From Nitrospira sp. bin75 (lineage in GTDB: Bacteria; Nitrospirota; Nitrospiria; Nitrospirales; UBA8639), in assembly GCA_002238765.1 (NCBI GenBank), contig MPMZ01000001.1:1-64000 (forward strand): a stretch of 64,000 nt of DNA, read 5' to 3'. This document shows positions 1 through 64,000 of this stretch, piece after piece (positions within the stretch are counted from its first letter, which is position 1; the number at the start of each line of letters is the position of its first letter). The notes beneath the pieces are model-generated. The model was not told the origin of the DNA. It searched no databases and saw only the letters and a program-made list of their open reading frames with translations. The position numbers and the translations under genes were made by a program.

Positions 1-287
1 CCATGGGGCATAGGGTTGCGCTGTTCCTGCCACATCTTCTACCTCCCCTTGCCCCTCCTTACAAAGGAGGGGCACTGAGGCACAGAAGGAGACAGCGGAA
101 CGTGTCAATGAATGACTGAACATGTACAATCCCCGACATCTCTAATCGGGGATCCAGAGTCTTTCTCTTCCTTCTCTCTTCTAGGAAACCTAGCCCTTCG
201 ACTACGCTTCCTTCGACTACGCTCAGGACAGGCAGGACAGGCGTCGCGTAACCCGACAGCGGCACTATCGGACGGCTCGGCGCTTCC
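1..287. repeat. Intergenic stretch of short palindromic repeats
   Basis: No gene is supported here. The stretch holds a pyrimidine/purine palindrome around 39-73 (cctccttacaaaggagg core), a hairpin at 131-151 (CCCCGA...TCGGGG) and a REP-like element at about 192-242 related to CCTTCGACTACGCTCAGGAC. All three families recur through the window. Small open frames across it translate repeat DNA and were not called. Confidence 0.7.
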
Positions 288-2201
288 CTAATCCTCGTCA
301 CTGGCTGGGGGTAGTTCACCTAGTAATCTTTGAGCGTCCTGGACCAACGCTTGGTTGCCTTGATCTGTTGCCAATTCAGAAGCACGCTGCAAGTCGGCAC
401 GTGCCTTTTCGTACGCCTCCATTGCTTTATGAGTGATTCCTCTATTGCAGTAGGCTTCAGCATATTGTGGGTTGATGTCGATTGCCTTGTTGAAATCCAC
501 AATTGCTTCCTCATACCTACCGAGTACGCCCTCGGTGGCTCCTCTGTTATTGTAGGCTTCGGCAAATTGCGGATTGATATGGATGGCTTGGTCATAGTCG
601 GCAATCGCGTCGGGGTGCCGGCCAAGGGTACGTTTGGCGTTTCCCCTGCCGTTGTAGGCGTCGGCAAATTGCGGATTGATACGGATGGCTTGGTCATAGT
701 CGGCAATGGCTTGGTCGTGCCAACCAAGAGCATCCTTAGCGATTCCTCTGTTGTAGTAGGCGTAGGCAAATTGCGGATTGATACGGATGGCTTGGTCATA
801 GTCGGCAATCGCGTCGAGGTGCCGGCCTAGGTTACGGTTGGCGATTCCTCTGTTGTTGTAGGCGTCGGCAGATTGAAGGTTGATACGGATGACTTGGTCA
901 TAGTCGACAATCGCATCGTGATACTGGCCTAGGGCATCCTTGGCGATTCCTCTGTTGTTGTAGGCGTAGGCAAATTGCGGATTGATACGGATGGCTTGGT
1001 CATAGTCGGTAATCGCGTCGTGATACTGACCTAGCGCAGACTTGGCATTTCCTCTGTCGTAGTAGGCTTCGATAAATTGTGAGCTGATGCGGATTGCTTG
1101 GTCATAGTCGGCAACCGCGTCGTGATACTGACCCAGAGCAGACTTGGCCTTTCCTTTGTTTTCATGGGCGTTGGCATATTGTGGATTGATGCGGACCGCC
1201 TCGTCAAAATCCGCGATCGCTTCCTCATGCCTGCCAAGCGCACCCTTGGCGGCTCCTCTGTTGTTGTAGGCGTCGGCAGATTCCGGGTTAATGCGGATTG
1301 TTTCGTCGTAGTCCTCAATTGCTTCGTCAAACTTCCCTTGTTGAAAATGTCTATTGCCACTCCGAAGCAACTGTTCTTCACTTGTGGGAGCAATTGGTGT
1401 GATAGGTCGATCTTGTCCCTGTGAGGCAGCGAAACCACTGAAATCTCTGAAAATGGACTGGTTGTCTATCCCATAGTATTTTTGCAATAGCGTTCTTATC
1501 TCTTGTTTGTGTTCTTTAGATATGAATATTTCTTGATAAATTCCTAGGTTGATTGGTTTGGCAGAAAAGATAAAACAGCTATGCTGTACAACAATCCGAT
1601 TCTCATTTGCAGGCGGTTTCCAGCAATAAATTTCTGGTTGTCTTTCCGAAGAAGGAGATTGTTGGGTGGTCGGTTGAGATTGAAGTAATTCCGTAATGCC
1701 TTCCTTTGTTCTTTCAGGGGTAACTTTTGAAGGAGATTGTTGGGTGGTCAGTTGAGATTGAAGTAATTCCGTAATGCCTTCCTTTGCTCTTTCAGGAGTA
1801 ATTTCTTTGAAATTTTGAGTATCACCGCGATTAACGACAAATATATTGCCATCGTTTTTATCGTCCTCGCAGGCGAACCATAAGGCGATATGAAAATTGG
1901 CGGTGAAATCGATAAGACAAGTCGCCGCACCATGGTGTTGCAGTTTAGCCAGTAATTCCAAATCGTTTAGTTTTTTGTTTTGTTGGTGTGCGTATCCTTC
2001 ACTCCTTGCCGGTTCAATTAAAAGTTTAGTCAAGTATTCACTCAAGGAAGGAGGATTCGATTCATTGCCCAGACGTCTGTCGGCACTGCTATCGAGCTTC
2101 CATTCTTTATTGCTTTGCCCGCGAAATATAAGAACAGCCTGCTTGCCCCATGGCTCTACCTGTTCTGCTAGTCTTCTTTCGTACGTAATCAATAAATCCA
2201 T
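288..2201 (-). CDS. FRG-domain protein with C-terminal TPR array
   Basis: The N-terminal ~240 residues look like an FRG domain. An early FRGQSNKEW motif is followed by LQHHGAATCLIDFTANFHIA and ALWFACEDD, matching the conserved 'QHxGxxTxLLDxT' core of the family. The rest is ten 34-residue TPR units (about residues 300-630), many nearly identical at the DNA level. FRG domains occur in phage- and mobile-element-linked proteins of uncertain biochemistry. Inside the FRG part a roughly 26-residue segment (ITPERAKEGITELLQSQ) is duplicated in tandem (about 1657-1800). The ATG at 2201 is preferred because the frame upstream to 2297 shows no domain; no strong ribosome site is visible. It lies 82 bp downstream of the caspase/TPR gene on the same strand and may be co-transcribed with it. 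The domain call is good; function is unknown. Confidence 0.82.
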   Translation of the reverse strand: MDLLITYERRLAEQVEPWGKQAVLIFRGQSNKEWKLDSSADRRLGNESNPPSLSEYLTKLLIEPARSEGYAHQQNKKLNDLELLAKLQHHGAATCLIDFTANFHIALWFACEDDKNDGNIFVVNRGDTQNFKEITPERAKEGITELLQSQLTTQQSPSKVTPERTKEGITELLQSQPTTQQSPSSERQPEIYCWKPPANENRIVVQHSCFIFSAKPINLGIYQEIFISKEHKQEIRTLLQKYYGIDNQSIFRDFSGFAASQGQDRPITPIAPTSEEQLLRSGNRHFQQGKFDEAIEDYDETIRINPESADAYNNRGAAKGALGRHEEAIADFDEAVRINPQYANAHENKGKAKSALGQYHDAVADYDQAIRISSQFIEAYYDRGNAKSALGQYHDAITDYDQAIRINPQFAYAYNNRGIAKDALGQYHDAIVDYDQVIRINLQSADAYNNRGIANRNLGRHLDAIADYDQAIRINPQFAYAYYNRGIAKDALGWHDQAIADYDQAIRINPQFADAYNGRGNAKRTLGRHPDAIADYDQAIHINPQFAEAYNNRGATEGVLGRYEEAIVDFNKAIDINPQYAEAYCNRGITHKAMEAYEKARADLQRASELATDQGNQALVQDAQRLLGELPPASDED

Positions 2202-2283
2202 TTTTCTTGCTCTATAATTTTGGTTTCCAGTCTCTCGGGCCGTAGAATGCGCGTGGAAAACTTGAACACGGTCCGGCGCTTCC

Positions 2284-4419
2284 CTAATCCGCACCACTGG
2301 CTGGCGGTAGTTCGTCTAACGATCTTCGAGCAGCCTGAGCCAACACTTGGTTATCTTGCTCCGTCGCTAATTGCAAAGCCTGTTGCAAGTCGGCTCGTGC
2401 CTTTTCATACTCCCCGATTTCTCTATTAGCCATTCCTCTGACCCAGTATGCGTCGGCAGTTCGTGGGTTGAGACGGATTGCCTCGTTGCTATCTGCAATC
2501 GCTTCCTCATCTCTGCTAAGCTTAGACTTGGCACTTCCTCTGAGGGCGTAAGCCATGGCATTTTGCGGATTGATGCGAATGGCCTCATTCAGATCCGCAA
2601 GCGCCTCCTCATACCTGCCTAGCCCGATCTTGGCATCGCCTCTCCTAGCGTATGCGTCGTCATCTTGCGGGTTGATGCGAATGGCCTCGCTCAGATCCGC
2701 AAGCGCTTCCTCATACTTCCGCAGCAGGGTGTTAGCGACTCCTCTGAGGGCATAAGCTTCGGCAGATTGTGGGTTCATGCGGATTGCCTCGTTGCTATCC
2801 GCAATTGCTTCCTCATACTTCTCAAGCAAGACCTTGGCGATTCCTCTGAGGACGTAAGCCATGGCCTTTTGCGGATTGATGCGAATGGCCTCGTTCAAAT
2901 CCTCAATCGCTTGCTCATATCTGCCAATGTGGAACTTGGCAGTTCCTCTGCGGGCGTAAGTCTCGTCATTTTGCGGATTAATGTGGATCGCTTCGTTGTA
3001 ATCCGCAATCGCTTGCTCATATCTGCTAAGGCGGAACTTGGCGATTCCTCTGCCGGCATAAGCACGGTCATATTGTGGATTGATGCGAATGGCATCATTG
3101 TGATCCGCGACCGCTTCTTCATATCTGCCAAGTGCGAACTTGGTGCTTCCTCTGAGGGTATAAGCCATGGCATCTTGCGGATTGATGCGAATGGCCTCGT
3201 TCAAATCCGCAATCGCTTGCTGATATTTTTCTTGTTTAAGGTGTTTAAGAGCACGCTGAAGTAATGGTGCTTCATTTCCCTCGGTCTGCACTTGACGCAG
3301 GAGACGTTGAATCTCGTTCCGGTGCGGGTTGGCAGTCGGGAAATCCCGCTCGAATTGTTTGAGAGCTTCTATCCGTTGCTCCGTCGTAAAACCCGGAGTT
3401 GTCGCAAATTTCTTGACAATGCTCCATGCTTTTTCCAGTTCCGTCTTATACTCGGTCTGTTGCTGCAACTGTTGATAGGGCGTGAGGTCCACTACGGGTG
3501 GGGTGGGGGACTCGCTGGGTGTTTCCGCCAACCGGAACACGAACTGGCCTCCTTCATCCCCGCTCTGGGTCAGCGGCTCGCTTCGCGGCACTTGGTTCGT
3601 ATTATTCGCCACCAACGGGGCCAGGGATTCGTGAATCGTGCTGGGCACCAGGTAGGGCTGGGTATTTTCCCGCAAGAGCTTCAGCAGAAAGTATGCAAAC
3701 GGACTGTGGCCTCCCAACCCCCTGTCCGCTACCGGCTCCGTCGCTCCCGAGGTCAACCCCCAGCGTGAGCGGTCTTTGTACAATTCCGCATACCAGCGGT
3801 CCGTAATCGGGGGTAAAGCCCGCGTGCCGAACAAGCTGCCGCTGAAACAGGAGTCCGCCACCAGATACACGTGGCGCGCTTGCATGCCTTTGATGTAGCG
3901 CAAAATGGTCGCATTCGTGATCAGCGTACCGGCTTGCCGCGGTTCGCCATCGGTGGGCACCCACCAGCCATGGTCCCGCGCTTGGTCGTACTGCCCATGG
4001 CCCGCGTAATAAATGAACACGCTGTCTTCTGGTCCAGCCTCTCGACTCAGCGCATACAAGGTGTTTTCAATATTCTTGCGCGTGGCCTGCGCGTTGAGCA
4101 GTTGCTTGATGCGGGAAGGGTGAAAGCCATACCGCGCCTCCAGCACAGCTCGCACGGCCTGGACGTCCTTGACGGCACTCTCCAGGTTAGGGGCGTAGGC
4201 ATACTCATCAATGCCGATGAGCACGGCCCAGTATTCGCCCGTGATCGGCACACTGTCGGGCTGCCCACCAGGAGCAACGCCGATTGAACGGTCAGCCGCC
4301 TCAACTTGGAGTAGCCCAACACTCAGCCACAACAGCAGGGCCAAGAGCCAAGGCATCCAATGGGCCACCCATATGCACACGGGGGTTGAGGGTGTACTTT
4401 GTCGATCAGTAGGCTGCAT
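2284..4419 (-). CDS. Membrane-anchored caspase-like (peptidase C14) protein with TPR array
   Basis: The protein starts with a short cytoplasmic tail and a signal anchor or signal peptide (about residues 20-42, WMPWLLALLLWLSVGLLQ). A caspase/metacaspase p20-like domain follows, with the expected dyad: His about 141 in YYAGHGQ and Cys about 191 in ADSCFSGS. The C-terminal third is nine TPR units ending near residue 705. Proteins of this type are predicted cysteine proteases whose TPRs bind partners; the anchor places the protease outside the cytoplasm. The ATG at 4419 was chosen because the longer frame to 4557 is translated from a tRNA-gene fragment (MGSNPTLSA), a well-known artefact. The TPRs resemble those of the adjacent FRG protein, suggesting shared ancestry or gene conversion. 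Confidence 0.85.
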   Translation of the reverse strand: MQPTDRQSTPSTPVCIWVAHWMPWLLALLLWLSVGLLQVEAADRSIGVAPGGQPDSVPITGEYWAVLIGIDEYAYAPNLESAVKDVQAVRAVLEARYGFHPSRIKQLLNAQATRKNIENTLYALSREAGPEDSVFIYYAGHGQYDQARDHGWWVPTDGEPRQAGTLITNATILRYIKGMQARHVYLVADSCFSGSLFGTRALPPITDRWYAELYKDRSRWGLTSGATEPVADRGLGGHSPFAYFLLKLLRENTQPYLVPSTIHESLAPLVANNTNQVPRSEPLTQSGDEGGQFVFRLAETPSESPTPPVVDLTPYQQLQQQTEYKTELEKAWSIVKKFATTPGFTTEQRIEALKQFERDFPTANPHRNEIQRLLRQVQTEGNEAPLLQRALKHLKQEKYQQAIADLNEAIRINPQDAMAYTLRGSTKFALGRYEEAVADHNDAIRINPQYDRAYAGRGIAKFRLSRYEQAIADYNEAIHINPQNDETYARRGTAKFHIGRYEQAIEDLNEAIRINPQKAMAYVLRGIAKVLLEKYEEAIADSNEAIRMNPQSAEAYALRGVANTLLRKYEEALADLSEAIRINPQDDDAYARRGDAKIGLGRYEEALADLNEAIRINPQNAMAYALRGSAKSKLSRDEEAIADSNEAIRLNPRTADAYWVRGMANREIGEYEKARADLQQALQLATEQDNQVLAQAARRSLDELPPASGAD

Positions 4420-4529
4420 AATGGTTTTCGTCAGTCCTCGGGAGGTGGTACGCGTCGGGCATCTCAATTGCGGGAGAAAGACAGGGCAAATCGGACACCT
4501 TGTCTCTGTTCGGGTGGAGGCATCGGGGG

Positions 4530-4557
4530 TGGCGGAGAGGGTGGGATTCGACCCCAC
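4530..4557 (-). pseudogene. 3' fragment of a tRNA-Ser-like gene
   Basis: Read on the minus strand the segment has a T-arm (GTGGG, loop GTCGAAT, CCCAC), then CTCTCCG and CCA, the usual end of a bacterial tRNA-Ser. No matching 5' half (acceptor, D-arm, anticodon) is visible upstream. Only the 3' end survives, as expected for an attachment-site scar left by an integrative element. The T-loop begins G instead of T, so it is diverged. Confidence 0.6.
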
Positions 4558-4605
4558 AGACTATTGCCGGTCAAGGCATTCGGGGGCGTGTCGGCATGGC
4601 AGCTC

Positions 4606-4938
4606 TCAGAACAGCTTGAAGGCTGCCAGCATAATGCCGTTCGCCGCGACCATGAGGCCGATGCCCGTCAAGATAGTTGTGTAGAGCCGAACCGTTAGGC
4701 GTTGCTCAAGTGCCAGCATGTCGGTTTTTAGCGTGGCAACGTCAGCTTTCAACGCGTCAACATCGGCTTTCATCTCGGCAATGTAGGCTTTCAGTTCGCC
4801 AATGTCAGCTTTCGTCGCTACGTTTTCACTCATGGCGTTGCCGAACGTGGTGACCATGGCCTCGGCTTGGGCCTCTTCAAACCCGGCTTCCCTGAGCGTC
4901 TTGACGGCTTTGTGCGTGTCCAATGCGAGGGTGCTCAT
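4606..4938 (-). CDS. Small coiled-coil protein with C-terminal membrane segment (DUF1640-like)
   Basis: A 110-residue protein. The first half (THKAVKTLREAGFEEAQAEA) and the following heptad-rich segment, with repeated 'ADV.ALKADVATLKTD' spacing, form a predicted coiled coil. The last ~25 residues (TTILTGIGLMVAANGIMLAA) form one transmembrane helix. The architecture matches the DUF1640/CCDC90-like family, often found near toxin-antitoxin or mobile regions, with no established bacterial function. The ATG at 4938 is preceded by GGAGACACC, a good ribosome site, and is favoured over the upstream ATG at 4986. Confidence 0.7.
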   Translation of the reverse strand: MSTLALDTHKAVKTLREAGFEEAQAEAMVTTFGNAMSENVATKADIGELKAYIAEMKADVDALKADVATLKTDMLALEQRLTVRLYTTILTGIGLMVAANGIMLAAFKLF

Positions 4939-5568
4939 GGTGTCTCCATTCTGCTGTGCGGGCGGATTGAAGTCAAGGCCCGTCAAGCCTTATTGGTTCC
5001 CGTTTAATACATTATGATACGGAAACGGACTCCCGAATCTGAGCGGTGTAGGCGGGTTAGCCAAACGTAACCCGACAACTCTCACTTTGTTCAGGATACC
5101 CACCAGGCACAGAATTGTTGGATTACGCTACGCTAATCCAACCTACTGGCTGGCTTCCCGCTTACACGTACAGGAATCCCTGATGCAGGCTTGCCGTCTG
5201 CACCCCAAGCGATGAAAATGGGGTATCTCTCTCCTATCTGTCCTCCCCGACATCTTTCATCGGGGATCCAGGGTTTTTGCTTTTTCTTCGTCCGTGAAGA
5301 GAACGACACTGGAACGGTTTTACAAAGGTCTCCCGGAGGGTGTACACCACTGTCGAGAATCCTGCCATGCGGGGATATCCCCGCATGACGTGGGACATCA
5401 TCGGGAAACTGAACCTCGCTCGTAGCGTTGAAGAAGAACGTAACTGTTGAATATATATAAGAAAGAACACTGCCATACAGTCGCAATGCGTTTTGGCATG
5501 AATGCTGCTCTATGAACATTGCCAGATAAGCGCTTCCAGCAGGACTTTCATTAACAAGGAGAAGAACC
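4939..5568. repeat. 630-bp intergenic region rich in palindromes
   Basis: No credible gene. It contains palindromes of the GTAGG..GGGTTAG..TAACCCGACA type at 5048-5077 and 5117-5146, a CCCCGA/TCGGGG hairpin at 5245-5265, and a perfect 22-bp palindrome at 5366-5387 (CATGCGGGGATATCCCCGCA and onward). A possible promoter for the downstream lipoprotein gene lies at 5428-5457. Confidence 0.65.
5428..5457 (+). promoter_or_regulatory. Possible sigma-70-type promoter upstream of the LPP20 lipoprotein gene
   Basis: TTGAAG at 5428-5433 and TATATA at 5452-5457 are separated by 18 bp, in a locally AT-rich segment about 110 bp before the ATG at 5569. The match is imperfect; no sigma-54 (-24/-12) motif was found here despite the sigma-54 activator gene nearby. 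Confidence 0.35.
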
Positions 5569-6195
5569 ATGAGAGATCGAAACAATCGACTAACGAAACT
5601 AGGCGTGGCACTGGTCCTGATCCTGGGAGGATTTTCCGGATGCATATCATCGGATCAAGGGGACATGGGCGGGACCAGAAGGGCCGAGCCCATACAAGAC
5701 GTTGGTGGGCCGGAGTGGATCACGAAGGGTGGCGCCGCCTTTAACGGAGAAAAGTACGTCTTCTATGGAGTCGGAAACGCTGCCGGGATTCAAAATCCCG
5801 CATTGCGGCGCCGGTCGGCGGAGGCAGCAGCCCGCCGGTTTCTGGCCGAGAACTTTCAAGTGTACGTCGCGGGACTCAATAAACAGTATCTGGCAGAGAC
5901 CACTGCCGGGGATATGGAACGAGCCAGCGTCGAGCAGCACGTAGAAGACGTCATGAAGCAAGTGACGGATGCGACCCTCGTGGGAACCCAAATTATCGAC
6001 TATTGGGAACACCCGGGTCGCAATGAGTCCTACGCGTTGGTGCGATTGGATTTGGAAGAATTTCTGGAGGCCATGCAAAAGTATGGAGCGACAACGGAGC
6101 AGTTCAAGGAGTTGGACGCCACGATGCGAGAATTCATCAGAAAAAATGCCCGAAAAGCTCATGAAGAACTCAACAAGGAATTAAAGAAGCAGTAA
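5569..6195 (+). CDS. LPP20-family lipoprotein
   Basis: A 208-residue protein with a type II signal peptide: a basic start, a hydrophobic stretch and lipobox LGGFSGC, with Cys about 25 as the lipidated residue. The mature part begins with 'GGPEWITKGGAAF' and continues with a 'YGVG...RRSAEAAAR' segment and a helical 'VEDVMKQVTDATL' segment followed by 'ALVRLDLEEF'. This is the layout of LPP20/LPP20-like outer-membrane lipoproteins, small alpha/beta domains of unknown role. An AAGGAG ribosome site sits 7 nt before the ATG. It is first of a tightly spaced run (gaps 16 bp, then 167 bp) with the next exported protein and the trypsin-like protease. A second LPP20-like domain occurs in the large lipoprotein at 18545. 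Confidence 0.75.
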   Translation: MRDRNNRLTKLGVALVLILGGFSGCISSDQGDMGGTRRAEPIQDVGGPEWITKGGAAFNGEKYVFYGVGNAAGIQNPALRRRSAEAAARRFLAENFQVYVAGLNKQYLAETTAGDMERASVEQHVEDVMKQVTDATLVGTQIIDYWEHPGRNESYALVRLDLEEFLEAMQKYGATTEQFKELDATMREFIRKNARKAHEELNKELKKQ

Positions 6196-6211
6196 GAGGG
6201 CGGAGGACATC

Positions 6212-6706
6212 ATGAACAAACAAACGCCGACCCGCCGCCGAGTCCTCATGGCGGCACTCGCCCTGAGCTTTGTACTGATCGCGTCCGGTCCCGCGGCGGA
6301 TGCGAAGAACTGGTTCATCACGCCCGAAGAAGCCGCCATGGCTCCGGCCGCCCAAGCTGATCCGCTCCAGGGTGGAGAGCATTTCGCCATTGGACGGGAA
6401 GACGTGGAGGTTGGGCCGATCATTCAAGTGGAAAAACCCCGAATGGGCGTTCCTCAAAATTCACCCATGGAAATCGTGGTGAAATTTGTCCCCCGAAGTC
6501 ACCCCGTTGATTTACGTACGTTGGAAGTGGAGTTGGTCAAGTTCATCAACATTGATATTACCGATCGAGTGGTGGAGTATACGACGGAACACGGCATCCA
6601 ACTCAAAGAAGCCAATATTCCCTTGGGGGCACACCGGGTACGGATCGCGTTGGCGGATATCACGGGAGCCGTCAGCGTCCGAGAGTTCCTCTTTGAAGTG
6701 TTATGA
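6212..6706 (+). CDS. Exported protein of unknown function
   Basis: A 164-residue protein with a Sec-type signal peptide (TPTRRRVLMAALALSFVLIA, cleavage near ADA-K). The mature part is mostly predicted beta strand (for example MEIVVKFVPRSHPVDLRTLE and HRVRIALADITGAVSVREF), suggesting an immunoglobulin-like or other beta-sandwich fold. I do not recognise a family. It starts 16 bp after the LPP20 lipoprotein gene with GGAGGA upstream of the ATG, so it is probably in the same operon and secreted to the same compartment. Confidence 0.65.
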   Translation: MNKQTPTRRRVLMAALALSFVLIASGPAADAKNWFITPEEAAMAPAAQADPLQGGEHFAIGREDVEVGPIIQVEKPRMGVPQNSPMEIVVKFVPRSHPVDLRTLEVELVKFINIDITDRVVEYTTEHGIQLKEANIPLGAHRVRIALADITGAVSVREFLFEVL

Positions 6707-6873
6707 AAGTGAGGAAGACAGAGAAGTGGATTCCCTTTAACAACGGCGGGGACAAGATTTTTGGGGCGACGACAGGGCTCAACAGCCGACAAGAAAAGGA
6801 AAGAGGAAAATGGCCCTAAGAAAGCATCTACAGCCACAAGGACAGCCATTCAGGGAAGAGGGGATTCCGGATC

Positions 6874-8478
6874 ATGATCAAGCTGATCATCACCGTGGTC
6901 GTGCTGTGGCCGATGCACCTGGGGCATGCGACGGACCTCACGCACGAACAACTGTATGCGGTGACGGCTCCGGGAGTGGTTTTCGTGTACGGAAGCTCCG
7001 GAACGATGGGGATGGTCGGGAGTGGGTCGATTGTTCGATCCGATGGATTGGTCCTGACGAATGCCCACGTGGTGCTCGACAATGCAACCGGTTCCCCGCA
7101 CGACCATCTATGGGTGGCCTTGAAGCCGGATCGCGTCACCGGCAATTTCGACGAGGATTTACAGAATCGATTCCCCGCCGAGGTGCAAGCGTTTAATCGA
7201 AAACTGGACCTAGCTCTGCTAAAAGTGACGAAGCCGCTTCCCGCCGTGCCCGTGTTACAGTTAGGCGATTCGGATCACGTCAAAATAGGAGCAGAGGTGG
7301 TGGCCATCGGCCATCCTGAGCAGGGCGGACTCTGGACCCTGACCACCGGCGTCATCAGCGCGTTTCGAGCAGATTACGGAGACGTCCTGGGCAAACATAT
7401 GTTCCAGACCGAAGCCAGCATGAACAGGGGCAATTCCGGCGGACCGCTCATCAATAAAGAAGGTCGACAAATTGGGGTGAACAGCGCGATCGCCCGACGA
7501 GCAAAAGATGGGTTGACCATTACGGACATCAATTTTTCGCTTCAATCGAACGTCGCCCTGAAGTGGATGGCCCAAGAAGGGGTCACGTTCGGAAAATCCC
7601 AGACAGGACGGCAAGCGAGTGGGAACGTCGCCGGCACCGTCACAACGGACGAGCCACCCAAGGCCACGCCGGCTCTTCCTCCCGAACGGCCATACCAGTT
7701 CCACCAAATCGACCGGTGGATGGCGCAGACGGCACAGGACCTGGACGACATGGGGCGTGAAATGCGGAAACATATTCGTGAGAAACGGGACCGCGATGGA
7801 GCCGGATCTGCGGAACAGGCGAGGAGCGCGTCGCCAAGCCGTCCCGGAACGGGGCGGGCACCACTTGCTGATACCTCCACCCGAACGGAGACAAGGCGTC
7901 CGGCTAGGGTGCAGAAGACGGAACGAATGGGAGAACCACCGGAATATCCACTGGACTGCGGTGTGTACGAGACGCAGACCCTCGATCTCACGTTGGCTCT
8001 GAAGGCCGGAAATTTCTTCTTCAACGTTGGACCGGAAATGGGCGTTACCTATCGTGCCGGCGTCGCCTGGGAAAAAGTCGTTCAGGGGACCATTGCCCGA
8101 TACGTGGAACTGTGCAACAGGTACAATGCCGGGATGGTCACCAGAGCGGAGTATGAAGTACGGCTGGAACATATCGAAGCCTTATACAGAGAAGCTCAAG
8201 AATTACAAGCGCAGTTGATGGAAGCCACACGGCGACGGTCCCGGTCGGGGTTTGATGAATTGGACCGGGAGGTGGGCAAGATGCGGGCAAGCCCGTCGAC
8301 TCGAAGAACCGAGTTGGAGAACAAAGTGGAACAATTGGCAAAGCACGTCGAAGGGCTGACCCCGATCGGGCAACCCCTCGAACCATCTTCGCCCTGCCCC
8401 CCCACCGGATATGCTCGGGGCGCCGGGAGCCAAATTCGAGTCCGAAGAAACGTGTTAAAAAAAGAAAAACAACGATGA
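6874..8478 (+). CDS. Exported trypsin-like serine protease (S1C/DegP-like, no PDZ)
   Basis: A 534-residue protein with an N-terminal signal peptide (about residues 1-19) and a trypsin-like protease domain (about 22-230). The catalytic triad is visible: His65 in LTNAHVVLD, Asp112 in RKLDLALLKV and Ser188 in MNRGNSGGPL. DegP/DegQ relatives normally carry one or two PDZ domains. Here the C-terminal half instead is a proline-rich, basic linker and a helical segment (EYEVRLEHIEALYREAQELQ) with no recognisable PDZ. It probably acts in the periplasm. It lies between exported proteins and a CHASE2 sensor and may be regulated with them. Catalytic assignment is strong; substrate unknown. Confidence 0.85.
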   Translation: MIKLIITVVVLWPMHLGHATDLTHEQLYAVTAPGVVFVYGSSGTMGMVGSGSIVRSDGLVLTNAHVVLDNATGSPHDHLWVALKPDRVTGNFDEDLQNRFPAEVQAFNRKLDLALLKVTKPLPAVPVLQLGDSDHVKIGAEVVAIGHPEQGGLWTLTTGVISAFRADYGDVLGKHMFQTEASMNRGNSGGPLINKEGRQIGVNSAIARRAKDGLTITDINFSLQSNVALKWMAQEGVTFGKSQTGRQASGNVAGTVTTDEPPKATPALPPERPYQFHQIDRWMAQTAQDLDDMGREMRKHIREKRDRDGAGSAEQARSASPSRPGTGRAPLADTSTRTETRRPARVQKTERMGEPPEYPLDCGVYETQTLDLTLALKAGNFFFNVGPEMGVTYRAGVAWEKVVQGTIARYVELCNRYNAGMVTRAEYEVRLEHIEALYREAQELQAQLMEATRRRSRSGFDELDREVGKMRASPSTRRTELENKVEQLAKHVEGLTPIGQPLEPSSPCPPTGYARGAGSQIRVRRNVLKKEKQR

Positions 8479-8546
8479 CGGGTGAAGGCGGAACGCAGGC
8501 GCCGGAACGGAAGAATTGGCAATACGGCGACGAAGGCGGATAACTC

Positions 8547-11372
8547 GTGCGATCAAAACTCCTGAAAGCCGGCATAGCAGGAATTAGCGCATCCTTGTTG
8601 ATCGCCGCATTGGGATGGGCCTTCCCTGATCTGGTTCGATCGTTGGAGCAGACCACGTATGATTGGCGACTTCGTTGGCAAAGCCAGGGGCCGACCCATC
8701 CGGGGCTCGTGCTCATAGGGCGCGATGCCAAAAGCGATGAGGCCCTGGGCCAAGGCATGTGGGATCGTGCCGTGTTTGCCCGTGTGATCGAAGGGTTGGG
8801 GCGAGCGGGGGCGAAGGTGATCGCCCTGGACTTTCACTTTGCCGGGGAGAGTCCGCCCGAACGCGGCGGGGTCGAAAGCGACCATATGCTGGTGGCCGTT
8901 ACGCACGCCGCCGGCAATCTTATTTATCCGTTTCCGGTGATCCCCTCCAGTCCTTCATCACGCGTGTCGGGATCACGCGAATCCGGACTGCCACCGGTTC
9001 TTGAGCAGGCGATGTCTCGCGTTGCCCTGAAGGTCTCTGCCGAGGTGCTTCAGGCGTTGCCTGCCGTACACCCGCTGAACGGGACAATGCCGGCACTGCT
9101 CAAAGAGGCGGTTGGACTCGGTCATATCGGCACATTCTCTGACGACGATGGGGTGTTTCGCCGGGTACCGGTTGCGGTCAACACTGGAGGCCATGCGCTT
9201 CCCGCCTTTGGGTTGGCCATGGTTGCAGCCTATTTGGACGTTGCCCCCGAGGACGTTGTAATCATCCCCGGAGACAAGCTGGTCTTGCGCCAAGCGACTT
9301 GGCCGGACCAAAGGGTGCACGATCTGGCCGTGCCTATCGATGACCAAGGCAGGCTCCTGATCCACTATGCCGGCCGCTGGACCGATGGGCCTTTTTCATA
9401 TTTTTCTTTTAAAGATATCCGGGATGCGATTGAAGAGGAACGGCTGGACGAATTGAGCAGACACGTCGAAGGGAAGATGGTGCTCATTCTTCACGCGGGC
9501 TTAGCGTCGGACAAGCGTCAGACGCCTTTGGAACATGGAGCGCCGGGTGGGTTTGTCCATGCGAATATGGTGAATACCCTTCTTCAAGAAAACCCGTTTC
9601 ATTCGGTCTCAACTGCCGTGGCGAGTCTGCTCGGTATGGTGGTAGCCTGTGCGGCAGCCTGGCTGATCCTGACATTTCAAGGGTGGCTGGGGGCAGTTAC
9701 CGTAGCCGGGCTGGCCGTAGGATACGTGGGGCTGACGTTCGCCGTTCTCACATATGGACACGTGGTGCTCCCGCTGCTGGGTCCGGTGAGTGCTCTGGTG
9801 CTGGCCGCAGGCGGTGCTTTGGGGTGGACGACCAGGACCGCGACGCGCCGGGTCGAACGCCTGGAATCGGCTGTCTTGGAGTCGGAACGCGAGTTAAGTG
9901 AGACGCGCCGGTCCCTGGCACATCATGAATGCGTCGCTGAACATACGTTGGAAGAGTTGGAGACGTTGAAGGCTGAGGCCGGTGTGGCCGCAGAGCAACA
10001 CCAGGAAGCCGCCCAACGGATCGAAGCGCTGCAAACTGAGTTGACTGTGGCCCAGACGTGCGCCGATTCCGCGCGGCGTCACATCCGTGAGTTGGAAACG
10101 CGACTGGCGCAGGTGACGGCTGGGACGGTTTCCGCTTCGCCGCCGTCGTCGGAAGAAATGAAAGCCCTTCAGCAGGAAGCTGAATTTTTGGGGCTGATCA
10201 CCAGAGACGTGCGGATCTTGTACGTCCTGCGGGATTTGAAAAAAGTCGCAAGAACGTTGACCCCCGTGCTCCTCTTGGGGGAAACCGGTACAGGAAAAGA
10301 AGTGCTTGCCCATGCGGCGCATCGCTTGAGCCCACGCGCAAGCAAGCCGTTTCTTGCGGTGAACGTCGCGGCGTTGGCACCCGACCTGGTGGAGAGCGAA
10401 TTGTTCGGGCATGTGCGAGGGGCGTTCACGGGAGCCGACCGGGAACGAAAAGGATTGTTTGAGCAAGCCGACGGAGGCACGCTGTTCTTGGATGAAATTG
10501 GAGAACTGACGCCCGCGCTCCAGGTCAAACTGCTCAGGGTGTTGCAGGAACAGACGTTTCAACGCGTAGGCGGGACGGAATCGGTCCGCGTAGACGTTCG
10601 GATTATCGCGGCCACCAACCGGGAACTCCGTCAGGGTGTGGCCGAGGGGTGGTTCCGGAAAGATCTGTACTTTCGGCTGCGCGGTATTGAATTTCGGCTT
10701 CCACCGTTGCGGGAACGTCGGGAGGATATCGCGGTGTTGGCCGACCGCTTTGTGCAAGAGGCGGCGGCAAAGCTGGAGCGGCCTGAGGTGGTCCTGTCAC
10801 AAGGCGCTCTCCGGCACTTGGCCCGGTGGGCGTGGCCGGGGAATATCCGTGAACTCAAAAGTTGTCTGGAGCGAGCCGTCGTCTTGGCCGAGGGGAAAAT
10901 CATCACCGAAGACGATCTTCAATTGGACCGGGAGTCCGAAGAGACCTGGGTGGGCAGTGGGATAGAGTCCACGCAGGCGTTTGACGTGCAAGGGGACACG
11001 GCCGTGCTCCTCGCTCTTCGCCGTCACGCCTTCGACATGCAAGCCACTGCGCAGGCCCTGAGTTGGGATCGCAGCACGGTGACCCAACGGCTCAAGGGGA
11101 TGTGTTTCGCCGCGTTGGTCGAGCATGACGGCGATCGGAGAGCCGCGGCCGCGGCCCTGGCCGGCACGCAGGCCTTGACCCGGGTCGTGGAAGTCAAAGT
11201 GGAAGAATACGCCGACAATCTGATGAAGGTCGTGGCTCGTCATGCCGGTACCGAGTCCGCCCAGGCCGAATGCCGCCGCCGGTTCAAAAATCTGCCGGAG
11301 CGCTATCTGCCAGCCGTGGAGACGCTGATCCGCCGCCGATTCGAGGGTGCCCTTGGAGAAGCCAACCCCTAA
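8547..11372 (+). CDS. CHASE2-domain, membrane-bound sigma-54-dependent transcriptional activator
   Basis: A 941-residue protein starting at GTG. In order: an N-terminal membrane segment; an extracytoplasmic CHASE2 sensor (about 30-350, with YDWRLRW and ALDFHFAGE typical of the family); three close transmembrane helices (about 355-430); a long coiled coil (about 435-540); and an AAA+ sigma-54 interaction domain (about 550-790). The AAA+ domain has Walker A GETGTGKE (about 577), the sigma-54-contacting GAFTGA loop (about 624) and Walker B LFLDEIGE (about 645). The C terminus has helix-turn-helix-like segments (ATAQALSWDRSTVTQRL; RAAAAALAG) rather than a textbook Fis domain. It would sense an envelope or external signal and activate sigma-54 promoters, though no clear -24/-12 element was found in the neighbouring gaps. 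Fusion of CHASE2 directly to a sigma-54 activator is uncommon. Confidence 0.88.
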   Translation: MRSKLLKAGIAGISASLLIAALGWAFPDLVRSLEQTTYDWRLRWQSQGPTHPGLVLIGRDAKSDEALGQGMWDRAVFARVIEGLGRAGAKVIALDFHFAGESPPERGGVESDHMLVAVTHAAGNLIYPFPVIPSSPSSRVSGSRESGLPPVLEQAMSRVALKVSAEVLQALPAVHPLNGTMPALLKEAVGLGHIGTFSDDDGVFRRVPVAVNTGGHALPAFGLAMVAAYLDVAPEDVVIIPGDKLVLRQATWPDQRVHDLAVPIDDQGRLLIHYAGRWTDGPFSYFSFKDIRDAIEEERLDELSRHVEGKMVLILHAGLASDKRQTPLEHGAPGGFVHANMVNTLLQENPFHSVSTAVASLLGMVVACAAAWLILTFQGWLGAVTVAGLAVGYVGLTFAVLTYGHVVLPLLGPVSALVLAAGGALGWTTRTATRRVERLESAVLESERELSETRRSLAHHECVAEHTLEELETLKAEAGVAAEQHQEAAQRIEALQTELTVAQTCADSARRHIRELETRLAQVTAGTVSASPPSSEEMKALQQEAEFLGLITRDVRILYVLRDLKKVARTLTPVLLLGETGTGKEVLAHAAHRLSPRASKPFLAVNVAALAPDLVESELFGHVRGAFTGADRERKGLFEQADGGTLFLDEIGELTPALQVKLLRVLQEQTFQRVGGTESVRVDVRIIAATNRELRQGVAEGWFRKDLYFRLRGIEFRLPPLRERREDIAVLADRFVQEAAAKLERPEVVLSQGALRHLARWAWPGNIRELKSCLERAVVLAEGKIITEDDLQLDRESEETWVGSGIESTQAFDVQGDTAVLLALRRHAFDMQATAQALSWDRSTVTQRLKGMCFAALVEHDGDRRAAAAALAGTQALTRVVEVKVEEYADNLMKVVARHAGTESAQAECRRRFKNLPERYLPAVETLIRRRFEGALGEANP

Positions 11373-11426
11373 AAAACGCGAGGATGACAAAAAGAGAAAA
11401 ACGGGAATGCGAAAGCGGCGTTGGGG

Positions 11427-11502
11427 TCAAGCTCCCTCGCCCCTTGAGGGAGAGGGTTGGGGTGAGGGGGAAATTGTCCACGAATAACTGAACACATACA
11501 GG
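11427..11502. repeat. Interspersed GAGGG palindrome plus recurrent tail
   Basis: A CTCCCTCGCCCC...GAGGGAGAGGGTTGGGGTGAGGG palindrome (11430-11472) is followed by GAATAACTGAACACATACA (11483 onward). The same two-part arrangement recurs near 105-130, 48770-48826 and 52200-52270. Confidence 0.7.
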
Positions 11503-11576
11503 GGTGATATCAGTAAGGGGTATCCTACACGCGGGTAGTGGATATGCAGGGAGCACGTGACGGAAAGAGAAGCGAC

Positions 11577-14162
11577 ATGAGGCGAGCAATGGTGAGGAAT
11601 GCCGTGCTCATCGGCATGGTGCTGCTGTCGGGGCTCCTGACTGGAGAAACGGGGGCGGCATTTCTGAACCCGGACGGCGTGGCAGTGATCATCGGCAATC
11701 GAGCCTACCAGTACGAGGTGCCGCAGGTGACGTACGCGCACCGTGACGCCGAGGCTTTCTGGCACTATGTGATCGATGTGCTGGGCTTCGACCCGGAGAA
11801 CGTGATTCACGAGAAAGACGCGGATAAGGCCACCCTGGAACGGGTCTTCGGCAACAGGGACAGCCTGAAGGGGAGTGAACTCTGGCGGCGTCTGCATCAG
11901 AATGGCAACTCAGACGTGGTGGTCTTTTACTCGGGCCACGGGATTCCGGGCTTGAACGACAAGCGGGGCTACTTGCTGCCGGTAAACGCGCACCCGGACA
12001 CTGCGGAACTCAACGGCTATCCGATCGATGTGCTGTACGACAACCTGGTCAAGCTGAAGGACAAGCGGGAAGTACGGTCAGTCCACGTATTTCTTGATGC
12101 CTGTTTTTCAGGGGACAGCGGAGGCGGGCGGCTGATCGGGGCCACGAGCGCGATTCGCGTGGCCCCGCTAAAAGAGTTGCAAGGGTTAGCCTCACTGACG
12201 ATCCTGACCGCGGCGTCCGGCAAGGAGGTCGCCTCGTGGGACAAGACCGCGAAGCATGGGCTGTTCACGAATCATCTGCTGGATGCGCTCTATGGCGGGG
12301 CCGACGATAACGCGGACGGGCAAGTGACGGCGACGGAGACGAAGGCCTATCTGGATCGCCACATGACCCGGGCGGCCCGGCGGCTATACGGCCGGGTCCA
12401 GAACGCGGAATTGCGGGGCGTGGAGACAGCGGTGCTGGCCCGCGCGATGGGGGGACTATTTCCGGCGCGGCCGCTGATTGGCCCAGCGCGACAGGTGGGA
12501 GAGCGCTTCCGCGATTGCCCGACGTGTCCGGAGATGGTCGTGGTACCGGCGGGAAGCTATGAGATGGGGTCGGTTGACGGCGTGTACCTTACTGGGAAGC
12601 ACGAGTCGAATGCGCACCCGGTGCATCGAGTGACGATAGCCCAGCCGTTGGCCGTGGGGGTGTACGAGGTCACGCGAGGGGAATTTAGGCGGTTTGTAGA
12701 AGCGACAGGGTATTCGATGGGAAAAACCTGCAGTTGGCACGATCCCGGGTTTCCACAAACGGATCAGCATCCGGTGGTGTGTGTGAGTTGGAAAGACGCG
12801 CAGGCATACGTACGGTGGCTGTCGCAGGAGACGGGGCAGGCATACCGTCTGTTGAGCGAGGCGGAGTGGGAGTACGTGGCACGGGCGGGGACGCGCACCG
12901 CGCGATATTGGGGGCAAGGGATGTCGGATCAGTGTCGGTTTGCGAATGGAGTAGATGCCGCGCTGCTGAGAAGTGATGCGGGAAGAAAGCAGCTTAATGA
13001 TGACCATAAGGAATTTGCTGAGACCGTGAAGCAAGTTAGGAAAGGCATGGAGAATCCCGGCAAATTTGACTGGCATTATGAGAGGCAGGCCGTCGACTGC
13101 GATGACGGCTATGCGTGGACGAGTCCTGTGGGCGTGTATGGAGCGAATGCGTTTGGGTTGCACGACGTGCTGGGAAACGTGAGTGAGTGGGTACAGGATT
13201 GTTGGCATACCAATTACCACGGCGCATCGGTTGATGGGCGTTCGTGGGAGAGCGGAGACTGTTTGGAGAGCGTGAAACGGAAGCGGATTTTCGAGTGGAA
13301 ACGGAAAGATCTGAAACGCATACGACTGGAGCACGAACGGAAAGCTAAGGAGTGTACCGCTGGCTTCGCTGATTTCACTGACGACCTCATAGATTGTAGA
13401 GTTCGCGCTCTACGCTATTACAACGGTAACTTCGTTAATCCGGATCGCGCTATACGCTATTACAACGGTCACTTCTTTAATCAGGACGTTGTGGTTTTGC
13501 GACGCGTGACACGGGGCGGCTCCTGGAGTGGAGAGGCGCTAAGCATCAGATCCGACGTGCGCGATGCAGCGACCACCCACGAGTATAGCGACATCGGCTC
13601 AGCAACCAAGGAACAATTCCTTCAACGCTATTACGACACCTTCCACGATGAGAAGTTTTCACATCTTGCCTACGATGAGTTCGCTGATTTTGTTGAGCGG
13701 GATTCACGGAAAGACCCGTCTGTCTTTGGGCAGATGGCTGAAGAGATGGAGGTGTCGAAACTCACTGCTACACCAAAATTCAAGCAAGAGTTCTACGACG
13801 CCTACCGGGACAAGTTCGCCAACGTCCCCTATGAGCAATTCAATCAAATTGTCGACGACAAACTCCTGCAAGATCCGAAGTTCCTAAAGCGTATGGGCGA
13901 TGACCTGTATACGTTCTACAGCCACAAAATGACCCGTGCGGAATTTGATGCCGAATTCATGGGTAGCAGCGTTGACAAATCTGATCCGACACTTCTGAAG
14001 CTTAGGAGCATGGCCGAGGGTTTGGTGCAAGCCAAGATCGCTGACGTCCCCATCCCACAAATATCAGAGAAAAACAGAGCATCGACTCCGGTATGGACGA
14101 TTACCCAGCAGAACAGCAGTTACATCACCATAGGCTTCCGTGTGGCCAGGACGCTTGATTAG
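11577..14162 (+). CDS. Exported caspase-like/FGE-sulfatase (C-type-lectin fold) fusion, paralogue 1
   Basis: An 861-residue protein with a signal peptide (cleavage near ETGAA-F). A caspase-like domain (about 30-300) has dyad His121 in YSGHGIPG and Cys176 in LDACFSGD. An FGE-sulfatase/SUMF-type domain begins about 305 (CPEMVVVPAGSYEMGS) and ends with GFRVARTLD. The FGE core carries three insertions absent from the paralogue at 14739: about 460-500, about 580-640 (with a small tandem repeat RALRYYNG/RAIRYYNG), and about 180 residues (about 675-850) between the RGGSW segment and the final strand. The insertions have lower GC than the host gene. ATG 11577 was chosen by alignment with the paralogue's GTG start. 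The protein should act outside the cytoplasm as a lectin-fold recognition module fused to a protease. It is probably not a true formylglycine-generating enzyme. Confidence 0.82.
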   Translation: MRRAMVRNAVLIGMVLLSGLLTGETGAAFLNPDGVAVIIGNRAYQYEVPQVTYAHRDAEAFWHYVIDVLGFDPENVIHEKDADKATLERVFGNRDSLKGSELWRRLHQNGNSDVVVFYSGHGIPGLNDKRGYLLPVNAHPDTAELNGYPIDVLYDNLVKLKDKREVRSVHVFLDACFSGDSGGGRLIGATSAIRVAPLKELQGLASLTILTAASGKEVASWDKTAKHGLFTNHLLDALYGGADDNADGQVTATETKAYLDRHMTRAARRLYGRVQNAELRGVETAVLARAMGGLFPARPLIGPARQVGERFRDCPTCPEMVVVPAGSYEMGSVDGVYLTGKHESNAHPVHRVTIAQPLAVGVYEVTRGEFRRFVEATGYSMGKTCSWHDPGFPQTDQHPVVCVSWKDAQAYVRWLSQETGQAYRLLSEAEWEYVARAGTRTARYWGQGMSDQCRFANGVDAALLRSDAGRKQLNDDHKEFAETVKQVRKGMENPGKFDWHYERQAVDCDDGYAWTSPVGVYGANAFGLHDVLGNVSEWVQDCWHTNYHGASVDGRSWESGDCLESVKRKRIFEWKRKDLKRIRLEHERKAKECTAGFADFTDDLIDCRVRALRYYNGNFVNPDRAIRYYNGHFFNQDVVVLRRVTRGGSWSGEALSIRSDVRDAATTHEYSDIGSATKEQFLQRYYDTFHDEKFSHLAYDEFADFVERDSRKDPSVFGQMAEEMEVSKLTATPKFKQEFYDAYRDKFANVPYEQFNQIVDDKLLQDPKFLKRMGDDLYTFYSHKMTRAEFDAEFMGSSVDKSDPTLLKLRSMAEGLVQAKIADVPIPQISEKNRASTPVWTITQQNSSYITIGFRVARTLD

Positions 14163-14240
14163 TTTTTGGGGGATTAGGCAGCAAAATCCGTAAGCCTGAA
14201 CGATCGTTGACATCTGTCTTCGACAGAAAGGAAAGACGAT

Positions 14241-14669
14241 ATGATTGCATTGCAAAAATCGTTCTACGAAGAGTTACGTCGAAAGTTCAACAATCACTCA
14301 GGTTTTAAGGTGTGTTTGCGAGGCTGCAATGAGATTCGTCTGAGGTTAGAAGATGATGAGGCCTATTTGAATCGTGAAATCGAGAACGCAATTTGTAGTA
14401 GTTGGTGCGCGCTCTTTACCGAGCATCAAGAGTCTTTTAGAAACGGAACAGCAGTCGTCGTTGAACAGTGTGAATATCGAACCGAAAATGGGGAATGGAC
14501 ATGTTCGTTTATTCTCAGAATTAAAGAACCATTTCACGGTCTGTACATCTATAAATGCTTGGAACATGCTGGTGAATATCGAGGCATTGGGGAGGGGACA
14601 CCACATTTCAATTATGGAAGGTTTCGCATACAGTCTATGGAGCCCATAGACGGGAACAGCGATTCTTAA
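14241..14669 (+). CDS. Small protein of unknown function between the two caspase/FGE genes
   Basis: A 142-residue soluble protein rich in Glu, Asn and Cys (CLRGCNEIRL, CSSWCALF) with no signal peptide, membrane segment or family I recognise. AGAAAGGAAAG precedes the ATG. GC is clearly lower than in the flanking caspase genes, matching the composition of the insertions in paralogue 1. It lies 79 bp after one caspase/FGE gene and 70 bp before the next, in the same direction. It could be a partner or immunity/inhibitor protein, but only the position supports that. Confidence 0.55.
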   Translation: MIALQKSFYEELRRKFNNHSGFKVCLRGCNEIRLRLEDDEAYLNREIENAICSSWCALFTEHQESFRNGTAVVVEQCEYRTENGEWTCSFILRIKEPFHGLYIYKCLEHAGEYRGIGEGTPHFNYGRFRIQSMEPIDGNSDS

Positions 14670-14738
14670 TTCGTCTTGCAGATTTTACGACATAATTACC
14701 ATGAGAAGGCAGTGCAACAGAGAGAAGGAAGGAGCGAC

Positions 14739-17327
14739 GTGAGGCGAACAGTAGTGAGGAACGGCGCGGTCGTTGCGGCGGTGTTGCTGTCGGGGCTCCT
14801 GACTGGAGAGACGGGGGCGGCGTTTCGGAACCCGGACGGCGTGGCGCTGATCATCGGCAATCGGGCCTACAAATACGACGTGCCGCAGGTGACGTACGCG
14901 CACCGCGACGCCGAGGCTTTCCGGCGCTATGTGGTGGACGTGTTGGGCTTCGACCCGGAGAACGTGATTCACGAGAAAGACGCGGATAAAGCCACTCTGG
15001 AACGGATCTTCGGCAACAGGGACAACCTGACGGGAAGTGAACTCTGGCGGCGTCTGCATCAGGATGGCAACTCGGACGTGGTGGTCTTTTACTCGGGCCA
15101 CGGAATTCCGGGCTTGAATGATAAACGGGGATATTTGTTACCGGTCAATGCGCACCCGGATACTGCGGAACTCAACGGCTATCCGATCGACGTGCTGTAC
15201 GACAACCTGGTCAAGTTGAAGGAGCAGAAGGCGGTGCGGTCGGTCCATGTGTTTCTTGACGCCTGTTTTTCAGGGGACAGCGGAGGCGGGCGGCTGATCG
15301 GGGCCACGAGCGCGATTCGCGTGGCCCCGCTAAGAGAGTCATCGGGCCTGGACAAACTGACGATCCTGACCGCGGCGTCCGGCAAGGAGGTCGCCTCGTG
15401 GGACAAGACCGCGAAGCATGGGCTGTTCACGCATCATCTGCTGGATGCGCTCTATGGCGGGGGCGACGCTGACGCGGACGGCCAAGTGACCGCAGCCGAG
15501 GCGAAGGCCTATCTGGATCGCCACATGACCCGGGCGGCCCGGCGGACATTCGGCCGAGTGCAGAACGCGGACTTGCGGGGCGTGGAGACAGCGGTGCTGG
15601 CTAGAGCAGTTGGGGGAATGTTTCCAGTGCGGCCAGGGATTGTTCCGGAGAGACAGCCAGGGCAGCGCTTCCGCGATTGCCCCACGTGCCCGGAGATGGT
15701 CGTGGTGCCGGCGGGGAGTTACGAAATGGGTTCCCCAGCATCGGAGGAGGGTCGTTTCGATTTGGAAGGCCCGGTACATCGGGTGACAATCGCTGACCCA
15801 TTCGCGGTAGGGATGTACGAGGTCACGCGGGCGGAGTTTGGGAGATTTGTAGAGGCGACAGGGTATTCGACGGGGGATGCCTGCTTGGCGTATGAAAGTG
15901 GCAAATTCGAGGAGCGTTCCGGTCGTCTTTGGCGCGATCCGGGGTTTGCACAAACCGATCAGCATCCGGTGGTGTGTGTGAGTTGGGAAGACGCGCAGGC
16001 GTACGTGCGGTGGCTGTCACAGGAGACGGGGCAAGCGTACCGGCTGTTGAGCGAGGCGGAGTGGGAGTACGTGGCGCGGGCGGGGACAACGACGCCGTTT
16101 CATACGGGTGCGACGATCTCGACGAAGCAAGCGAACTACGATGGAAATTATGCGTACGGCTCCGGTCGTCAGGGAGTATTCAGGGAGAGGACCGTGCCGG
16201 TTGGCCTGTTTTCACCAAATGCGTTTGGGCTTTACGACGTGCATGGAAACGTGTGGGAGTGGGTAGCGGATTGTTGGAATGAGAGTTACCGGGGGGCGCC
16301 GACTGATGGGATCGCCTGGGTGAGGGGGGACTGTAGTCGTCGCGTGTTGCGCGGCGGTGCCTGGGGCAACGACCCTTTGGTCATCCGCTCGGCCACCCGC
16401 ATCATGGGCGTCGCTGGAAGTCGTTACGACGACAACGGGTTCCGTGTTGCCCGGGCCGTAGGAGAAACGTTTCCGGTGCGGCCCCTGATTGATCTGAAGC
16501 GACAGCCAGGACAGCGCTTCCGCAATTGCCCGACATGCCCGGAGATGGTCGTGGTGCCCGTGGGGCGCTATGAGATGGGCTCACAGGCATCGGAGGCTGG
16601 ACGGAACGAGAATGAAGGCCCGGTGCATCGGGTGACACTGGAGCAGTCGTTCGCAGTGGGAATATACGAGGTCACGCGAGGGGAATTTGGGAGTTTTGTA
16701 GATGCAACGGGGTATTCAACGGGAAACTCCTGTTTCACTGTCGAGGGTGAGTTGGAAGAGCGCCAGGGCCGCCATTGGCGCGATCCGGGGTTTGCACAAA
16801 CCGATCAGCATCCGGTGGTGTGTGTGAGTTGGGAAGACGCGCAGGCGTACGTGCGGTGGCTGTCGCAGGAGACAGGACAGGGGTATCGGCTGTTGAGCGA
16901 GGCAGAGTGGGAATATGTGGCGCGGGCGGGGACGCGGACGGCGCGGTATTGGGGGCCTGGGGAGTCGGAACAGTGTCAATATGTGAATGGGATAGATGAG
17001 GCAGCGTTCTCGGGGAGGACTCCTGTCGGGTGTCACGATGGCTACGTTTACACATCTCCGGTGGGCAAGTACACGCCGAATGCGTTTGGATTGCATGATG
17101 TGCTAGGGAACGTGTTCGAGTGGGTAGCGGATTGCAGGCACGAGAGTTACAGAGGGGCTCCCAGTGATGGGAGCGCGTGGGAGAACGGAGCCTGTTCAAG
17201 GCGCGTGTTGCGCGGCGGCGCCTGGGTCAGCGGTCCGAAGCACCTTCGCTCGGCTAGTCGCAGCTGGGGCGGTTCTAGAAATCGCAACTACTTTAGCGGC
17301 TTCCGTGTGGCCCGGACGCTTAATTAA
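14739..17327 (+). CDS. Exported caspase-like protein with two FGE (C-type-lectin fold) domains, paralogue 2
   Basis: An 862-residue protein. GTG 14739 follows GAAGGAG by 5 nt, the best ribosome site in the region. Signal peptide, then a caspase-like domain with His121 (YSGHGIPG) and Cys176 (LDACFSGD), nearly identical at DNA level to paralogue 1. Two FGE-type domains follow (about 305-585 and about 595-862), each beginning CPEMVVVP and ending GFRVAR. Each has an RVLRGGAW block followed by a short, highly divergent stretch and GFRVAR, the position of the variable region in diversity-generating retroelement targets with this fold. Outside that stretch the two copies are very similar. Predicted extracytoplasmic protease with paired recognition domains. 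Confidence 0.84.
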   Translation: MRRTVVRNGAVVAAVLLSGLLTGETGAAFRNPDGVALIIGNRAYKYDVPQVTYAHRDAEAFRRYVVDVLGFDPENVIHEKDADKATLERIFGNRDNLTGSELWRRLHQDGNSDVVVFYSGHGIPGLNDKRGYLLPVNAHPDTAELNGYPIDVLYDNLVKLKEQKAVRSVHVFLDACFSGDSGGGRLIGATSAIRVAPLRESSGLDKLTILTAASGKEVASWDKTAKHGLFTHHLLDALYGGGDADADGQVTAAEAKAYLDRHMTRAARRTFGRVQNADLRGVETAVLARAVGGMFPVRPGIVPERQPGQRFRDCPTCPEMVVVPAGSYEMGSPASEEGRFDLEGPVHRVTIADPFAVGMYEVTRAEFGRFVEATGYSTGDACLAYESGKFEERSGRLWRDPGFAQTDQHPVVCVSWEDAQAYVRWLSQETGQAYRLLSEAEWEYVARAGTTTPFHTGATISTKQANYDGNYAYGSGRQGVFRERTVPVGLFSPNAFGLYDVHGNVWEWVADCWNESYRGAPTDGIAWVRGDCSRRVLRGGAWGNDPLVIRSATRIMGVAGSRYDDNGFRVARAVGETFPVRPLIDLKRQPGQRFRNCPTCPEMVVVPVGRYEMGSQASEAGRNENEGPVHRVTLEQSFAVGIYEVTRGEFGSFVDATGYSTGNSCFTVEGELEERQGRHWRDPGFAQTDQHPVVCVSWEDAQAYVRWLSQETGQGYRLLSEAEWEYVARAGTRTARYWGPGESEQCQYVNGIDEAAFSGRTPVGCHDGYVYTSPVGKYTPNAFGLHDVLGNVFEWVADCRHESYRGAPSDGSAWENGACSRRVLRGGAWVSGPKHLRSASRSWGGSRNRNYFSGFRVARTLN
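16341..16460 (+). other. Candidate hypervariable (VR-like) segment, first FGE domain
   Basis: From CGCGTGTTGCGCGGCGG to the FRVAR codons, this segment aligns without gaps to 17202-17315. Codon differences concentrate in first and second positions, consistent with adenine-directed mutagenesis of an AAY-rich template. No template repeat or reverse transcriptase is present in the window. Confidence 0.45.
17202..17315 (+). other. Candidate hypervariable (VR-like) segment, second FGE domain
   Basis: This is the 3' end of the caspase/double-FGE gene, the usual VR location in retroelement targets. Replaced residues relative to 16341-16460 are nearly all reachable from Asn (AAY) or Lys (AAG) codons by changing A only. 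Confidence 0.45.
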
Positions 17328-17546
17328 ATCGTGCCTGCTTCGGGAATTATTGCGAATAGTTGACGGTGTCTTTTCGCTGGACACGTGGTCTCCGATGATG
17401 ATTCACATCTTGACAGCGGAGAGACTGCGATGGAGGCTTACAGCAATTAATTTACATCAATCTGCTAAAATGGTTTCCTACTATATTGAGCGGCATATTT
17501 TAGGGAGAATAAAGAAATTCAGCGAATCAATTGTCATACCTTCTAC
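17328..17546. other. Gap between caspase/FGE paralogue 2 and the HEPN-like gene
   Basis: No gene or clear promoter is seen. The region is AT-richer than its flanks and may hold the lost 5' end of the following gene: the reading frame is open back to a TGA at 17487 but has no ATG or GTG. Confidence 0.4.
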
Positions 17547-18365
17547 TTGATCGGGTCGTACCTCACCCACACCGATGCCCTAATCGACGACCTCCTGAAG
17601 CTTCAGGACCCGGTGCCCTTGAGCAAGATCAAAGGCTATTTTGGCTCACTCAAGGGTCCCATCTATTGGATCACGTGTAAATTTCCGAACAACCCATTTC
17701 CCTCAATTGTCGAGAAGGCCGCGATAGACGTGGAAACGGCGCTAGACTGTATTGAGCAGAACCCCGATCCTGAGGGTACGGTAACACACATGGACCTCAG
17801 GCTACTCTCCGAAAAAATCCATGACCTGAAAACGGTCTTGACCTATCATGTCCCCACCCTGCCCATTTTTCTGGCATCTTCAAAGGGATTGTTTCACCCT
17901 GAGGATTTGAATGATAGAGCACACCATCATCTCCCTGAGGAAATCAGAAACCGACTTTCTGCGCAATGCCTACTCGACATCAAAGACTCGGGGCGCTGTC
18001 TCGCCTTCGACCTAGGAACGGCCAGCGTCTTTCATATGATGCGCGCCATTGAAGACGTGATGAAAGCCTACTATGCACACCTGACGGGAAAGACCATTGA
18101 ACAAGTCAACATGGAAGCCGAAGAAGAGAACGACAAAAAGAAAAAGATTGTTCAAACGTGGGGATCGTACATTGAAGCCTTAAAGAAGGCTAACGCAGAT
18201 CAGTTCATTGTCGCACAGCTTGATGAGATCAAAAATGTCTGTCGAAATCCCGTCTGTCACCCAGACGAGAATATGACCATAGAAGAAGCCTTGAGATTAT
18301 TTGGGATGGGAATTTTTATTATCGGTGAGATGGTTGCTCGAATTAACGGAGTTACTCATGGCTAA
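17547..18365 (+). CDS. HEPN-like domain protein
   Basis: A 272-residue protein from TTG 17547, or a slightly truncated gene, since no ATG/GTG lies in frame after the stop at 17487. AGGGAG at 17502-17507 is rather far upstream. The C-terminal half is helical: LGTASVFHMMRAIEDVMKAY resembles the first long helices of HEPN domains. The sequence R233-N-P-V-C-H238 fits the catalytic R-x4-6-H motif, including the polar residue after Arg. HEPN proteins are often RNA-cutting toxins or effectors in defence and stress systems. No MNT-type antitoxin partner is adjacent. Its place directly after the caspase/FGE pair suggests, but does not prove, a link. Confidence 0.6.
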   Translation: MIGSYLTHTDALIDDLLKLQDPVPLSKIKGYFGSLKGPIYWITCKFPNNPFPSIVEKAAIDVETALDCIEQNPDPEGTVTHMDLRLLSEKIHDLKTVLTYHVPTLPIFLASSKGLFHPEDLNDRAHHHLPEEIRNRLSAQCLLDIKDSGRCLAFDLGTASVFHMMRAIEDVMKAYYAHLTGKTIEQVNMEAEEENDKKKKIVQTWGSYIEALKKANADQFIVAQLDEIKNVCRNPVCHPDENMTIEEALRLFGMGIFIIGEMVARINGVTHG

Positions 18366-18544
18366 GAAAGTACGAGTGCAAACCATCGACATAGCTGAGT
18401 AGGCTTAATTTGGGTCTTCAATTTGTTGTCAACTATTCTGGACAATTCCAAATAGGTGATTCGTGGAGTTTGAATAGGATAAACGGTAAAGAGGTTGGTG
18501 AAAGCCTGCATGGAACGTCGAAAACACGCAGGGCAGCTAGGTTC

Positions 18545-20812
18545 ATGAAGACCGTGCGTGTTTACCCTCTGGTGCAGCTTGTGGCCGTGGCGGTTTTATT
18601 TTGGGGAGGGTGTGCGACCGGACCGGCACCGCGAGTCGATGACGGCTCATCGCTGTCTGAAGCGCGGCAGGCAAGCCAACGTTCCCAAGCCACTTCTTCG
18701 GGTGCAGCCATGCCTCGGCCATCCCCCAGGCAATCCATGGATCGGTTGATTCGTGAGATGGAGGGGAAGCCGTTGTTGCCGTCGCAGGAAGGGTCAGGGT
18801 CTGCCCTTCAGAAAACCCAAGACGTTCCACAGGCAGAAGTCCCCGTTGCAAGCCTGTCTGAGGGAGACTGCCCTCCGGTATGGTGGCAACGCGGGGACGC
18901 TTCTCGTTTTCTCGGCGGTATCGGAGGACCGGCGGAAAGCCGGGAATCGGCTGAAGCGCAGGCCCGGTTGGACATCGCCAAATCCATCGAAGTGGGCATC
19001 TCCGGTACGGACACGATTCAGACACGGGAAACCTCCGCTAAGGGATTCGAGTATGCCGTGAAATCGACGATCGTGGAACGCGTGAACCTTTCACTGACGG
19101 GGTTCTCCATTCCGAACGTCGGGAAATGTGGCAACCAGTGGTATGCCCGTGCCCGGTTGAATCGCGCCGAAGCGGAGAATGCCTGGCGTTCGGACTTACG
19201 AGGGCTTGATGCTGAAGCGGAAACGCTACGGACGTTCATTGGCGGTAAGAATAAACAACATAAGGACGCGTTTGCGCTGCTGTCGGCGCAGTATCGGTTG
19301 GCTGTTGCCCTGGAAACCGCGAACCAGATTACAAAACGGCTACCGCGACTGACGGGCAAACGAGAACCCGGGCTACTGCGTCAAGGCGACGTGATGACTG
19401 CCAAGCAGAATTATGAATCGTTGGTCCGTTCATTTCGAGTGGAACTTTTGATGGTCAAAGGGAACAAGCAACAAGCGGTCTTTGATCGCTCTTTGGAAGA
19501 TCCCCTGAAGGTCCGGCTTGTGGCGGGCCTGGGGGGAAAGGACGTGCCGGTCCCGGGGGTTCCGGTACGGTTTGCGTTTGACCGGGGCGAGGGCGAGGTT
19601 GATCCTCCCCTCGACTCGACCGACCACGAAGGCTACGCTCGTGCCAGGGTGCATCGCGTTGAACCGGCCGGGAACGCGGCTGACACGGAGGCTGTCATTA
19701 CCGCCCGCTTGCATGTCGCCGACCTTGATTTGGGTCTTCCTTCATCGGTTCACGAACTGTTTCGCAAACACGCGGACGCGCAAGTCCTTCGCTTTCGGAT
19801 TGGCACGCCTTTTCCTTGTTCGTCGCATAATCCCTTTGATAGTCCGCTGTATGCGTTGGCGTGCGATTTGGTCCGAAAGATCGATAGTTCCGTGGGGAAA
19901 CCCGCGATCGTTCGCGGTTTTGTTGAGCGTGAGTCCCGCGAGCCTCATCCGTTGAGTGCCCGGATTGAAGAAGCGTTGAAAGCCGGACTCGCGTTGACCG
20001 ATCAACTCCACGTCCTGGAGCTTCCGACTTCGGGGAACCCCTCCATTGCCCACGATGCGGAGGTGGAAGTGTCCGGGGTCTATGAACTGTATCGCGGCAA
20101 CCTCTTGGTCAAAGCCACGCTGACCCGACTGACCGATCACGGTCTGGAAAGCGCGAGTGAAACGACGATTCCCAGGGCGGCCGTGCCCAGGAAGGACTTT
20201 CTATCTTTGACTTCTTCCACGCATGCCTTGTCCTTGCTTCCCAAATATTCGGATTTCGCGACGCACGATGAATGGGTCGAGGCCTTCTGGCACTCTCACA
20301 ACCCGGAGCAGGAATTTCGGACGTGGATCAAGCCCCAACAATCGGTTTATCAGGATAACGAACACGCCGTCTTTTTCTTCAAGACTGAACGGGATTGTTA
20401 CCTCCGGGTGTTCACCATCGACGTATCCGGGACAGGAGCCGTGCTTCTTCCGAATACCTATCGACGGGATCTCCGGCAGACTTTCGTTCGCGCAAACGAG
20501 GGCTGGGTCTCGATCCCGGGTCCGGCTGATCAATTCACGCTACCGACTTCTCCCCCGTATGGCGGTGAACGGATTAAGACGATTTGCACGACTCGTGCAA
20601 TGCCCCTTATTCCCCCGGACTCCATCCGCGCTCTCGATGGTCATTCGCCGATGTTCGTCTTTTCACGCGACAATCAACGGTTCCGTGACGTGGGAGTGGG
20701 ATTTGCGCTCAGTGCCGGTGAATGGAGTGAAACGCACACGACGGTCAGCACCATCCCGAAAGGCCGGGACGCGACGCGAGGCCAGCGTGGGCTTGAGAGC
20801 CGTGGGTTTTAA
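18545..20812 (+). CDS. Large lipoprotein with LPP20-like and DUF4384 domains
   Basis: A 755-residue protein. ATG 18545 begins a clear lipoprotein signal peptide (VQLVAVAVLFWGGC, lipidated Cys about 22). A Ser/Pro-rich linker leads to an LPP20-like segment (about 110-210, WWQRGDASRFLGGIGGPAES then 'ARLNRAEAENAW'). Beta-rich middle domains include a GVPVRFAFDRGEGEV stretch typical of Ig-like big domains. The DUF4384 domain lies at about 620-720 (AVFFFKTERDCYLRVFTIDV, LLPNTYRR). DUF4384 is common in outer-membrane or envelope proteins linked to caspases and CHASE2 regulators. The 3' end runs into repeat DNA. Probably faces the periplasm or cell surface and works with the other exported proteins of the island. 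Confidence 0.75.
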   Translation: MKTVRVYPLVQLVAVAVLFWGGCATGPAPRVDDGSSLSEARQASQRSQATSSGAAMPRPSPRQSMDRLIREMEGKPLLPSQEGSGSALQKTQDVPQAEVPVASLSEGDCPPVWWQRGDASRFLGGIGGPAESRESAEAQARLDIAKSIEVGISGTDTIQTRETSAKGFEYAVKSTIVERVNLSLTGFSIPNVGKCGNQWYARARLNRAEAENAWRSDLRGLDAEAETLRTFIGGKNKQHKDAFALLSAQYRLAVALETANQITKRLPRLTGKREPGLLRQGDVMTAKQNYESLVRSFRVELLMVKGNKQQAVFDRSLEDPLKVRLVAGLGGKDVPVPGVPVRFAFDRGEGEVDPPLDSTDHEGYARARVHRVEPAGNAADTEAVITARLHVADLDLGLPSSVHELFRKHADAQVLRFRIGTPFPCSSHNPFDSPLYALACDLVRKIDSSVGKPAIVRGFVERESREPHPLSARIEEALKAGLALTDQLHVLELPTSGNPSIAHDAEVEVSGVYELYRGNLLVKATLTRLTDHGLESASETTIPRAAVPRKDFLSLTSSTHALSLLPKYSDFATHDEWVEAFWHSHNPEQEFRTWIKPQQSVYQDNEHAVFFFKTERDCYLRVFTIDVSGTGAVLLPNTYRRDLRQTFVRANEGWVSIPGPADQFTLPTSPPYGGERIKTICTTRAMPLIPPDSIRALDGHSPMFVFSRDNQRFRDVGVGFALSAGEWSETHTTVSTIPKGRDATRGQRGLESRGF

Positions 20813-20829
20813 AGGAGAAAGAGAAGAAC

Positions 20830-20950
20830 CTCTGGATCCTCGATTAAAAATGTCGAGGATGACAGACAAAAAACAAAGACAAGAGACAACGACACTGGAT
20901 CCCCGATCAGAGCCTGTCCTCGACATTTTTAATCGGGGATCGGGGATGAC
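20830..20950. repeat. Pair of interspersed hairpins
   Basis: Two partial copies of the GGATCCCCGAT...ATCGGGGAT hairpin family lie between converging genes, one (20900-20940) opened by CAGAGCCTGTCCTCGACATT. They could act as a bidirectional terminator. The last codons of the minus-strand gene (encoding SSPIPD) are made of this repeat. Confidence 0.65.
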
Positions 20951-22422
20951 AGAGGGGAAGAGGGTGTGGAAAGAAGTTCCGGGTGTTGTTGGCGCCACAG
21001 CCGGTTGGGGCCTTGAAGGTCTTGCGTGTCTCCGGCGATGATGATCTGCTCTCGAATGAGCCCGGCGACGCCGAGTAAGAACGGGGCCGGAACCTGAGGG
21101 GCATGTTCGGCGATCAAGACGTCGAAGCGAATGCGTTTGAACAGGGGATCGGTGACGATTCTCCCCGGGGTCGCGGCGACCAGCCGTTTGTTCTGCATGA
21201 AGGCTTGCCGGTTGGTGGCCTCGCTCGCGGCCAACATGTCACGAACTTTTTGGGTGCCTCCCAGCCTGGAGATGTCGTCTTTCAACTCTTCGTATTCCGG
21301 TCGCATCTCTTTCGGAATCGCGGCCTCGGGAGACAATTCGCGGATACGGGCCTGCGCGATCTCCACCTCTCTCATCAGTGCCGCAATGTTCCCCGTATAG
21401 ATCGTCCGATATTCGCCCAGGGTTTCCACGTTTTTTCCCATGGTCTGCATACCGAGACGTTTCCAGATCGGCAGGTTTTCGTACTTGGCGACAAGGTGAT
21501 CGATGTCCTTGATTTTGCCCTGGAACTCACTCACCTGGGCCAGGAGCCGCCATTCCAGTAATTTGACTTCATCCAGGTCACGTTGTTTCTGCCCCTTGTA
21601 GGCCAGGACCGGGATGAGTTCCCGGAATCGCTCATATTTTTGGCGAAGCGCATCCTTATGTGACCGGGACTTGGCGAAGAACTTGTGCATTTGCGCTTCG
21701 AATCCCAATTCGCCGAGCGGAACCCCTTCGGCTTGCTTGAGCACCGGGACTTCGTAGCGGCTCAACAGGCTGTGAAAGGGCAGGGCGGCATTCCGGAGGG
21801 TTTTGGCCAGGAATCCGAGCAAGCGATCCACGGCGTCGTGCGTCGGCGCCACGAGCAGCACGCGTTTATTCTGTCGCATCAAGTTCACCGCCAGGGTGCC
21901 GAGTTTGGTCCAGCGAGCGGCTTGGTCGTCTTGCCACACGGTGGACAGCACGGCAGCCGACGCCCCGCTTCTGGCAGAGGCATGGGCTTCACGGTGCTCA
22001 GGGTCCAACCAGGGCACCAGCCGTTCGGCAGGCCCCAGGGCGTAGGATTCCGGATGTACGGCCATATCGTCCAATCGCTCGGAAGCCAGGCGAAAGAACT
22101 CCGCAGTATCCGTCACGAGCGTATTGTCACCCGTCGATTGCCCCAGCGTGTACAGGGTTTGCACGAAGGCGGCGTTGTCCTGGCGGTGAAGCATAAAGCC
22201 GGCCGTGGGTAAATCCACGTCTCCGGGAGGCACGATGGTGACGGGCACGTCTTCGAGAAACGTGGTTTCCGGAGGGACCTCCATGGAATACAGGTGCAGG
22301 GCGCCGGACGTGCCGATTTTTTGGGTCGTGCGGGATTCGATCAACGCGTCGAGCGCCACCGCGGCGTCTTTGTGGTTCGCCAATTGGGCGGCAAAAGTCT
22401 GGAGGAGGTCCGGCAGTTTCAT
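20929..22422 (-). CDS. Degenerate SF1 (AAA_12-type) helicase-like protein
   Basis: A 497-residue protein that follows the order of a superfamily 1 helicase. There is a motif Ia-like VLLVAPTHDAVDRLLGF (about 185-205), a central helical insertion (about 215-400), a Walker B-like FDVLIAEHAPQ and motif III-like IAGDTQDLQGP near the end. The Walker A P-loop that should precede motif Ia is not recognisable (ARSGASAAVLSTVW in its place), and domain 2 motifs are absent. It is probably not an active ATPase. ATG 22422 overlaps the upstream gene's stop (ATGA), so the two are translationally coupled. The C terminus ends within an interspersed repeat, so the gene may be truncated. Confidence 0.65.
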   Translation of the reverse strand: MKLPDLLQTFAAQLANHKDAAVALDALIESRTTQKIGTSGALHLYSMEVPPETTFLEDVPVTIVPPGDVDLPTAGFMLHRQDNAAFVQTLYTLGQSTGDNTLVTDTAEFFRLASERLDDMAVHPESYALGPAERLVPWLDPEHREAHASARSGASAAVLSTVWQDDQAARWTKLGTLAVNLMRQNKRVLLVAPTHDAVDRLLGFLAKTLRNAALPFHSLLSRYEVPVLKQAEGVPLGELGFEAQMHKFFAKSRSHKDALRQKYERFRELIPVLAYKGQKQRDLDEVKLLEWRLLAQVSEFQGKIKDIDHLVAKYENLPIWKRLGMQTMGKNVETLGEYRTIYTGNIAALMREVEIAQARIRELSPEAAIPKEMRPEYEELKDDISRLGGTQKVRDMLAASEATNRQAFMQNKRLVAATPGRIVTDPLFKRIRFDVLIAEHAPQVPAPFLLGVAGLIREQIIIAGDTQDLQGPNRLWRQQHPELLSTPSSPLSSPIPD

Positions 22423-22898
22423 GGCTCGCGGCTCGGATCGAGTGCCTGCTGTATGCAAATGGCCACGCAGCCCAGTCCACCGGTGATGGGGCGTCGATCG
22501 TAGGCGCATCCACGATGCTCGGCGCAAGCCGTGACAAAAGGCACGTGTCGCGCGAAATCCAGGTCGGCGAGCACCCGGGCTTGCAGGCGATCATCATCCA
22601 GCACCGACAGAATCAGGACACGGCTATGGTGGTCATCCTCCAAAATGGCGGATTGCGGCGATGGCGCGATCCTGGCGCGCGCCGCTTGAACGTTCGGCAA
22701 CTCCACGACCTCTTTGACCAGGGATTTCGGAGGATGAATCGCCCGTTGACTCAGCCGGACGTTTAACCCGGAATTCTCAGCCGCCGCCTGCGCCCGGACC
22801 ACATTTTCGTCTTGTTGATCGACGAACGTATGAGCCATGACCATGGTCAAGGCCAGACAGCCCATGCTCAGAGACCACATACCTGTGTGACGCGGCAT
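22419..22898 (-). CDS. Exported or anchored small protein of unknown function
   Basis: A 159-residue protein. ATG 22898 begins a hydrophobic N-terminal segment (MWSLSMGCLALTMVMAHTF) that could be a signal peptide. The rest has no family I recognise; a Cys-rich C terminus (TACAEHRGCAY, GCVAICIQQ) is notable and could form disulfides or bind metal. The stop overlaps the start of the helicase-like gene by 4 nt. The longer frame upstream translates repeat DNA and was not used. Confidence 0.5.
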   Translation of the reverse strand: MPRHTGMWSLSMGCLALTMVMAHTFVDQQDENVVRAQAAAENSGLNVRLSQRAIHPPKSLVKEVVELPNVQAARARIAPSPQSAILEDDHHSRVLILSVLDDDRLQARVLADLDFARHVPFVTACAEHRGCAYDRRPITGGLGCVAICIQQALDPSREP

Positions 22899-23121
22899 GC
22901 AGGCATTGTAGTGGACGTTTGCCGGACGTGTCCAGCATGAGGGGATCAGGTCGCGGTCAGGGACAGGCCTTATGCAGCTTGGTCCCCCCATCGGCTCGCC
23001 TGCGGGCTGGCGCCCTTGTCTTGCCGACTCCCCCTCAAGGGGGGAGTGATGAAGGAAGCGCGATGCGATAAGGTATGTCCTTGCCACCGAGCAGGGATTA
23101 CGCCGTGATATTTGCGCCAAA

Positions 23122-23151
23122 TTGACATTTCCCCCATGTGGACCTTATGAT
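23122..23151 (+). promoter_or_regulatory. Strong sigma-70-type promoter of the rplI-glyA-nrdR operon
   Basis: TTGACA (23122-23127) and TATGAT (23146-23151) are separated by 18 bp and lie about 40 bp before the rplI start. This is the best promoter match seen in the window. Confidence 0.6.
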
Positions 23152-23188
23152 GCTATCCCTTCGATAGAGAAAGGGAGGCAGGGTGACG

Positions 23189-23752
23189 ATGAAGGTGATA
23201 CTTCAAGAAAATATCGAGAGTTTGGGGTATATGGGAGACGTGCTCGACGTGGCCGACGGGTATGCGCGGAATTTCTTACTCCCCCGTCAAAAAGCATTGG
23301 AGGCCAATCCCCGCAACGTGAAGGCCTTGGAGCATGCCAAACGGGTGACGTCCCATAAGGCGAAGAAGGTCGAACAGGACATCCAGGATCTGGCGACGAA
23401 ATTGTCCAAAGTCTCGCTCACGTTTCCGGTCCAGGCGGGCAAGGATGACAAGCTGTTCGGGTCCATTACCGCAAAGGATCTGGAAACCGGGTTGTTGGCC
23501 GAAGGATTCGACGTGGACCGCCGAAAGATTCAATTGGCGAATCCTTTGAAAGAGTTGGGCACGTGTACCGTCGGCATCAAGTTGCATCGAGACATTATCG
23601 CGAATGTGTCCGTCTGTCTTGTCAAGCAGGATGGAGAGGCCGGACCGGAACCGGACCCCCGAGCACACAAGGCGGGGACTTCGGCTGAGGGCCTGGTTGA
23701 TGAAGCTGCGACCGACGAGGCCGTTCCTCCCACTGAGTCCCGGGACGAGTAA
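23189..23752 (+). CDS. rplI: 50S ribosomal protein L9
   Basis: L9 binds 23S rRNA and bridges the two globular ends of the protein on the large subunit. The N-terminal signature is clear ([26 protein letters not shown]), followed by the long connecting helix and the C-terminal domain ending near residue 148. A Pro/Glu/Asp-rich acidic tail of about 38 residues (to TESRDE) extends it beyond the usual length. The ATG at 23189 matches the conserved family start; an in-frame GTG two codons earlier is an alternative. The stop overlaps the glyA start by one base, so the two genes are coupled. Confidence 0.95.
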
Positions 23753-25014
23753 TGGCCTACGTCGTCGGGACCCTGAAAGCGGTCAAACAAGAAGATCCTG
23801 AGATCTACGCGGCTTTCCGCGCCGAAGAGAAACGGCAGCGTGACAAGTTGGTGTTGATCGCGTCGGAAAATTATGCGAGCCCTGCCGTCCTGGCCGCGCA
23901 GGGGTCGCTGATGACCAACAAATATGCGGAGGGGTATCCACGGCTGCGCTATTACGGCGGCTGCCAGTACGTGGATGCCGTCGAAGAACTGGCCATTGCG
24001 CGGGCCAAGCAGTTGTTTGGCTGTGAGTACGCCAACGTCCAGCCGCACTCGGGTTCCACCGCCAATATGGCGGCGTACCTTTCGGTCTTGAAACCCGGCG
24101 ATACCATCCTGGGCATGGCCCTCTCGCAAGGCGGCCATCTCACCCACGGCAGCAAGGTCAATTTTTCGGGAAAGCTGTTTCAGGCCTTCTCCTACGGAGT
24201 CGATCGCGAGACCGAACTGATCGATTACGACGCGGTGCAGCAAAAGGCGGAAGAAGTTCGCCCGCGTATGATCGTCGTCGGGGCGAGCGCCTATTCGAAA
24301 GTCATCGACTTCCCGCGGTTTCAGGAGATCGCGAAGTCCGTGGGGGCGTACCTGTTGGTCGATATCGCACACATCTCCGGCTTGGTGGCCACGGGGTTGC
24401 ACCCCAGCCCGGTTCACTATGCCGACTTTGTCACCACCACCACCCACAAAACCCTGCGCGGGCCTCGCGCCGGCATGGTGATGTGTAAAGAAGAACACGC
24501 GCAAGCCGTGGATAAAATCGTGTTTCCCGGGCTGCAAGGCGGGCCACTCATGCACGTGATTGCGGCCAAGGCCGTGGCGTTCAAGGAAGCCCTGGCCCCG
24601 AGTTTTACCGCCTATCAACAACGAATCCTGGACAATGCCAAAGCCGTGGCGGACGGGTTCATGGCGCGGGGCTATCACGTGGTGTCCGGCGGAACGGATA
24701 CCCACCTGTTCCTGCTGAATCTCAATTCCAAAGGCGTGACGGGGAAAGATGCCGAGGCGGCGCTTGACGCCTCGGGGATCATCGTCAATAAAAATGCCGT
24801 ACCGTATGATGAACGACCGCCGGCGGTGGCCAGTGGCATTCGAATCGGGACGCCCATCGTGTCGACGCGAGGGATGGGAGTGCCCGAGATGTCGCAAATC
24901 GTGGCGTGGGTGGACGAGGTGTTGCAACGTCCCACGAGCAAACGAATCCAGAGCCGGATTCGCAAGGAAGTCAAGGCGCTGTGCTCCCGTTTCCCGGTCT
25001 TTTCGGACTCGTAA
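23752..25014 (+). CDS. glyA: Serine hydroxymethyltransferase
   Basis: This PLP enzyme interconverts serine plus tetrahydrofolate with glycine plus 5,10-methylene-THF. The 420-residue length is standard. PLP-binding Lys233 sits in [15 protein letters not shown]. The N-terminal ENYAS and [13 protein letters not shown] motifs and the [11 protein letters not shown] aspartate region are intact. It overlaps rplI by one base and precedes nrdR by about 140 bp of partly repeat-derived sequence. The ribosome site lies inside the rplI end. Confidence 0.97.
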
Positions 25015-25151
25015 CCCGCATCTATCATTTCAGAGCCTGTCCAGAGCATAGCGAAGAAACCAATGAGGAATCCGCCGTCAGCCACCAATCTTCCGGGCGG
25101 TGAGACGGATGCTCCTACATTGGGAACGCGCGGAGGTGTTCCAGACCCGGC

Positions 25152-25616
25152 ATGAAATGCCCATTCTGTAATCGGCTCGACGACAAGGTGATTGATTCCC
25201 GCACGGCTCGGGAAGGCGAGGTGATTCGCCGGCGCAGGGAATGTTTCGGATGTCGTCGCCGCTTTACGACCTATGAACGGATTGAGGAAAATCTTCCCAC
25301 GATCGTCAAGAAAGATAACCGGAGGGAAACGTTCGACCGTGCCAAAGTCATGGCCGGGCTGAAAAAGGCGTGTGAAAAGCGGCCGATCAGCAGCGCCGCA
25401 CTCGAAGCCGCGGTGGACCGGATTGAAAAGCGCCTGCAGGATTTGGGTGAATCGGAGATCCAGGCCCTCGTGATCGGAGAAGAAGTCATGCGGGAACTCC
25501 ACGAGTTGGACCAAGTCGCCTACGTGCGGTTCGCTTCCGTGTATCGCGAGTTCAAGGACATCGATCAGTTTATGGAAACGATCAAATCCCTGGCGCAGGA
25601 TCGGGGAACCACCTGA
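25152..25616 (+). CDS. nrdR: Transcriptional repressor NrdR
   Basis: NrdR senses dATP/ATP and represses ribonucleotide reductase genes through NrdR boxes. The 154-residue protein has the N-terminal zinc ribbon (MKCPFC...[13 protein letters not shown]; Cys3, Cys6, Cys31, Cys34) and an ATP-cone domain (about 47-140, including [14 protein letters not shown]). The family length is about 150. It follows glyA, a common arrangement. No ribonucleotide reductase genes or obvious NrdR boxes are in the window. Confidence 0.95.
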
Positions 25617-25621
25617 TGTGC

Positions 25622-25690
25622 AACGACCCTTCGCTTCCCTCAGGGCAGGCGCCAGAGGGTTTCTCCCTTTTGTAAAGGGAAGTCAGTGGG
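25622..25690. repeat. REP-like and TTTGTAAAGGG repeats
   Basis: CCCTTCGCTTCCCTCAGGGC and CCCTTTTGTAAAGGG, members of two interspersed families, fill the gap before the histidine kinase gene. Confidence 0.6.
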
Positions 25691-25702
25691 GTAGAGGTAC
25701 CT

Positions 25703-26875
25703 ATGCCCACCACTAGCCGTTCCGTTCAACGAGCCCGATCTTCTCGGGCGCCATCCACCGTTCCCAGACAGAAGTCCAAACCGGGGCCCAAACCGGTGCG
25801 CCGGCGAGCCGCTCCCGCCACACGGGTGGCGATCCTCGGAGGGGGACGCGGCGGGCGGGCCTTGTTGGAGATTTTCGCGCAAGACCCGCTGGCCCGTATC
25901 GTTGGATTAGGGGAGTCCAAACCGCGCACGCTCGGGACCAAGCTTGCCCGGCAGTTGGGGGTTCCCGTCACGAAGGACTATCGTGAAATTCTGAACATGA
26001 AGGAAGTGGACCTGATCATCGACGTGACCGGCAGTCCGGAAATCGAGCGGGCGCTACAGAAAATTCGCAAGCCGAGCGTGGCGATCATCGGCGGCGCGAG
26101 CGCCAAGTTCATGTGGCAGTTGATCGATGCGCGGATCCGGGCCACGACGGAAATCGAAAAAACCCTGAGCCGGTACCAATCCTTGTTCAGGCGGTACGTG
26201 AAAGAGGAAGCCGAGAGCGCGGTCGATGAAGAGCGGACGCGCATCGCCTGTGAAATCCACGATGGGTTGGTGCAAACGCTGGTGGGCGTGAATTTTAAGA
26301 TGGAACGTTGCGGGGACCTGATTCAGGAGGAACCGGCCAAGTGCTTTACCCTGCTGAGTGAGACCAAGCACCAGCTCAAGCACGGCATTCAGGAAGCGCG
26401 ACAAGTGGTGTTCAACTTGCGCCCCGGTCAATATGAGCAGTTGGATCTGCAGTCGGCGCTGACCAATTATCTCGATGCGTACAAAAAACAACATCGTGTC
26501 CAGGTCGCCTTCTCCCATACGGGGAGCGATGCACGCTTGCCGGCCAAGACGAAAGTCTTTGTGTTCCGAATCATCCAGGAAGCCCTGCAAAATTCGTCCA
26601 AGCATGCCAAGGCGTCGAAGGTTGTTGTGGAATTGAGCATTCACCCGCATCAGCTCTCCGCCGTCATTCGCGATAATGGGAGCGGGTTCGACGTGCAGGC
26701 CGTGTTTCAGAACCCCGACAAGTGGGATCACTTTGGATTGCGCGGGATGACAGAGCGGGCCAAGTTGCTCAACGGCGAAGTCTCGTTGGAGTCCCGCAAA
26801 GGCGAGGGGACGACGGTCGCGGTTTCCATTCCGTTGACCAGAAAGGATAGCGCACGAAATGGCAAAAAAAATTAA
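25703..26875 (+). CDS. Soluble histidine kinase with N-terminal NAD-binding-like (Rossmann) domain
   Basis: A 390-residue protein without membrane segments. After a basic tail (about 1-38) a Rossmann-type domain (about 40-145) shows the dinucleotide motif ILGGGRGG and IIDVTGSPEIERAL, as in NAD(P)-dependent dehydrogenase-like sensors. HisKA_3 (about 165-240) has phospho-acceptor His186 in ACEIHDGLVQTL. The HATPase domain follows with N-box IIQEALQNSSKHA and RDNGSGFDV. It belongs to the NarL-partner class of kinases. The Rossmann module suggests direct sensing of NAD(H) or another nucleotide, an inference. The stop overlaps the response-regulator gene by 17 nt, so the pair is coupled. Confidence 0.88.
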   Translation: MPTTSRSVQRARSSRAPSTVPRQKSKPGPKPVRRRAAPATRVAILGGGRGGRALLEIFAQDPLARIVGLGESKPRTLGTKLARQLGVPVTKDYREILNMKEVDLIIDVTGSPEIERALQKIRKPSVAIIGGASAKFMWQLIDARIRATTEIEKTLSRYQSLFRRYVKEEAESAVDEERTRIACEIHDGLVQTLVGVNFKMERCGDLIQEEPAKCFTLLSETKHQLKHGIQEARQVVFNLRPGQYEQLDLQSALTNYLDAYKKQHRVQVAFSHTGSDARLPAKTKVFVFRIIQEALQNSSKHAKASKVVVELSIHPHQLSAVIRDNGSGFDVQAVFQNPDKWDHFGLRGMTERAKLLNGEVSLESRKGEGTTVAVSIPLTRKDSARNGKKN

Positions 26876-27533
26876 GGTGCTGATTACGGACGACCACCGT
26901 GTCGTGCGTGAGGGGCTGTCCGCTATTCTCGAGACCAAAGAAGATATTCAAATTATCGGCGAGGCCAAGGACGGCGGCGAAGCCGTGGAAAAAGCCAGGC
27001 AATTACTGCCCGACGTGATCCTCATGGACGTGAGCATGCCGGGTATGACGGGTGTGGAAGCCACACGGATCATTAAACGGGAAATGCCGCATATCGGGAT
27101 TATTGCCCTCACGATGTATGAGGATCATCAATATATTTTCGACCTGGTCCGGGCCGGCGCCACGGGCTATCTGCTCAAAGACTCGGATTCCACGGAAATC
27201 ATCGCGGCCATTCATGCCATTTTCCGTGGTGAATCGCTGATCCATCCGTCGGTGGCGAGCAAAATTTTAACCGAATTTTCCTTGTTGGCCGAAGGCAAAG
27301 GCAAAAAGAAGTCCTTACTGGAACACGATCTCACGGAGCGCGAGATTACGGTCCTGCGCTTGGTGGCGGATGGAAAGACCAACAAGGAAATTGCCAACGT
27401 CTTGGATCTCAGCGAGAAAACCGTGAAAAACCACGTCCGCAACATCTTCCACAAGCTCCACGTCTACGATCGGACGCAAGCCGCGATTTTAGCCATCCGA
27501 AAAGGCATCATCGAACTCGAACCGCACCCCTGA
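26859..27533 (+). CDS. LuxR/NarL-family response regulator
   Basis: A 224-residue protein with a receiver domain (about 1-125; acidic pair Asp11/Asp12, phospho-acceptor Asp57 in VILMDVSMPG, Lys in YLLKDSD) and a C-terminal LuxR helix-turn-helix (about 155-215, LTEREITVLRLVADGKTNKE). The start lies inside the end of the upstream kinase gene, indicating one operon and a cognate pair. Target genes are unknown; nothing immediately downstream on the same strand looks controlled by it. Confidence 0.93.
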   Translation: MAKKIKVLITDDHRVVREGLSAILETKEDIQIIGEAKDGGEAVEKARQLLPDVILMDVSMPGMTGVEATRIIKREMPHIGIIALTMYEDHQYIFDLVRAGATGYLLKDSDSTEIIAAIHAIFRGESLIHPSVASKILTEFSLLAEGKGKKKSLLEHDLTEREITVLRLVADGKTNKEIANVLDLSEKTVKNHVRNIFHKLHVYDRTQAAILAIRKGIIELEPHP

Positions 27534-27567
27534 CCGTGCTTAATACGAAAAGAGCTTTCTAGAATCC

Positions 27568-27628
27568 TCTCCACTGGCGGGAGAGCCTGTCCTGAGCTTG
27601 TCGAAGGGGGCAGGGTGAGGGGGCATAG
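27568..27628. repeat. Nested repeat: REP element inside a CTCTCC/GGAGAG palindrome
   Basis: CTCTCCACTGGCGGGAGAG is followed by CCTGTCCTGAGCTTGTCGAA and then GGCAGGGTGAGGGGG. The outer repeat, known elsewhere as a continuous ...GGGAGAGGG..GGGTGAGGG unit, is interrupted by the REP unit. Confidence 0.6.
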
Positions 27629-27659
27629 CCGTAGTAGCCCGACAGCGGGGCGGTTTTGG

Positions 27660-27857
27660 TTACGTAGAACGCGACTCCACGACAAGTTCACGACCAAGCA
27701 TCCGCAGGGCCTTGTGAATGCGGGTTGTCACGGTGCCGTGGCGCGGATCAAGCATGCGGCGTATCACTTTGTCGTCAACGCCGAAACGTTGAGCCAAGGC
27801 CACGCGAGACAACCCGCTCTTGCGGAACGCGAGGACAAGCGCGGCTTTTGCCGCCAT
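27660..27857 (-). pseudogene. HicB-like antitoxin helix-turn-helix fragment
   Basis: About 65 residues resemble the C-terminal DNA-binding part of HicB antitoxins (ALAQRFGVDDKVIRRMLDPR, then 'ALRMLGRELVVE'). The usual N-terminal RNase-H-like HicB domain is missing, and no HicA partner is adjacent. The frame upstream of 27857 (DWIAVPADMAAKAALV) still shows homology but runs into the end of the neighbouring gene. It is either a short stand-alone regulator of the upstream pair or a remnant. Confidence 0.5.
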
Positions 27858-27883
27858 ATCCGCGGGGACGGCAATCCAATCGT

Positions 27884-28453
27884 TCAGGTGTTGATGAAAG
27901 TTGTGAGCCGTTGTGCCAGGGCGTTGAAGTCTTCGGGGCATTTTTGGCGAATTGCAGGTATGTTGCGTGCGGCCTCTTTACCCAGCACCTCGCGGCCTTC
28001 ACCGGGAGTGCTGACAATGCCACGTTGTTTGGCCAAGGGATTGAAGTAGTTCTCTTTGACGGAGACCTCCGCACGAACATCTTGCCAACGCCAATCTTCA
28101 GGCAAGTCCATGCCAGCGAGAAGCCAGGTTTCAAGCTCCTCCCATGCATTCTCGGCAAAGAAGGTTCGTCCGGTGCCGAACTCCTCTTCCAGGACATTAA
28201 GGCGCTGGCGACGATTTGTAACACCATCGCGGTCGACGCACAGGATGAAGATATCCGTCATTCCGTCATAATGGCTAACGACCTCTGCAATGCGTTCTGA
28301 TTTCATCGCCTCGCCAATGCCGCCAAGCAAGGGTTTTTTGCAGATCTCGATATGCGCACGTGGTTTGCCAATGGCTCGAAAAAGACCGGAGAAAAGTGGT
28401 TTCAGGATAAATTGATCCTTGCGGAAATCTTCTGGAATGATAAGGACGTTCAC
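27884..28453 (-). CDS. TOPRIM-like/DUF4276-like protein, partner of the upstream ATPase
   Basis: A 189-residue protein starting at GTG 28453, overlapping the ATPase stop by 4 nt (GTGA), so the two are coupled. It has an early acidic IPEDF, a FILCVDRDGV motif (DxD) and FFAENAWEELETWLLAG. This arrangement resembles the TOPRIM-like DUF4276/RloB group that pairs with AAA ATPases in abortive-infection modules. The TOPRIM assignment rests on these acidic motifs and the pairing; family membership is probable rather than certain. It would supply the nuclease or tRNA/RNA-cleaving activity of the pair. Confidence 0.6.
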   Translation of the reverse strand: MNVLIIPEDFRKDQFILKPLFSGLFRAIGKPRAHIEICKKPLLGGIGEAMKSERIAEVVSHYDGMTDIFILCVDRDGVTNRRQRLNVLEEEFGTGRTFFAENAWEELETWLLAGMDLPEDWRWQDVRAEVSVKENYFNPLAKQRGIVSTPGEGREVLGKEAARNIPAIRQKCPEDFNALAQRLTTFINT

Positions 28454-29751
28454 CTTTCGTGGTCCTCGTCCTTTCCCTCGGTGAAGGTAAGCGCGGTTTC
28501 CATCCAGTTTTCGGCAAGCAGTCGTCCCAGTCCGCCTTGAGACGTTCGCAGGTCCCGGGCATTGGGTAGTTGGGCGACGGGGCGGATGACGGCGTCGTGT
28601 GAGTCTTCGAGACGGCAGACGACGGACAAGTGCTCGAACGTGTCGTCGTTGACAAAGGTCAACATGTCCGGCGAATGGGTGGTCGTGATGACTTGGATAC
28701 CACGTTTTGCGGCTTGCTTTTCGATCAGTTCAAGTACAAGCCACTGTCGCGCCGGATGAATGCCGGTATCGATTTCCTCGAAAAAATACACGCCAGCCGG
28801 ATTCTTGCCCAGCAGCGCGGTTAATACGGCAAGAAAACGTAGCGTCCCGTCCGACGCGCTGTAGGCGGATACTTTTTTGTCGTTTTTTTCCCGAATCGTA
28901 AGATGGACCCGACCGCTGGGGTCGAGCGGAAACTCGAAATCATCCACGTCCATCGGCGTGAGTTCCCGAACCCAACTCGCCAGGGTTTCCGCCTGCTCGG
29001 CGTCGGCGCGTATTTCCTGTAGTGCCGTGGGTAAATTATCGCCAAAGTCGCCTAACACGGTCGCACCCGGGAAAGAGGGCTCTCGCATCCGCTCCGGCAA
29101 CGGGTCCAAAAAACGTATGTCGGCAAGGACGGAGCGAAGGGCTGTAGAGTGTTGATCGTTCAAGAATCGCCTCGTTCTGCCGGGCATGACGTATTGGGTC
29201 AGGACCGGTTGGTCGGTGGCAGCCTGGAATTCCGGTTCGGAACTCTCCTTGACCGTGACCGATAGGGAGTCGTGAGGATGACTTGCCGTGTAGTAACCCG
29301 GGCCACTGGCAATGTAAACCACCCCCGATTCGGTTCGGAGTTTTTCTTCCCGCACCCTGAATGGACCAAGTTCGTCAGGTATGTTGCTGTCAGGATCACC
29401 TTCCATGAAGCGTCCCACCGTAATTGAGTAGCGCAATTGAGTTCCGTTCAGGTTCAGTTCGACCTCAAGAGAGAACGATGATTCTCCGCGACCGGAGGGA
29501 GGTGATTGGCGGACGATTTCATTCGTGGCACCGCGAATCGGTTCCCATTCGCGTTGACCGCCAGGGCCGTATTTGCCGCCGATGATTTCGGCCAGGGTAT
29601 AGCCACGGCCGATGCCATGCAGGAAGCGGAACGCGTCGCGGACGTTGCTCTTGCCGCTCGCATTGGCGCCCACGATGATTGTGAACGGACCAACGCGAAG
29701 CGTTTCATCGGCAAAATTCTTGAAATTTACTAGTCGAATTGACGTAATCAT
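28450..29751 (-). CDS. SMC/OLD-type AAA ATPase (RloA-like), defence-module candidate
   Basis: A 433-residue protein with an ABC/SMC-style ATPase fold: Walker A IIVGANASGKSN (28-35) near the N terminus, a Q-loop region, signature-like SASDGTLRFLAV, Walker B VYFFEEIDTGIHP (about 323) and H-loop TTTHSPDML. A central insertion replaces a long coiled coil. Such ATPases (OLD, RloA, AbiLi, AriA types) act with TOPRIM or other nucleases in phage defence. GAGGAAAGACG before the ATG is a good ribosome site. It is the first gene of the minus-strand unit that includes the DUF4276-like gene. Confidence 0.8.
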   Translation of the reverse strand: MITSIRLVNFKNFADETLRVGPFTIIVGANASGKSNVRDAFRFLHGIGRGYTLAEIIGGKYGPGGQREWEPIRGATNEIVRQSPPSGRGESSFSLEVELNLNGTQLRYSITVGRFMEGDPDSNIPDELGPFRVREEKLRTESGVVYIASGPGYYTASHPHDSLSVTVKESSEPEFQAATDQPVLTQYVMPGRTRRFLNDQHSTALRSVLADIRFLDPLPERMREPSFPGATVLGDFGDNLPTALQEIRADAEQAETLASWVRELTPMDVDDFEFPLDPSGRVHLTIREKNDKKVSAYSASDGTLRFLAVLTALLGKNPAGVYFFEEIDTGIHPARQWLVLELIEKQAAKRGIQVITTTHSPDMLTFVNDDTFEHLSVVCRLEDSHDAVIRPVAQLPNARDLRTSQGGLGRLLAENWMETALTFTEGKDEDHER

Positions 29752-29870
29752 CGTCTTTCCTCAGACTGACTGTCTTGGATTCCTTCCGTGCAACGTCTCT
29801 GGCAGAAACGGACCACCTGTTCCGTGCTGCCCCAATCGTTTTCATGTCACTCCTCCATCTGAAAACACAT

Positions 29871-29898
29871 CTTATAGACTACTCATGAAATTTGTCCA
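29871..29898 (-). promoter_or_regulatory. Possible promoter of the ATPase/TOPRIM-like operon
   Basis: On the minus strand TGGACA (29893-29898) and TATAAG (29871-29876) are 16 bp apart, about 120 bp before the ATPase ATG in a locally AT-rich gap. The match is moderate. Confidence 0.35.
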
Positions 29899-29935
29899 TT
29901 GACTCAGTGTAAACCAAATGCATGTACAAAGACAC

Positions 29936-29966
29936 TGGATTCCCGATTAAAGCTGTCGGGAATGAC
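29936..29966. repeat. Interspersed hairpin (GGATTCCCGA...TCGGGAATGAC)
   Basis: A member of the GGATTCCCGAT/ATCGGGAAT family also seen near 60290 and, as GGATCCCCGA forms, at 131, 5245, 20900 and 62037. Confidence 0.65.
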
Positions 29967-30043
29967 GGCGAGAGACGGTTGTCTCGCTTGCGACGCGTTT
30001 CCGGTTAGTGCTACCATTCTTCACAGGAAAAGGAGCGCGTAGT

Positions 30044-30298
30044 ATGGCCAATGTGACGTTGTTAGTGTCTTCGACGTGTTCAGCCTGTCCTTCCGCCAAG
30101 AGCTTGTGGAAGCAACTACGGGTGAAGCACAGTTTCAGTTACCGGGAAATTGATATCAGTACCGCGGATGGTCAGGAACTGGCTGACCGCCACGCGGTGA
30201 GAGCCGTTCCGGCCACGATTATCAATGGGCGACTCACCTTCGTCGGCGTGCCATCGAGGCAAAGCGCGGAAAAAGCGTTGAGTCAACGCCGGGGTTAA
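30044..30298 (+). CDS. Glutaredoxin/thioredoxin-like small redox protein
   Basis: An 84-residue thioredoxin-fold protein. The first strand leads to the active-site-like STCSACPSAKSLW (CxxC), and the cis-Pro motif RAVPATIINGRLTFVGVP is present. Length and motifs fit the glutaredoxin/thioredoxin-like group that reduces disulfides. AGGAG precedes the ATG by 8 nt. It stands alone between two repeat-rich gaps. Confidence 0.85.
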   Translation: MANVTLLVSSTCSACPSAKSLWKQLRVKHSFSYREIDISTADGQELADRHAVRAVPATIINGRLTFVGVPSRQSAEKALSQRRG

Positions 30299-30321
30299 CC
30301 TTTAAGCACGCGGCATGGGTT

Positions 30322-30482
30322 ATTGGGGATTTTTGATTCAGGATTTCCAATCCACGATGGATTTTTGATTGTGGATTCTGGATTGTGGATTTTTCATTCC
30401 CAGTTCTCAATCCAAAATCCGCAATTCGCAATCCAAAATCCGCAATTCGCAATCCACAATGCCCAATTCATAATCCACAATG
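30322..30482. repeat. Tandem/dispersed ATCCACAATCC-type repeats
   Basis: About 160 bp built from short, slightly varying units such as AATCCGCAATTCGCAATCC and GGATTTTTGATTGTGGATT in both orientations. The same repeat family occurs at 34057-34223 and, in frame, inside the AddB-like gene. Confidence 0.85.
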
Positions 30483-30505
30483 TTCCCGCGTCATAGGTCC
30501 TCCCA

Positions 30506-30691
30506 ATGAGCACCTCCCTTCCATTCGGGATGGATGAAGAGGATCTGGATCTTGAGCTTCCGGTCCTCCCTCCGCGACAAGCCGCCGCCGCGCCCGACTG
30601 TCCGTTCTGTGGAGAGCCCATGACCTTCATCGATGCCGAATGGGGCTGTGCGGATTGTAACGGGGAACTGATCGGTCCGGAAACGGGCTAA
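30506..30691 (+). CDS. Small zinc-ribbon protein
   Basis: A 61-residue protein with an acidic N terminus (MDEEDLDLELPVLPP) and two CxxC knuckles (CPFCGEPMTF and GCADCNGE) that should bind one zinc. It begins just after the repeat block, 70 bp before the AddB-like gene. Function unknown. Confidence 0.65.
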   Translation: MSTSLPFGMDEEDLDLELPVLPPRQAAAAPDCPFCGEPMTFIDAEWGCADCNGELIGPETG

Positions 30692-30762
30692 GCAAGCGCA
30701 GGTTCATGCCCCCTTTCCCATGACGCGTATCCCTGTGCGTCGATGCTCTTCGTCAGTCTGCC

Positions 30763-33700
30763 ATGCTGCACGTCGTTACGGGTCTCTTTCATCCTGATCT
30801 TGAACAAGCCCTGGCTTCCGACCTTCGTTCGTTTACCGCCCCGCCCTCTCCGCCGTGCCTGATCCTCGTCCCCTCTGAAAGTTTACGCACGCACCTCAAA
30901 TGGGCTCTTTGTACAGAGAAGCGCCAGCCGCTGTTCAACGTCCATCTCTTGACGTTCCACCAGTTGGCCGTGCGGGTGCTGGAAGAACAGGGCCATCAGG
31001 TGGCAGCCCGGCTGCGAGGTGAGTCTTTTTTTCGGGAATGGGTGCATCAACGGCTGCGCAAGCAAGAGGCTGACCTCGCCGGGCTTAACGAACTGGCCTC
31101 GATGCCCGGCGGCTGGTCGGCGCTCTGGGCCACGCTCAAGGATCTCAAGGACGCGAGAGTGGACGCCGGTGCGGTGCTGGAGGCGTTCAGCCAGAGCCCG
31201 TTCGCAACGGCTCGCAGGCTGCAATCGGTCATCCACCTGTACCAGGCATGGTGCGACGACCAAAGCCGTTACGCGTTGTATGACCATGACGACGTCGCGG
31301 TGTTGGCGCTGGACCTGGTGTCCGCTTCATCGTGGCTTCGGCAGCAGGCGCATATTGTTTACTATGGATTTTATGATTTGACCCAAGGGCAACTCGATCT
31401 CTTTCAAATGATCGTCAGGCAATACCCCGCCACGCTGTATTTTCCGCTACTCGATGGCCATCCGGCCTTTCGGTTCGCCCAGCAGTTTTTCGATCAACAC
31501 GTCCGCGGGCTGGCGGCCGGACCGATCGAACACAGGGTCGGGACCGCGTCTCCGTTTCGACACTTGTTCGATCCCGAGCAAGGGGACCGGTCCTCAAAAT
31601 CCGCAATCCGCAATCCGCAATCCGCAATCCACAATCAAAAAACCACCATCCAGTCCTGCCGTCTCGTGACGGTGTCCGGAGCGAACGACGAGATTGAAGT
31701 GGTGGCCAAAGAGATCCTGGCCCTGGTACACGAACGGCGGGTTCCTTTTCATGACATCGGAGTGGTCGGGCGAACGTTAGCCGGATACGAAGACGTGCTG
31801 CCCCGCGTCTTTTCGGCGCACGGCATTCCCTTTCAGGCGACCCTGCGCCGGCCCTTGAACCAGTGTCCGTTTCCCCAAGTCCTGCTGCGCCTGCTCGCGC
31901 TTCGTCATCCCGATACAGACCGGAACGCCACCTTTGACGTCTTGCATTCTCCCTTCGTGAATTGGCAGAACATCTGCCCCGATGTCACGACCCCGCGTCC
32001 CGACGTGTGGGAGCAGTTGAGCCGGCAGGTCGGAATTGAACAGGGTCTGCGGGAGCGTGAGAAATTGATCGGGTTTTTTGAGACCGGCGTCTCGATGCCG
32101 CGCAAGCGAAAACAGGATGAGGCCACGGTTGCCGGCGATGAAGTCCGAACCCTCTGGCATGTACTGGATCAATTGGACCGGGTTCTTGACGCGTTCCCGG
32201 AAGAGGCGAACTGGGACGTGTTCACGGATCGGGTCCTGGCTCTCATGGATGACGTACTGATAAGCCCGACATCGGACATTGAGGAACGGGCACCGGCAGT
32301 GAAAAATCAGCAATCCACAATCAGCAATCCACAATCCGAGGTGTCCCGGGCCGTGCAGGAATGTTTGGCGGAGATCCGGGCACTCACGGACGTCACTGGG
32401 CCGGTACAGTATGCGGAGTTTCTCTCGACGCTCAAGCGGTTCATGGAGGAACGGTTCGTGTGGAATGCGTCGCAACCGGAACAGGGCGTGGAGGTCATCG
32501 ATGCCATGGCGGCCAGGGGTCTGTCTTTTCGCTACCTGTTCGTGATCGGGCTCACGGATCACGTCTTTCCCCGGCATATTCGAGAAGACGGATTTCTCCG
32601 CGATCCGGCGCGCCGGTTTTTGGATGCCAACCTGGGCTTCAAGGTCCAGGAAAAGGGCCGGGGCTATGACGAGGAACAATTACTCTTCTATCTGTTGATG
32701 CACGCGGCGCGGGAGGAGATCACGCTGGTGACCCAACGGTCGGACGAAGAAGGCCGGACGTCCGTCCCCTCCTGGTATCTCCAGGAAGTGGAGCGTTGCA
32801 TGCCGGGTCTTGCCTCCATCGAGGTACCCAGGTCCGTACTTTTCAAACATCAGGCGGCTCCGTACGCAAATGAGGCGCTGTGGACTCCGGGCGAGCGACT
32901 CATCCAACACGTGTTGCATCGCCATCAGCCGAACCCGACACCCGCGTGGGACCCGGAGTGGTGGCGGGTGATGGAACAAGGGCTTGCGGCGCTGCGCGCT
33001 CAGGAGAACGAGCAGCCGCGCCTGAACGCCCACGACGGCCTGACCGGACCTCTTCCGGAATATTGGAAGTCCCTGACCCTGTCGGCGACCAGACTCCAAC
33101 GCTATGCCACCTGTCCTTTTCAATATTTCGCCTTGGAGGTCCTGGGTCTCCAAGTTCCGAGGACCATGTCCTCCAGTCAGGGAGTGAGCGCGTTGGAGGT
33201 CGGCACGTTGCTTCACGGGATTTTACAGGAATGGTATCGCCGGTTGGATCAAAACGGATGGTTTGAACGGGCGGCTCCGGCGGATGGCAAACCCCTGGGC
33301 ATCCTGAAGCAGGTGGCGGAGTCCGCGTTCAGGGAGTTTGAACGACAGAACGCGGTCGGGCCTGCGCTGTTGTGGGAGATGCGCCAGGAACAGATCACGG
33401 ATCTTCTCCAACGGATCCTTGAACAGGATACGCGGGAACGGGGCGACGAATGGCTTCCGGTCCTGTTTGAAGTCCCCTTGAAAGGGGAGATGCCGGTCAA
33501 GGTGACCAAGGGAACGACGTCGCTTCCCATGACCGGTCAACTCGACCGGGTGGATTGGTCGCCGTCCGGGCGCCGGTATCGAATCATCGACTATAAATTT
33601 ACCGGAAGTCGCGTCATCACGGACAAGGCGTTGACCAGGGCAGTCGTGCAGGGAACTCGCCTGCAACCGTTGCTCTATATGGAATTGGCCGGGCAAGGCA

Positions 33701-34053
33701 TTCCGCCGTTGTTGGTGCAACGGTTCGGTCAGGACGGGGAGGGCGTCGCCTGTGACGGCGTCTGGTTTTACGTTGTGGCCCCGCGGGAGCTTCCTGAAGA
33801 ACAGGGGTTTGTGCCCGTGGCGTTTTCGGCAGACACGCGGGCCGGCGTGGCCCCTCAATTGGAAACCATGATGACGACGTTGGTCGAAGGGATCCGGCAA
33901 GGAAAGTTCTTTATCGTTCCGGGTCAGCATTGCGAGTGGTGCGACGTGCGGCCGGTATGCCACCGCACCCACCAGTCAAGCGCCCGGCGTGCGCGCGAGG
34001 ATTACAAGCAGGTCAACGCGCATCGAAACATGCGCCGCCAGAAGCCGGGATGA
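30763..34053 (+). CDS. addB: AddB-like PD-(D/E)XK nuclease/helicase-fold protein
   Basis: A 1096-residue protein forming the AddAB-type recombination complex with the next gene. The C terminus holds a RecB-family nuclease: RYRIIDYKFTGSR (about 938) with the catalytic D..K. Four Cys of the AddB iron-sulfur staple are visible: ATCPFQYFALE (about 784) and CEWCDVRPVC (about 1057-1066). The N-terminal helicase-like part lacks the Walker A of Bacillus AddB (VTGLFHPDLEQAL in its place), so ATP hydrolysis probably rests on the partner. Two short in-frame insertions encoded by an intergenic repeat family lie at 31594-31640 (KSAIRNPQSAIHNQ) and 32301-32338 (NQQSTISNPQSE). Confidence 0.85.
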   Translation: MLHVVTGLFHPDLEQALASDLRSFTAPPSPPCLILVPSESLRTHLKWALCTEKRQPLFNVHLLTFHQLAVRVLEEQGHQVAARLRGESFFREWVHQRLRKQEADLAGLNELASMPGGWSALWATLKDLKDARVDAGAVLEAFSQSPFATARRLQSVIHLYQAWCDDQSRYALYDHDDVAVLALDLVSASSWLRQQAHIVYYGFYDLTQGQLDLFQMIVRQYPATLYFPLLDGHPAFRFAQQFFDQHVRGLAAGPIEHRVGTASPFRHLFDPEQGDRSSKSAIRNPQSAIHNQKTTIQSCRLVTVSGANDEIEVVAKEILALVHERRVPFHDIGVVGRTLAGYEDVLPRVFSAHGIPFQATLRRPLNQCPFPQVLLRLLALRHPDTDRNATFDVLHSPFVNWQNICPDVTTPRPDVWEQLSRQVGIEQGLREREKLIGFFETGVSMPRKRKQDEATVAGDEVRTLWHVLDQLDRVLDAFPEEANWDVFTDRVLALMDDVLISPTSDIEERAPAVKNQQSTISNPQSEVSRAVQECLAEIRALTDVTGPVQYAEFLSTLKRFMEERFVWNASQPEQGVEVIDAMAARGLSFRYLFVIGLTDHVFPRHIREDGFLRDPARRFLDANLGFKVQEKGRGYDEEQLLFYLLMHAAREEITLVTQRSDEEGRTSVPSWYLQEVERCMPGLASIEVPRSVLFKHQAAPYANEALWTPGERLIQHVLHRHQPNPTPAWDPEWWRVMEQGLAALRAQENEQPRLNAHDGLTGPLPEYWKSLTLSATRLQRYATCPFQYFALEVLGLQVPRTMSSSQGVSALEVGTLLHGILQEWYRRLDQNGWFERAAPADGKPLGILKQVAESAFREFERQNAVGPALLWEMRQEQITDLLQRILEQDTRERGDEWLPVLFEVPLKGEMPVKVTKGTTSLPMTGQLDRVDWSPSGRRYRIIDYKFTGSRVITDKALTRAVVQGTRLQPLLYMELAGQGIPPLLVQRFGQDGEGVACDGVWFYVVAPRELPEEQGFVPVAFSADTRAGVAPQLETMMTTLVEGIRQGKFFIVPGQHCEWCDVRPVCHRTHQSSARRAREDYKQVNAHRNMRRQKPG
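31594..31640 (+). repeat. Repeat-derived in-frame insertion in the AddB-like gene, copy 1
   Basis: AATCCGCAATCCGCAATCCG and following units match the intergenic repeats at 30322 and 34057. They encode SAIRNPQSAIHN without breaking the frame. Confidence 0.8.
32301..32338 (+). repeat. Repeat-derived in-frame insertion in the AddB-like gene, copy 2
   Basis: AATCAGCAATCCACAATCAG and following units encode NQQSTISNPQSE in frame, in a linker between conserved blocks. Confidence 0.8.
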
Positions 34054-34056
34054 AGA

Positions 34057-34223
34057 ACATTTTTGATTGTGGATTGAGAATTTTGGATTGGAATTGGGGA
34101 AGGGCATTGTGAGTTGGGCATTGTGGATTTGGGATTGAGGATTTTGGATTGGAACCGGAAATGAAAAATCAGAAATCAGAAATCAGAAATCCGCAATCAG
34201 CAATCAAAAATCCAAAATCCACA
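34057..34223. repeat. ATCCACAATCC-type repeat block before the AddA-like gene
   Basis: About 165 bp of the same short-unit repeat as at 30322, ending directly at the predicted start of the next gene, so the ribosome site is repeat-derived or unusual. Confidence 0.85.
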
Positions 34224-37200
34224 ATGCTGCCCGACAGCCACGCGCGTCATGGCGCCGTCACGGCGTCGGGGACCAACGTCGTGGTGACCGCGGGGGCGGG
34301 CACGGGCAAGACCTCCCTGCTCATCGACCGCATTCTCCACCTGTTGACCAGGCGCGATCATCCGCTGTCACTGACGCAGATCGTCGCCGTCACCTTTACC
34401 AACAAAGCGGCCAGTGAATTGAAACTGCGAGTGCGCCACCGGCTGCGACTCATGAAGGAACTTGCCACGGGCCTGGATGTCGAAGGGCAACCCCACGGTC
34501 ACGAAATCCAGTCGATCCGGACGCTTCAGGAGTCCTCCGGTCTCACCGACGAGGAGTTGGCAACGGTGAGCGACGAAGCCATGCGCGAGGTGGAACGGGC
34601 GCAAATTGAAACGATTCACAGCTTTGCCGGCCATCTCTTGCGGTTGTATCCCGTGGAAGCCGGCGTCGATCCGTCGTTTCAGGAAGACGACGGCACACGA
34701 TTTCAGGAGCATTTCAATCACGAGTGGGACCGGTGGGTGCAGCGCGAATTGGATGCGGGCGGACGCCGGCATGACGCATGGCGGCAAATCCTGACGCGCT
34801 ACAGCCTGGATGACGTGAAAGAACTCGCGCGGGAGTTGACAGATGAATTGATCCCATTGCCCGGAGTCCTCAACCCGCAACGGGAAATGACGCCGCATCT
34901 TCGATCGTGGCTGGCGTCGTTACGCGGGCGCGGCTGCCTGTTGCAGGAGACGAATCAAGGGAACCTGAAGATCAATCGTCTGCTCGATGGCGCCGTCGCG
35001 TTGTTGGCGGACGTGGAAACGAAAGGAACGCCGCGGCCTGAAGACGCGGAGGGAAGCCCCGCCGCCACGGTGCTTGAACAGACGATTCCGCCGAAGACGA
35101 AGGACTGGACCGTCGAAGACTATGAAGAAGCCAAGGGGCTGATCAAGGTCGCACAGGCGATTCAACAATCGGATTCGAATTCGGTATGGGATACCGTGCA
35201 ACTCCTGGCCCCATTCGTCTCCCGGTGCCGGACCTCGTTCGTGGAGAACGGGCTGGTGTCGTTTAATGGATTACTCGCGCGGGCGCGGGCCCTGCTTCGA
35301 GACCATCCGCGCGTGCGTGCCGAATTGAAGGAGCAGTATCAGACGATCATCGTGGATGAATTTCAGGATACAGATCCGGTCCAATACGAGTTGATCCTGT
35401 TTCTCGCCGAGGCGAAGGGCATGGAAGCGCGGGAATGGCATCGCGTGCAGCCGGAGCCGGGGAAATTGTTTATCGTGGGCGATCCCAAGCAATCCATTTA
35501 TGCGTTTCGACGCGCGGATATCGAAGCCTACGATACCGTCGTCCGGCATCATATCCTGGCGGCTCAGGGAGTGCAGTATTCCTTGCAAGGGAACTTTCGA
35601 GCCCATGACCAGGTCCTGGGTCCGGTGAACCGCTGTTGCGCCAACTTGTTTCCGTCGGTCTCCGTCGAAGGCGTGCAACCGCATTATGAATCTCTCGTGC
35701 CCGTGCCGTCGGACTCGCCTCCCTTGCCCCGCGAACGGATGGAGCTTCGCGTCGTGGCTCTTGCGCAGGAGGACGCGGATGCGGAAGCGGCCAGTCGCGC
35801 GGAAGCGGACGCCCTGGCGCGCTGGTTACGGGAAGACGTCCTGGACAAGGAACATCTGCTCCTGGGCGGCCGGTCAGTGCCGGTCCAGCCGCGCCACGTG
35901 GCGATCCTGTTTCGGACCTTCGCCCATCTGCGAATCTGCCTCGAAGCTTTTCGGCGGCACCACCTGCCTTGCCTCACCGAAGGGGAAAGACACTTTTATG
36001 AACGCCAGGAAGTCATCGATTGCAGCCTCGTGTTGCGCCTCTTGACGGACCCTTGTGATGAACTGGCCGTAGTCGGGGTGCTGCGGTCTCCCTACGGCGG
36101 CTGCTCCGACGCGGAGATCGAATCGATCGTGCACCGGGGATTCCCTGATGATTGGACGCACGCGTCGTCCCTCACGCACCTGCCGCCGATTTTTTCGATC
36201 CTGCGTTCGTTGCGAACGGAGATACAATCGCTTCCGGTTCCTGAGGCCATCCAGCACGTGTTCCACACACTGCCCCTGGCTGAATTGGCTGCGGCTTCCC
36301 TTGACGGCGAACATGCCTTGGCAAACGTGTGCAAATTTCGGGATATCATGCTCGACCTGGCCACGGGATCAGGGTTGACGCTACGGGGAATCGTTCGCCA
36401 GTTGAAGGAATGGGTGGACGATCCCCCCGAAATGGGAGAACGGGCCATTGTCGAAGAAGGGTTGATGTCCCAAGGTCCGGCCGGAGCGATCCGGTTGTTG
36501 AGCATCCATAAGGCCAAAGGGTTGGAATTCCCCATGGTCATCCTGGCGGGCCTGCACAGGGACGTCACTCATCAAAAACCGCGGGTCTGGACGTCTCACG
36601 ACTGGCTGACCGACACCGCAGGCCTTCGACTCGGTGAGGCGTCCGACCTCGGGGGAATTTATATAGAAGCCAAATTAGCCGAACGACAGCGAGCCGAACA
36701 GGTACGGTTGCTCTACGTCGCCATGACGCGCGCGCAACGGCGTCTCGTGTTGTCCGCGGCGCTGCACGGGAAAGGGACGATCAAAAAAGGGACGTTTCTG
36801 TCGTTAATCGCGAACGGCCTGGATCTGGATGTGCCGGCCATGGTCGAGGCGGCACAAGCACAGTCACCGAGCGAACACCTGGTCGAGAACGTAGCCGTGA
36901 CCACGTCCGTTGTACCGGCTCTTCAGCCCGCGAAGCCTGTCCTGACCAGAGTCGAAGGGCCTGTCCTGAGCAACGTCGAAGGGAAGGCCCGGCCCGCTCA
37001 ACCTACGTGGAAAGCGTCCCTGCCGGATCGTGCGGGATACCAAAGCCGATGGGACGAATGGATGCGGCAAAGGGACATTACCCGGAAGACCCCGCAGTTC
37101 CTCTCCGCGACGCAGATGACGGGCAACCCGTCGTTGCGCGCGGTTTCCATGCTTCCGGGGGAGTTGTCCGTAGAATTGCCGGGACAATCAACATTTCCGC

Positions 37201-37751
37201 CGCGCAAGAAGACGGCGTCGCCGCCCGGGTCACCGGATCGAAGCGCGGTCATCGGGACGCTTGCGCATCGCGTGTTGCACGGCTGGGATTTTGCCGCTGA
37301 GCCGGGCGCCATGCCGGCGTGGATCGAGGACTGTTGCCGGATATACCTTTCAGAGAGATGGGCCTCGGAGACGGACGGCGTGTGTGCGGAATTGCAGGAA
37401 CTCTTCGCACACTTTGTCGAATCCGAACCGTATGCCATACTCCGGCAGGCGGAAATTCTGGGCAAGGAAATTCCCTTTGCGATTCCCTGGGAGAGTGAGG
37501 AGCCGGATGCGGGGCGTCTCTCGGCCCGCGTGATCGAAGGGGTGATCGACGTCATGTATCGCCGGGGCGAGCAGATTTGGATTGCCGATTACAAGACGCA
37601 TCAGGTAGAGGAACACACCCTGGCGAACGTGGTTCAGGAATACCGGGTACAACTGGAGATCTATCGTCGAGCGGCAGCGTCGGCCTGGGGACGGAGCCCT
37701 GTCCGGGCACAACTTATATTCTTACGGAGTGGACTCGGCGTCGAGGTTTGA
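34224..37751 (+). CDS. addA: AddA-like UvrD-family helicase/nuclease
   Basis: A 1175-residue protein with superfamily 1A helicase motifs in order: Walker A TAGAGTGKTSLL (about 22), motif Ia VTFTNKAASELKLR, Walker B IIVDEFQDTDP (about 375), motif III GDPKQSIYAFRRAD and motif V SIHKAKGLEFPM. The C-terminal RecB-like nuclease has EGVIDVMYRRGEQIW and IADYKTHQ (about 1105-1125). It pairs with the AddB-like protein for double-strand break processing. ATG 34224 is preferred because residues upstream to 34149 are translated repeat DNA; no classical ribosome site is visible. An in-frame REP insertion (36935-36986) encodes PVLTRVEGPVLSNVEG in the linker before the nuclease. Confidence 0.88.
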   Translation: MLPDSHARHGAVTASGTNVVVTAGAGTGKTSLLIDRILHLLTRRDHPLSLTQIVAVTFTNKAASELKLRVRHRLRLMKELATGLDVEGQPHGHEIQSIRTLQESSGLTDEELATVSDEAMREVERAQIETIHSFAGHLLRLYPVEAGVDPSFQEDDGTRFQEHFNHEWDRWVQRELDAGGRRHDAWRQILTRYSLDDVKELARELTDELIPLPGVLNPQREMTPHLRSWLASLRGRGCLLQETNQGNLKINRLLDGAVALLADVETKGTPRPEDAEGSPAATVLEQTIPPKTKDWTVEDYEEAKGLIKVAQAIQQSDSNSVWDTVQLLAPFVSRCRTSFVENGLVSFNGLLARARALLRDHPRVRAELKEQYQTIIVDEFQDTDPVQYELILFLAEAKGMEAREWHRVQPEPGKLFIVGDPKQSIYAFRRADIEAYDTVVRHHILAAQGVQYSLQGNFRAHDQVLGPVNRCCANLFPSVSVEGVQPHYESLVPVPSDSPPLPRERMELRVVALAQEDADAEAASRAEADALARWLREDVLDKEHLLLGGRSVPVQPRHVAILFRTFAHLRICLEAFRRHHLPCLTEGERHFYERQEVIDCSLVLRLLTDPCDELAVVGVLRSPYGGCSDAEIESIVHRGFPDDWTHASSLTHLPPIFSILRSLRTEIQSLPVPEAIQHVFHTLPLAELAAASLDGEHALANVCKFRDIMLDLATGSGLTLRGIVRQLKEWVDDPPEMGERAIVEEGLMSQGPAGAIRLLSIHKAKGLEFPMVILAGLHRDVTHQKPRVWTSHDWLTDTAGLRLGEASDLGGIYIEAKLAERQRAEQVRLLYVAMTRAQRRLVLSAALHGKGTIKKGTFLSLIANGLDLDVPAMVEAAQAQSPSEHLVENVAVTTSVVPALQPAKPVLTRVEGPVLSNVEGKARPAQPTWKASLPDRAGYQSRWDEWMRQRDITRKTPQFLSATQMTGNPSLRAVSMLPGELSVELPGQSTFPPRKKTASPPGSPDRSAVIGTLAHRVLHGWDFAAEPGAMPAWIEDCCRIYLSERWASETDGVCAELQELFAHFVESEPYAILRQAEILGKEIPFAIPWESEEPDAGRLSARVIEGVIDVMYRRGEQIWIADYKTHQVEEHTLANVVQEYRVQLEIYRRAAASAWGRSPVRAQLIFLRSGLGVEV
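36935..36986 (+). repeat. REP element inserted in frame in the AddA-like gene
   Basis: Two CCTGTCCTGA..GTCGAAGGG units in tandem encode PVLTRVEGPVLSNVEG. This is the intergenic REP family seen at 192, 27587, 39690, 48464 and 57140. Confidence 0.85.
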
Positions 37752-37771
37752 GTAGGATAGATAAACCCGAC

Positions 37772-37885
37772 AACTCCCTCGCCCCTTGAGGGAGAGGGCT
37801 GGGGTGAGGGGACCCTTTTTTCCCCTCCTTTGTAAGGACGGGAACTTTTTCCGAAGGGGGAAAAGTTGGGAGGTAGAGAGTAGCG
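37772..37885. repeat. Composite repeat block
   Basis: A CTCCCTCGCCCC..GGGTGAGGGG palindrome is joined to a TTTTTCCCCTCCTTTGTAAG segment and a long TTTTTCCGAAG inverted repeat. The second part is nearly identical to 41008-41070. Confidence 0.75.
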
Positions 37886-37931
37886 CAAAAGAATTCTGTC
37901 CCTTCAAACACGTGAGGAAAGGAGAACGTTC

Positions 37932-38405
37932 ATGCCACCGAGCAGTTGGAAAATTGGATGCCTGATCTGCAGTCTCGTCTTTCTCTGTGCCTGCAGCAGC
38001 ACGGGGAAAGCGAAAATCACAGCCTTGAATGCCCCGGGCGGGAGCAAGCCTGCGGCAATGTCGGCGGTGAAAGCAGGCAACCAGGCGTTTGCCGCCGGGC
38101 AGTGGGCGGTGGCCAAGCAGCATTACGAAAAAGCCATCGGCGTCCAGAAGACCTTGGCAGAGGCGCATTACAATCTGGCTCTGACCTTGGATCGCTTGGG
38201 ACAGCGAAAGCAAGCCGACGTACACTATACCGAAGCCGCAAATTACGCTCCCGGCCATCAGGTCATTTGGAATTCACGGATTTACCGGCGGTATGGTGAC
38301 GTAGAGACAAGCGGAGGAGGCGGCTTATCAAGCATCCCGGGCCTTGGAGGACTTGGCGGCATCGGCGGCGGCAGTCCTGGCGGGGCCCCACCCGGAGGAT
38401 TTTAG
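37932..38405 (+). CDS. TPR-type lipoprotein
   Basis: A 157-residue lipoprotein: signal peptide with lipobox LCAC (Cys about 21), then one to two TPR motifs (AGNQAFAAGQWAVAKQHYEK; AHYNLALTLDRLGQRKQADV) and a Gly-rich tail (GLGGLGGIGGGSPGG). TPR lipoproteins of this size often scaffold envelope assemblies. GGAAAGGAGAACGTT lies before the ATG. Its 3' end overlaps the convergent lgt gene by 4 bp. Confidence 0.75.
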   Translation: MPPSSWKIGCLICSLVFLCACSSTGKAKITALNAPGGSKPAAMSAVKAGNQAFAAGQWAVAKQHYEKAIGVQKTLAEAHYNLALTLDRLGQRKQADVHYTEAANYAPGHQVIWNSRIYRRYGDVETSGGGGLSSIPGLGGLGGIGGGSPGGAPPGGF

Positions 38406-39280
38406 ACGATCTGTTTTCTTACTCCCTCTCCCCGTCGTGGGAGAGGGTTAGGGTGAGGGGGCTTCTCGCGGGTTGCCTGCGTTCTGTAGCCTCTCAGGAT
38501 CATCGTGAACCCGAGGAGAATCATGGGAATGCTCAAAAGTTGTCCCATGGTCAGGGGACCCAGGATAAACCCGAGATGGGCGTCCGGTTCTCGAAAGAAT
38601 TCGGCGAAGCTTCGAAAGAGACCGTACCCGGCGAAGAAACTCCAAAAGACCGTGCCGGGGGGCGTGGCTTTCCGGCCCAGGAACCAGAGGATCCCGAACA
38701 GGGCCGCTCCCTCCAGCGCCGCCTCGTATAATTGCGAGGGATGGCGACAGGCCGACCCGCCCCGCGGGAAGACCATGCACCAGCCAACGTCCGTAGGCCG
38801 CCCGTATAACTCCCCGTTGATAAAGTTTCCCAAGCGTCCCAGGCCCAACCCGATCGGAGTGACCTGCGCCGCCAGGTCCGCAATCGTGTATGGTGCGAAT
38901 CCTTTCTTATAGCAGAAGAGCGAAAGCGCGATACAGACGCCGATCAACCCGCCGTGGAAAGACATCCCGCCTTCCCATACGGCCAGAATTTTCAGAGGGT
39001 TCTGCAGGTAGTATGCCGTTTTGTAAAAGAGGGTATAGCCCAAACGCCCTCCGAGAAACACGCCGAACGCGGCATAGACGATCATGTCGGACAACTGGGT
39101 CGCGCCTAACGGGACGTTCCGGCTGGCGGCCCGATGTTTGATCAGGAAATACGCCGCCAGCAGCCCCAGCAGGTACATCAGCCCGTACCAGCGAAATGAC
39201 AGGGGTCCCAACCGAAAAAAGACCGGATCGATTTCGGGGAAGGAAAGAGAAACCCACAACGGAGGGATGTAAGAGTCCAA
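38402..39280 (-). CDS. lgt: Prolipoprotein diacylglyceryl transferase
   Basis: Inner-membrane enzyme that adds diacylglycerol to the lipobox cysteine of prolipoproteins, the first step of lipoprotein maturation. The 292-residue protein has about seven membrane segments, MSFHGGLIG, and the Lgt signature LGRLGNFINGELYGR; HPSQLYEA is also typical. It would process the lipoproteins encoded in this window. The last ~18 residues (PPHPNPLPRRGEG) come from an intergenic palindrome that supplies the stop codon, so the native C terminus was probably replaced. Confidence 0.95.
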   Translation of the reverse strand: MDSYIPPLWVSLSFPEIDPVFFRLGPLSFRWYGLMYLLGLLAAYFLIKHRAASRNVPLGATQLSDMIVYAAFGVFLGGRLGYTLFYKTAYYLQNPLKILAVWEGGMSFHGGLIGVCIALSLFCYKKGFAPYTIADLAAQVTPIGLGLGRLGNFINGELYGRPTDVGWCMVFPRGGSACRHPSQLYEAALEGAALFGILWFLGRKATPPGTVFWSFFAGYGLFRSFAEFFREPDAHLGFILGPLTMGQLLSIPMILLGFTMILRGYRTQATREKPPHPNPLPRRGEGVRKQIV

Positions 39281-39419
39281 AACGGATATCCAGTCGAAAG
39301 AAGCGGCCCGATGACGATCCGGACCAATATAATGGGCGAACCCATCCTAGGGAGGCGTTGCCGGTTTTTCAAGGGACGCCACGCCCGCATGCTGAGCCGT
39401 TCACCTCTTCGTTGATCAT

Positions 39420-39545
39420 TTCCCCCTCACCCCAGCCCCCTTCGACAAGCTCCCTTCGGCTACGCTCAGGACAGGCTCTCCCACCGTGGGGAGAGGGAGT
39501 CTCTTCCTTTCCCCTCCTTTGTAAGGAGGGGCGAAGGGGAGGTAG
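39420..39545. repeat. Nested composite repeats
   Basis: A CCCCTCACCCCAGCCC...GGGGAGAGGG palindrome is split by the REP segment TTCGACAAGCTCCCTTCGGC...CAGGACAGG. A CCCCTCCTTTGTAAGGAGGG palindrome follows. Confidence 0.7.
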
Positions 39546-39684
39546 AGACTGCGGCTCAGGATGACCACGCCGGTGTTTCGTTCATGATGACGACAACACG
39601 ATACAAGGATGACAGCCTTTGAGTATTTGCCTCCACAGTTGGTGACGGGGTAGAGTCTGTGAGAGTGGCTACGTGAAGACTGGA

Positions 39685-39750
39685 AACGCCTGTCCTGAGC
39701 CCGTCGAAGGGCCTGTCCTGAGCGTAGCGGTAGCGAAGTCGAAGGGGAGG
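39685..39750. repeat. REP pair upstream of the Mrp gene
   Basis: CCTGTCCTGAGCCCGTCGAA and CCTGTCCTGAGCGTAGCGGT..CGAAGGG lie just before the Mrp ribosome site; the purine-rich end (GAAGGGGAGGATC) may serve as that site. Confidence 0.7.
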
Positions 39751-39758
39751 ATCATGAT

Positions 39759-40640
39759 ATGAGCGACGAGGCTCCAACGCACGCGACTCCGGGAACCCAG
39801 GAAGCCCAGGAGGCCGTGTTGCCCGGTGTTAAACATATTATTGCGGTGGCGAGTGGAAAAGGCGGAGTGGGCAAATCCACGGTCTCCGCGAATCTGTCCG
39901 TGGCGTTGGCGCAAACCGGCGCCAGAGTCGGGCTGATGGACGCGGATATTTATGGCCCGAACATTCCCATGATGATGGGCGTGCCGGAACCCCCGGAAAA
40001 AAAAGGCGACAAGATCAAGCCGGCTGAAGCGCATGGCGTGAAGATCATGTCCATGGGGTTCTTTGTGCCGGAAGAAACCGCCATCGTGTGGCGGGGCCCC
40101 ATGGTGCATACCGCCATCCAGCAGTTTTTTCGTGACGTGCTGTGGGGAGAGTTGGATTACCTGCTGGTGGATTTGCCGCCCGGGACAGGCGATGCTCAAC
40201 TGAGCCTCTCCCAAATCGTGCCGCTGACCGGCGTCGTCACGGTGACCACGCCACAGGAAGTGGCACTCTACGACGTGCGCAAGGGCCTGATGATGTTCAA
40301 GAAAGTGAACGTCCCTCTCCTGGGGGTGATCGAGAACATGAGTTTTTTCGTCTGCGGGCATTGCGGAGAACGAACGGAGATCTTCTCGTTTGCGGGGGGC
40401 GAGCGCGCAGCGAAAAAATTCGAGATTCCCTTCCTGGGTCGCATTCCCTTGGACCCGGCCATTCGCGAGGGTGGAGACGCGGGCATGCCGGTCGTCGTAT
40501 CGGCTCCGGATTCCCCGCTCACCCTGGCGTTCCGGGGGGCGGTGGAGGCGCTGCAAACACGCGTCAAGGAACTCAGTGAATCGTCAGGGGCAACCCTCAG
40601 CGAGATGGTGAAGAAATTGAAAGAACCCATGGAATCATAA
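39759..40640 (+). CDS. Mrp/ApbC-family Fe-S cluster carrier ATPase
   Basis: Mrp/ApbC/NBP35 proteins bind and transfer [4Fe-4S] clusters to apoproteins. The 293-residue protein has a deviant Walker [13 protein letters not shown] (33-40), [12 protein letters not shown] and the cluster-binding FVCGHCGE (CxxC, about 194). The N-terminal DUF59 domain of long Mrp forms is absent. GAAGGGGAGG lies upstream. Neighbouring Rieske ferredoxin starts 20 bp downstream, so they are probably co-transcribed. Confidence 0.93.
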
Positions 40641-40660
40641 AAGATCGGTGGAGGATCTCA

Positions 40661-40984
40661 ATGGCGGAAATGGTCAAAGTGGCGAACACGGATGAGGTGA
40701 AACCCGGAGAAGGCATTGTCGCCGAAGTCGAGGGCAAAGAGATTGCCGTCTTCAACGTCGATGGCACGTTTCATGCCATTGACAATACCTGTGTGCATCG
40801 TGGGGGGCCATTGGGCGAAGGTGAGTTGATCGGCGAAGTGGTCACCTGTCCCTGGCACAGTTGGGAATACAACGTGACGACCGGTGCCTGTGTCACGAGT
40901 CCGTCCGCATGCGTGGTCCGGTTTCCCGTGGTAGTGGAAGGCAACGACGTCAAGGTCGACCTCGAACCGGCTTCCCCGGCTTGA
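40661..40984 (+). CDS. Rieske [2Fe-2S] ferredoxin (NirD/BphF-like)
   Basis: A 107-residue soluble Rieske protein with both cluster motifs: Cys44-x-His46 (NTCVHRGGP) and Cys63-x2-His66 (VTCPWHSWEYN). Such proteins carry electrons to oxygenases or other enzymes; no oxygenase is adjacent. It follows mrp by 20 bp with GGTGGAGG as ribosome site, and Mrp could supply clusters. Confidence 0.93.
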   Translation: MAEMVKVANTDEVKPGEGIVAEVEGKEIAVFNVDGTFHAIDNTCVHRGGPLGEGELIGEVVTCPWHSWEYNVTTGACVTSPSACVVRFPVVVEGNDVKVDLEPASPA

Positions 40985-41007
40985 GTCAATCAGTCACTCC
41001 CGCCGCT

Positions 41008-41070
41008 CTTTTTCCCCTCCTTTGTAAGGACGGGAACTTTTTCCGAAGAGGGAAAAGTTGGGAGGTAGAG
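41008..41070. repeat. TTTTTCCGAAG repeat, second copy
   Basis: Nearly identical to 37815-37878, including TTTTTCCCCTCCTTTGTAAG and AAAAGTTGGGAGGTAGAGA. Confidence 0.75.
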
Positions 41071-41112
41071 ACATGTGTAGCGCCGTATATTGGGTCATGA
41101 TCAAAGAACAAC

Positions 41113-41970
41113 ATGACTAACAAACCAAACCGCCTCAGCCGGCAGGAACCGATCCGGTTGCAGCGTCGTCCGCCCAGCTTGGCAAAGCTGGATATGACGA
41201 AGCACGTCGGCCGCAAGGAGTACGAGACCAAGCTGGCCCGGCTTCAGGTTCAGTTGAAGGAACTCTCGCTGGCCTACCAGTCCCAAAGCCGGCGCGCCGT
41301 GATCGTGTTGGAAGGATGGGACGCCGCGGGCAAGGGAGGCGTCATCCGGCGGATGCACTGGCCGCTCGATCCGCGCGGCCTGAAAGTCTGGCCGATCTCT
41401 GCACCCACCCCGGAGGAACTGGATCACCATTACCTGTACCGCTTCTGGACGCGCCTGCCACGGTCCGGGCAGCTCGTCATCTTCGACCGATCCTGGTACG
41501 GCCGGGTGTTGGTGGAACGGATCGAAGGCTATGCCACGAAGGCCGAATGGCAACGTGCCTACGGTGAGATCAATGAATTCGAGCGCATGCTCGACGACGA
41601 CGGCGTCCGGCTCGTCAAGATCTTCCTGCACATCACGCCCGAGGAGCAACTCGCGCGATTCCAGTCGCGCTTCAATGACCCCCTCAAGCGCTGGAAGCTC
41701 TCCGAGGAAGACCTCCGCAACCGGGTCCGCTGGGCCGACTATGAGGTAGCGATTGAAGAAATGTTCCAACGAACCTCGACCGTCCGGCGGCCGTGGATCG
41801 TGATTCCGGGCAACAGCAAGCATTACGCTCGGCTTGCCGCGATCGGCGCCATCGTCAAACAGCTGGCGGATGGAGTGGACCTGGCCCCGGCCGGCCTCGA
41901 CCCCAGCTTCGAGCAGCGGGCCCGCAAGCACCTCGGTCTCCACCAGCCCTCCGAACGAAAAGGGCGATAA
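41113..41970 (+). CDS. Polyphosphate kinase 2 family protein
   Basis: PPK2 enzymes transfer phosphate between polyphosphate and nucleotides. The 285-residue protein has Walker A VLEGWDAAGKGGVIRR (68-76), the lid region and Walker B-like VIFDRSWYGRVLVERIEG, all diagnostic. The exact class (NDP or NMP phosphorylating) cannot be set by eye. The start is supported by the conserved length; the downstream gene begins 28 bp after it. Confidence 0.92.
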   Translation: MTNKPNRLSRQEPIRLQRRPPSLAKLDMTKHVGRKEYETKLARLQVQLKELSLAYQSQSRRAVIVLEGWDAAGKGGVIRRMHWPLDPRGLKVWPISAPTPEELDHHYLYRFWTRLPRSGQLVIFDRSWYGRVLVERIEGYATKAEWQRAYGEINEFERMLDDDGVRLVKIFLHITPEEQLARFQSRFNDPLKRWKLSEEDLRNRVRWADYEVAIEEMFQRTSTVRRPWIVIPGNSKHYARLAAIGAIVKQLADGVDLAPAGLDPSFEQRARKHLGLHQPSERKGR

Positions 41971-41998
41971 CGTCGCCCGGTCATGCTATAAGACGACC

Positions 41999-42796
41999 AT
42001 GGAAGAACAGCCCAGGCTTGGCTCCGGGCAAGGCGCCGCATGGTACCGGGTCGTTCTCGCGTTCGCCGCCTTTCTGATACTCGTGAACGGCGATCCTGCG
42101 AGGGCGGGAAGCGACGATACCGCTCTTGATTTCGAGTGGGCGGAGACCTACGCCGGCGTCTTCGCAGGCTATGGGCGCATGAATACCCGGCTCGTCGACG
42201 TCGACGGTTTTGCCAACTGGGGCAATCCCGGTTCGGGTTCCAATTACAACGACGACGGGTTCGCCGGCGGCGTGCTTGTCGGGAAGAAGTTCGGGATCGG
42301 CCGTGTGCCTTTCAGGATCGAAGTCGACGGCACGTTCGGTGACCTGTCGGCGGACACGAACACACTCGATCCCGAAGGGCTGGACGAGACCGCGAAGGCG
42401 GAATTTCGCTGGAGTATCACGACACGCGCCGGCATTGAACAGGCCATTGGGCAGACAACTTTCTTCGCCACCGGCGGGTTGGCTATTGCCAGGATTGCCA
42501 ATTCGGTCACCGATATCGACTTCCCCCCGACGCGTGTGGACCCCGACGATTCCTTTCGCGACAGTTCAACGGAAATCGGTTGGGTCATCGGAGCCGGGGT
42601 CGAAACTCCGTTGGCTGCTGACTGGATATTGCGCTTCGAGGGCTCATACCTGGATTTCGGATCGAGTAGCTATAACGTGAACCGCTCCGGCAACAATTCT
42701 TGTGGCCCGGGCAATCCCCGCAGACCCTGCCCATACCACGTTGAACACAACCTGACCCTCGTCCGCTTGGCGATCATCCACCCGTTCAGTTGGTAG
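41999..42796 (+). CDS. Outer-membrane beta-barrel protein
   Basis: A 265-residue protein with a signal peptide (VVLAFAAFLILVNGDPARA). The mature chain alternates amphipathic strands typical of OmpA-like eight-stranded barrels (WAETYAGVFAGYGRMN, FAGGVLVGKKFGIG, TTFFATGGLAIARI, STEIGWVIGAGVET), ending in an aromatic residue (FSW) as expected for insertion by BamA. ATG 41999 was chosen over the longer frame that overlaps ppk2 because it starts the signal peptide. Likely surface protein, substrate unknown. Confidence 0.85.
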   Translation: MEEQPRLGSGQGAAWYRVVLAFAAFLILVNGDPARAGSDDTALDFEWAETYAGVFAGYGRMNTRLVDVDGFANWGNPGSGSNYNDDGFAGGVLVGKKFGIGRVPFRIEVDGTFGDLSADTNTLDPEGLDETAKAEFRWSITTRAGIEQAIGQTTFFATGGLAIARIANSVTDIDFPPTRVDPDDSFRDSSTEIGWVIGAGVETPLAADWILRFEGSYLDFGSSSYNVNRSGNNSCGPGNPRRPCPYHVEHNLTLVRLAIIHPFSW

Positions 42797-43061
42797 CGTT
42801 TGCCCGGCAGCGGCATTGACTTTAGACTCGCCTCAATAGCAATCTGCTGAAAAGGTTAAGTGGTGATAGTCACTGGCGGTAGTACGGAGTATCCTGACGG
42901 TCTGTTGACGAAGCAGGTGCAGCGCCGTAGGTCGGATTAGCGAAGCGTAATCCGACAATCAACTGGAAACAGCATGCGAACCGGAAGCCGAAGACATTTG
43001 CACAACGTGGCATCATTTCGGATAGCCGCCTCAATAGCGACGTGCCTTTACGGTCGAGACC
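42797..43061. repeat. Gap with GTAGGTCGGATTAG palindrome
   Basis: The palindrome GTAGGTCGGATTAGCGAAGC..GTAATCCGACA lies at 42929-42958, an uninterrupted example of a family that is opened by other repeats elsewhere. No gene is seen. The composition changes here to the restriction-modification island. Confidence 0.65.
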
Positions 43062-45905
43062 ATGACGCCGGGTGAGTTCATCGCCAAGTGGCGGGCATCA
43101 GAACTCAAGGAGCGCTCGGCTTCGCAGGAACACTTCATCGACCTGTGCCGGCTCTTGGACGAGCCGACGCCGGCGGAGGCCGACCCGACCGGCGAGCAGT
43201 ACTGCTTCGAGCGCGGCGCTCGCAAGGACACCGGCAGTGACGGCTGGGCCGACGTATGGAAGCGCCATCATTTTGCCTGGGAGTACAAGGGCAAGCACGC
43301 AGACCTCAATGTCGCCTTCAATCAGTTACGGCAATATGTACTCGCCCTTGAGAATCCTCCGCTTCTGATCGTCTCGGACATGGTGCGGTTCCGTATTCGC
43401 ACCAACTGGACCAACAGCGTGAGCGAAACGCACGAGTTCGTATTGGACGATCTCGCGGACGCAGCCGTGCGAGACAAGCTCAAATGGGCGATGTCCGACC
43501 CGGAACGGCTGCACCCGGGCGAGAGTATACAGGCACTCACCGAGCGCGCGGCGGCAACCTTCGCCTCATTGGCGCAATCGTTGCGGGAACATGGTCACGC
43601 GCCACAGACGGTGGCGCATTTTGTCAACCGGCTGGTGTTCTGCATGTTCGCCGAGGATGTGGGCCTTCTGCCCGACAACATGTTCACCCGGATGTTGGAA
43701 CAGGCGCGGAAGCGGCCGGAGGACTTTGCTGTCTTGGCGAGGGACTTGTTCGGGGCGATGTCCACCGGAGGCCGGATCGGGTTCGAGGAAGTGGCATGGT
43801 TCAACGGCGGGCTGTTTAGCGACAATACCGCCTTGCCATTGGACAAGGACGAGATCGAGATAACACTCAAGGCGGCAATGCTCGAATGGTCGGAGATCGA
43901 TCCTTCGATTCTGGGCACGCTGTTCGAGCGCGGCCTCGATCCGGACAAGCGCTCGCAACTTGGGGCGCATTACACGGACCGCGACAAGATCACACGAATC
44001 ATCGATCCGGTGATCGTCCGGCCCTGGCTTGCCGAATGGGAGACGATAAAGGCCGAGATCGCCGCCATGCTGGATCGTGCGGATGCGGCCAAGTCAAGAG
44101 CAGCGGGAACGCGACAGCGCGGGCAAGCAGAACGCCTGCTGCGCACCTTCCTGGAACGACTGGGCGGCTTCACTGTGCTCGACCCGGCGTGTGGCTCGGG
44201 CAACTTCCTCTATCTGGCCCTCCAATCGCTCAAGGATTTGGAGCACCGGGTACAGTTGGAAGCCGAGACGATGGGCCTTCAACGCGGCTTTCCTCGGGTC
44301 GGTCCCGCCAACGTCAAAGGGATTGAGATTAATGCCTACGCCGCGGAACTGGCACGGGTGTCTGTTTGGATCGGCGAAATCCAGTGGATGCGCCGCAATG
44401 GATTCAACGAGTCCCGCGATCCGATACTCAAGCCGCTGGAGACCATCGAATGCCGTGATGCGATCCTGACACCAGATGGCGAAGAACCGGAATGGCCGAA
44501 GGCCGACGTGGTGATCGGCAACCCACCGTTTCTGGGCGTGCAACGTTTTCGGAGCATGCTTGGCGACGTATACACGGAAAGGTTGAGGGCGGCATATGAG
44601 GGCTACGTTCCGGGCAACGCCGATCTCGTGTGCTTCTGGTTTAGTAAAGCGGGCAAGTTGGTGGCAGAGGGGAAAAGCATCCGCGCCGGCCTCGTCGCCA
44701 CCAATTCAATTCGCGGCGGTGCCAACAGGTCTGTCCTTGATCGCATCGTCAGCCAATCGGCCATCTTTGAGGCTTGGTCCGATGAGCCGTGGGTGGTTGA
44801 TGGCGCGGCGGTGCGGGTTTCACTGGTTTGCTTCGCGCCTGAAGACGCAACGATAGTTCATTTTCTGGATGGCAAGGAAACACCACAAATCTGCTCGGAC
44901 CTCTCGGCGGGGAGTGCTGGTTTCGTTCAAGTCGTTCCGTTGACGCGCAATGGCGATGTCTCGTTTAGGGGGACCACCAAAAATGGTCCCTTTGATATTC
45001 CCGGCGAGCTTGCAAGGGAATGGCTGTGTCTTCCCACCAACCCGAACGGGCGCCCCAATTCCGATGTTCTGAAACCGTGGATCAACGGCATGGATGTGAC
45101 CCGACGCCCGGCGGGTAAGTGGGTTATCGATTTTGGAGATACGATGAACGAAGCTGAAGCGGCATTATATGAGGCACCTTTTACCTATACCGCCGAAAAC
45201 ATCCGGCCTACTCGCTGGCAAAACCGCGTTGCAAAGCTCAAGGATTTCTGGTGGCGGCATGAACGATACCGACCGGAGATGTGGCGTCATGTTGTCAAAC
45301 TGTCACGCTATATTGCTACATCCATGGTCGCAAAATACCGCCTGTTCGTTTGGTGTGATTCTCGCATCTGTCCAGATCAACAACTGATCGTCATTGCGCG
45401 CGATGATGACACGACCTTCGGCATTTTGCACAGCCGGTTTCACGAAGCGTGGTCATTGAGACTTGGCACCAGCCTGGAAGATCGTCCACGCTACACGCCG
45501 ACGACCACCTTTGAGACCTTTCCCTTTCCTGACGGCCTCTCATCCGATGTTTCCGCTGCCGACTATGTGGACAACCCACGTGCCATTGCCATTGCCGAAG
45601 CCGCACGGCGGCTGGTCGAACTCCGCGATCGCTGGCTCAATCCGCCCGAATGGGTGGAGTGGATGGATGAACCTGTCCTCGGCTATCCCAAGCGCCCGGT
45701 ACCCCGTGACGAAGCAGCAGCCAAGGAACTCAAGAAGCGCACGCTCACCAACCTCTACAACACCCGCCCACAATGGCTCACCGACGCCCATGCGAATCTT
45801 GACGCCGCCGTTGCTGCGGCCTATGGCTGGGCTGCCGACATTTCTGCGGACGACGCGCTACGGGAATTGCTTGCAATGAATTTGGAAGGTAAAAATAGTG
45901 ACTAA
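43062..45905 (+). CDS. MmeI-like type IIL restriction-modification enzyme
   Basis: A 947-residue single-chain enzyme. The N-terminal nuclease has Asp64-x9-Glu74-x-Lys76 (DVW..FAWEYKGK), the same D-x9-E-x-K spacing as MmeI. A helical connector follows (about 150-350). The gamma-class N6-adenine methyltransferase has SAM motif DPACGSGNF (about 373) and catalytic NPPF (about 485). The C-terminal third is the target-recognition domain and tail. In this family one protein both methylates one strand and cuts about 20 bp away, so no separate restriction gene is needed. The recognition site cannot be predicted by eye. Its stop overlaps the next gene by 8 nt. Confidence 0.9.
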   Translation: MTPGEFIAKWRASELKERSASQEHFIDLCRLLDEPTPAEADPTGEQYCFERGARKDTGSDGWADVWKRHHFAWEYKGKHADLNVAFNQLRQYVLALENPPLLIVSDMVRFRIRTNWTNSVSETHEFVLDDLADAAVRDKLKWAMSDPERLHPGESIQALTERAAATFASLAQSLREHGHAPQTVAHFVNRLVFCMFAEDVGLLPDNMFTRMLEQARKRPEDFAVLARDLFGAMSTGGRIGFEEVAWFNGGLFSDNTALPLDKDEIEITLKAAMLEWSEIDPSILGTLFERGLDPDKRSQLGAHYTDRDKITRIIDPVIVRPWLAEWETIKAEIAAMLDRADAAKSRAAGTRQRGQAERLLRTFLERLGGFTVLDPACGSGNFLYLALQSLKDLEHRVQLEAETMGLQRGFPRVGPANVKGIEINAYAAELARVSVWIGEIQWMRRNGFNESRDPILKPLETIECRDAILTPDGEEPEWPKADVVIGNPPFLGVQRFRSMLGDVYTERLRAAYEGYVPGNADLVCFWFSKAGKLVAEGKSIRAGLVATNSIRGGANRSVLDRIVSQSAIFEAWSDEPWVVDGAAVRVSLVCFAPEDATIVHFLDGKETPQICSDLSAGSAGFVQVVPLTRNGDVSFRGTTKNGPFDIPGELAREWLCLPTNPNGRPNSDVLKPWINGMDVTRRPAGKWVIDFGDTMNEAEAALYEAPFTYTAENIRPTRWQNRVAKLKDFWWRHERYRPEMWRHVVKLSRYIATSMVAKYRLFVWCDSRICPDQQLIVIARDDDTTFGILHSRFHEAWSLRLGTSLEDRPRYTPTTTFETFPFPDGLSSDVSAADYVDNPRAIAIAEAARRLVELRDRWLNPPEWVEWMDEPVLGYPKRPVPRDEAAAKELKKRTLTNLYNTRPQWLTDAHANLDAAVAAAYGWAADISADDALRELLAMNLEGKNSD

Positions 45906-46821
45906 GGAAAATGCAGAACGGCTCATACAAAGATTGATTGACAATCTTCCTTATAGATACAAAGCAAAATTAGTGAATGGGCTTCTCCAACTGTCTACAC
46001 ACAAAGCGCGAAGCAGGTTGGCTGGATCCGGTCCGATCATGGTTCTTATCGACAATTCCGTTCTCGGTCATGGAAGAACACATGAGACGGTCGTCCATAT
46101 GCAAAAGATAAATTGGCCGCCTGGTGGCGAACCTGGAGAGGTTCCAATAATCTATCGGGCTCCCATCGATTTCACACAGAAGGATAGAGAATTGGTGTAC
46201 CGGAACATCAGGTATTTGCCTGGCATCGCGCATTTGGCTCGCCTCGGTTTTTTGATGTTGAGAACATCCTGTGAATTGCTGAGTGAGCGGAATCATCAGC
46301 CAATTGGTAGATTTCAGGGCAAGAAGGGTTTGTTTGACTATTCGCTTCTTGAAAATACTAATATTGAATCTGTAGATGGATACGATGTCCCCGATTGCGA
46401 TTTGAAATATTTTTCGAACAACCCAACGGTGGATAAATTTATTTATTCCACCGATATAGACCCTTTGGGGATGTATCCTGAAAATAAACAAAAGCAACGG
46501 GATAGGGTTTCTCGGTCGAACGATCCTCTCTATAAAGGGTTGGCAAGGATTCTACCGAAAAAGGCGAATTTGGATGCTTGGCATATCCGCACGGCTGAGG
46601 TACATGGATTGTTCTGTTTTCTAACGATGGATTTCAAGCTTCGGAACATTATCGAACAGAAAAAGAAAAAAGAGCCAATTTCATCTTTGCGTACCATGGT
46701 GCTGACGCCGAAAGAGTTTGGGCAACATATTGGCCTATGGCCAATTGAGCCTCAAATTTGCGAGTTAGCAGAGAGCGATGCCGCACAATCGAGTGCGAGG
46801 CTTCGAGAAAGCCTTCAATGA
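45898..46821 (+). CDS. PIN-like domain protein coupled to the MmeI-like gene
   Basis: A 307-residue protein from GTG 45898, inside the methylase end, so it is translationally coupled. A strand-Asp segment (PIMVLIDNSVLGHG) and, near the C terminus, NLDAWHIRTAEVHGLFCFLT with MDFKLRNII reproduce the order of acidic residues in PIN-like nucleases. Composition is much lower in GC than the methylase. It may be an effector or accessory of the R-M system. Family assignment rests on motif order only. Confidence 0.55.
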   Translation: MTKENAERLIQRLIDNLPYRYKAKLVNGLLQLSTHKARSRLAGSGPIMVLIDNSVLGHGRTHETVVHMQKINWPPGGEPGEVPIIYRAPIDFTQKDRELVYRNIRYLPGIAHLARLGFLMLRTSCELLSERNHQPIGRFQGKKGLFDYSLLENTNIESVDGYDVPDCDLKYFSNNPTVDKFIYSTDIDPLGMYPENKQKQRDRVSRSNDPLYKGLARILPKKANLDAWHIRTAEVHGLFCFLTMDFKLRNIIEQKKKKEPISSLRTMVLTPKEFGQHIGLWPIEPQICELAESDAAQSSARLRESLQ

Positions 46822-46912
46822 ATGGGTCACTTAGTCGATTATTGCGCGGGCCGTATACCGACTTGCTCACACCAAAATCAAGTTGCTCAGGCCCTCGCCA
46901 TTCCGTTTTTCC

Positions 46913-47020
46913 GTCGCCCTCGACGACACCGTGGCCATCGCCTACGGCTGGCGCGCTAGTATTCCCGACAACGGTGTGCTATTGAAACTGCCGGAGATGA
47001 ACCTGGGGCATGAGGAATGA
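46913..47020 (+). pseudogene. C-terminal remnant of a second MmeI-like methylase
   Basis: The frame reads VALDDTVAIAYGWRASIPDN, LLKLPEMNLG and a stop, paralogous to the intact enzyme's end (LDAAVAAAYGWAADISADDA, LLAMNLEG). Nothing upstream continues it, so only the last 35 codons of a related gene survive. Confidence 0.75.
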
Positions 47021-47120
47021 TGAGTTGGCAATATTCGGGATTGGGAACGGGATTGAGATTTATGCGTCTTGCATCTCAGTTAAAATAAGGTCCACATGTT
47101 AAGCTCATAGTGGATATTTG

Positions 47121-47567
47121 ATGGCCAAATACAATAAGAGAATACCGACCTCTTTTGACTTGTTTAAACCAATCAGAAAAGGTTCTTGCACAGAATTTGC
47201 CAACAATGCTTTGGGAAGCATTGAGCGTTTGAAAGATGAAGGAAGGAAATATTTCGAACAGGATTCGGCTATGGGGAAGAAATGGGAAAAAGAATGCACC
47301 GACCTTTGGCAACTGATAAACTATCTTCATTCCAAAATTGAGATTGATAAAGTGAATTTATCAGACTCTATCACTGAGTTCGCGGACAAGTTCGACCACG
47401 CTGAAATGAGATTACATCAAGTCTTATATTCGGGTGAGATACATGAAAGCGACAGAGCCAAAGTTATCAATTCCATACATCGTTGGTGTAGTATCGTCTA
47501 CCGATTCTCGGTTAATGCGATTATTTTGGCTCATCGGGATGTGAAAGGGAAAAATCTGAAATCTTGA
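47121..47567 (+). CDS. Protein of unknown function
   Basis: A 148-residue soluble, mostly helical, Lys-rich protein (SIERLKDEGRKYFEQDSAM, FDHAEMRLHQVL) with low GC relative to the chromosome. No family, signal peptide or membrane segment recognised. ATG 47121 is taken over a TTG one codon earlier. It lies in the accessory spot between methylase remnants and a broken toxin-antitoxin locus, so horizontal transfer is likely. Confidence 0.5.
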   Translation: MAKYNKRIPTSFDLFKPIRKGSCTEFANNALGSIERLKDEGRKYFEQDSAMGKKWEKECTDLWQLINYLHSKIEIDKVNLSDSITEFADKFDHAEMRLHQVLYSGEIHESDRAKVINSIHRWCSIVYRFSVNAIILAHRDVKGKNLKS

Positions 47568-48013
47568 TAGACCCCATGCAAATACCTTATTTGGCATATC
47601 ATATGTGACGTTTTGGACAATTCATCATTCCACGCTTTTCAATTTGCCCGTCACGAATTTGTGCAGTGTGCTTGAGATGAGGGTTTGGTAGGCATCCCTT
47701 CCTTTGCCGCTTTTTTTGCAGGGTTTCCAAATCGCGTGACGAAATCCGAATATTGATTCGCTTGTCCTTCTGCAGGAAATTGTGTGCCTTTTGTCAACAG
47801 CGGGGCAGGTCGGATTAACGAAGCGTAATCCAACAGGTTTGTCGCACAGACGCGGGGCGGCGGTGTTGGGGATGCGCGAATTGTCGGGTTACGCCTTCGG
47901 CTAACCCGACCTACAAGACTCATCACCCTCACCTTTATCCTCTCCCATCAAGGGAGAGGACATGCGCTTCACTCCCTCGCCCCTGGAGGGAGAGGGAGAT
48001 TGAGGACAATTCA
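47568..48013. repeat. Gap with palindromes and a partial gene duplication
   Basis: Besides the pseudogene at 47629-47787, it holds palindromes of the GTCGGATTA/TAATCC type at 47808-47836 and 47885-47915, and a CTCTCCC/GGGAGAGG repeat at 47938-48000. No intact gene. Confidence 0.6.
47629..47787 (-). pseudogene. Truncated duplicate of the BrnA-like antitoxin 3' end
   Basis: About 160 bp are closely similar to 48010-48170, covering the C-terminal half of the antitoxin gene, with frame-breaking differences (for example a shortened G run). The 5' half is absent. Confidence 0.8.
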
Positions 48014-48295
48014 TCATTCCACGCTTTTCAATTTTCCCGTCACGAATTTGTGCAGCGTGCTGGAGATGAGGGTTTGGTAGGGCATCCCTTCCTTTGCCGC
48101 CTTTTTTTGAAGGGTTTTCAAATCGCGTGACGAAATCCGAATGTTGATGCGCTTGTCCTTCTGGAGGAGATCGCGGGCCGCCTCTTCCAATTGGCGTTTT
48201 TCCTGTTTGAAATTGGTGAGGCTTGTGAATTCCTCGCGTTCAAAATCATGGAGGATTTTCACTTCTTCTCCGTCTAATTTGAGAGGATTTTTCAT
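48014..48295 (-). CDS. BrnA/CopG-like antitoxin
   Basis: A 93-residue protein whose C-terminal half, RINIRISSRDLKTLQKKAAK then MPYQTLISSTLHKFVTGKL, is a ribbon-helix-helix DNA-binding domain as in BrnA/CopG antitoxins. The N-terminal part (FEREEFTSLTNFKQEKRQL) would neutralise a toxin. Its ATG overlaps the stop of a 15-codon stub matching the N terminus of BrnT toxins, so it is now an orphan antitoxin. The stub region may still act as promoter/operator. Confidence 0.75.
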   Translation of the reverse strand: MKNPLKLDGEEVKILHDFEREEFTSLTNFKQEKRQLEEAARDLLQKDKRINIRISSRDLKTLQKKAAKEGMPYQTLISSTLHKFVTGKLKSVE

Positions 48296-48339
48296 GCAAG
48301 AACCGCATCCTTTTCATCGTCCCAGTCAAATTCATGCAT
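48292..48339 (-). pseudogene. BrnT toxin N-terminal stub
   Basis: Reads MHEFDWDDEKDAVLA then stop, matching the typical BrnT opening (aromatic-D/E-W-D-x2-K). The rest of the toxin (about 75 residues) is deleted and the stop overlaps the antitoxin ATG. Confidence 0.65.
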
Positions 48340-48371
48340 GGATGAGACTGTCCCCTGTTGTGTGCCTTTTG

Positions 48372-48598
48372 TCAACAGACAGTAGGTCGGATTAGCCCTT
48401 CGACTAAGCTTCCTTCGACTTCAGGCGCGTTGCGCCTTACGTTCAGGACAAGCTCAGGACAGGCCCTTCGACAAGCTCAGGACAGGCCCTTCGACAAGCT
48501 CAGGACAGGCCCTTCGACAAGCTCAGGACAGGCCCTTCGACAAGCTCAGGACAGGCCCTTCGACAAGCTCAGGACAGGCGGAGCGTAATCCGACAATC
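48372..48598. repeat. Palindrome opened by REP elements with five tandem 23-bp units
   Basis: The arms GTAGGTCGGATTAG (48372) and GCGTAATCCGACAATC (about 48583) belong to one palindrome. Between them are degenerate REP pieces, then five perfect tandem copies of a 23-bp unit (CCCTTCGACAAGCTCAGGAC plus AGG) at 48464-48578. Confidence 0.9.
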
Positions 48599-48639
48599 AA
48601 CCACATCACCTTTCTTGAAGATGTGTCCCCTGTCCTTCA

Positions 48640-48900
48640 TAATGACGGCATAAGGTGCCGAAGCTGCAAAGATATCTACCTTCCCTCGCCCCTTTTGATT
48701 CTTCGTGCTGCTTAGGGCAGGCAAAGGAGGGGAAGAAAAGCCCCCCTCACCCCAGCCCTCTCCCTCCAGGGGCGAGGGAGTTGCGGAACGGCAGTGGTCA
48801 GCGAATGAATGAACACAGACAAATGACAGCAAGAGGAAAGGCGGGGATGCGACTGCCTCTACCTCTCCTCGCCCCTCCTTACAAAGGAGGGGAAAAGAAA
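48640..48900. repeat. Repeat cluster before lipA
   Basis: Contains CCCTCGCCCCTT..AGGCAAAGGAGGGG, CCCCTCACCCCAGCCC..GGGGCGAGGG, the tail GAATGAATGAACACAGACA and CTCCTTACAAAGGAGGGG. No gene is supported between 48340 and 48907. Confidence 0.75.
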
Positions 48901-48907
48901 GATACGA

Positions 48908-49765
48908 ATGAGCACTGAACGGTTGCCGGGGTGGTTTAAGGTCAGGATCGAGGCGGGGCCGCACTACCGGCGTATTCAGTCGCTGGTCCGGGAGAAGCAG
49001 CTTCATACGATTTGCGAGGAGGCGCGGTGTCCCAACAAATGGGAATGCTGGAATAACCGGACGGCGACGTTTTTGCTGTTGGGCGACGTCTGCACGCGAC
49101 GGTGTCATTATTGTTCAGTCACGACGGGTCGTCCGGCCACGGTGGATTGGGAGGAACCGGAACGGGTGGCCGAAGCCGTTCGCGCGTTGGATTTACGGCA
49201 CGCGGTGCTGACCTCCGTGAATCGCGATGAACTGGACGACGGCGGCGCCTCCATGTTTGCGGCGACCATTCATGCCATCCGGCGACTTCAGCCGGCCTGT
49301 ACCGTGGAAGTTCTGGTGCCGGACTTTCAAGGCAATCCGGACGCGGTCGATACCGTCCTAGCGGCGACCCCGGAAATCTTTTCGCATAATATCGAAACCG
49401 TCTCCCGGTTGTTTCCGTCCGTCAGACCGCAGGGCAGCTATGACCGTTCTTTGCAGGTGCTTCGCCGGGCCAAGGAGCAAGGGGCCAACACGAAATCAGG
49501 ATTCATGGTCGGGATGGGCGAGACCAACGAGGAATTGCGGTCGGTCCTGCACGACCTGCGCGAAGCCGGCTGTGAGATCGTGTCGATTGGCCAATACTTG
49601 CAGCCGACCAAAGCCCATCTCGTGGTGCACCGGTACGTCCGGCCCGGGGAATTCGAGGATCTCAAACAACACGGGATGGCATTGGGCTTCCGGCACGTGG
49701 AATCGGGTCCCCTAGTGCGCAGTTCGTATCATGCCGAGCAACAGACGCACCGTGTGCTGTTATAA
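48908..49765 (+). CDS. lipA: Lipoyl synthase
   Basis: Radical SAM enzyme that inserts sulfur at C6 and C8 of octanoyl groups on lipoyl domains. The auxiliary cluster motif is Cys36-x4-Cys41-x5-Cys47 (ICEEARCPNKWECW), the SAM cluster Cys62-x3-Cys66-x2-Cys69 (VCTRRCHYCS), and the C-terminal RSSY motif is intact. The 285-residue length is normal. No lipB or lipoyl enzyme is adjacent. Confidence 0.96.
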   Translation: MSTERLPGWFKVRIEAGPHYRRIQSLVREKQLHTICEEARCPNKWECWNNRTATFLLLGDVCTRRCHYCSVTTGRPATVDWEEPERVAEAVRALDLRHAVLTSVNRDELDDGGASMFAATIHAIRRLQPACTVEVLVPDFQGNPDAVDTVLAATPEIFSHNIETVSRLFPSVRPQGSYDRSLQVLRRAKEQGANTKSGFMVGMGETNEELRSVLHDLREAGCEIVSIGQYLQPTKAHLVVHRYVRPGEFEDLKQHGMALGFRHVESGPLVRSSYHAEQQTHRVLL

Positions 49766-49819
49766 ACAAACGACGATTCTGAGCGGGATTCTGGTATGCT
49801 GCGCGAAGCGACGCCCTCT

Positions 49820-49915
49820 CTACCTCCCCTTGCCCCTCCTTACAAAGGAGGGGAGCCAGGAAAGAATAGCCGTCTTTTCCTCCCCTTTGTAAGGGGAGGT
49901 CGGGTGGGGTAGAGC
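49820..49915. repeat. Inverted pair of CTCCTTACAAAGGAGG repeats
   Basis: CTACCTCCCCTTGCCCCTCC..GGAGGGG and the opposite CCTCCCCTTTGTAAGGGGAG.. GGGGTAGAG face each other across about 25 bp, able to form a long hairpin that could end lipA transcription. Confidence 0.7.
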
Positions 49916-49952
49916 CAAACGCACATCTGACCTGAAAGGCTTCTCCAATCCC

Positions 49953-52085
49953 ATGCGCGTGAAACGTTGGCTTCTCCTCGCTCCGCTGGTGCTGACGCTC
50001 CTGTTGTTGCAGTCCTACTTTTGGGTGCCGACCTATGAGAAACAGGCGACGGGGAATCCGGCGCGTCTGGTGACCTATATCGAGGCGTCGTCCGGCGATG
50101 CCAAGATCCTCAATCCGATTTTGAACGCGGATACGGCCAGTTCGGGTATTGTGAGCCTCACGTTTGAAGGGCTCCTGGATTTGGACGAGAACCTGAACTT
50201 CCGAGGCCGGTTGGCCACGGACTGGACCATCACCGAAAGAGCGTATTTGTTCGCCAGCTCCTCCAACCGGTTGCCCGACGGCACCGAGGTCACGGGAGCC
50301 GGCTTGGCCGGCCGGATTCGGGCCGTCCTGGAGGACGAGGCGTTTTCCGCGTTGGCTGCCAACGTCCGGTCCATCGACGTGTTGCCTCCCGAGACCATGA
50401 CGTCCACGGTGTCCGTACAAATGCAGGATGCGGAGGGCCGGTTGGCGCGCGGGGACGTGGAGGTGACGTTCGACGTGCCCGAGCGGGTGGCGTTTTCGTT
50501 GCACCGGGTGGACCAGGACTTTTTTCAACGGCTGCTGCCGATCATCGGCAATCGGTATCTCGAACATTTTCCGTACGAGCAACACCTCACCTTCCGCGAG
50601 GAGGCCGATCCGGAGATCAAGGCCCAGGTGTTTGCGCAATTGCCGGAACGGTTCCCCGTGGCCGAGCACAATCCCATCATCGATTTTCGCCTGCGCCCGG
50701 GCGTGCGGTTTCACGACGGCCATGAGTTCGACTCCGGCGACGTGAAATTTACGTACGACGCCATCATGAATCCCAGGAATCTGTCCCCTCGCACGTCGGA
50801 TTTTGAACCGATCAAGGCAGTCGAAATTCCCGACGCGCAGACGGTGCGCGTGGTGTACAAACGCCTGTTTTCCCCGGCGATCAACGCCTGGACCATGGGC
50901 ATCCTCCCCGAACACCTGCTCAACGCCGAGGCCATGCAACGGGAGATGGACGATCGCGGTCTCTCCGACGCCGCGCGGGAGGCCTTCGGGATGCGCGACG
51001 GTCAATTCAACCGCAGCCCCATCGGCAGCGGGCGATTCCGGTTCGTCGAGTGGCACAGCGATGAATACATCCATCTCCGGCGCAATGACGACTATTGGGA
51101 AGGGCCCGCTGAATATGAGGATTATTACATGCGGATCGTACCCGACCTGCTGACGCAGGAAATGGAATTCCGGTCCGGCGCGGTCGATTACTACGGGACG
51201 CAACCGCACCAGGTCGCGCGGTACAAGGAAGACGACACGTACCAGTCGTTTTCGAGCCTGGGGTTCGGTTATTCCTACATCGGATACAATAACCGCCGTC
51301 CGTTGTTTGCCGACCCGGAGGTGCGCCGGGCGCTGGGAATGGCGATCAACGTGGAAGATTTTCTCCGGTACCTGTTGTACGGCGAAGGAGAGCACATCAC
51401 CGGTCCCTATCCTCCGAACACCAAGTGGTACGACCAGTCCGTCGAACCCCTGCCCTACGATCCCGATGCCGCGCGGTCCGTGCTGGAAGCCAAAGGCTGG
51501 AGCCTCAATGCCGACGGCTGGCTCGAAAAGGACGGCACCGTGTTCGAGTTCAATCTCATTACGAACAGCGGCAACCCCATTCGCAAAAACATCATGACGA
51601 TCGCGCAGAACGCCTGGAAGAAAATCGGAGTGAAGTGCAACACGCAATATTTTGAATGGGCGGTGTTCCTGAAGGACTTCGTCAACACGGCGGATTTCGA
51701 CGCCGTGGTGCTCGGATGGAGCATGGGTGTCGATCCCGATTTGTATCAACTATGGCATTCGAGTCAGGCCGGGCCCCAGCAATTGAATTTCATCGGGTAC
51801 AGCAACCCGCACGCGGACGACCTTATCGTTCGCATCCGGCAGGAATACGATCAGGAAGTGCAACAAGCCCTGACCCACGAATTGCATCGGCTGATTGCGG
51901 AGGAACAGCCGTATACGTTTCTCTACGCGCCGTTGGGCACGCGGGTCTTGGATAAGAAGATCGTGCTGGTCCATAAGGCCGATGACGGATCGGAACGGTA
52001 TGAAAAAATTTACCCGATCCCGAGCGGAGACATTACGTTCCATTTTCATCAATGGCGAAAGCTCGAATTGACGCCGTCGTTTTGA
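49953..52085 (+). CDS. Peptide/oligopeptide ABC transporter substrate-binding protein
   Basis: A 710-residue SBP_bac_5 (cluster C) protein with an uncleaved-type N-terminal hydrophobic segment (WLLLAPLVLTLLLLQSYFW) and no lipobox, so it may stay membrane-anchored. Family motifs include FRLRPGVRFHDGHEF-like sequence, RSPIGSGRFRFVEW-like sequence and VDPDLYQLWHSSQ. It is longer than usual (about 520-600) because of an inserted segment at about 95-200. It heads a five-gene transport operon and should deliver peptides or peptide-like ligands to the permease. Confidence 0.9.
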   Translation: MRVKRWLLLAPLVLTLLLLQSYFWVPTYEKQATGNPARLVTYIEASSGDAKILNPILNADTASSGIVSLTFEGLLDLDENLNFRGRLATDWTITERAYLFASSSNRLPDGTEVTGAGLAGRIRAVLEDEAFSALAANVRSIDVLPPETMTSTVSVQMQDAEGRLARGDVEVTFDVPERVAFSLHRVDQDFFQRLLPIIGNRYLEHFPYEQHLTFREEADPEIKAQVFAQLPERFPVAEHNPIIDFRLRPGVRFHDGHEFDSGDVKFTYDAIMNPRNLSPRTSDFEPIKAVEIPDAQTVRVVYKRLFSPAINAWTMGILPEHLLNAEAMQREMDDRGLSDAAREAFGMRDGQFNRSPIGSGRFRFVEWHSDEYIHLRRNDDYWEGPAEYEDYYMRIVPDLLTQEMEFRSGAVDYYGTQPHQVARYKEDDTYQSFSSLGFGYSYIGYNNRRPLFADPEVRRALGMAINVEDFLRYLLYGEGEHITGPYPPNTKWYDQSVEPLPYDPDAARSVLEAKGWSLNADGWLEKDGTVFEFNLITNSGNPIRKNIMTIAQNAWKKIGVKCNTQYFEWAVFLKDFVNTADFDAVVLGWSMGVDPDLYQLWHSSQAGPQQLNFIGYSNPHADDLIVRIRQEYDQEVQQALTHELHRLIAEEQPYTFLYAPLGTRVLDKKIVLVHKADDGSERYEKIYPIPSGDITFHFHQWRKLELTPSF

Positions 52086-52139
52086 GGGGAATGTCATCCT
52101 TATTTGTGAGAGTTTCGGGAGAATAGGCCGTCTTGTTCC

Positions 52140-52244
52140 TTCCTTTCTACCTCCTGACTTTTCCCTCTTCGGAAAAAGTCCCCGTCCTTACAAAGGAGGG
52201 GAACTCCCTCTCCCCTTTTGCGGGAGAGGGTTGGGTGAGGGGCA
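52140..52244. repeat. Composite repeat before the permease gene
   Basis: TACCTCCTGACTTTTCCCTC..TTTTTCCCCGTCC-type repeat (reverse of 37815 and 41008), then CTCCCTCTCCCC..GGGTGAGGGG and the tail CGAATGACTGAGCCCATACA. Confidence 0.7.
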
Positions 52245-52298
52245 ACGAATGACTGAGCCCATACAAAGATGACACATGGATTGAAGGGTTAATCGCGG

Positions 52299-53276
52299 AT
52301 GCAAGCCTTTATTCTTCGTAACGTACTCCAACGGCTCGTGCTGGTGTTCATTGTGTCCATCCTCGCGCATTCGGTGATCCACCTGGCTCCGGGTGAACCC
52401 AGCGAGGTGGATCCGGCGAATCCCCGGATGAAGCCCGAAGACATCGCCAAAATCCGGGAGGCGTTCCACCTCGACGCTCCCCTGTATATGCAATATGCCT
52501 ATTGGATACGCGATCTTGCGTCAGGCGAACTCAAGTCGTTCAAGGACAGCCAACCCGTCCTGGGAAAAATCTGGCGCCGGTTTCTCAATTCCCTGCCGCT
52601 GTTCATCTGCGCCACGTTGCTGGTGTGGACCCTGGCGTTCCCCACCGGCATTCAGGCGGCGATCCATCGCGGGGCGGTGTACGACCGCAGCACCACCTTT
52701 GCGGCCTATACCCTCATTTCCGTACCGGGTTTCTTCTTGTCCTATATCGTGATTCTCTGGGTCGTGGACCTGTTCGGCGTGCCCGTGATCGGCTTGAAAA
52801 CCTTCGGCATGGACACGGCGCCACCGCTCTTTCAGACGATGGACCGGATCTGGCACCTGGTGATTCCGTCGCTGATGTCCGCCCTGGGCGGGATGGCGAT
52901 CCTGTCCCGATACGTCCGCTCCCAGATGCTGGAAGTCGTGGGGCAGGATTACGTCCGCACCGCGAGGGCCAAGGGCGCGGAGGAGGCCGTGGTGATCTAC
53001 CGGCACGCGCTACGCAACGCGTTGTTGCCGTTCGTGACCATGTTCGGGTTCTTGTTGCCCGGGTTGATCGGGGGGTCGGTCATTTTCGAGCAGATTTTCG
53101 CGTGGCCCGGGTTGGGCCGGTTGGGCTATGAAGCCATTCTTGCGAGAGATTTTCCGGTCATCCTGACGTTGAATTTTATTGCCGCGGTCCTGACGCTGGC
53201 GGGGACCTTGCTCTCGGACATTCTGTATGCCGTGGTGGACCCGCGAATCAGAACGGGACTGCAAGGGGATGGATGA
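52299..53276 (+). CDS. Peptide ABC transporter permease (OppB/DppB-like)
   Basis: A 325-residue BPD_transp_1 membrane protein. The N-terminal helix (LVLVFIVSILAHSVIHLAPG) carries the family 'APGEP' turn. The EAA loop is RTARAKGAEEAVVIYRHALR, and the last helices end with SDILYAVVDPRIR. It forms the translocation channel with the OppC-like subunit. Confidence 0.93.
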   Translation: MQAFILRNVLQRLVLVFIVSILAHSVIHLAPGEPSEVDPANPRMKPEDIAKIREAFHLDAPLYMQYAYWIRDLASGELKSFKDSQPVLGKIWRRFLNSLPLFICATLLVWTLAFPTGIQAAIHRGAVYDRSTTFAAYTLISVPGFFLSYIVILWVVDLFGVPVIGLKTFGMDTAPPLFQTMDRIWHLVIPSLMSALGGMAILSRYVRSQMLEVVGQDYVRTARAKGAEEAVVIYRHALRNALLPFVTMFGFLLPGLIGGSVIFEQIFAWPGLGRLGYEAILARDFPVILTLNFIAAVLTLAGTLLSDILYAVVDPRIRTGLQGDG

Positions 53277-53399
53277 TCGGTGGATGGGCATGACCTTTTT
53301 TCTGTCATCCTCGATCGAGTCAAGGACAGGCTCTGATCGGGATGACAGCGTGGAAGTATGGGGAGACAAGAGCAGAGGGTTTAACCTGTTGAGGCAACT
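53277..53399. repeat. Gap with TCATCCTCGATCGAG..CTGATCGGGATGACA hairpin
   Basis: A degenerate member of the GGATCCCCGA hairpin family opened by CAAGGACAGGCTC sits between two permease genes. No gene. Confidence 0.55.
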
Positions 53400-54383
53400 G
53401 TGGAACACGTGTCAGATCTGACAAAGGACCCACGGCAGTCCGGCGAGGAACTGCCGCCGTCGGAAACGCCGTGGCAGGAATCCCTGCGGTTGTTTCGCAA
53501 GGACCGGCTGGCGGTGGCGGGGGCCTATGTTCTGGTGTTGCTCCTGTTTACGGCCGTGTTCGGAAAAGTCCTGACCGAATGGGTGGTCGTGTTCGATCCG
53601 GAAGTCGTCCGCCTGCCGGAAAAATTCTTGCCGCCCCTGACCTTCTCGTCCATCGACGAAGTCCCCGCCCATGATCAACCGGTCGGCGGCATCTATCTGT
53701 TGGGCACGGACGAGTTGGGTCGCGACGTGTTCGCGCGCATGCTCCAGGGGTCTTTCGTGTCGTTGTCCATCGGGTTTATCGCCGTGGGCATTTCCCTGGC
53801 AATCGGCATCGTGTTGGGCGGGTTGTCCGGGTTTTACGGCAACGTCAGGCTCGGCCTGGTGACGGTGGATACGCTCATCATGCGGTTCACCGACGTGATG
53901 TTGTGTTTCCCGACTTTTTTCCTGATCCTCACGGTGGTTGCCCTCCTGCCGCCCAGTATCTATAACATCATGATCGTCATCGGGCTGACCAGTTGGATGG
54001 GGACCGCCCGGTTCGTCCGCGCCGAATTTCTGGCGTTACGCAAACAGGATTTCGTGGTGGCCGCCACGTCGGTCGGGGCCCGCGACCGACGCGTCATTTT
54101 TGCGCACATGGTCCCCAACGCCATCGCCCCCGTGTTGGTCTCGGCCACCATCGGCGTGGCCACGGCCATCCTGACCGAGTCGGGCTTGAGTTTTCTCGGG
54201 TTTGGCGTACAACCGCCGTATGCCACGTGGGGCAATATCCTGGCCGACGGCAAAGGGTTCATCTTCGACGCGCCCTGGCTCTTTTTTATTCCGGGCATGG
54301 CCATTCTGGTCGTGGTGCTGGCCTTCAATCTGGTCGGAGAAGGCTTGCGTGAAGCCCTCAATCCCAAACTGCGGAGACGCTGA
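53400..54383 (+). CDS. Peptide ABC transporter permease (OppC/DppC-like)
   Basis: A 327-residue permease from GTG 53400 (GAGG 6 nt upstream). It has the OppC_N segment (ESLRLFRKDRLAVAGAYVLV), GTDELGRDVFARMLQGSFVS, EAA loop AATSVGARDRRVIFAHMVPN and C-terminal GEGLREALNPKLRRR, all typical. It is followed 3 bp later by the ATPase gene. Confidence 0.94.
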   Translation: MEHVSDLTKDPRQSGEELPPSETPWQESLRLFRKDRLAVAGAYVLVLLLFTAVFGKVLTEWVVVFDPEVVRLPEKFLPPLTFSSIDEVPAHDQPVGGIYLLGTDELGRDVFARMLQGSFVSLSIGFIAVGISLAIGIVLGGLSGFYGNVRLGLVTVDTLIMRFTDVMLCFPTFFLILTVVALLPPSIYNIMIVIGLTSWMGTARFVRAEFLALRKQDFVVAATSVGARDRRVIFAHMVPNAIAPVLVSATIGVATAILTESGLSFLGFGVQPPYATWGNILADGKGFIFDAPWLFFIPGMAILVVVLAFNLVGEGLREALNPKLRRR

Positions 54384-54386
54384 ACC

Positions 54387-55370
54387 GTGAACGCCGTATC
54401 CCAACTCCTGCAAGTGTCGCATCTCTCCACGTCCTTCTTTTCGGACCAGGGAGAAATTCGCGCCGTCGAGGACGTCAGCTTCTCGGTGCAACCGGGTCAG
54501 ACCGTGGCGCTCGTCGGCGAATCGGGATGCGGAAAATCCGTGACCGCTTTGTCCATCATGCAGTTGGTGGATTTTCCGGGAAAGGTCGTGGGCGGGCAAG
54601 TGGTGTTCAAGGGCGCCGACCTGCTGACCCTGCCCGCCAAAGAGATTCGACGGATACGCGGCAATCAGATCGGCATGGTCTTTCAGGAACCCATGACGTC
54701 CCTGAATCCGGTCTTCACCATCGGCGATCAGATCGGCGAGGTGCTGGACATTCATACGACCCTGACCAAACGCGAGATCCGCCAGGAAGTCATGCGCCTG
54801 CTCGAGAAAGTCCAGATCCCGTCCCCGGACAAGCGCATCGATCAATACCCGCATGAAATGTCCGGCGGCATGAAGCAGCGCGTGATGATTGCCATGGCTT
54901 TGGCGTGCAGCCCCGATTTGCTGATTGCCGATGAGCCCACCACGGCGTTGGACGTGACGATTCAAGCCCAGATCCTGGAGTTGCTGAAAGAACTGCAACG
55001 GGACATGGGCATGGCGATCCTGCTGATCACGCACAACCTGGGCGTCGTGGCGCAATTCGCGCAGGACGTCATCGTGATGTACGCCAGCCGGATCGTCGAA
55101 CGCGCGAGCGTGCCGCAACTCTTCGCCGCGCCGTCCCATCCGTACACGCGGGCGCTGTTGCGCTCGTTGCCGACGCCCGGCGCGCGGGAAACCCGGCTCG
55201 AATCCATCCCGGGCACGGTGCCTTCTCCCCTGATGTATTGCCGGGGCTGCCATTTTTCGACCCGGTGTCCGGACGTGCTGGACCGTTGCCCGGACGAGGA
55301 GCCGCCACTCGTGGAAATCACGCCGGGCCATGAAGTCGTGTGCTGGTTGCATCAAACGGGGAGAACGTAA
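54387..55370 (+). CDS. Peptide ABC transporter ATPase (OppD/DppD-like)
   Basis: A 327-residue ATPase from GTG 54387. Walker [14 protein letters not shown], signature [15 protein letters not shown], Walker [14 protein letters not shown] and H-loop ITHNLGVV are intact. The C-terminal oligopeptide-HPY domain has Cys-rich [19 protein letters not shown], which binds an Fe-S cluster in DppD-type ATPases. Confidence 0.95.
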
Positions 55371-55371
55371 C

Positions 55372-56394
55372 GTGGTCGACGTGAAGCCATCTGACCCTTC
55401 GCTTCGCTCAGGGCAAGCTCCCGGAAGCCCCCTGCTTGAGGTCGTGAACCTCAAGAAATATTTCCCGGTTCGAAGCGGCCTCCTCTCGAACGTGTCCGCG
55501 TGGGTCAAGGCCGTGGACGACGTGACGTTCGCTATCAAGTCCGGGGAAACCTTCGGGCTGGTCGGGGAGTCCGGGTGCGGCAAAACCACCGTGGGCCGTA
55601 CCGTGCTGCGGTTGCAGGAGCCCACCGGCGGCGACGTGTTGTTCGAAGGCCAAGACCTGTTTGCCATGGATGCCAAAACGTTGCGGGCCACGCGCCGCCG
55701 GATGCAGATCGTGTTCCAGGATCCCTACAGTTCGCTGAATCCCCGCATGACAGTCGGCTCCATCGTGGGCGAACCGCTCAAGGTGCATCACCTGGCCAAA
55801 GGCCGGGACCTGACGCAGCAGGTCTGTCAACTCCTTAACCGCGTGGGCCTGCGGCCGGATCATTACCCGCGATACCCGCATGAATTTTCCGGGGGACAAC
55901 GCCAGCGGATCGGCATTGCGCGTGCCCTGGCGCTGAACCCGAAGCTGATCGTGTGCGACGAAGCGGTTTCGGCCCTGGACGTGTCCATTCAGGCGCAGAT
56001 CATCAACCTGCTCAAGGACTTGCAGGCGGAGTATGACCTGTCCTACTTATTCATCACGCACGACCTGAACGTCGTCCAGTATTTGGCCGACCGCATCGCC
56101 GTGATGTATTTGGGAAAACTCGCGGAAGTCGCGCCTGCCGGCACCCTGTTCTCCGACGCCAAACATCCCTATACCCAGGCCCTCCTGTCTGCCAATCCCT
56201 TGCCGGACCCCACAATGACACACGAGCGCATCCTGCTGCCGGGTGACGTGCCGACGCCGCTGAACCCGCCGTCCGGCTGCCGGTTCCACACGCGCTGCCC
56301 GCAGGTCATGGAGCAGTGCAAAACCATTGACCCACCCCTCATCCAAATCGGCAAACCGGAAGCCGGTCACAAAGTCTGGTGCCATTTGTATTAG
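55372..56394 (+). CDS. Peptide ABC transporter ATPase (OppF/DppF-like)
   Basis: A 340-residue ATPase. GTG 55372 follows GGGGAGAAC by about 7 nt. Walker [28 protein letters not shown], signature [15 protein letters not shown], Walker [14 protein letters not shown] and ITHDLNVV are intact; the C-terminal Cys-rich [11 protein letters not shown] is present. Residues about 6-15 ([10 protein letters not shown]) are encoded by a REP fragment (about 55394-55420) inserted in frame near the start. Confidence 0.95.
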
Positions 56395-56478
56395 GGAAGG
56401 CAACGGTTTTTGAGTAAATTGTTCAGCGTGCCATGAAGGAAGATTGCAGACGGTCGAAGAGGGTCTCAACAGGTCGTG
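56395..56478. other. Gap after the transporter operon
   Basis: 84 bp without a visible terminator or repeat; the following toxin-like gene probably has its own weak promoter here. Confidence 0.4.
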
Positions 56479-56784
56479 ATGAAGTTTGAGGTTTCGACCC
56501 CATTGGGGTTCACGGTAAGAACGACGGAGGACTATTGGGAACTTCTCCTTTTCAAACACCCTGAAATTTCAGGAAAAGATCATGAGGTGCAAGAGACGCT
56601 CAGGTCGCCCAATTTGGTTCGTCGAAGTCGTTATGAGCCGACGGTGCATTTGTTTTATTTGCCTGAAGGGGATTACTATTTATGCGTTGTGGCGAAACGC
56701 TTGAATGCAGAGGGTTTTGTTATTACAGCCTATATAACGGATACGATCAAAGAAGGAGAGCAGCTATGGCCCACGTCCGTGTGA
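56479..56784 (+). CDS. Toxin-like protein (BECR-fold/DUF4258-type candidate)
   Basis: A 101-residue protein with a HPEISGKDHEVQETLRSP segment followed by strands (VHLFYLPEGDYYLCVVAKRL) and GFVITAYITDTIKEGE. This strand pattern ending in the ITAY motif resembles small RelE/BECR-type nucleases. Its gene overlaps by 19 nt a DUF2283 gene, which commonly follows such toxins, so the two form a likely toxin-antitoxin-like pair. Activity is untested and the family is inferred. Confidence 0.6.
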   Translation: MKFEVSTPLGFTVRTTEDYWELLLFKHPEISGKDHEVQETLRSPNLVRRSRYEPTVHLFYLPEGDYYLCVVAKRLNAEGFVITAYITDTIKEGEQLWPTSV

Positions 56785-56987
56785 TTCATGATCCCGGTGG
56801 TGAGACGTTGACCGTGTATTTTGCCGATCCTCGACCCGATCAGGTGTGCGAAGAGACTGGCGAAGGGGTGATCCTGATCAAGGATCGTCAGAGTGGCGAA
56901 GTGATTGGATTTGAGCGACTCTATTACAAGGCAATGCCCGGCCCGAATACCGTCACGGTCGAAACGTTGGTGGGTAACGAGAATTAG
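56766..56987 (+). CDS. DUF2283 protein, likely antitoxin partner
   Basis: A 73-residue protein matching DUF2283 (RVIHDPGGETLTVYFADPRP, EETGEGVILIKDRQSGEVIG, FERLYYKAMPG). GGAGAGCAGCT precedes the ATG, which lies inside the upstream gene, so translation is coupled. DUF2283 genes usually accompany DUF4258-type toxin candidates. Confidence 0.8.
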   Translation: MAHVRVIHDPGGETLTVYFADPRPDQVCEETGEGVILIKDRQSGEVIGFERLYYKAMPGPNTVTVETLVGNEN

Positions 56988-56989
56988 CC

Positions 56990-57190
56990 CCCCCTCACCC
57001 CAGCCCTCTCCCACCTAGGGGCGAGGGAGTGAAGGACAGGCTCTCCCGCTAAAGGGGGAGAGGGAGCAATCGTATGTCCTCTCTCTTGATGGGAGAGGAT
57101 AAAGGTGAGGTTGATGAGTCAGGTAGGTCGGATTAGCCCTGAGCCCTTCGGCAAGCTCAGAACAGGCTTGTCGAAGGGCGTAATCCGACA
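56990..57190. repeat. Repeat block with a REP nested in a palindrome
   Basis: CCCCTCACCCCAGCCC..GGGGCGAGGG (56990-57030) and CTCTCC/GGAGAGG repeats are followed at 57121-57190 by GTAGGTCGGATTAG, a REP hairpin (CCCTTCGGCAAGC..TTGTCGAAGGG) and GCGTAATCCGACA: one palindrome family opened by another. Confidence 0.8.
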
Positions 57191-57196
57191 TCTTCG

Positions 57197-58393
57197 CTAC
57201 ATCCTGAGGACAATGGAAAACGCGGTGAAAACGCCGAATGCGCGTGAGTACTCGATGCGTGCCGGCGCGTGGGAGACTTTGCTTTTGAAACTTTCTCCCA
57301 AGCTCGCGTAGCGCATCTTCGGGGCATGGGACAGGTATTCGACGCCGGTCCCGAGCTGAAAGGTGACGCGTTCTAGGCAGGTGACACTCAGCGCCGTCTG
57401 GAAATTGAGGGTCGTGGCGACGGCCGAATCGCGTGTTTTCCAAACGGTCGGCTCGTCCAAGTCCGGGGCACCCGACGTCAACAGTGTCCTCTGTGCCCCG
57501 TCGTATTCGGCATCCAGGTAATACAGCCCCAGCCTGCCGTCGAACGTGAAGCGCCAGCGCTCCTTGAACGGAAGGTCGATGCGGGTGCCGATGATCCCGC
57601 CGAAATACCGGGCTTCCAGGTCTTCGTTCAGGGTCAGGTTGTTGACCTCGGACGCACGGTTGGATTCGTAGGCGAAGGTTTCGGATTCCTGGGTCAGCCT
57701 CTTGTAACTCGGCCCGATGAAAAGGGAAGTCCTGGCTCGTCCCGTTTGCCCGAAAAACGTCCCGGTCACAAGATCCACGCCGTGAAAGTCAACTTCGCGT
57801 TTTGTGCTGATGCGGATGGGATCGCCCCACGCGAAATTGGGAGCGCCGAACGGCATGGCCCCGCCGTCGATCTTGCCGATCCACCCGACCGACCTGGCGT
57901 CCGGGTTGCCTTCGATCAGCGACACGAGAAGCCGCTCCGTGTCTGACGTAATGGGACACCTTCCGTTTACCGGATTGATCGGACACTGCCTGTCGAACTG
58001 AGCCAGCGCCTCAGTCCATGGTGTCGGATCTTCGTTGTAGTCGTTGACGTGCCTGGAACTGTAGAACGTGAGGAATCCGTTCACTTCGATAAACAGGCGT
58101 TTCCCGAAGGCGTCGTATTCGCCGCCGACCGCCAGGTTGACCAGCGGCCCGGCCTGAAATGCGGCGTCGTAGTGGTCGAGGAAGCCGACGGCCTCTTCCC
58201 GGCCGTTCGTCCTGATGAACGGGCTCGATTCCGACATGTCCAGAAAATACACCCCGCCGCCCGCTCGGGCGTAGAAATGGTCCGTCAGGTTGTCCGATGC
58301 CGCATGGGCTGGAGAACAGAGCAGCAGAAAAACGGGGAGCGTTGCCGCAACAATGGTCCATGGGGCGGGAAAAAGTCTCTTGAAGGAATTCAT
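57197..58393 (-). CDS. Outer-membrane beta-barrel protein
   Basis: A 398-residue exported protein. ATG 58393 starts a signal peptide (TIVAATLPVFLLLCSPAHA). Strand-rich repeats with alternating hydrophobic residues (FYARAGGGVYFLDM, AGPLVNLAVGGEYDAFGKRL, ARYFGGIIGTRIDLPF, ERVTFQLGTGVEYLS) and a C-terminal FSIVLRM fit a large barrel. No named family recognised. It is upstream (minus strand) of no other gene within the same unit. Confidence 0.75.
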   Translation of the reverse strand: MNSFKRLFPAPWTIVAATLPVFLLLCSPAHAASDNLTDHFYARAGGGVYFLDMSESSPFIRTNGREEAVGFLDHYDAAFQAGPLVNLAVGGEYDAFGKRLFIEVNGFLTFYSSRHVNDYNEDPTPWTEALAQFDRQCPINPVNGRCPITSDTERLLVSLIEGNPDARSVGWIGKIDGGAMPFGAPNFAWGDPIRISTKREVDFHGVDLVTGTFFGQTGRARTSLFIGPSYKRLTQESETFAYESNRASEVNNLTLNEDLEARYFGGIIGTRIDLPFKERWRFTFDGRLGLYYLDAEYDGAQRTLLTSGAPDLDEPTVWKTRDSAVATTLNFQTALSVTCLERVTFQLGTGVEYLSHAPKMRYASLGESFKSKVSHAPARIEYSRAFGVFTAFSIVLRM

Positions 58394-58445
58394 GGTCAAC
58401 GTGCTATCCGTAACGCGACCGCCGTCGCGATGGTCTATCACGGCG

Positions 58446-58739
58446 TCATGCCGGTTGCGGCTCGTAGCGCCGGATGGCGATCTGGTCCTCGCGCTCGCGC
58501 GCCCGCGCGATGTCGTACGCGGTCTGCATGCGGATCCAGGTTTCCGTCGTGGAGCCGAATGCCTTGGCGAGCCGGATCGCCATCTCGGCCGACATGCGCG
58601 CACGGCCATTCACCAGGTTCGAGAGAGCCTGGCGACTGACACCCAGGACCTTGGCGCCTTCGGTCACGCTGATGCCAAACGGCTCCAGGCAAGCGGTGCG
58701 CACGACCTTGCCGGGATGTGGCGGGTTCTTCATGGGCAT
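58446..58739 (-). CDS. higA: HigA-family antitoxin
   Basis: A 97-residue XRE-type antitoxin: [40 protein letters not shown] and [19 protein letters not shown] match HigA/VapI. It follows the higB gene by 32 bp on the minus strand, the usual toxin-first order of higBA. Confidence 0.93.
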
Positions 58740-58771
58740 GGGCTAGCCTCCTTCGTCTCTGCGGTCACGAG

Positions 58772-59050
58772 TCAGTGGTAGTCAAGCAGTTCCACGTCGT
58801 GGACATCCTCGCCGTCGAAGCGGAAGATGATGCGCCAGTTGGCCTTCACGGTGACCGACCAATAGCCCGCCAGATTGCCTTTGAGCGCATGGAGCCGGTA
58901 GTGGGGCATGCGCATCGCCCCGGGCGAGGTGGCGACGTCGAGTTGGGCAAGGATCGCTTCTACCCGGTCATGCAGATCGGGCCGGATGAGACGCGGATCT
59001 CCGTGCTCATAGAAGCGCCTGAGCCCACGATGTCGAAAGCTCCGGATCAT
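58772..59050 (-). CDS. higB: HigB-family mRNA interferase toxin
   Basis: A 92-residue RelE-superfamily toxin (MIRSFRHRGLRRFYEHGDP, YRLHALKGNLAGYWSVTV, WRIIFRFDGEDVHDVELLDY). HigB cuts ribosome-bound mRNA. ATG 59050 gives the normal length; the upstream frame to 59143 is repeat DNA. Confidence 0.92.
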   Translation of the reverse strand: MIRSFRHRGLRRFYEHGDPRLIRPDLHDRVEAILAQLDVATSPGAMRMPHYRLHALKGNLAGYWSVTVKANWRIIFRFDGEDVHDVELLDYH

Positions 59051-59089
59051 CCCGAAGTGTAGCCTGTCAATGCGGGGTAGTGATTGAGT

Positions 59090-59145
59090 CTTGTAGGTCG
59101 GATTAGCGAAGTGTAATCCGACAATCCCGGCGTAACCCGACAACG
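59090..59145. repeat. GTAGGTCGGATTAG palindrome and GTAACCCGACA half
   Basis: GTAGGTCGGATTAGCGAAGT..TAATCCGACA (59093-59123) followed by a half copy CGGCGTAACCCGACA. Confidence 0.7.
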
Positions 59146-59169
59146 CCCCTACGCTGATGTTTCGTGCCT

Positions 59170-59254
59170 GGTGACAAAAAGGGTCTCAGGGTGACACAAA
59201 ATGCACTGATGGTGACACAAAAAGCGTTAATGGATTCTTCACTGACATAAAATG
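59170..59254. repeat. Four spaced GTGACACAAAA-like direct repeats
   Basis: GTGACAAAAAG (59171), GTGACACAAAATG (59191), GTGACACAAAAAG (59212) and CTGACATAAAATG (59242) are spaced about 20-30 bp. Such arrays resemble multiple-repeat terminal ends of some insertion sequences, but no transposase is adjacent. Confidence 0.6.
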
Positions 59255-59309
59255 ATCCACAATGGATCCATTCAGGTGCCAAAGGGTATGTATTTGGCAT
59301 CATGGCGAC

Positions 59310-60137
59310 CTACTTGTTGTCTTCGCCACCGATCCCCGGTTCCTGTTCCCACTTGAACACGTTGCGCTCGATGAAGATGAATGCGGCGATCCACAAAGAG
59401 GCGTCCCAGAAATCGAGGAACGTGCCGAAGAGTCCCCAATACACCGCGGCGCCCGCGATGACGGCATAGAGCAGGGACTTCGCGTGCCGGTTGACAGCCC
59501 CAAACCAGCCCGGGAACAATCCTTTGACGCCCGGCCGCACGTCAAGCTCCAACAGGGCCAAGATCAGGAGCCAGGTGCCGGAGTTCACGACGTCAACCCA
59601 GGCTAATCGCGTGGCCTGAATCAGGGTTCCGGCTTCGGCTACCGTCCTGGTCTGCCCGTTGACGAACAGTGTTCCGGTGATCCCGGCGCAGTTGCCGGCG
59701 TTCAAGGCCCGGTATTCGTCGAGTCCAGCGAGCAGGGCGAACTGCTGCATCGCCAGGGCGCAGGCGTCCAGGATGTCCACCGGTACGTACAGGCCGAAGC
59801 CGAGCGCTTTCCCGAGATAGCCGGTAAAGGCGTACACGATGACCACGTAGCACAGGGCGCGCAGGCCCCTGATGGCGCGACCGATGGGTCGCGTCATCAC
59901 CTCGTCGGAAAGCTGGCAGGTTTCCAGTTCGAACAGCAGCAACAGGATGACCCACGCGGCGGTGTCGATGCTCGCCGCAAACGCGTGGATGATCTGCGCG
60001 AACTGCAGGCCGTCCCGGAAGACGTGGGCAGCGGCCTCCCAATCGTCCTTGAAGAACAGCGCCGCGTTGGCGACCAGGGCCGCGTACACCAGGTATTTGA
60101 ATGCGGAAAACCAATCGAGCCTGTTCATGTGGAACAT
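59310..60137 (-). CDS. Polytopic membrane protein of unknown function
   Basis: A 275-residue protein with about five to six transmembrane helices (LVYAALVANAALFF, DTAAWVILLLLFELETCQ, VVIVYAFTGYLGKA, SGTWLLILALLELD, SLLYAVIAGAAVYW and WDASLWIAAFIFIE). No family recognised. ATG 60137 or 60128 are both possible starts. The sequence ends with an acidic tail (EQEPGIGGEDN). Confidence 0.7.
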   Translation of the reverse strand: MFHMNRLDWFSAFKYLVYAALVANAALFFKDDWEAAAHVFRDGLQFAQIIHAFAASIDTAAWVILLLLFELETCQLSDEVMTRPIGRAIRGLRALCYVVIVYAFTGYLGKALGFGLYVPVDILDACALAMQQFALLAGLDEYRALNAGNCAGITGTLFVNGQTRTVAEAGTLIQATRLAWVDVVNSGTWLLILALLELDVRPGVKGLFPGWFGAVNRHAKSLLYAVIAGAAVYWGLFGTFLDFWDASLWIAAFIFIERNVFKWEQEPGIGGEDNK

Positions 60138-60169
60138 CTGGTGCTGGCCTCTTCTGTCATCCTCTACTC

Positions 60170-60500
60170 CCTCCTGACGCTTGTCCCCGATCCTCGATTA
60201 CAAACGTCAAGGACAGGCTTGATCGGAGATCCAGATGATCTATAGGAATCCAGTGTCTTTTTCCTTATCCGTAAAAACAAAGACACTGGATTCCCGATCG
60301 TAGTCGGGGATGACAGACAAAAACAAAGACACTGGATTCCTGCTTTCGCAGGAATGACAGTCTGAGGTGCCTTGCCGGAACGACTCTACCCCACCTGGCC
60401 TCCCCTTACAAAGGGGAGGGAAAAGACCTGTCTGCCCCACCCGCATTCCCTCTTCGGAAATGCGCCCCATCACAAAGGGGAGGCAAAGAACACGATCAGG
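60170..60500. repeat. Repeat block before the AmmeMemoRadiSam-B gene
   Basis: Holds a CCCCGATCCTCGATT..CTTGATCGGAG hairpin (60187-60230), two GACACTGGATTCC elements (60286-60360) and facing CTCTACCCCACC..AAAGGGGAGG repeats (60386-60485). No gene. GGGAG at 60598-60602 is the ribosome site of the next gene. Confidence 0.75.
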
Positions 60501-60607
60501 GTGTTCTGAACCCCTGCCTTGCGGGAGCGGAAGGCCGGTCCGTATAATCGCCAATTCGTGCGCAATGAGCCTCACGCATCGATGACACCGAAACTACGGG
60601 AGTGTAC

Positions 60608-61858
60608 ATGACAGAGCAGGGTAACGATCCGAAGCCTTTCCCCGCACTTCGCAATATTCAATATTCGCCCATGAAGCAGGGCGAGGAGCACTACATCGTC
60701 TTGTGGGACCCCTCCGGGTTGAGTGCCGAAAAGCTCATCATCCCGCTCAACCTGTTCCACCTGTTTCAATTCATGGACGGCGAGCATTCCCCGGAACAAA
60801 TCGGCGTCGAATACCTGAAAAAATTCGGCGAGTTCCTGTTGCCGGACAAACTCGACCGGCTCATCGCCGACCTGGATGACAAGCTGTTTCTGGAAGGCGA
60901 TCGCTACGAGGCGGCGAAAGCCCAAGCGGTGAAGGCGTACCGGGAAGCCCCGGCGCGGAAACCCCGCTTTGCCGGCAAGAGCTACGAAGCCGACCCGCAG
61001 AAACTGCGCGAACAACTGGCCGGATTCTTCACGTCCAAAGAAGGGCCAAGCCCCGATCCTTCAGAAAATCAGGGGAAGCCGATCAAGGGGCTGGTCGTGC
61101 CGAACTACGACGTGAACGTGGCCGGGCCGCTCTATGCATGGGCGTACAAAGAACTGCGGGAGGCGGAAGCCCCGGACGTCTACGTGCTCTTCGGGACCGC
61201 CCACGCCGGGTTGACGGAACCGGTGGCCGTGACGGACAAGGACTTCGAAAGCCCGTTGGGGATCGTGCCGGTCAATCGGCCGATCATGGATGTGCTGCGG
61301 GCCAAGGGGGGAGACGCGTTGTTCGCGGATGAGTTACGGCATGAAACCGAACACAGCATCGAATTCCAGGTGCCCTTTCTGCAGGAGACCGTAGGCACGC
61401 GGCAGGCCATCTCGATGGTCCCGGTCCTGTCGGCGTTCCCGCCCGGGTGTTTGATCGATCCGGCCCTCAAGGACGTGGCCGATCAGGTGGAAGGGTTCGT
61501 GTCGCTGTTGAAAGACGCCATTGCCGCGTCGGGTCAGAAGGTCTGTCTCATCGCCAGTGCGAACCTCGCGCATATCGGCCTGCGTTATGGCGATGAAAAG
61601 GCTCCCACGGATTTTTCATTCCATCGCTGCATGCAAACCGATTTGGAAATGCTGAAACACGTGGAAAACGTGGACGCCCGGGGCTTTGCTGAATTTCTCC
61701 TCAAGGAACAGGACCGCCGCCACGTCCTGGGCTTCTCGGCGATGTATCTGCTGTTGCGGGTGATCGAGGCGGAAAAAGGGGAGGTTCTGCGCTACGATCG
61801 CGAGATCGTGGATCAATTCAACTCCACCACCACCTACGCCAGCGCCGCGTTCTTTTAA
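60608..61858 (+). CDS. AmmeMemoRadiSam system protein B (MEMO-like)
   Basis: A 416-residue protein. The MEMO/LigB-like domain (about 155-415) has VLFGTAHAG, HETEHSIEFQVPFLQ and IASANLAHIGLRYG, matching the AmmeMemoRadiSam B family. The N-terminal ~120 residues form an extra domain (NLFHLFQFMDGEHSPEQIGV, a winged-helix or PqqD-like look). The AMMECR1 and radical SAM partners expected for the system are not in the window. ATG 60608 is preferred over GTG 60602 by ribosome-site spacing. The substrate of this system is unknown. Confidence 0.82.
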   Translation: MTEQGNDPKPFPALRNIQYSPMKQGEEHYIVLWDPSGLSAEKLIIPLNLFHLFQFMDGEHSPEQIGVEYLKKFGEFLLPDKLDRLIADLDDKLFLEGDRYEAAKAQAVKAYREAPARKPRFAGKSYEADPQKLREQLAGFFTSKEGPSPDPSENQGKPIKGLVVPNYDVNVAGPLYAWAYKELREAEAPDVYVLFGTAHAGLTEPVAVTDKDFESPLGIVPVNRPIMDVLRAKGGDALFADELRHETEHSIEFQVPFLQETVGTRQAISMVPVLSAFPPGCLIDPALKDVADQVEGFVSLLKDAIAASGQKVCLIASANLAHIGLRYGDEKAPTDFSFHRCMQTDLEMLKHVENVDARGFAEFLLKEQDRRHVLGFSAMYLLLRVIEAEKGEVLRYDREIVDQFNSTTTYASAAFF

Positions 61859-62418
61859 GGAACCTCTGCTTTACGGCACTATCGGGCGCATGGCGGCGTT
61901 GTGTCCTCGCTCAACCCTCGCCTATCTAGTTGATAAGCCTCGGGTTTCGCTGCGGGACGCCTTGCCCTGCATCCCGCTATCACCATAAATCAGAGTTCCT
62001 TAAGAAGCCCCTCTCGGGTGCCCCTCTTGCTGTCATCCCCGACTTGATCGGGGATCCAGCGTCTTTGTTTTTTTGCATGCGGGGTGTCGCCCCCGCACGA
62101 CGAGGTCCTTTTGTTTCGGCAAAAGGACCCAAAACCATGGGCGCCCGGGCGTGGCCCTTCGGGTGCCTTTGCCCCAGTCCCGATTGTTAGGGCTGCGGAA
62201 CTCGCTTCGCTCAGACAGTCCTCGCCCCTCAATAGAATTTTCGGGACCGGGGCGCAGCCGCGCCCGCAGGCGCCCTCGAAATGGCGCCATGAGATGGCGC
62301 TTCCTTTTTCTCTTGTCTTTATCTGTCATCCCCGACCACGATCGGGGATCCAGCGTCGTTGTCTTTGTGCATTGCTCCCTCTCCCCATTGCGGGAGAGGG
62401 GTGGGGTGAGGGGGCTCC
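61859..62418. repeat. 560-bp intergenic region with hairpins and a GC-rich element
   Basis: Contains ATCCCCGACTTGATCGGGGA (62036) and CATCCCCGACCACGATCGGG (62327) hairpins, a GC-rich segment (62090-62310) with local palindromes such as GGCGCCATGAGATGGCGC, and a CTCCCTCTCCCC..GGGTGAGGGG repeat (62374-62412). Several overlapping open frames cross it on both strands; none shows coding features, so they were not called. Confidence 0.65.
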
Positions 62419-62949
62419 TTACTCCTCCACCACCTCGACGGTCATCGTCACGGGGTCCAGGGGGTTGTCCTGGGGGTCCCGTTCCATTGCCACGATCTGA
62501 TCCACCACGTCCATGCCCTTCCTGACTTTCCCGAAGACGGTGTAGGTCCGGTCGAGGCTGCTCGTATCCTCCACGCAGATAAAAAACTGCGAGCCATTGT
62601 CATTGACGTCACGGGTGCGATCGTCGTTGCGAGGCATCTTGGCCATGGAAACCGTGCCGCGGCGATGGGGTTGGTCGCTGGGTTCCGGAACCAGGCCGAA
62701 CCCCGGTCCTCCGGTGCCGTGCAGGGTGCGATCCGGGTCTTTGCTGAGCGGGTCTCCCCCCTGGATGATAAAGCCCGGCACGACGCGGTGAAACGTTGTG
62801 CCGTTATAGAAACCGATTTTAGCGAGGTTCAGAAAGTTGTCTACGTGGCGAGGCGCCACGTCCGTGTAAAACTGGATCGTGATATCGCCGAGCTTGGTGG
62901 AAATGACGACTTTGGGGTTCTTTTTCTTGAAGGTCAGGGGCGCACTCAT
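62419..62949 (-). CDS. Peptidyl-prolyl cis-trans isomerase, cyclophilin type
   Basis: A 176-residue cyclophilin that speeds proline isomerisation in folding proteins. Family motifs: FLNLAKIGFYNGTTFHRVVP, FIIQGGDP, GSQFFICVEDTSSLD and TVFGKVRKGMDVVD. No signal peptide, so probably cytoplasmic. The short N-terminal tail (MSAPLTFKKKNPK) is an addition to the usual core. Confidence 0.95.
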   Translation of the reverse strand: MSAPLTFKKKNPKVVISTKLGDITIQFYTDVAPRHVDNFLNLAKIGFYNGTTFHRVVPGFIIQGGDPLSKDPDRTLHGTGGPGFGLVPEPSDQPHRRGTVSMAKMPRNDDRTRDVNDNGSQFFICVEDTSSLDRTYTVFGKVRKGMDVVDQIVAMERDPQDNPLDPVTMTVEVVEE

Positions 62950-63082
62950 CGGCGGACTGTATCAAGGCAGGCGGAGGTTCGGCAACCGTTCAACGATTGC
63001 CGTTTCCCATTGCCATCCTCGAAGGGTCTCGGCTCTCTACCCCTCCTATCCTCCCCTTACAAAAGGGAGGAAAAGGACGTGA
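62950..63082. repeat. Gap with CTCCCCTTACAAAAGGGAGG repeat
   Basis: The repeat at 63050-63070 belongs to the CCTTACAAAGG family; no gene in the gap. Confidence 0.6.
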
Positions 63083-64000
63083 TCATTCTCTCCGCGCCAG
63101 GCCGTCCGCTGGCCGGATTCCGAGCCAGCAAACCGCGCCGATGCATGCCAGGACTGCCGCGACGCCGAGTGAGGCGGTCCACCCGAATTGGTTCGCGATC
63201 CAAGGCGTGAGCGTGGGGGAGAGGGTGCCGCCCAGATTGGCGCCGGTGTTCATCACCCCGGAAAGCGTGCCGGCGTGGGCTTTGGACAGGTCCACGGTCG
63301 AACTCCAAAACGCCCCGATGGTGAAATACAGCCACCCCGCGCCCAGGGATAACAAGGCCAGGGCGGTGTAGGGTTCGTCGATGGTTGCCCCCCTGATGAT
63401 CGAGAGGGCTGCCAGGGCCATGCCCCCGGCCCCGACCCAGGGACGTTCTTTGTTTGCGCCAAAACGTCCGGACAAACGGTCCGTGACCCAGCCGCCGAGC
63501 GGACACAAGACCGTCATGGCCAGAAAGGGGCTGGCGGCGAAGAGGGCGCCGCGCAGCACACTGAAGTGTCGCACGTCCACGAGGTAGAGGTAAAACCAGG
63601 ACAGGTACACGTAGGCCACGTATCCGAAACAGGTGTAACTCAAGACCAGCCACCACACGCTTGGGGTTCGTGCAAAGGCTTTCCAGGGAACGGGTGCCGG
63701 GGTTTCCGGGTCGTTCCGCAAGGGCGTGTCGCCTCGGATCAGCGCGGCTTCTTCGACGTTGACCCGTGGATGCGTATCCGGCCGGTCCGTGGCGAACCAG
63801 TACCACAGCATGGCAATGAGGACGCCGAGGCCTCCGGCCCAGTAAAAGGCCGTCTGCCAGCCGTAATTCACCATGATCCAGGCCGTGATCGGGGGGGTGA
63901 GCGCGGATCCGACTCCGATGCCGCTGATCGTGACCGCGATGCCCAGTCCCCGCTCATGCGGGCCGCACCAATTGGCCACGGCCCGGTTGAAATTCGGCAA
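63083..64000 (-). CDS. MFS transporter (ACS-like), 5' end beyond the window
   Basis: The last 305 residues of a major facilitator superfamily transporter, truncated at 64000. It begins in the middle of the N-terminal half (NRAVANWCGPHERGLGIAVT, then GVGSALTPPITAWIMVNYGW), with a central loop (DRPDTHPRVNVEEAALIRGD) and the C-terminal six helices (including PFLAMTVLCPLGGWVTDRLS). The loop and motifs resemble the anion:cation symporter group (hexuronate, glucarate or similar acids). The true start and substrate cannot be decided. Confidence 0.88.
   Translation of the reverse strand: MPNFNRAVANWCGPHERGLGIAVTISGIGVGSALTPPITAWIMVNYGWQTAFYWAGGLGVLIAMLWYWFATDRPDTHPRVNVEEAALIRGDTPLRNDPETPAPVPWKAFARTPSVWWLVLSYTCFGYVAYVYLSWFYLYLVDVRHFSVLRGALFAASPFLAMTVLCPLGGWVTDRLSGRFGANKERPWVGAGGMALAALSIIRGATIDEPYTALALLSLGAGWLYFTIGAFWSSTVDLSKAHAGTLSGVMNTGANLGGTLSPTLTPWIANQFGWTASLGVAAVLACIGAVCWLGIRPADGLARRE

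Follow-up and report, generated by a model that had tools for sequence, protein, structure and literature searches.

Targets of diversity-generating retroelements (DGRs) that are linked to caspases are known from cyanobacteria and purple sulfur bacteria. Cyanobacterial DGR variable proteins carry orthocaspase-like domains, in which a caspase-type protease is fused to a C-terminal variable domain of the C-type-lectin fold, and remote as well as non-diversified paralogues of these proteins are common (PMC7517822). In the DGR conflict systems of multicellular bacteria, such as Thiohalocapsa PB-PSB1, FGE-type lectin folds were proposed as sensors, together with caspase-like effectors and targets in trans (PMC10907252). 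The FGE/C-type lectin fold is also that of TvpA, the Treponema denticola variable protein 1 (2y3c), which has no caspase domain. On the target side, phage BPP-1 requires a hairpin/cruciform of 24 bp downstream of the variable region, and the IMH and hairpin were defined experimentally in that system (PMC3240598). A literature search for dead or degenerate DGRs returned nothing useful.

The window, that is, the whole stretch of 64,000 nucleotides from Nitrospira sp. bin75 that was analysed, lies on contig C115 of an assembly of 3.04 Mb in 115 contigs (97.8% complete). It contains a gene for a predicted exported caspase with two FGE domains (gene B) and a paralogue (gene A), with the following features:

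11538..14162, + strand: gene A, paralogue with a caspase and one FGE domain, just upstream of gene B
14739..17327, + strand: gene B, predicted exported caspase with two FGE domains (signal peptide as read from the sequence)
14838..15464, + strand: caspase (Peptidase_C14) domain of gene B, E 2.6e-15
15687..16454, + strand: FGE domain 1 (D1) of gene B
16365..16436, + strand: D1 variable region, 24 codons, read as a probable fossil DGR variable region (VR)
16536..17315, + strand: FGE domain 2 (D2), C-terminal in gene B
17226..17297, + strand: D2 variable region, 24 codons, likewise read as a probable fossil DGR VR

The gene B frame comprises 883 codons (14676-17327) and is open from a TTG at 14676, the likely start being the GTG at 14739, which precedes the signal-peptide-like stretch. 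Gene B contains the p20-like domain with an intact His-Cys dyad by which orthocaspases (Peptidase_C14) are recognised, and we assign the dyad, by inspection of the translation, to the His of YSGHG (15099-15101) and the Cys of DACFSG (15264-15266). The protein is probably an exported orthocaspase with putative proteolytic activity, and it is probably still made and functional. As in active DGR targets, the variable region stands near the end of a domain with a C-type-lectin/FGE fold. The structure model of D2 (pLDDT 78) has PvdO (5hha) as its best match among solved structures, and TvpA (PDB 2y3c) is also a clear match, by sequence (E 1.4e-7) and by fold (E 1.4e-12, TM 0.68). An NCBIfam PvdO match above cut-off was set aside, its score being the sum of the two domains. 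The cyanobacterial proteins are mostly predicted to be cytosolic (PMC7517822), whereas gene B has a signal-peptide-like N-terminus, a tandem pair of FGE domains and neither reverse transcriptase (RT) nor template in its genome; in Thiohalocapsa PB-PSB1 the sensor is linked to STAND or MoxR (PMC10907252), whereas gene B would join protease and FGE in one exported chain, whose variable loops we read as fossils. Gene B belongs to a known kind of DGR target, of which it would be a non-autonomous, probably dead representative.

An earlier note on this DNA had described the two FGE domains as differing mainly between RVLRGGAW and GFRVAR, and its counts were reproduced by codon alignment: among the 24 codons of the loop, 17 encode different amino acids, and in 12 of these 17 the third base is the same. 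The loop is the top-scoring 24-codon segment of the two domains. By codon position, D1 and D2 differ 9/12/8 times within it and 44/40/99 times in the remaining 236 codons (Fisher p = 0.009, and p = 0.026 for the same-third-base comparison). A ratio of at least 12/17 was observed in ~5% of the 4,248 FGE pairs compared, which makes it unusual, not unique. The same note held that nearly all variable codons can be derived by changing A, a statement that is unfalsifiable alone; the third-position test is more useful, and there the D1 and D2 loops differ at 8 of 24 codons, none of the differences involving A. This is near the 45% of the domain bodies, while in genomes whose template was identified the loops differ pairwise at only 0-4 of 24 third positions. 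No homogenisation of silent sites is seen between the D1 and D2 loops. In addition, D1 and D2 are ~71% identical, hardly more than D1 and FGE domains of other phyla (68%), so the two loops may have had different template histories.

DGR ancestry of the loops is supported by a codon imprint, by a selective DNA match and by the phylogenetic context. A loop written from an AAY column must have an NNY codon there, whatever the amino acid, and we examined 12 loop columns that read AAC or AAT in the templates of relatives (G013 and the Candidatus Binatia locus L120; the third column is AAA in these and AAT in G004). All 24 codons of D1 and D2 at these columns (12/12 each) are NNY (simulated p 7e-4), as expected of an active target. 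An AGY serine is one A change away from AAY, and the five serines at these columns are all AGY, whereas the loops use TCN for their other serines and AGY accounts for 31% of the serine codons in the window. With codons drawn at the window's own usage, the two observations have a joint p of ~2e-5. Some FGE domains from this genome and from relatives, such as L018, L063 and L073, have NNY at 6-8 of the 12 columns and others at 10-11, so the imprint is evidence, short of proof. The template of G004, used as a DNA query in this genome, gave matches of more than 110 bases at the loops of an FGE gene on contig C44, of D2 and of D1, and at no other FGE gene. A base-by-base fit of D1 and D2 to the templates of G004, G013 and L120 (27-32 of 43-44 sites matched) was rejected as proof, with p values of 0.002-0.15 and an equal score for the constant FGE paralogue on C82. 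Since D1 and D2 do no better than this paralogue at non-A sites, it is the imprint, the selective match and the context that carry the DGR link.

The earlier proposal of a DGR variable region stands as a statement of ancestry and is unsupported as one of present activity. Its suggestion that a retroelement acts in trans today found no support: silent sites are unhomogenised, the hairpin behind the variable region is absent, and profile searches (RVT_1 and DGR-RT) of the host genome (G000) were empty, while the same DGR-RT profile finds RTs in G003, G004 and G013. Avd was not found above cut-off in this genome, nor was a template repeat matching all non-A sites; the absence of RT and of template are two of the three observations that the note itself had named as speaking against activity. 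An Avd-like match on C50 (L214:4865-5227) is below cut-off and was rejected as a four-helix-bundle ORF in another frame of a 992-residue DNA-methylase-like protein. Two matches of 16-17 bases to the VR flanks, on C45 and C5, were discarded as template candidates, the adjoining DNA having no template-like stretch. Since the machinery and the docking signal are gone from the genome, the loops look frozen.

Complete-looking DGRs of related type are present in other genomes. That of Candidatus Binatia (L120:875-4992) has, in this order, a caspase/peptidoglycan-binding/FGE target, Avd (NF033474, E 3.6e-28), RT (with IGNLTSQ and YVDD motifs) and template; the loop of the target matches its own template at 44/44 non-A sites and is changed at 14/28 A sites. 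This target is exported-looking, and the architecture that had been proposed from gene B, a caspase-FGE protein as DGR target, is thereby confirmed in another phylum. Loops on other contigs of the same genome (L117:548-643 and L131:12942-13037) also match the template at 44/44 non-A sites, as expected of trans targets. In G004, an ankyrin-FGE target of a complete-looking DGR likewise matches its template at 44/44 non-A sites. G013 (L070:1058-15782) has an RT, with the template lying at its 3' end, and ~10 FGE loops that match the template. Three of these loops belong to one tandem-FGE protein (L070 10618-13119), one in each of its three domains, and provide a precedent for a single chain with two variable loops; the internal loops of this protein match 35 and 38 of 43 template sites, against 40 for the terminal loop. 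No relatives were found on viral contigs.

Several template-matched VRs, in G004, G013, G003 and Binatia, have a target-side element behind them, as does a similar loop (L118): a conserved ACGCTCACCCC.TGA.TC stretch spans the stop codon and precedes a GC-rich hairpin of 9-11 bp. The sites and the corresponding stretch of D2 are:

L120:3230-3310: stop-codon element and hairpin
L117:644-724: stop-codon element and hairpin
L070:8410-8490: stop-codon element and hairpin
L071:9865-9945: stop-codon element and hairpin
L074:6122-6202: stop-codon element and hairpin
L118:11120-11200: stop-codon element and hairpin
17307..17387, + strand: post-VR stretch of D2, which keeps only GCCCGGACGCTTA of the target-side element and has no hairpin

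The role of this hairpin would resemble that of the BPP-1 hairpin, which likewise stands behind the VR of the target (PMC3240598), but in this clade it starts ~50 nt after GFR, behind the stop-codon stretch. The motif was not seen after the templates examined. The Binatia loop L131:12942 has an imperfect hairpin only, and in the G013 tandem protein coding sequence continues after both internal loops, where the stop-codon element is absent. No hairpin follows D1, D2 or the loop of gene A, so that gene B does not show the IMH with downstream hairpin found on the target side of active targets. Element and hairpin are common to Nitrospirales, Binatia and a gammaproteobacterial MAG.

Intermediate stages of decay were observed in congeners. 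In G003 (L074:4802-5856, C103) the RT is broken by frame changes, possibly a sequencing error of a MAG contig, and ends in repeat sequence, while an Avd-like ORF is kept; the 12 kb read around the broken RT yielded no template, and the VR agrees with the G004 template at 41/44 non-A sites, one extra codon left out. Loops without RT agree with the same template at 40/44 (G008) and 38/44 (C44 of the present genome) non-A sites, and the post-VR sequences of both keep the first half of the element only, the hairpin being lost. D1 and D2 are the most eroded loops of this series, which leads, within one genus, from an intact DGR over a broken RT and a lost hairpin to frozen loops, and which offers a setting for asking how a diversified sensor becomes fixed after the loss of its mutator.

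The reading that we consider likely is that the exported caspase is intact apart from its D1 and D2 loops, which are DGR variable regions preserved as fossils. The ancestral FGE domains would have been targets of the DGR type that congeners and Candidatus Binatia still carry. In these relatives, retrohoming would proceed by RT and Avd copying an A-rich template, randomising its adenines and writing the copy into the FGE loop between RGGSW and GFR, at a target marked by the downstream element with its GC-rich hairpin. RT, Avd, template and hairpin would then have been lost in this lineage, in an order that the congeners may reflect, and the loops would have frozen and accumulated ordinary silent substitutions. 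The two fixed lectin-fold domains may bind ligands and may control or position the protease. Exported-looking caspase-FGE targets are thereby added from Nitrospirales, in a marine Nitrospira-type bacterium and probably as fossils, and from Candidatus Binatia, as part of a complete-looking DGR.

We regard it as unlikely that D2, and perhaps D1, is an active target rewritten in trans by a DGR located on a contig, plasmid or phage that the assembly lacks. The fragmentation of the assembly into 115 contigs and the repetitive nature of DGR regions leave room for such an element, trans action is plausible in Binatia, given the full agreement of VRs on other contigs with the L120 template (44/44 non-A sites), and incomplete DGR loci with remote targets diversified in trans have been described (PMC10907252); on the other hand, the genome is 97.8% complete and yielded neither RT, Avd nor template, the target-side element is mostly lost and D2 is followed by no hairpin, and the two loops differ at a third of their third positions (8/24). 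It is rather improbable that some cells keep diversifying this secreted caspase and its two hypervariable lectin domains in trans, through a DGR that escaped the assembly; if it were so, these presumed symbionts would have a diversifiable extracellular sensor-protease. Quite unlikely, in our view, is an origin of the loops without any DGR, as ordinary ligand-facing FGE loops that point mutation and selection drove apart: loops have diverged to a comparable extent in many FGE pairs and the conserved paralogue on C82 fits foreign templates equally, but the codon imprint and the selective template match would be unexpected, and L018, L063 and L073 reach only 6-8 NNY codons out of 12. A recombination chimera, in which the FGE modules of gene B had been diversified in other bacteria before it acquired them and gene B itself never served as a substrate, appears highly improbable. 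The absence of gene B from the syntenic place in G011 and the 68% identity of D1 to FGE domains of other phyla are in its favour; however, such a chimera is compatible with fossil VRs anyway, and the caspase half of gene B is 83% identical in DNA to the neighbouring gene A, which suggests local duplication.

At the syntenic locus of the congener G011, gene A and the DUF4384 gene are kept and the segment corresponding to window positions ~14696-18540, with gene B, is missing; none of the genomes searched yielded a gene B orthologue that has both FGE domains. In gene A, ~165 residues are inserted between the VR-like stretch and GFRVAR, an insert also present in G011, and changes in the loop between species fall mainly on third positions (2/1/6 by codon position). 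Because of this interruption and of the predominance of third-position changes, the gene A loop is taken to be constant too. Upstream of the caspase pair, the window encodes a trypsin-like protease and a CHASE2 sigma-54 activator (6874-11372), and a DUF4384 protein is encoded downstream of the pair (18410-20812).
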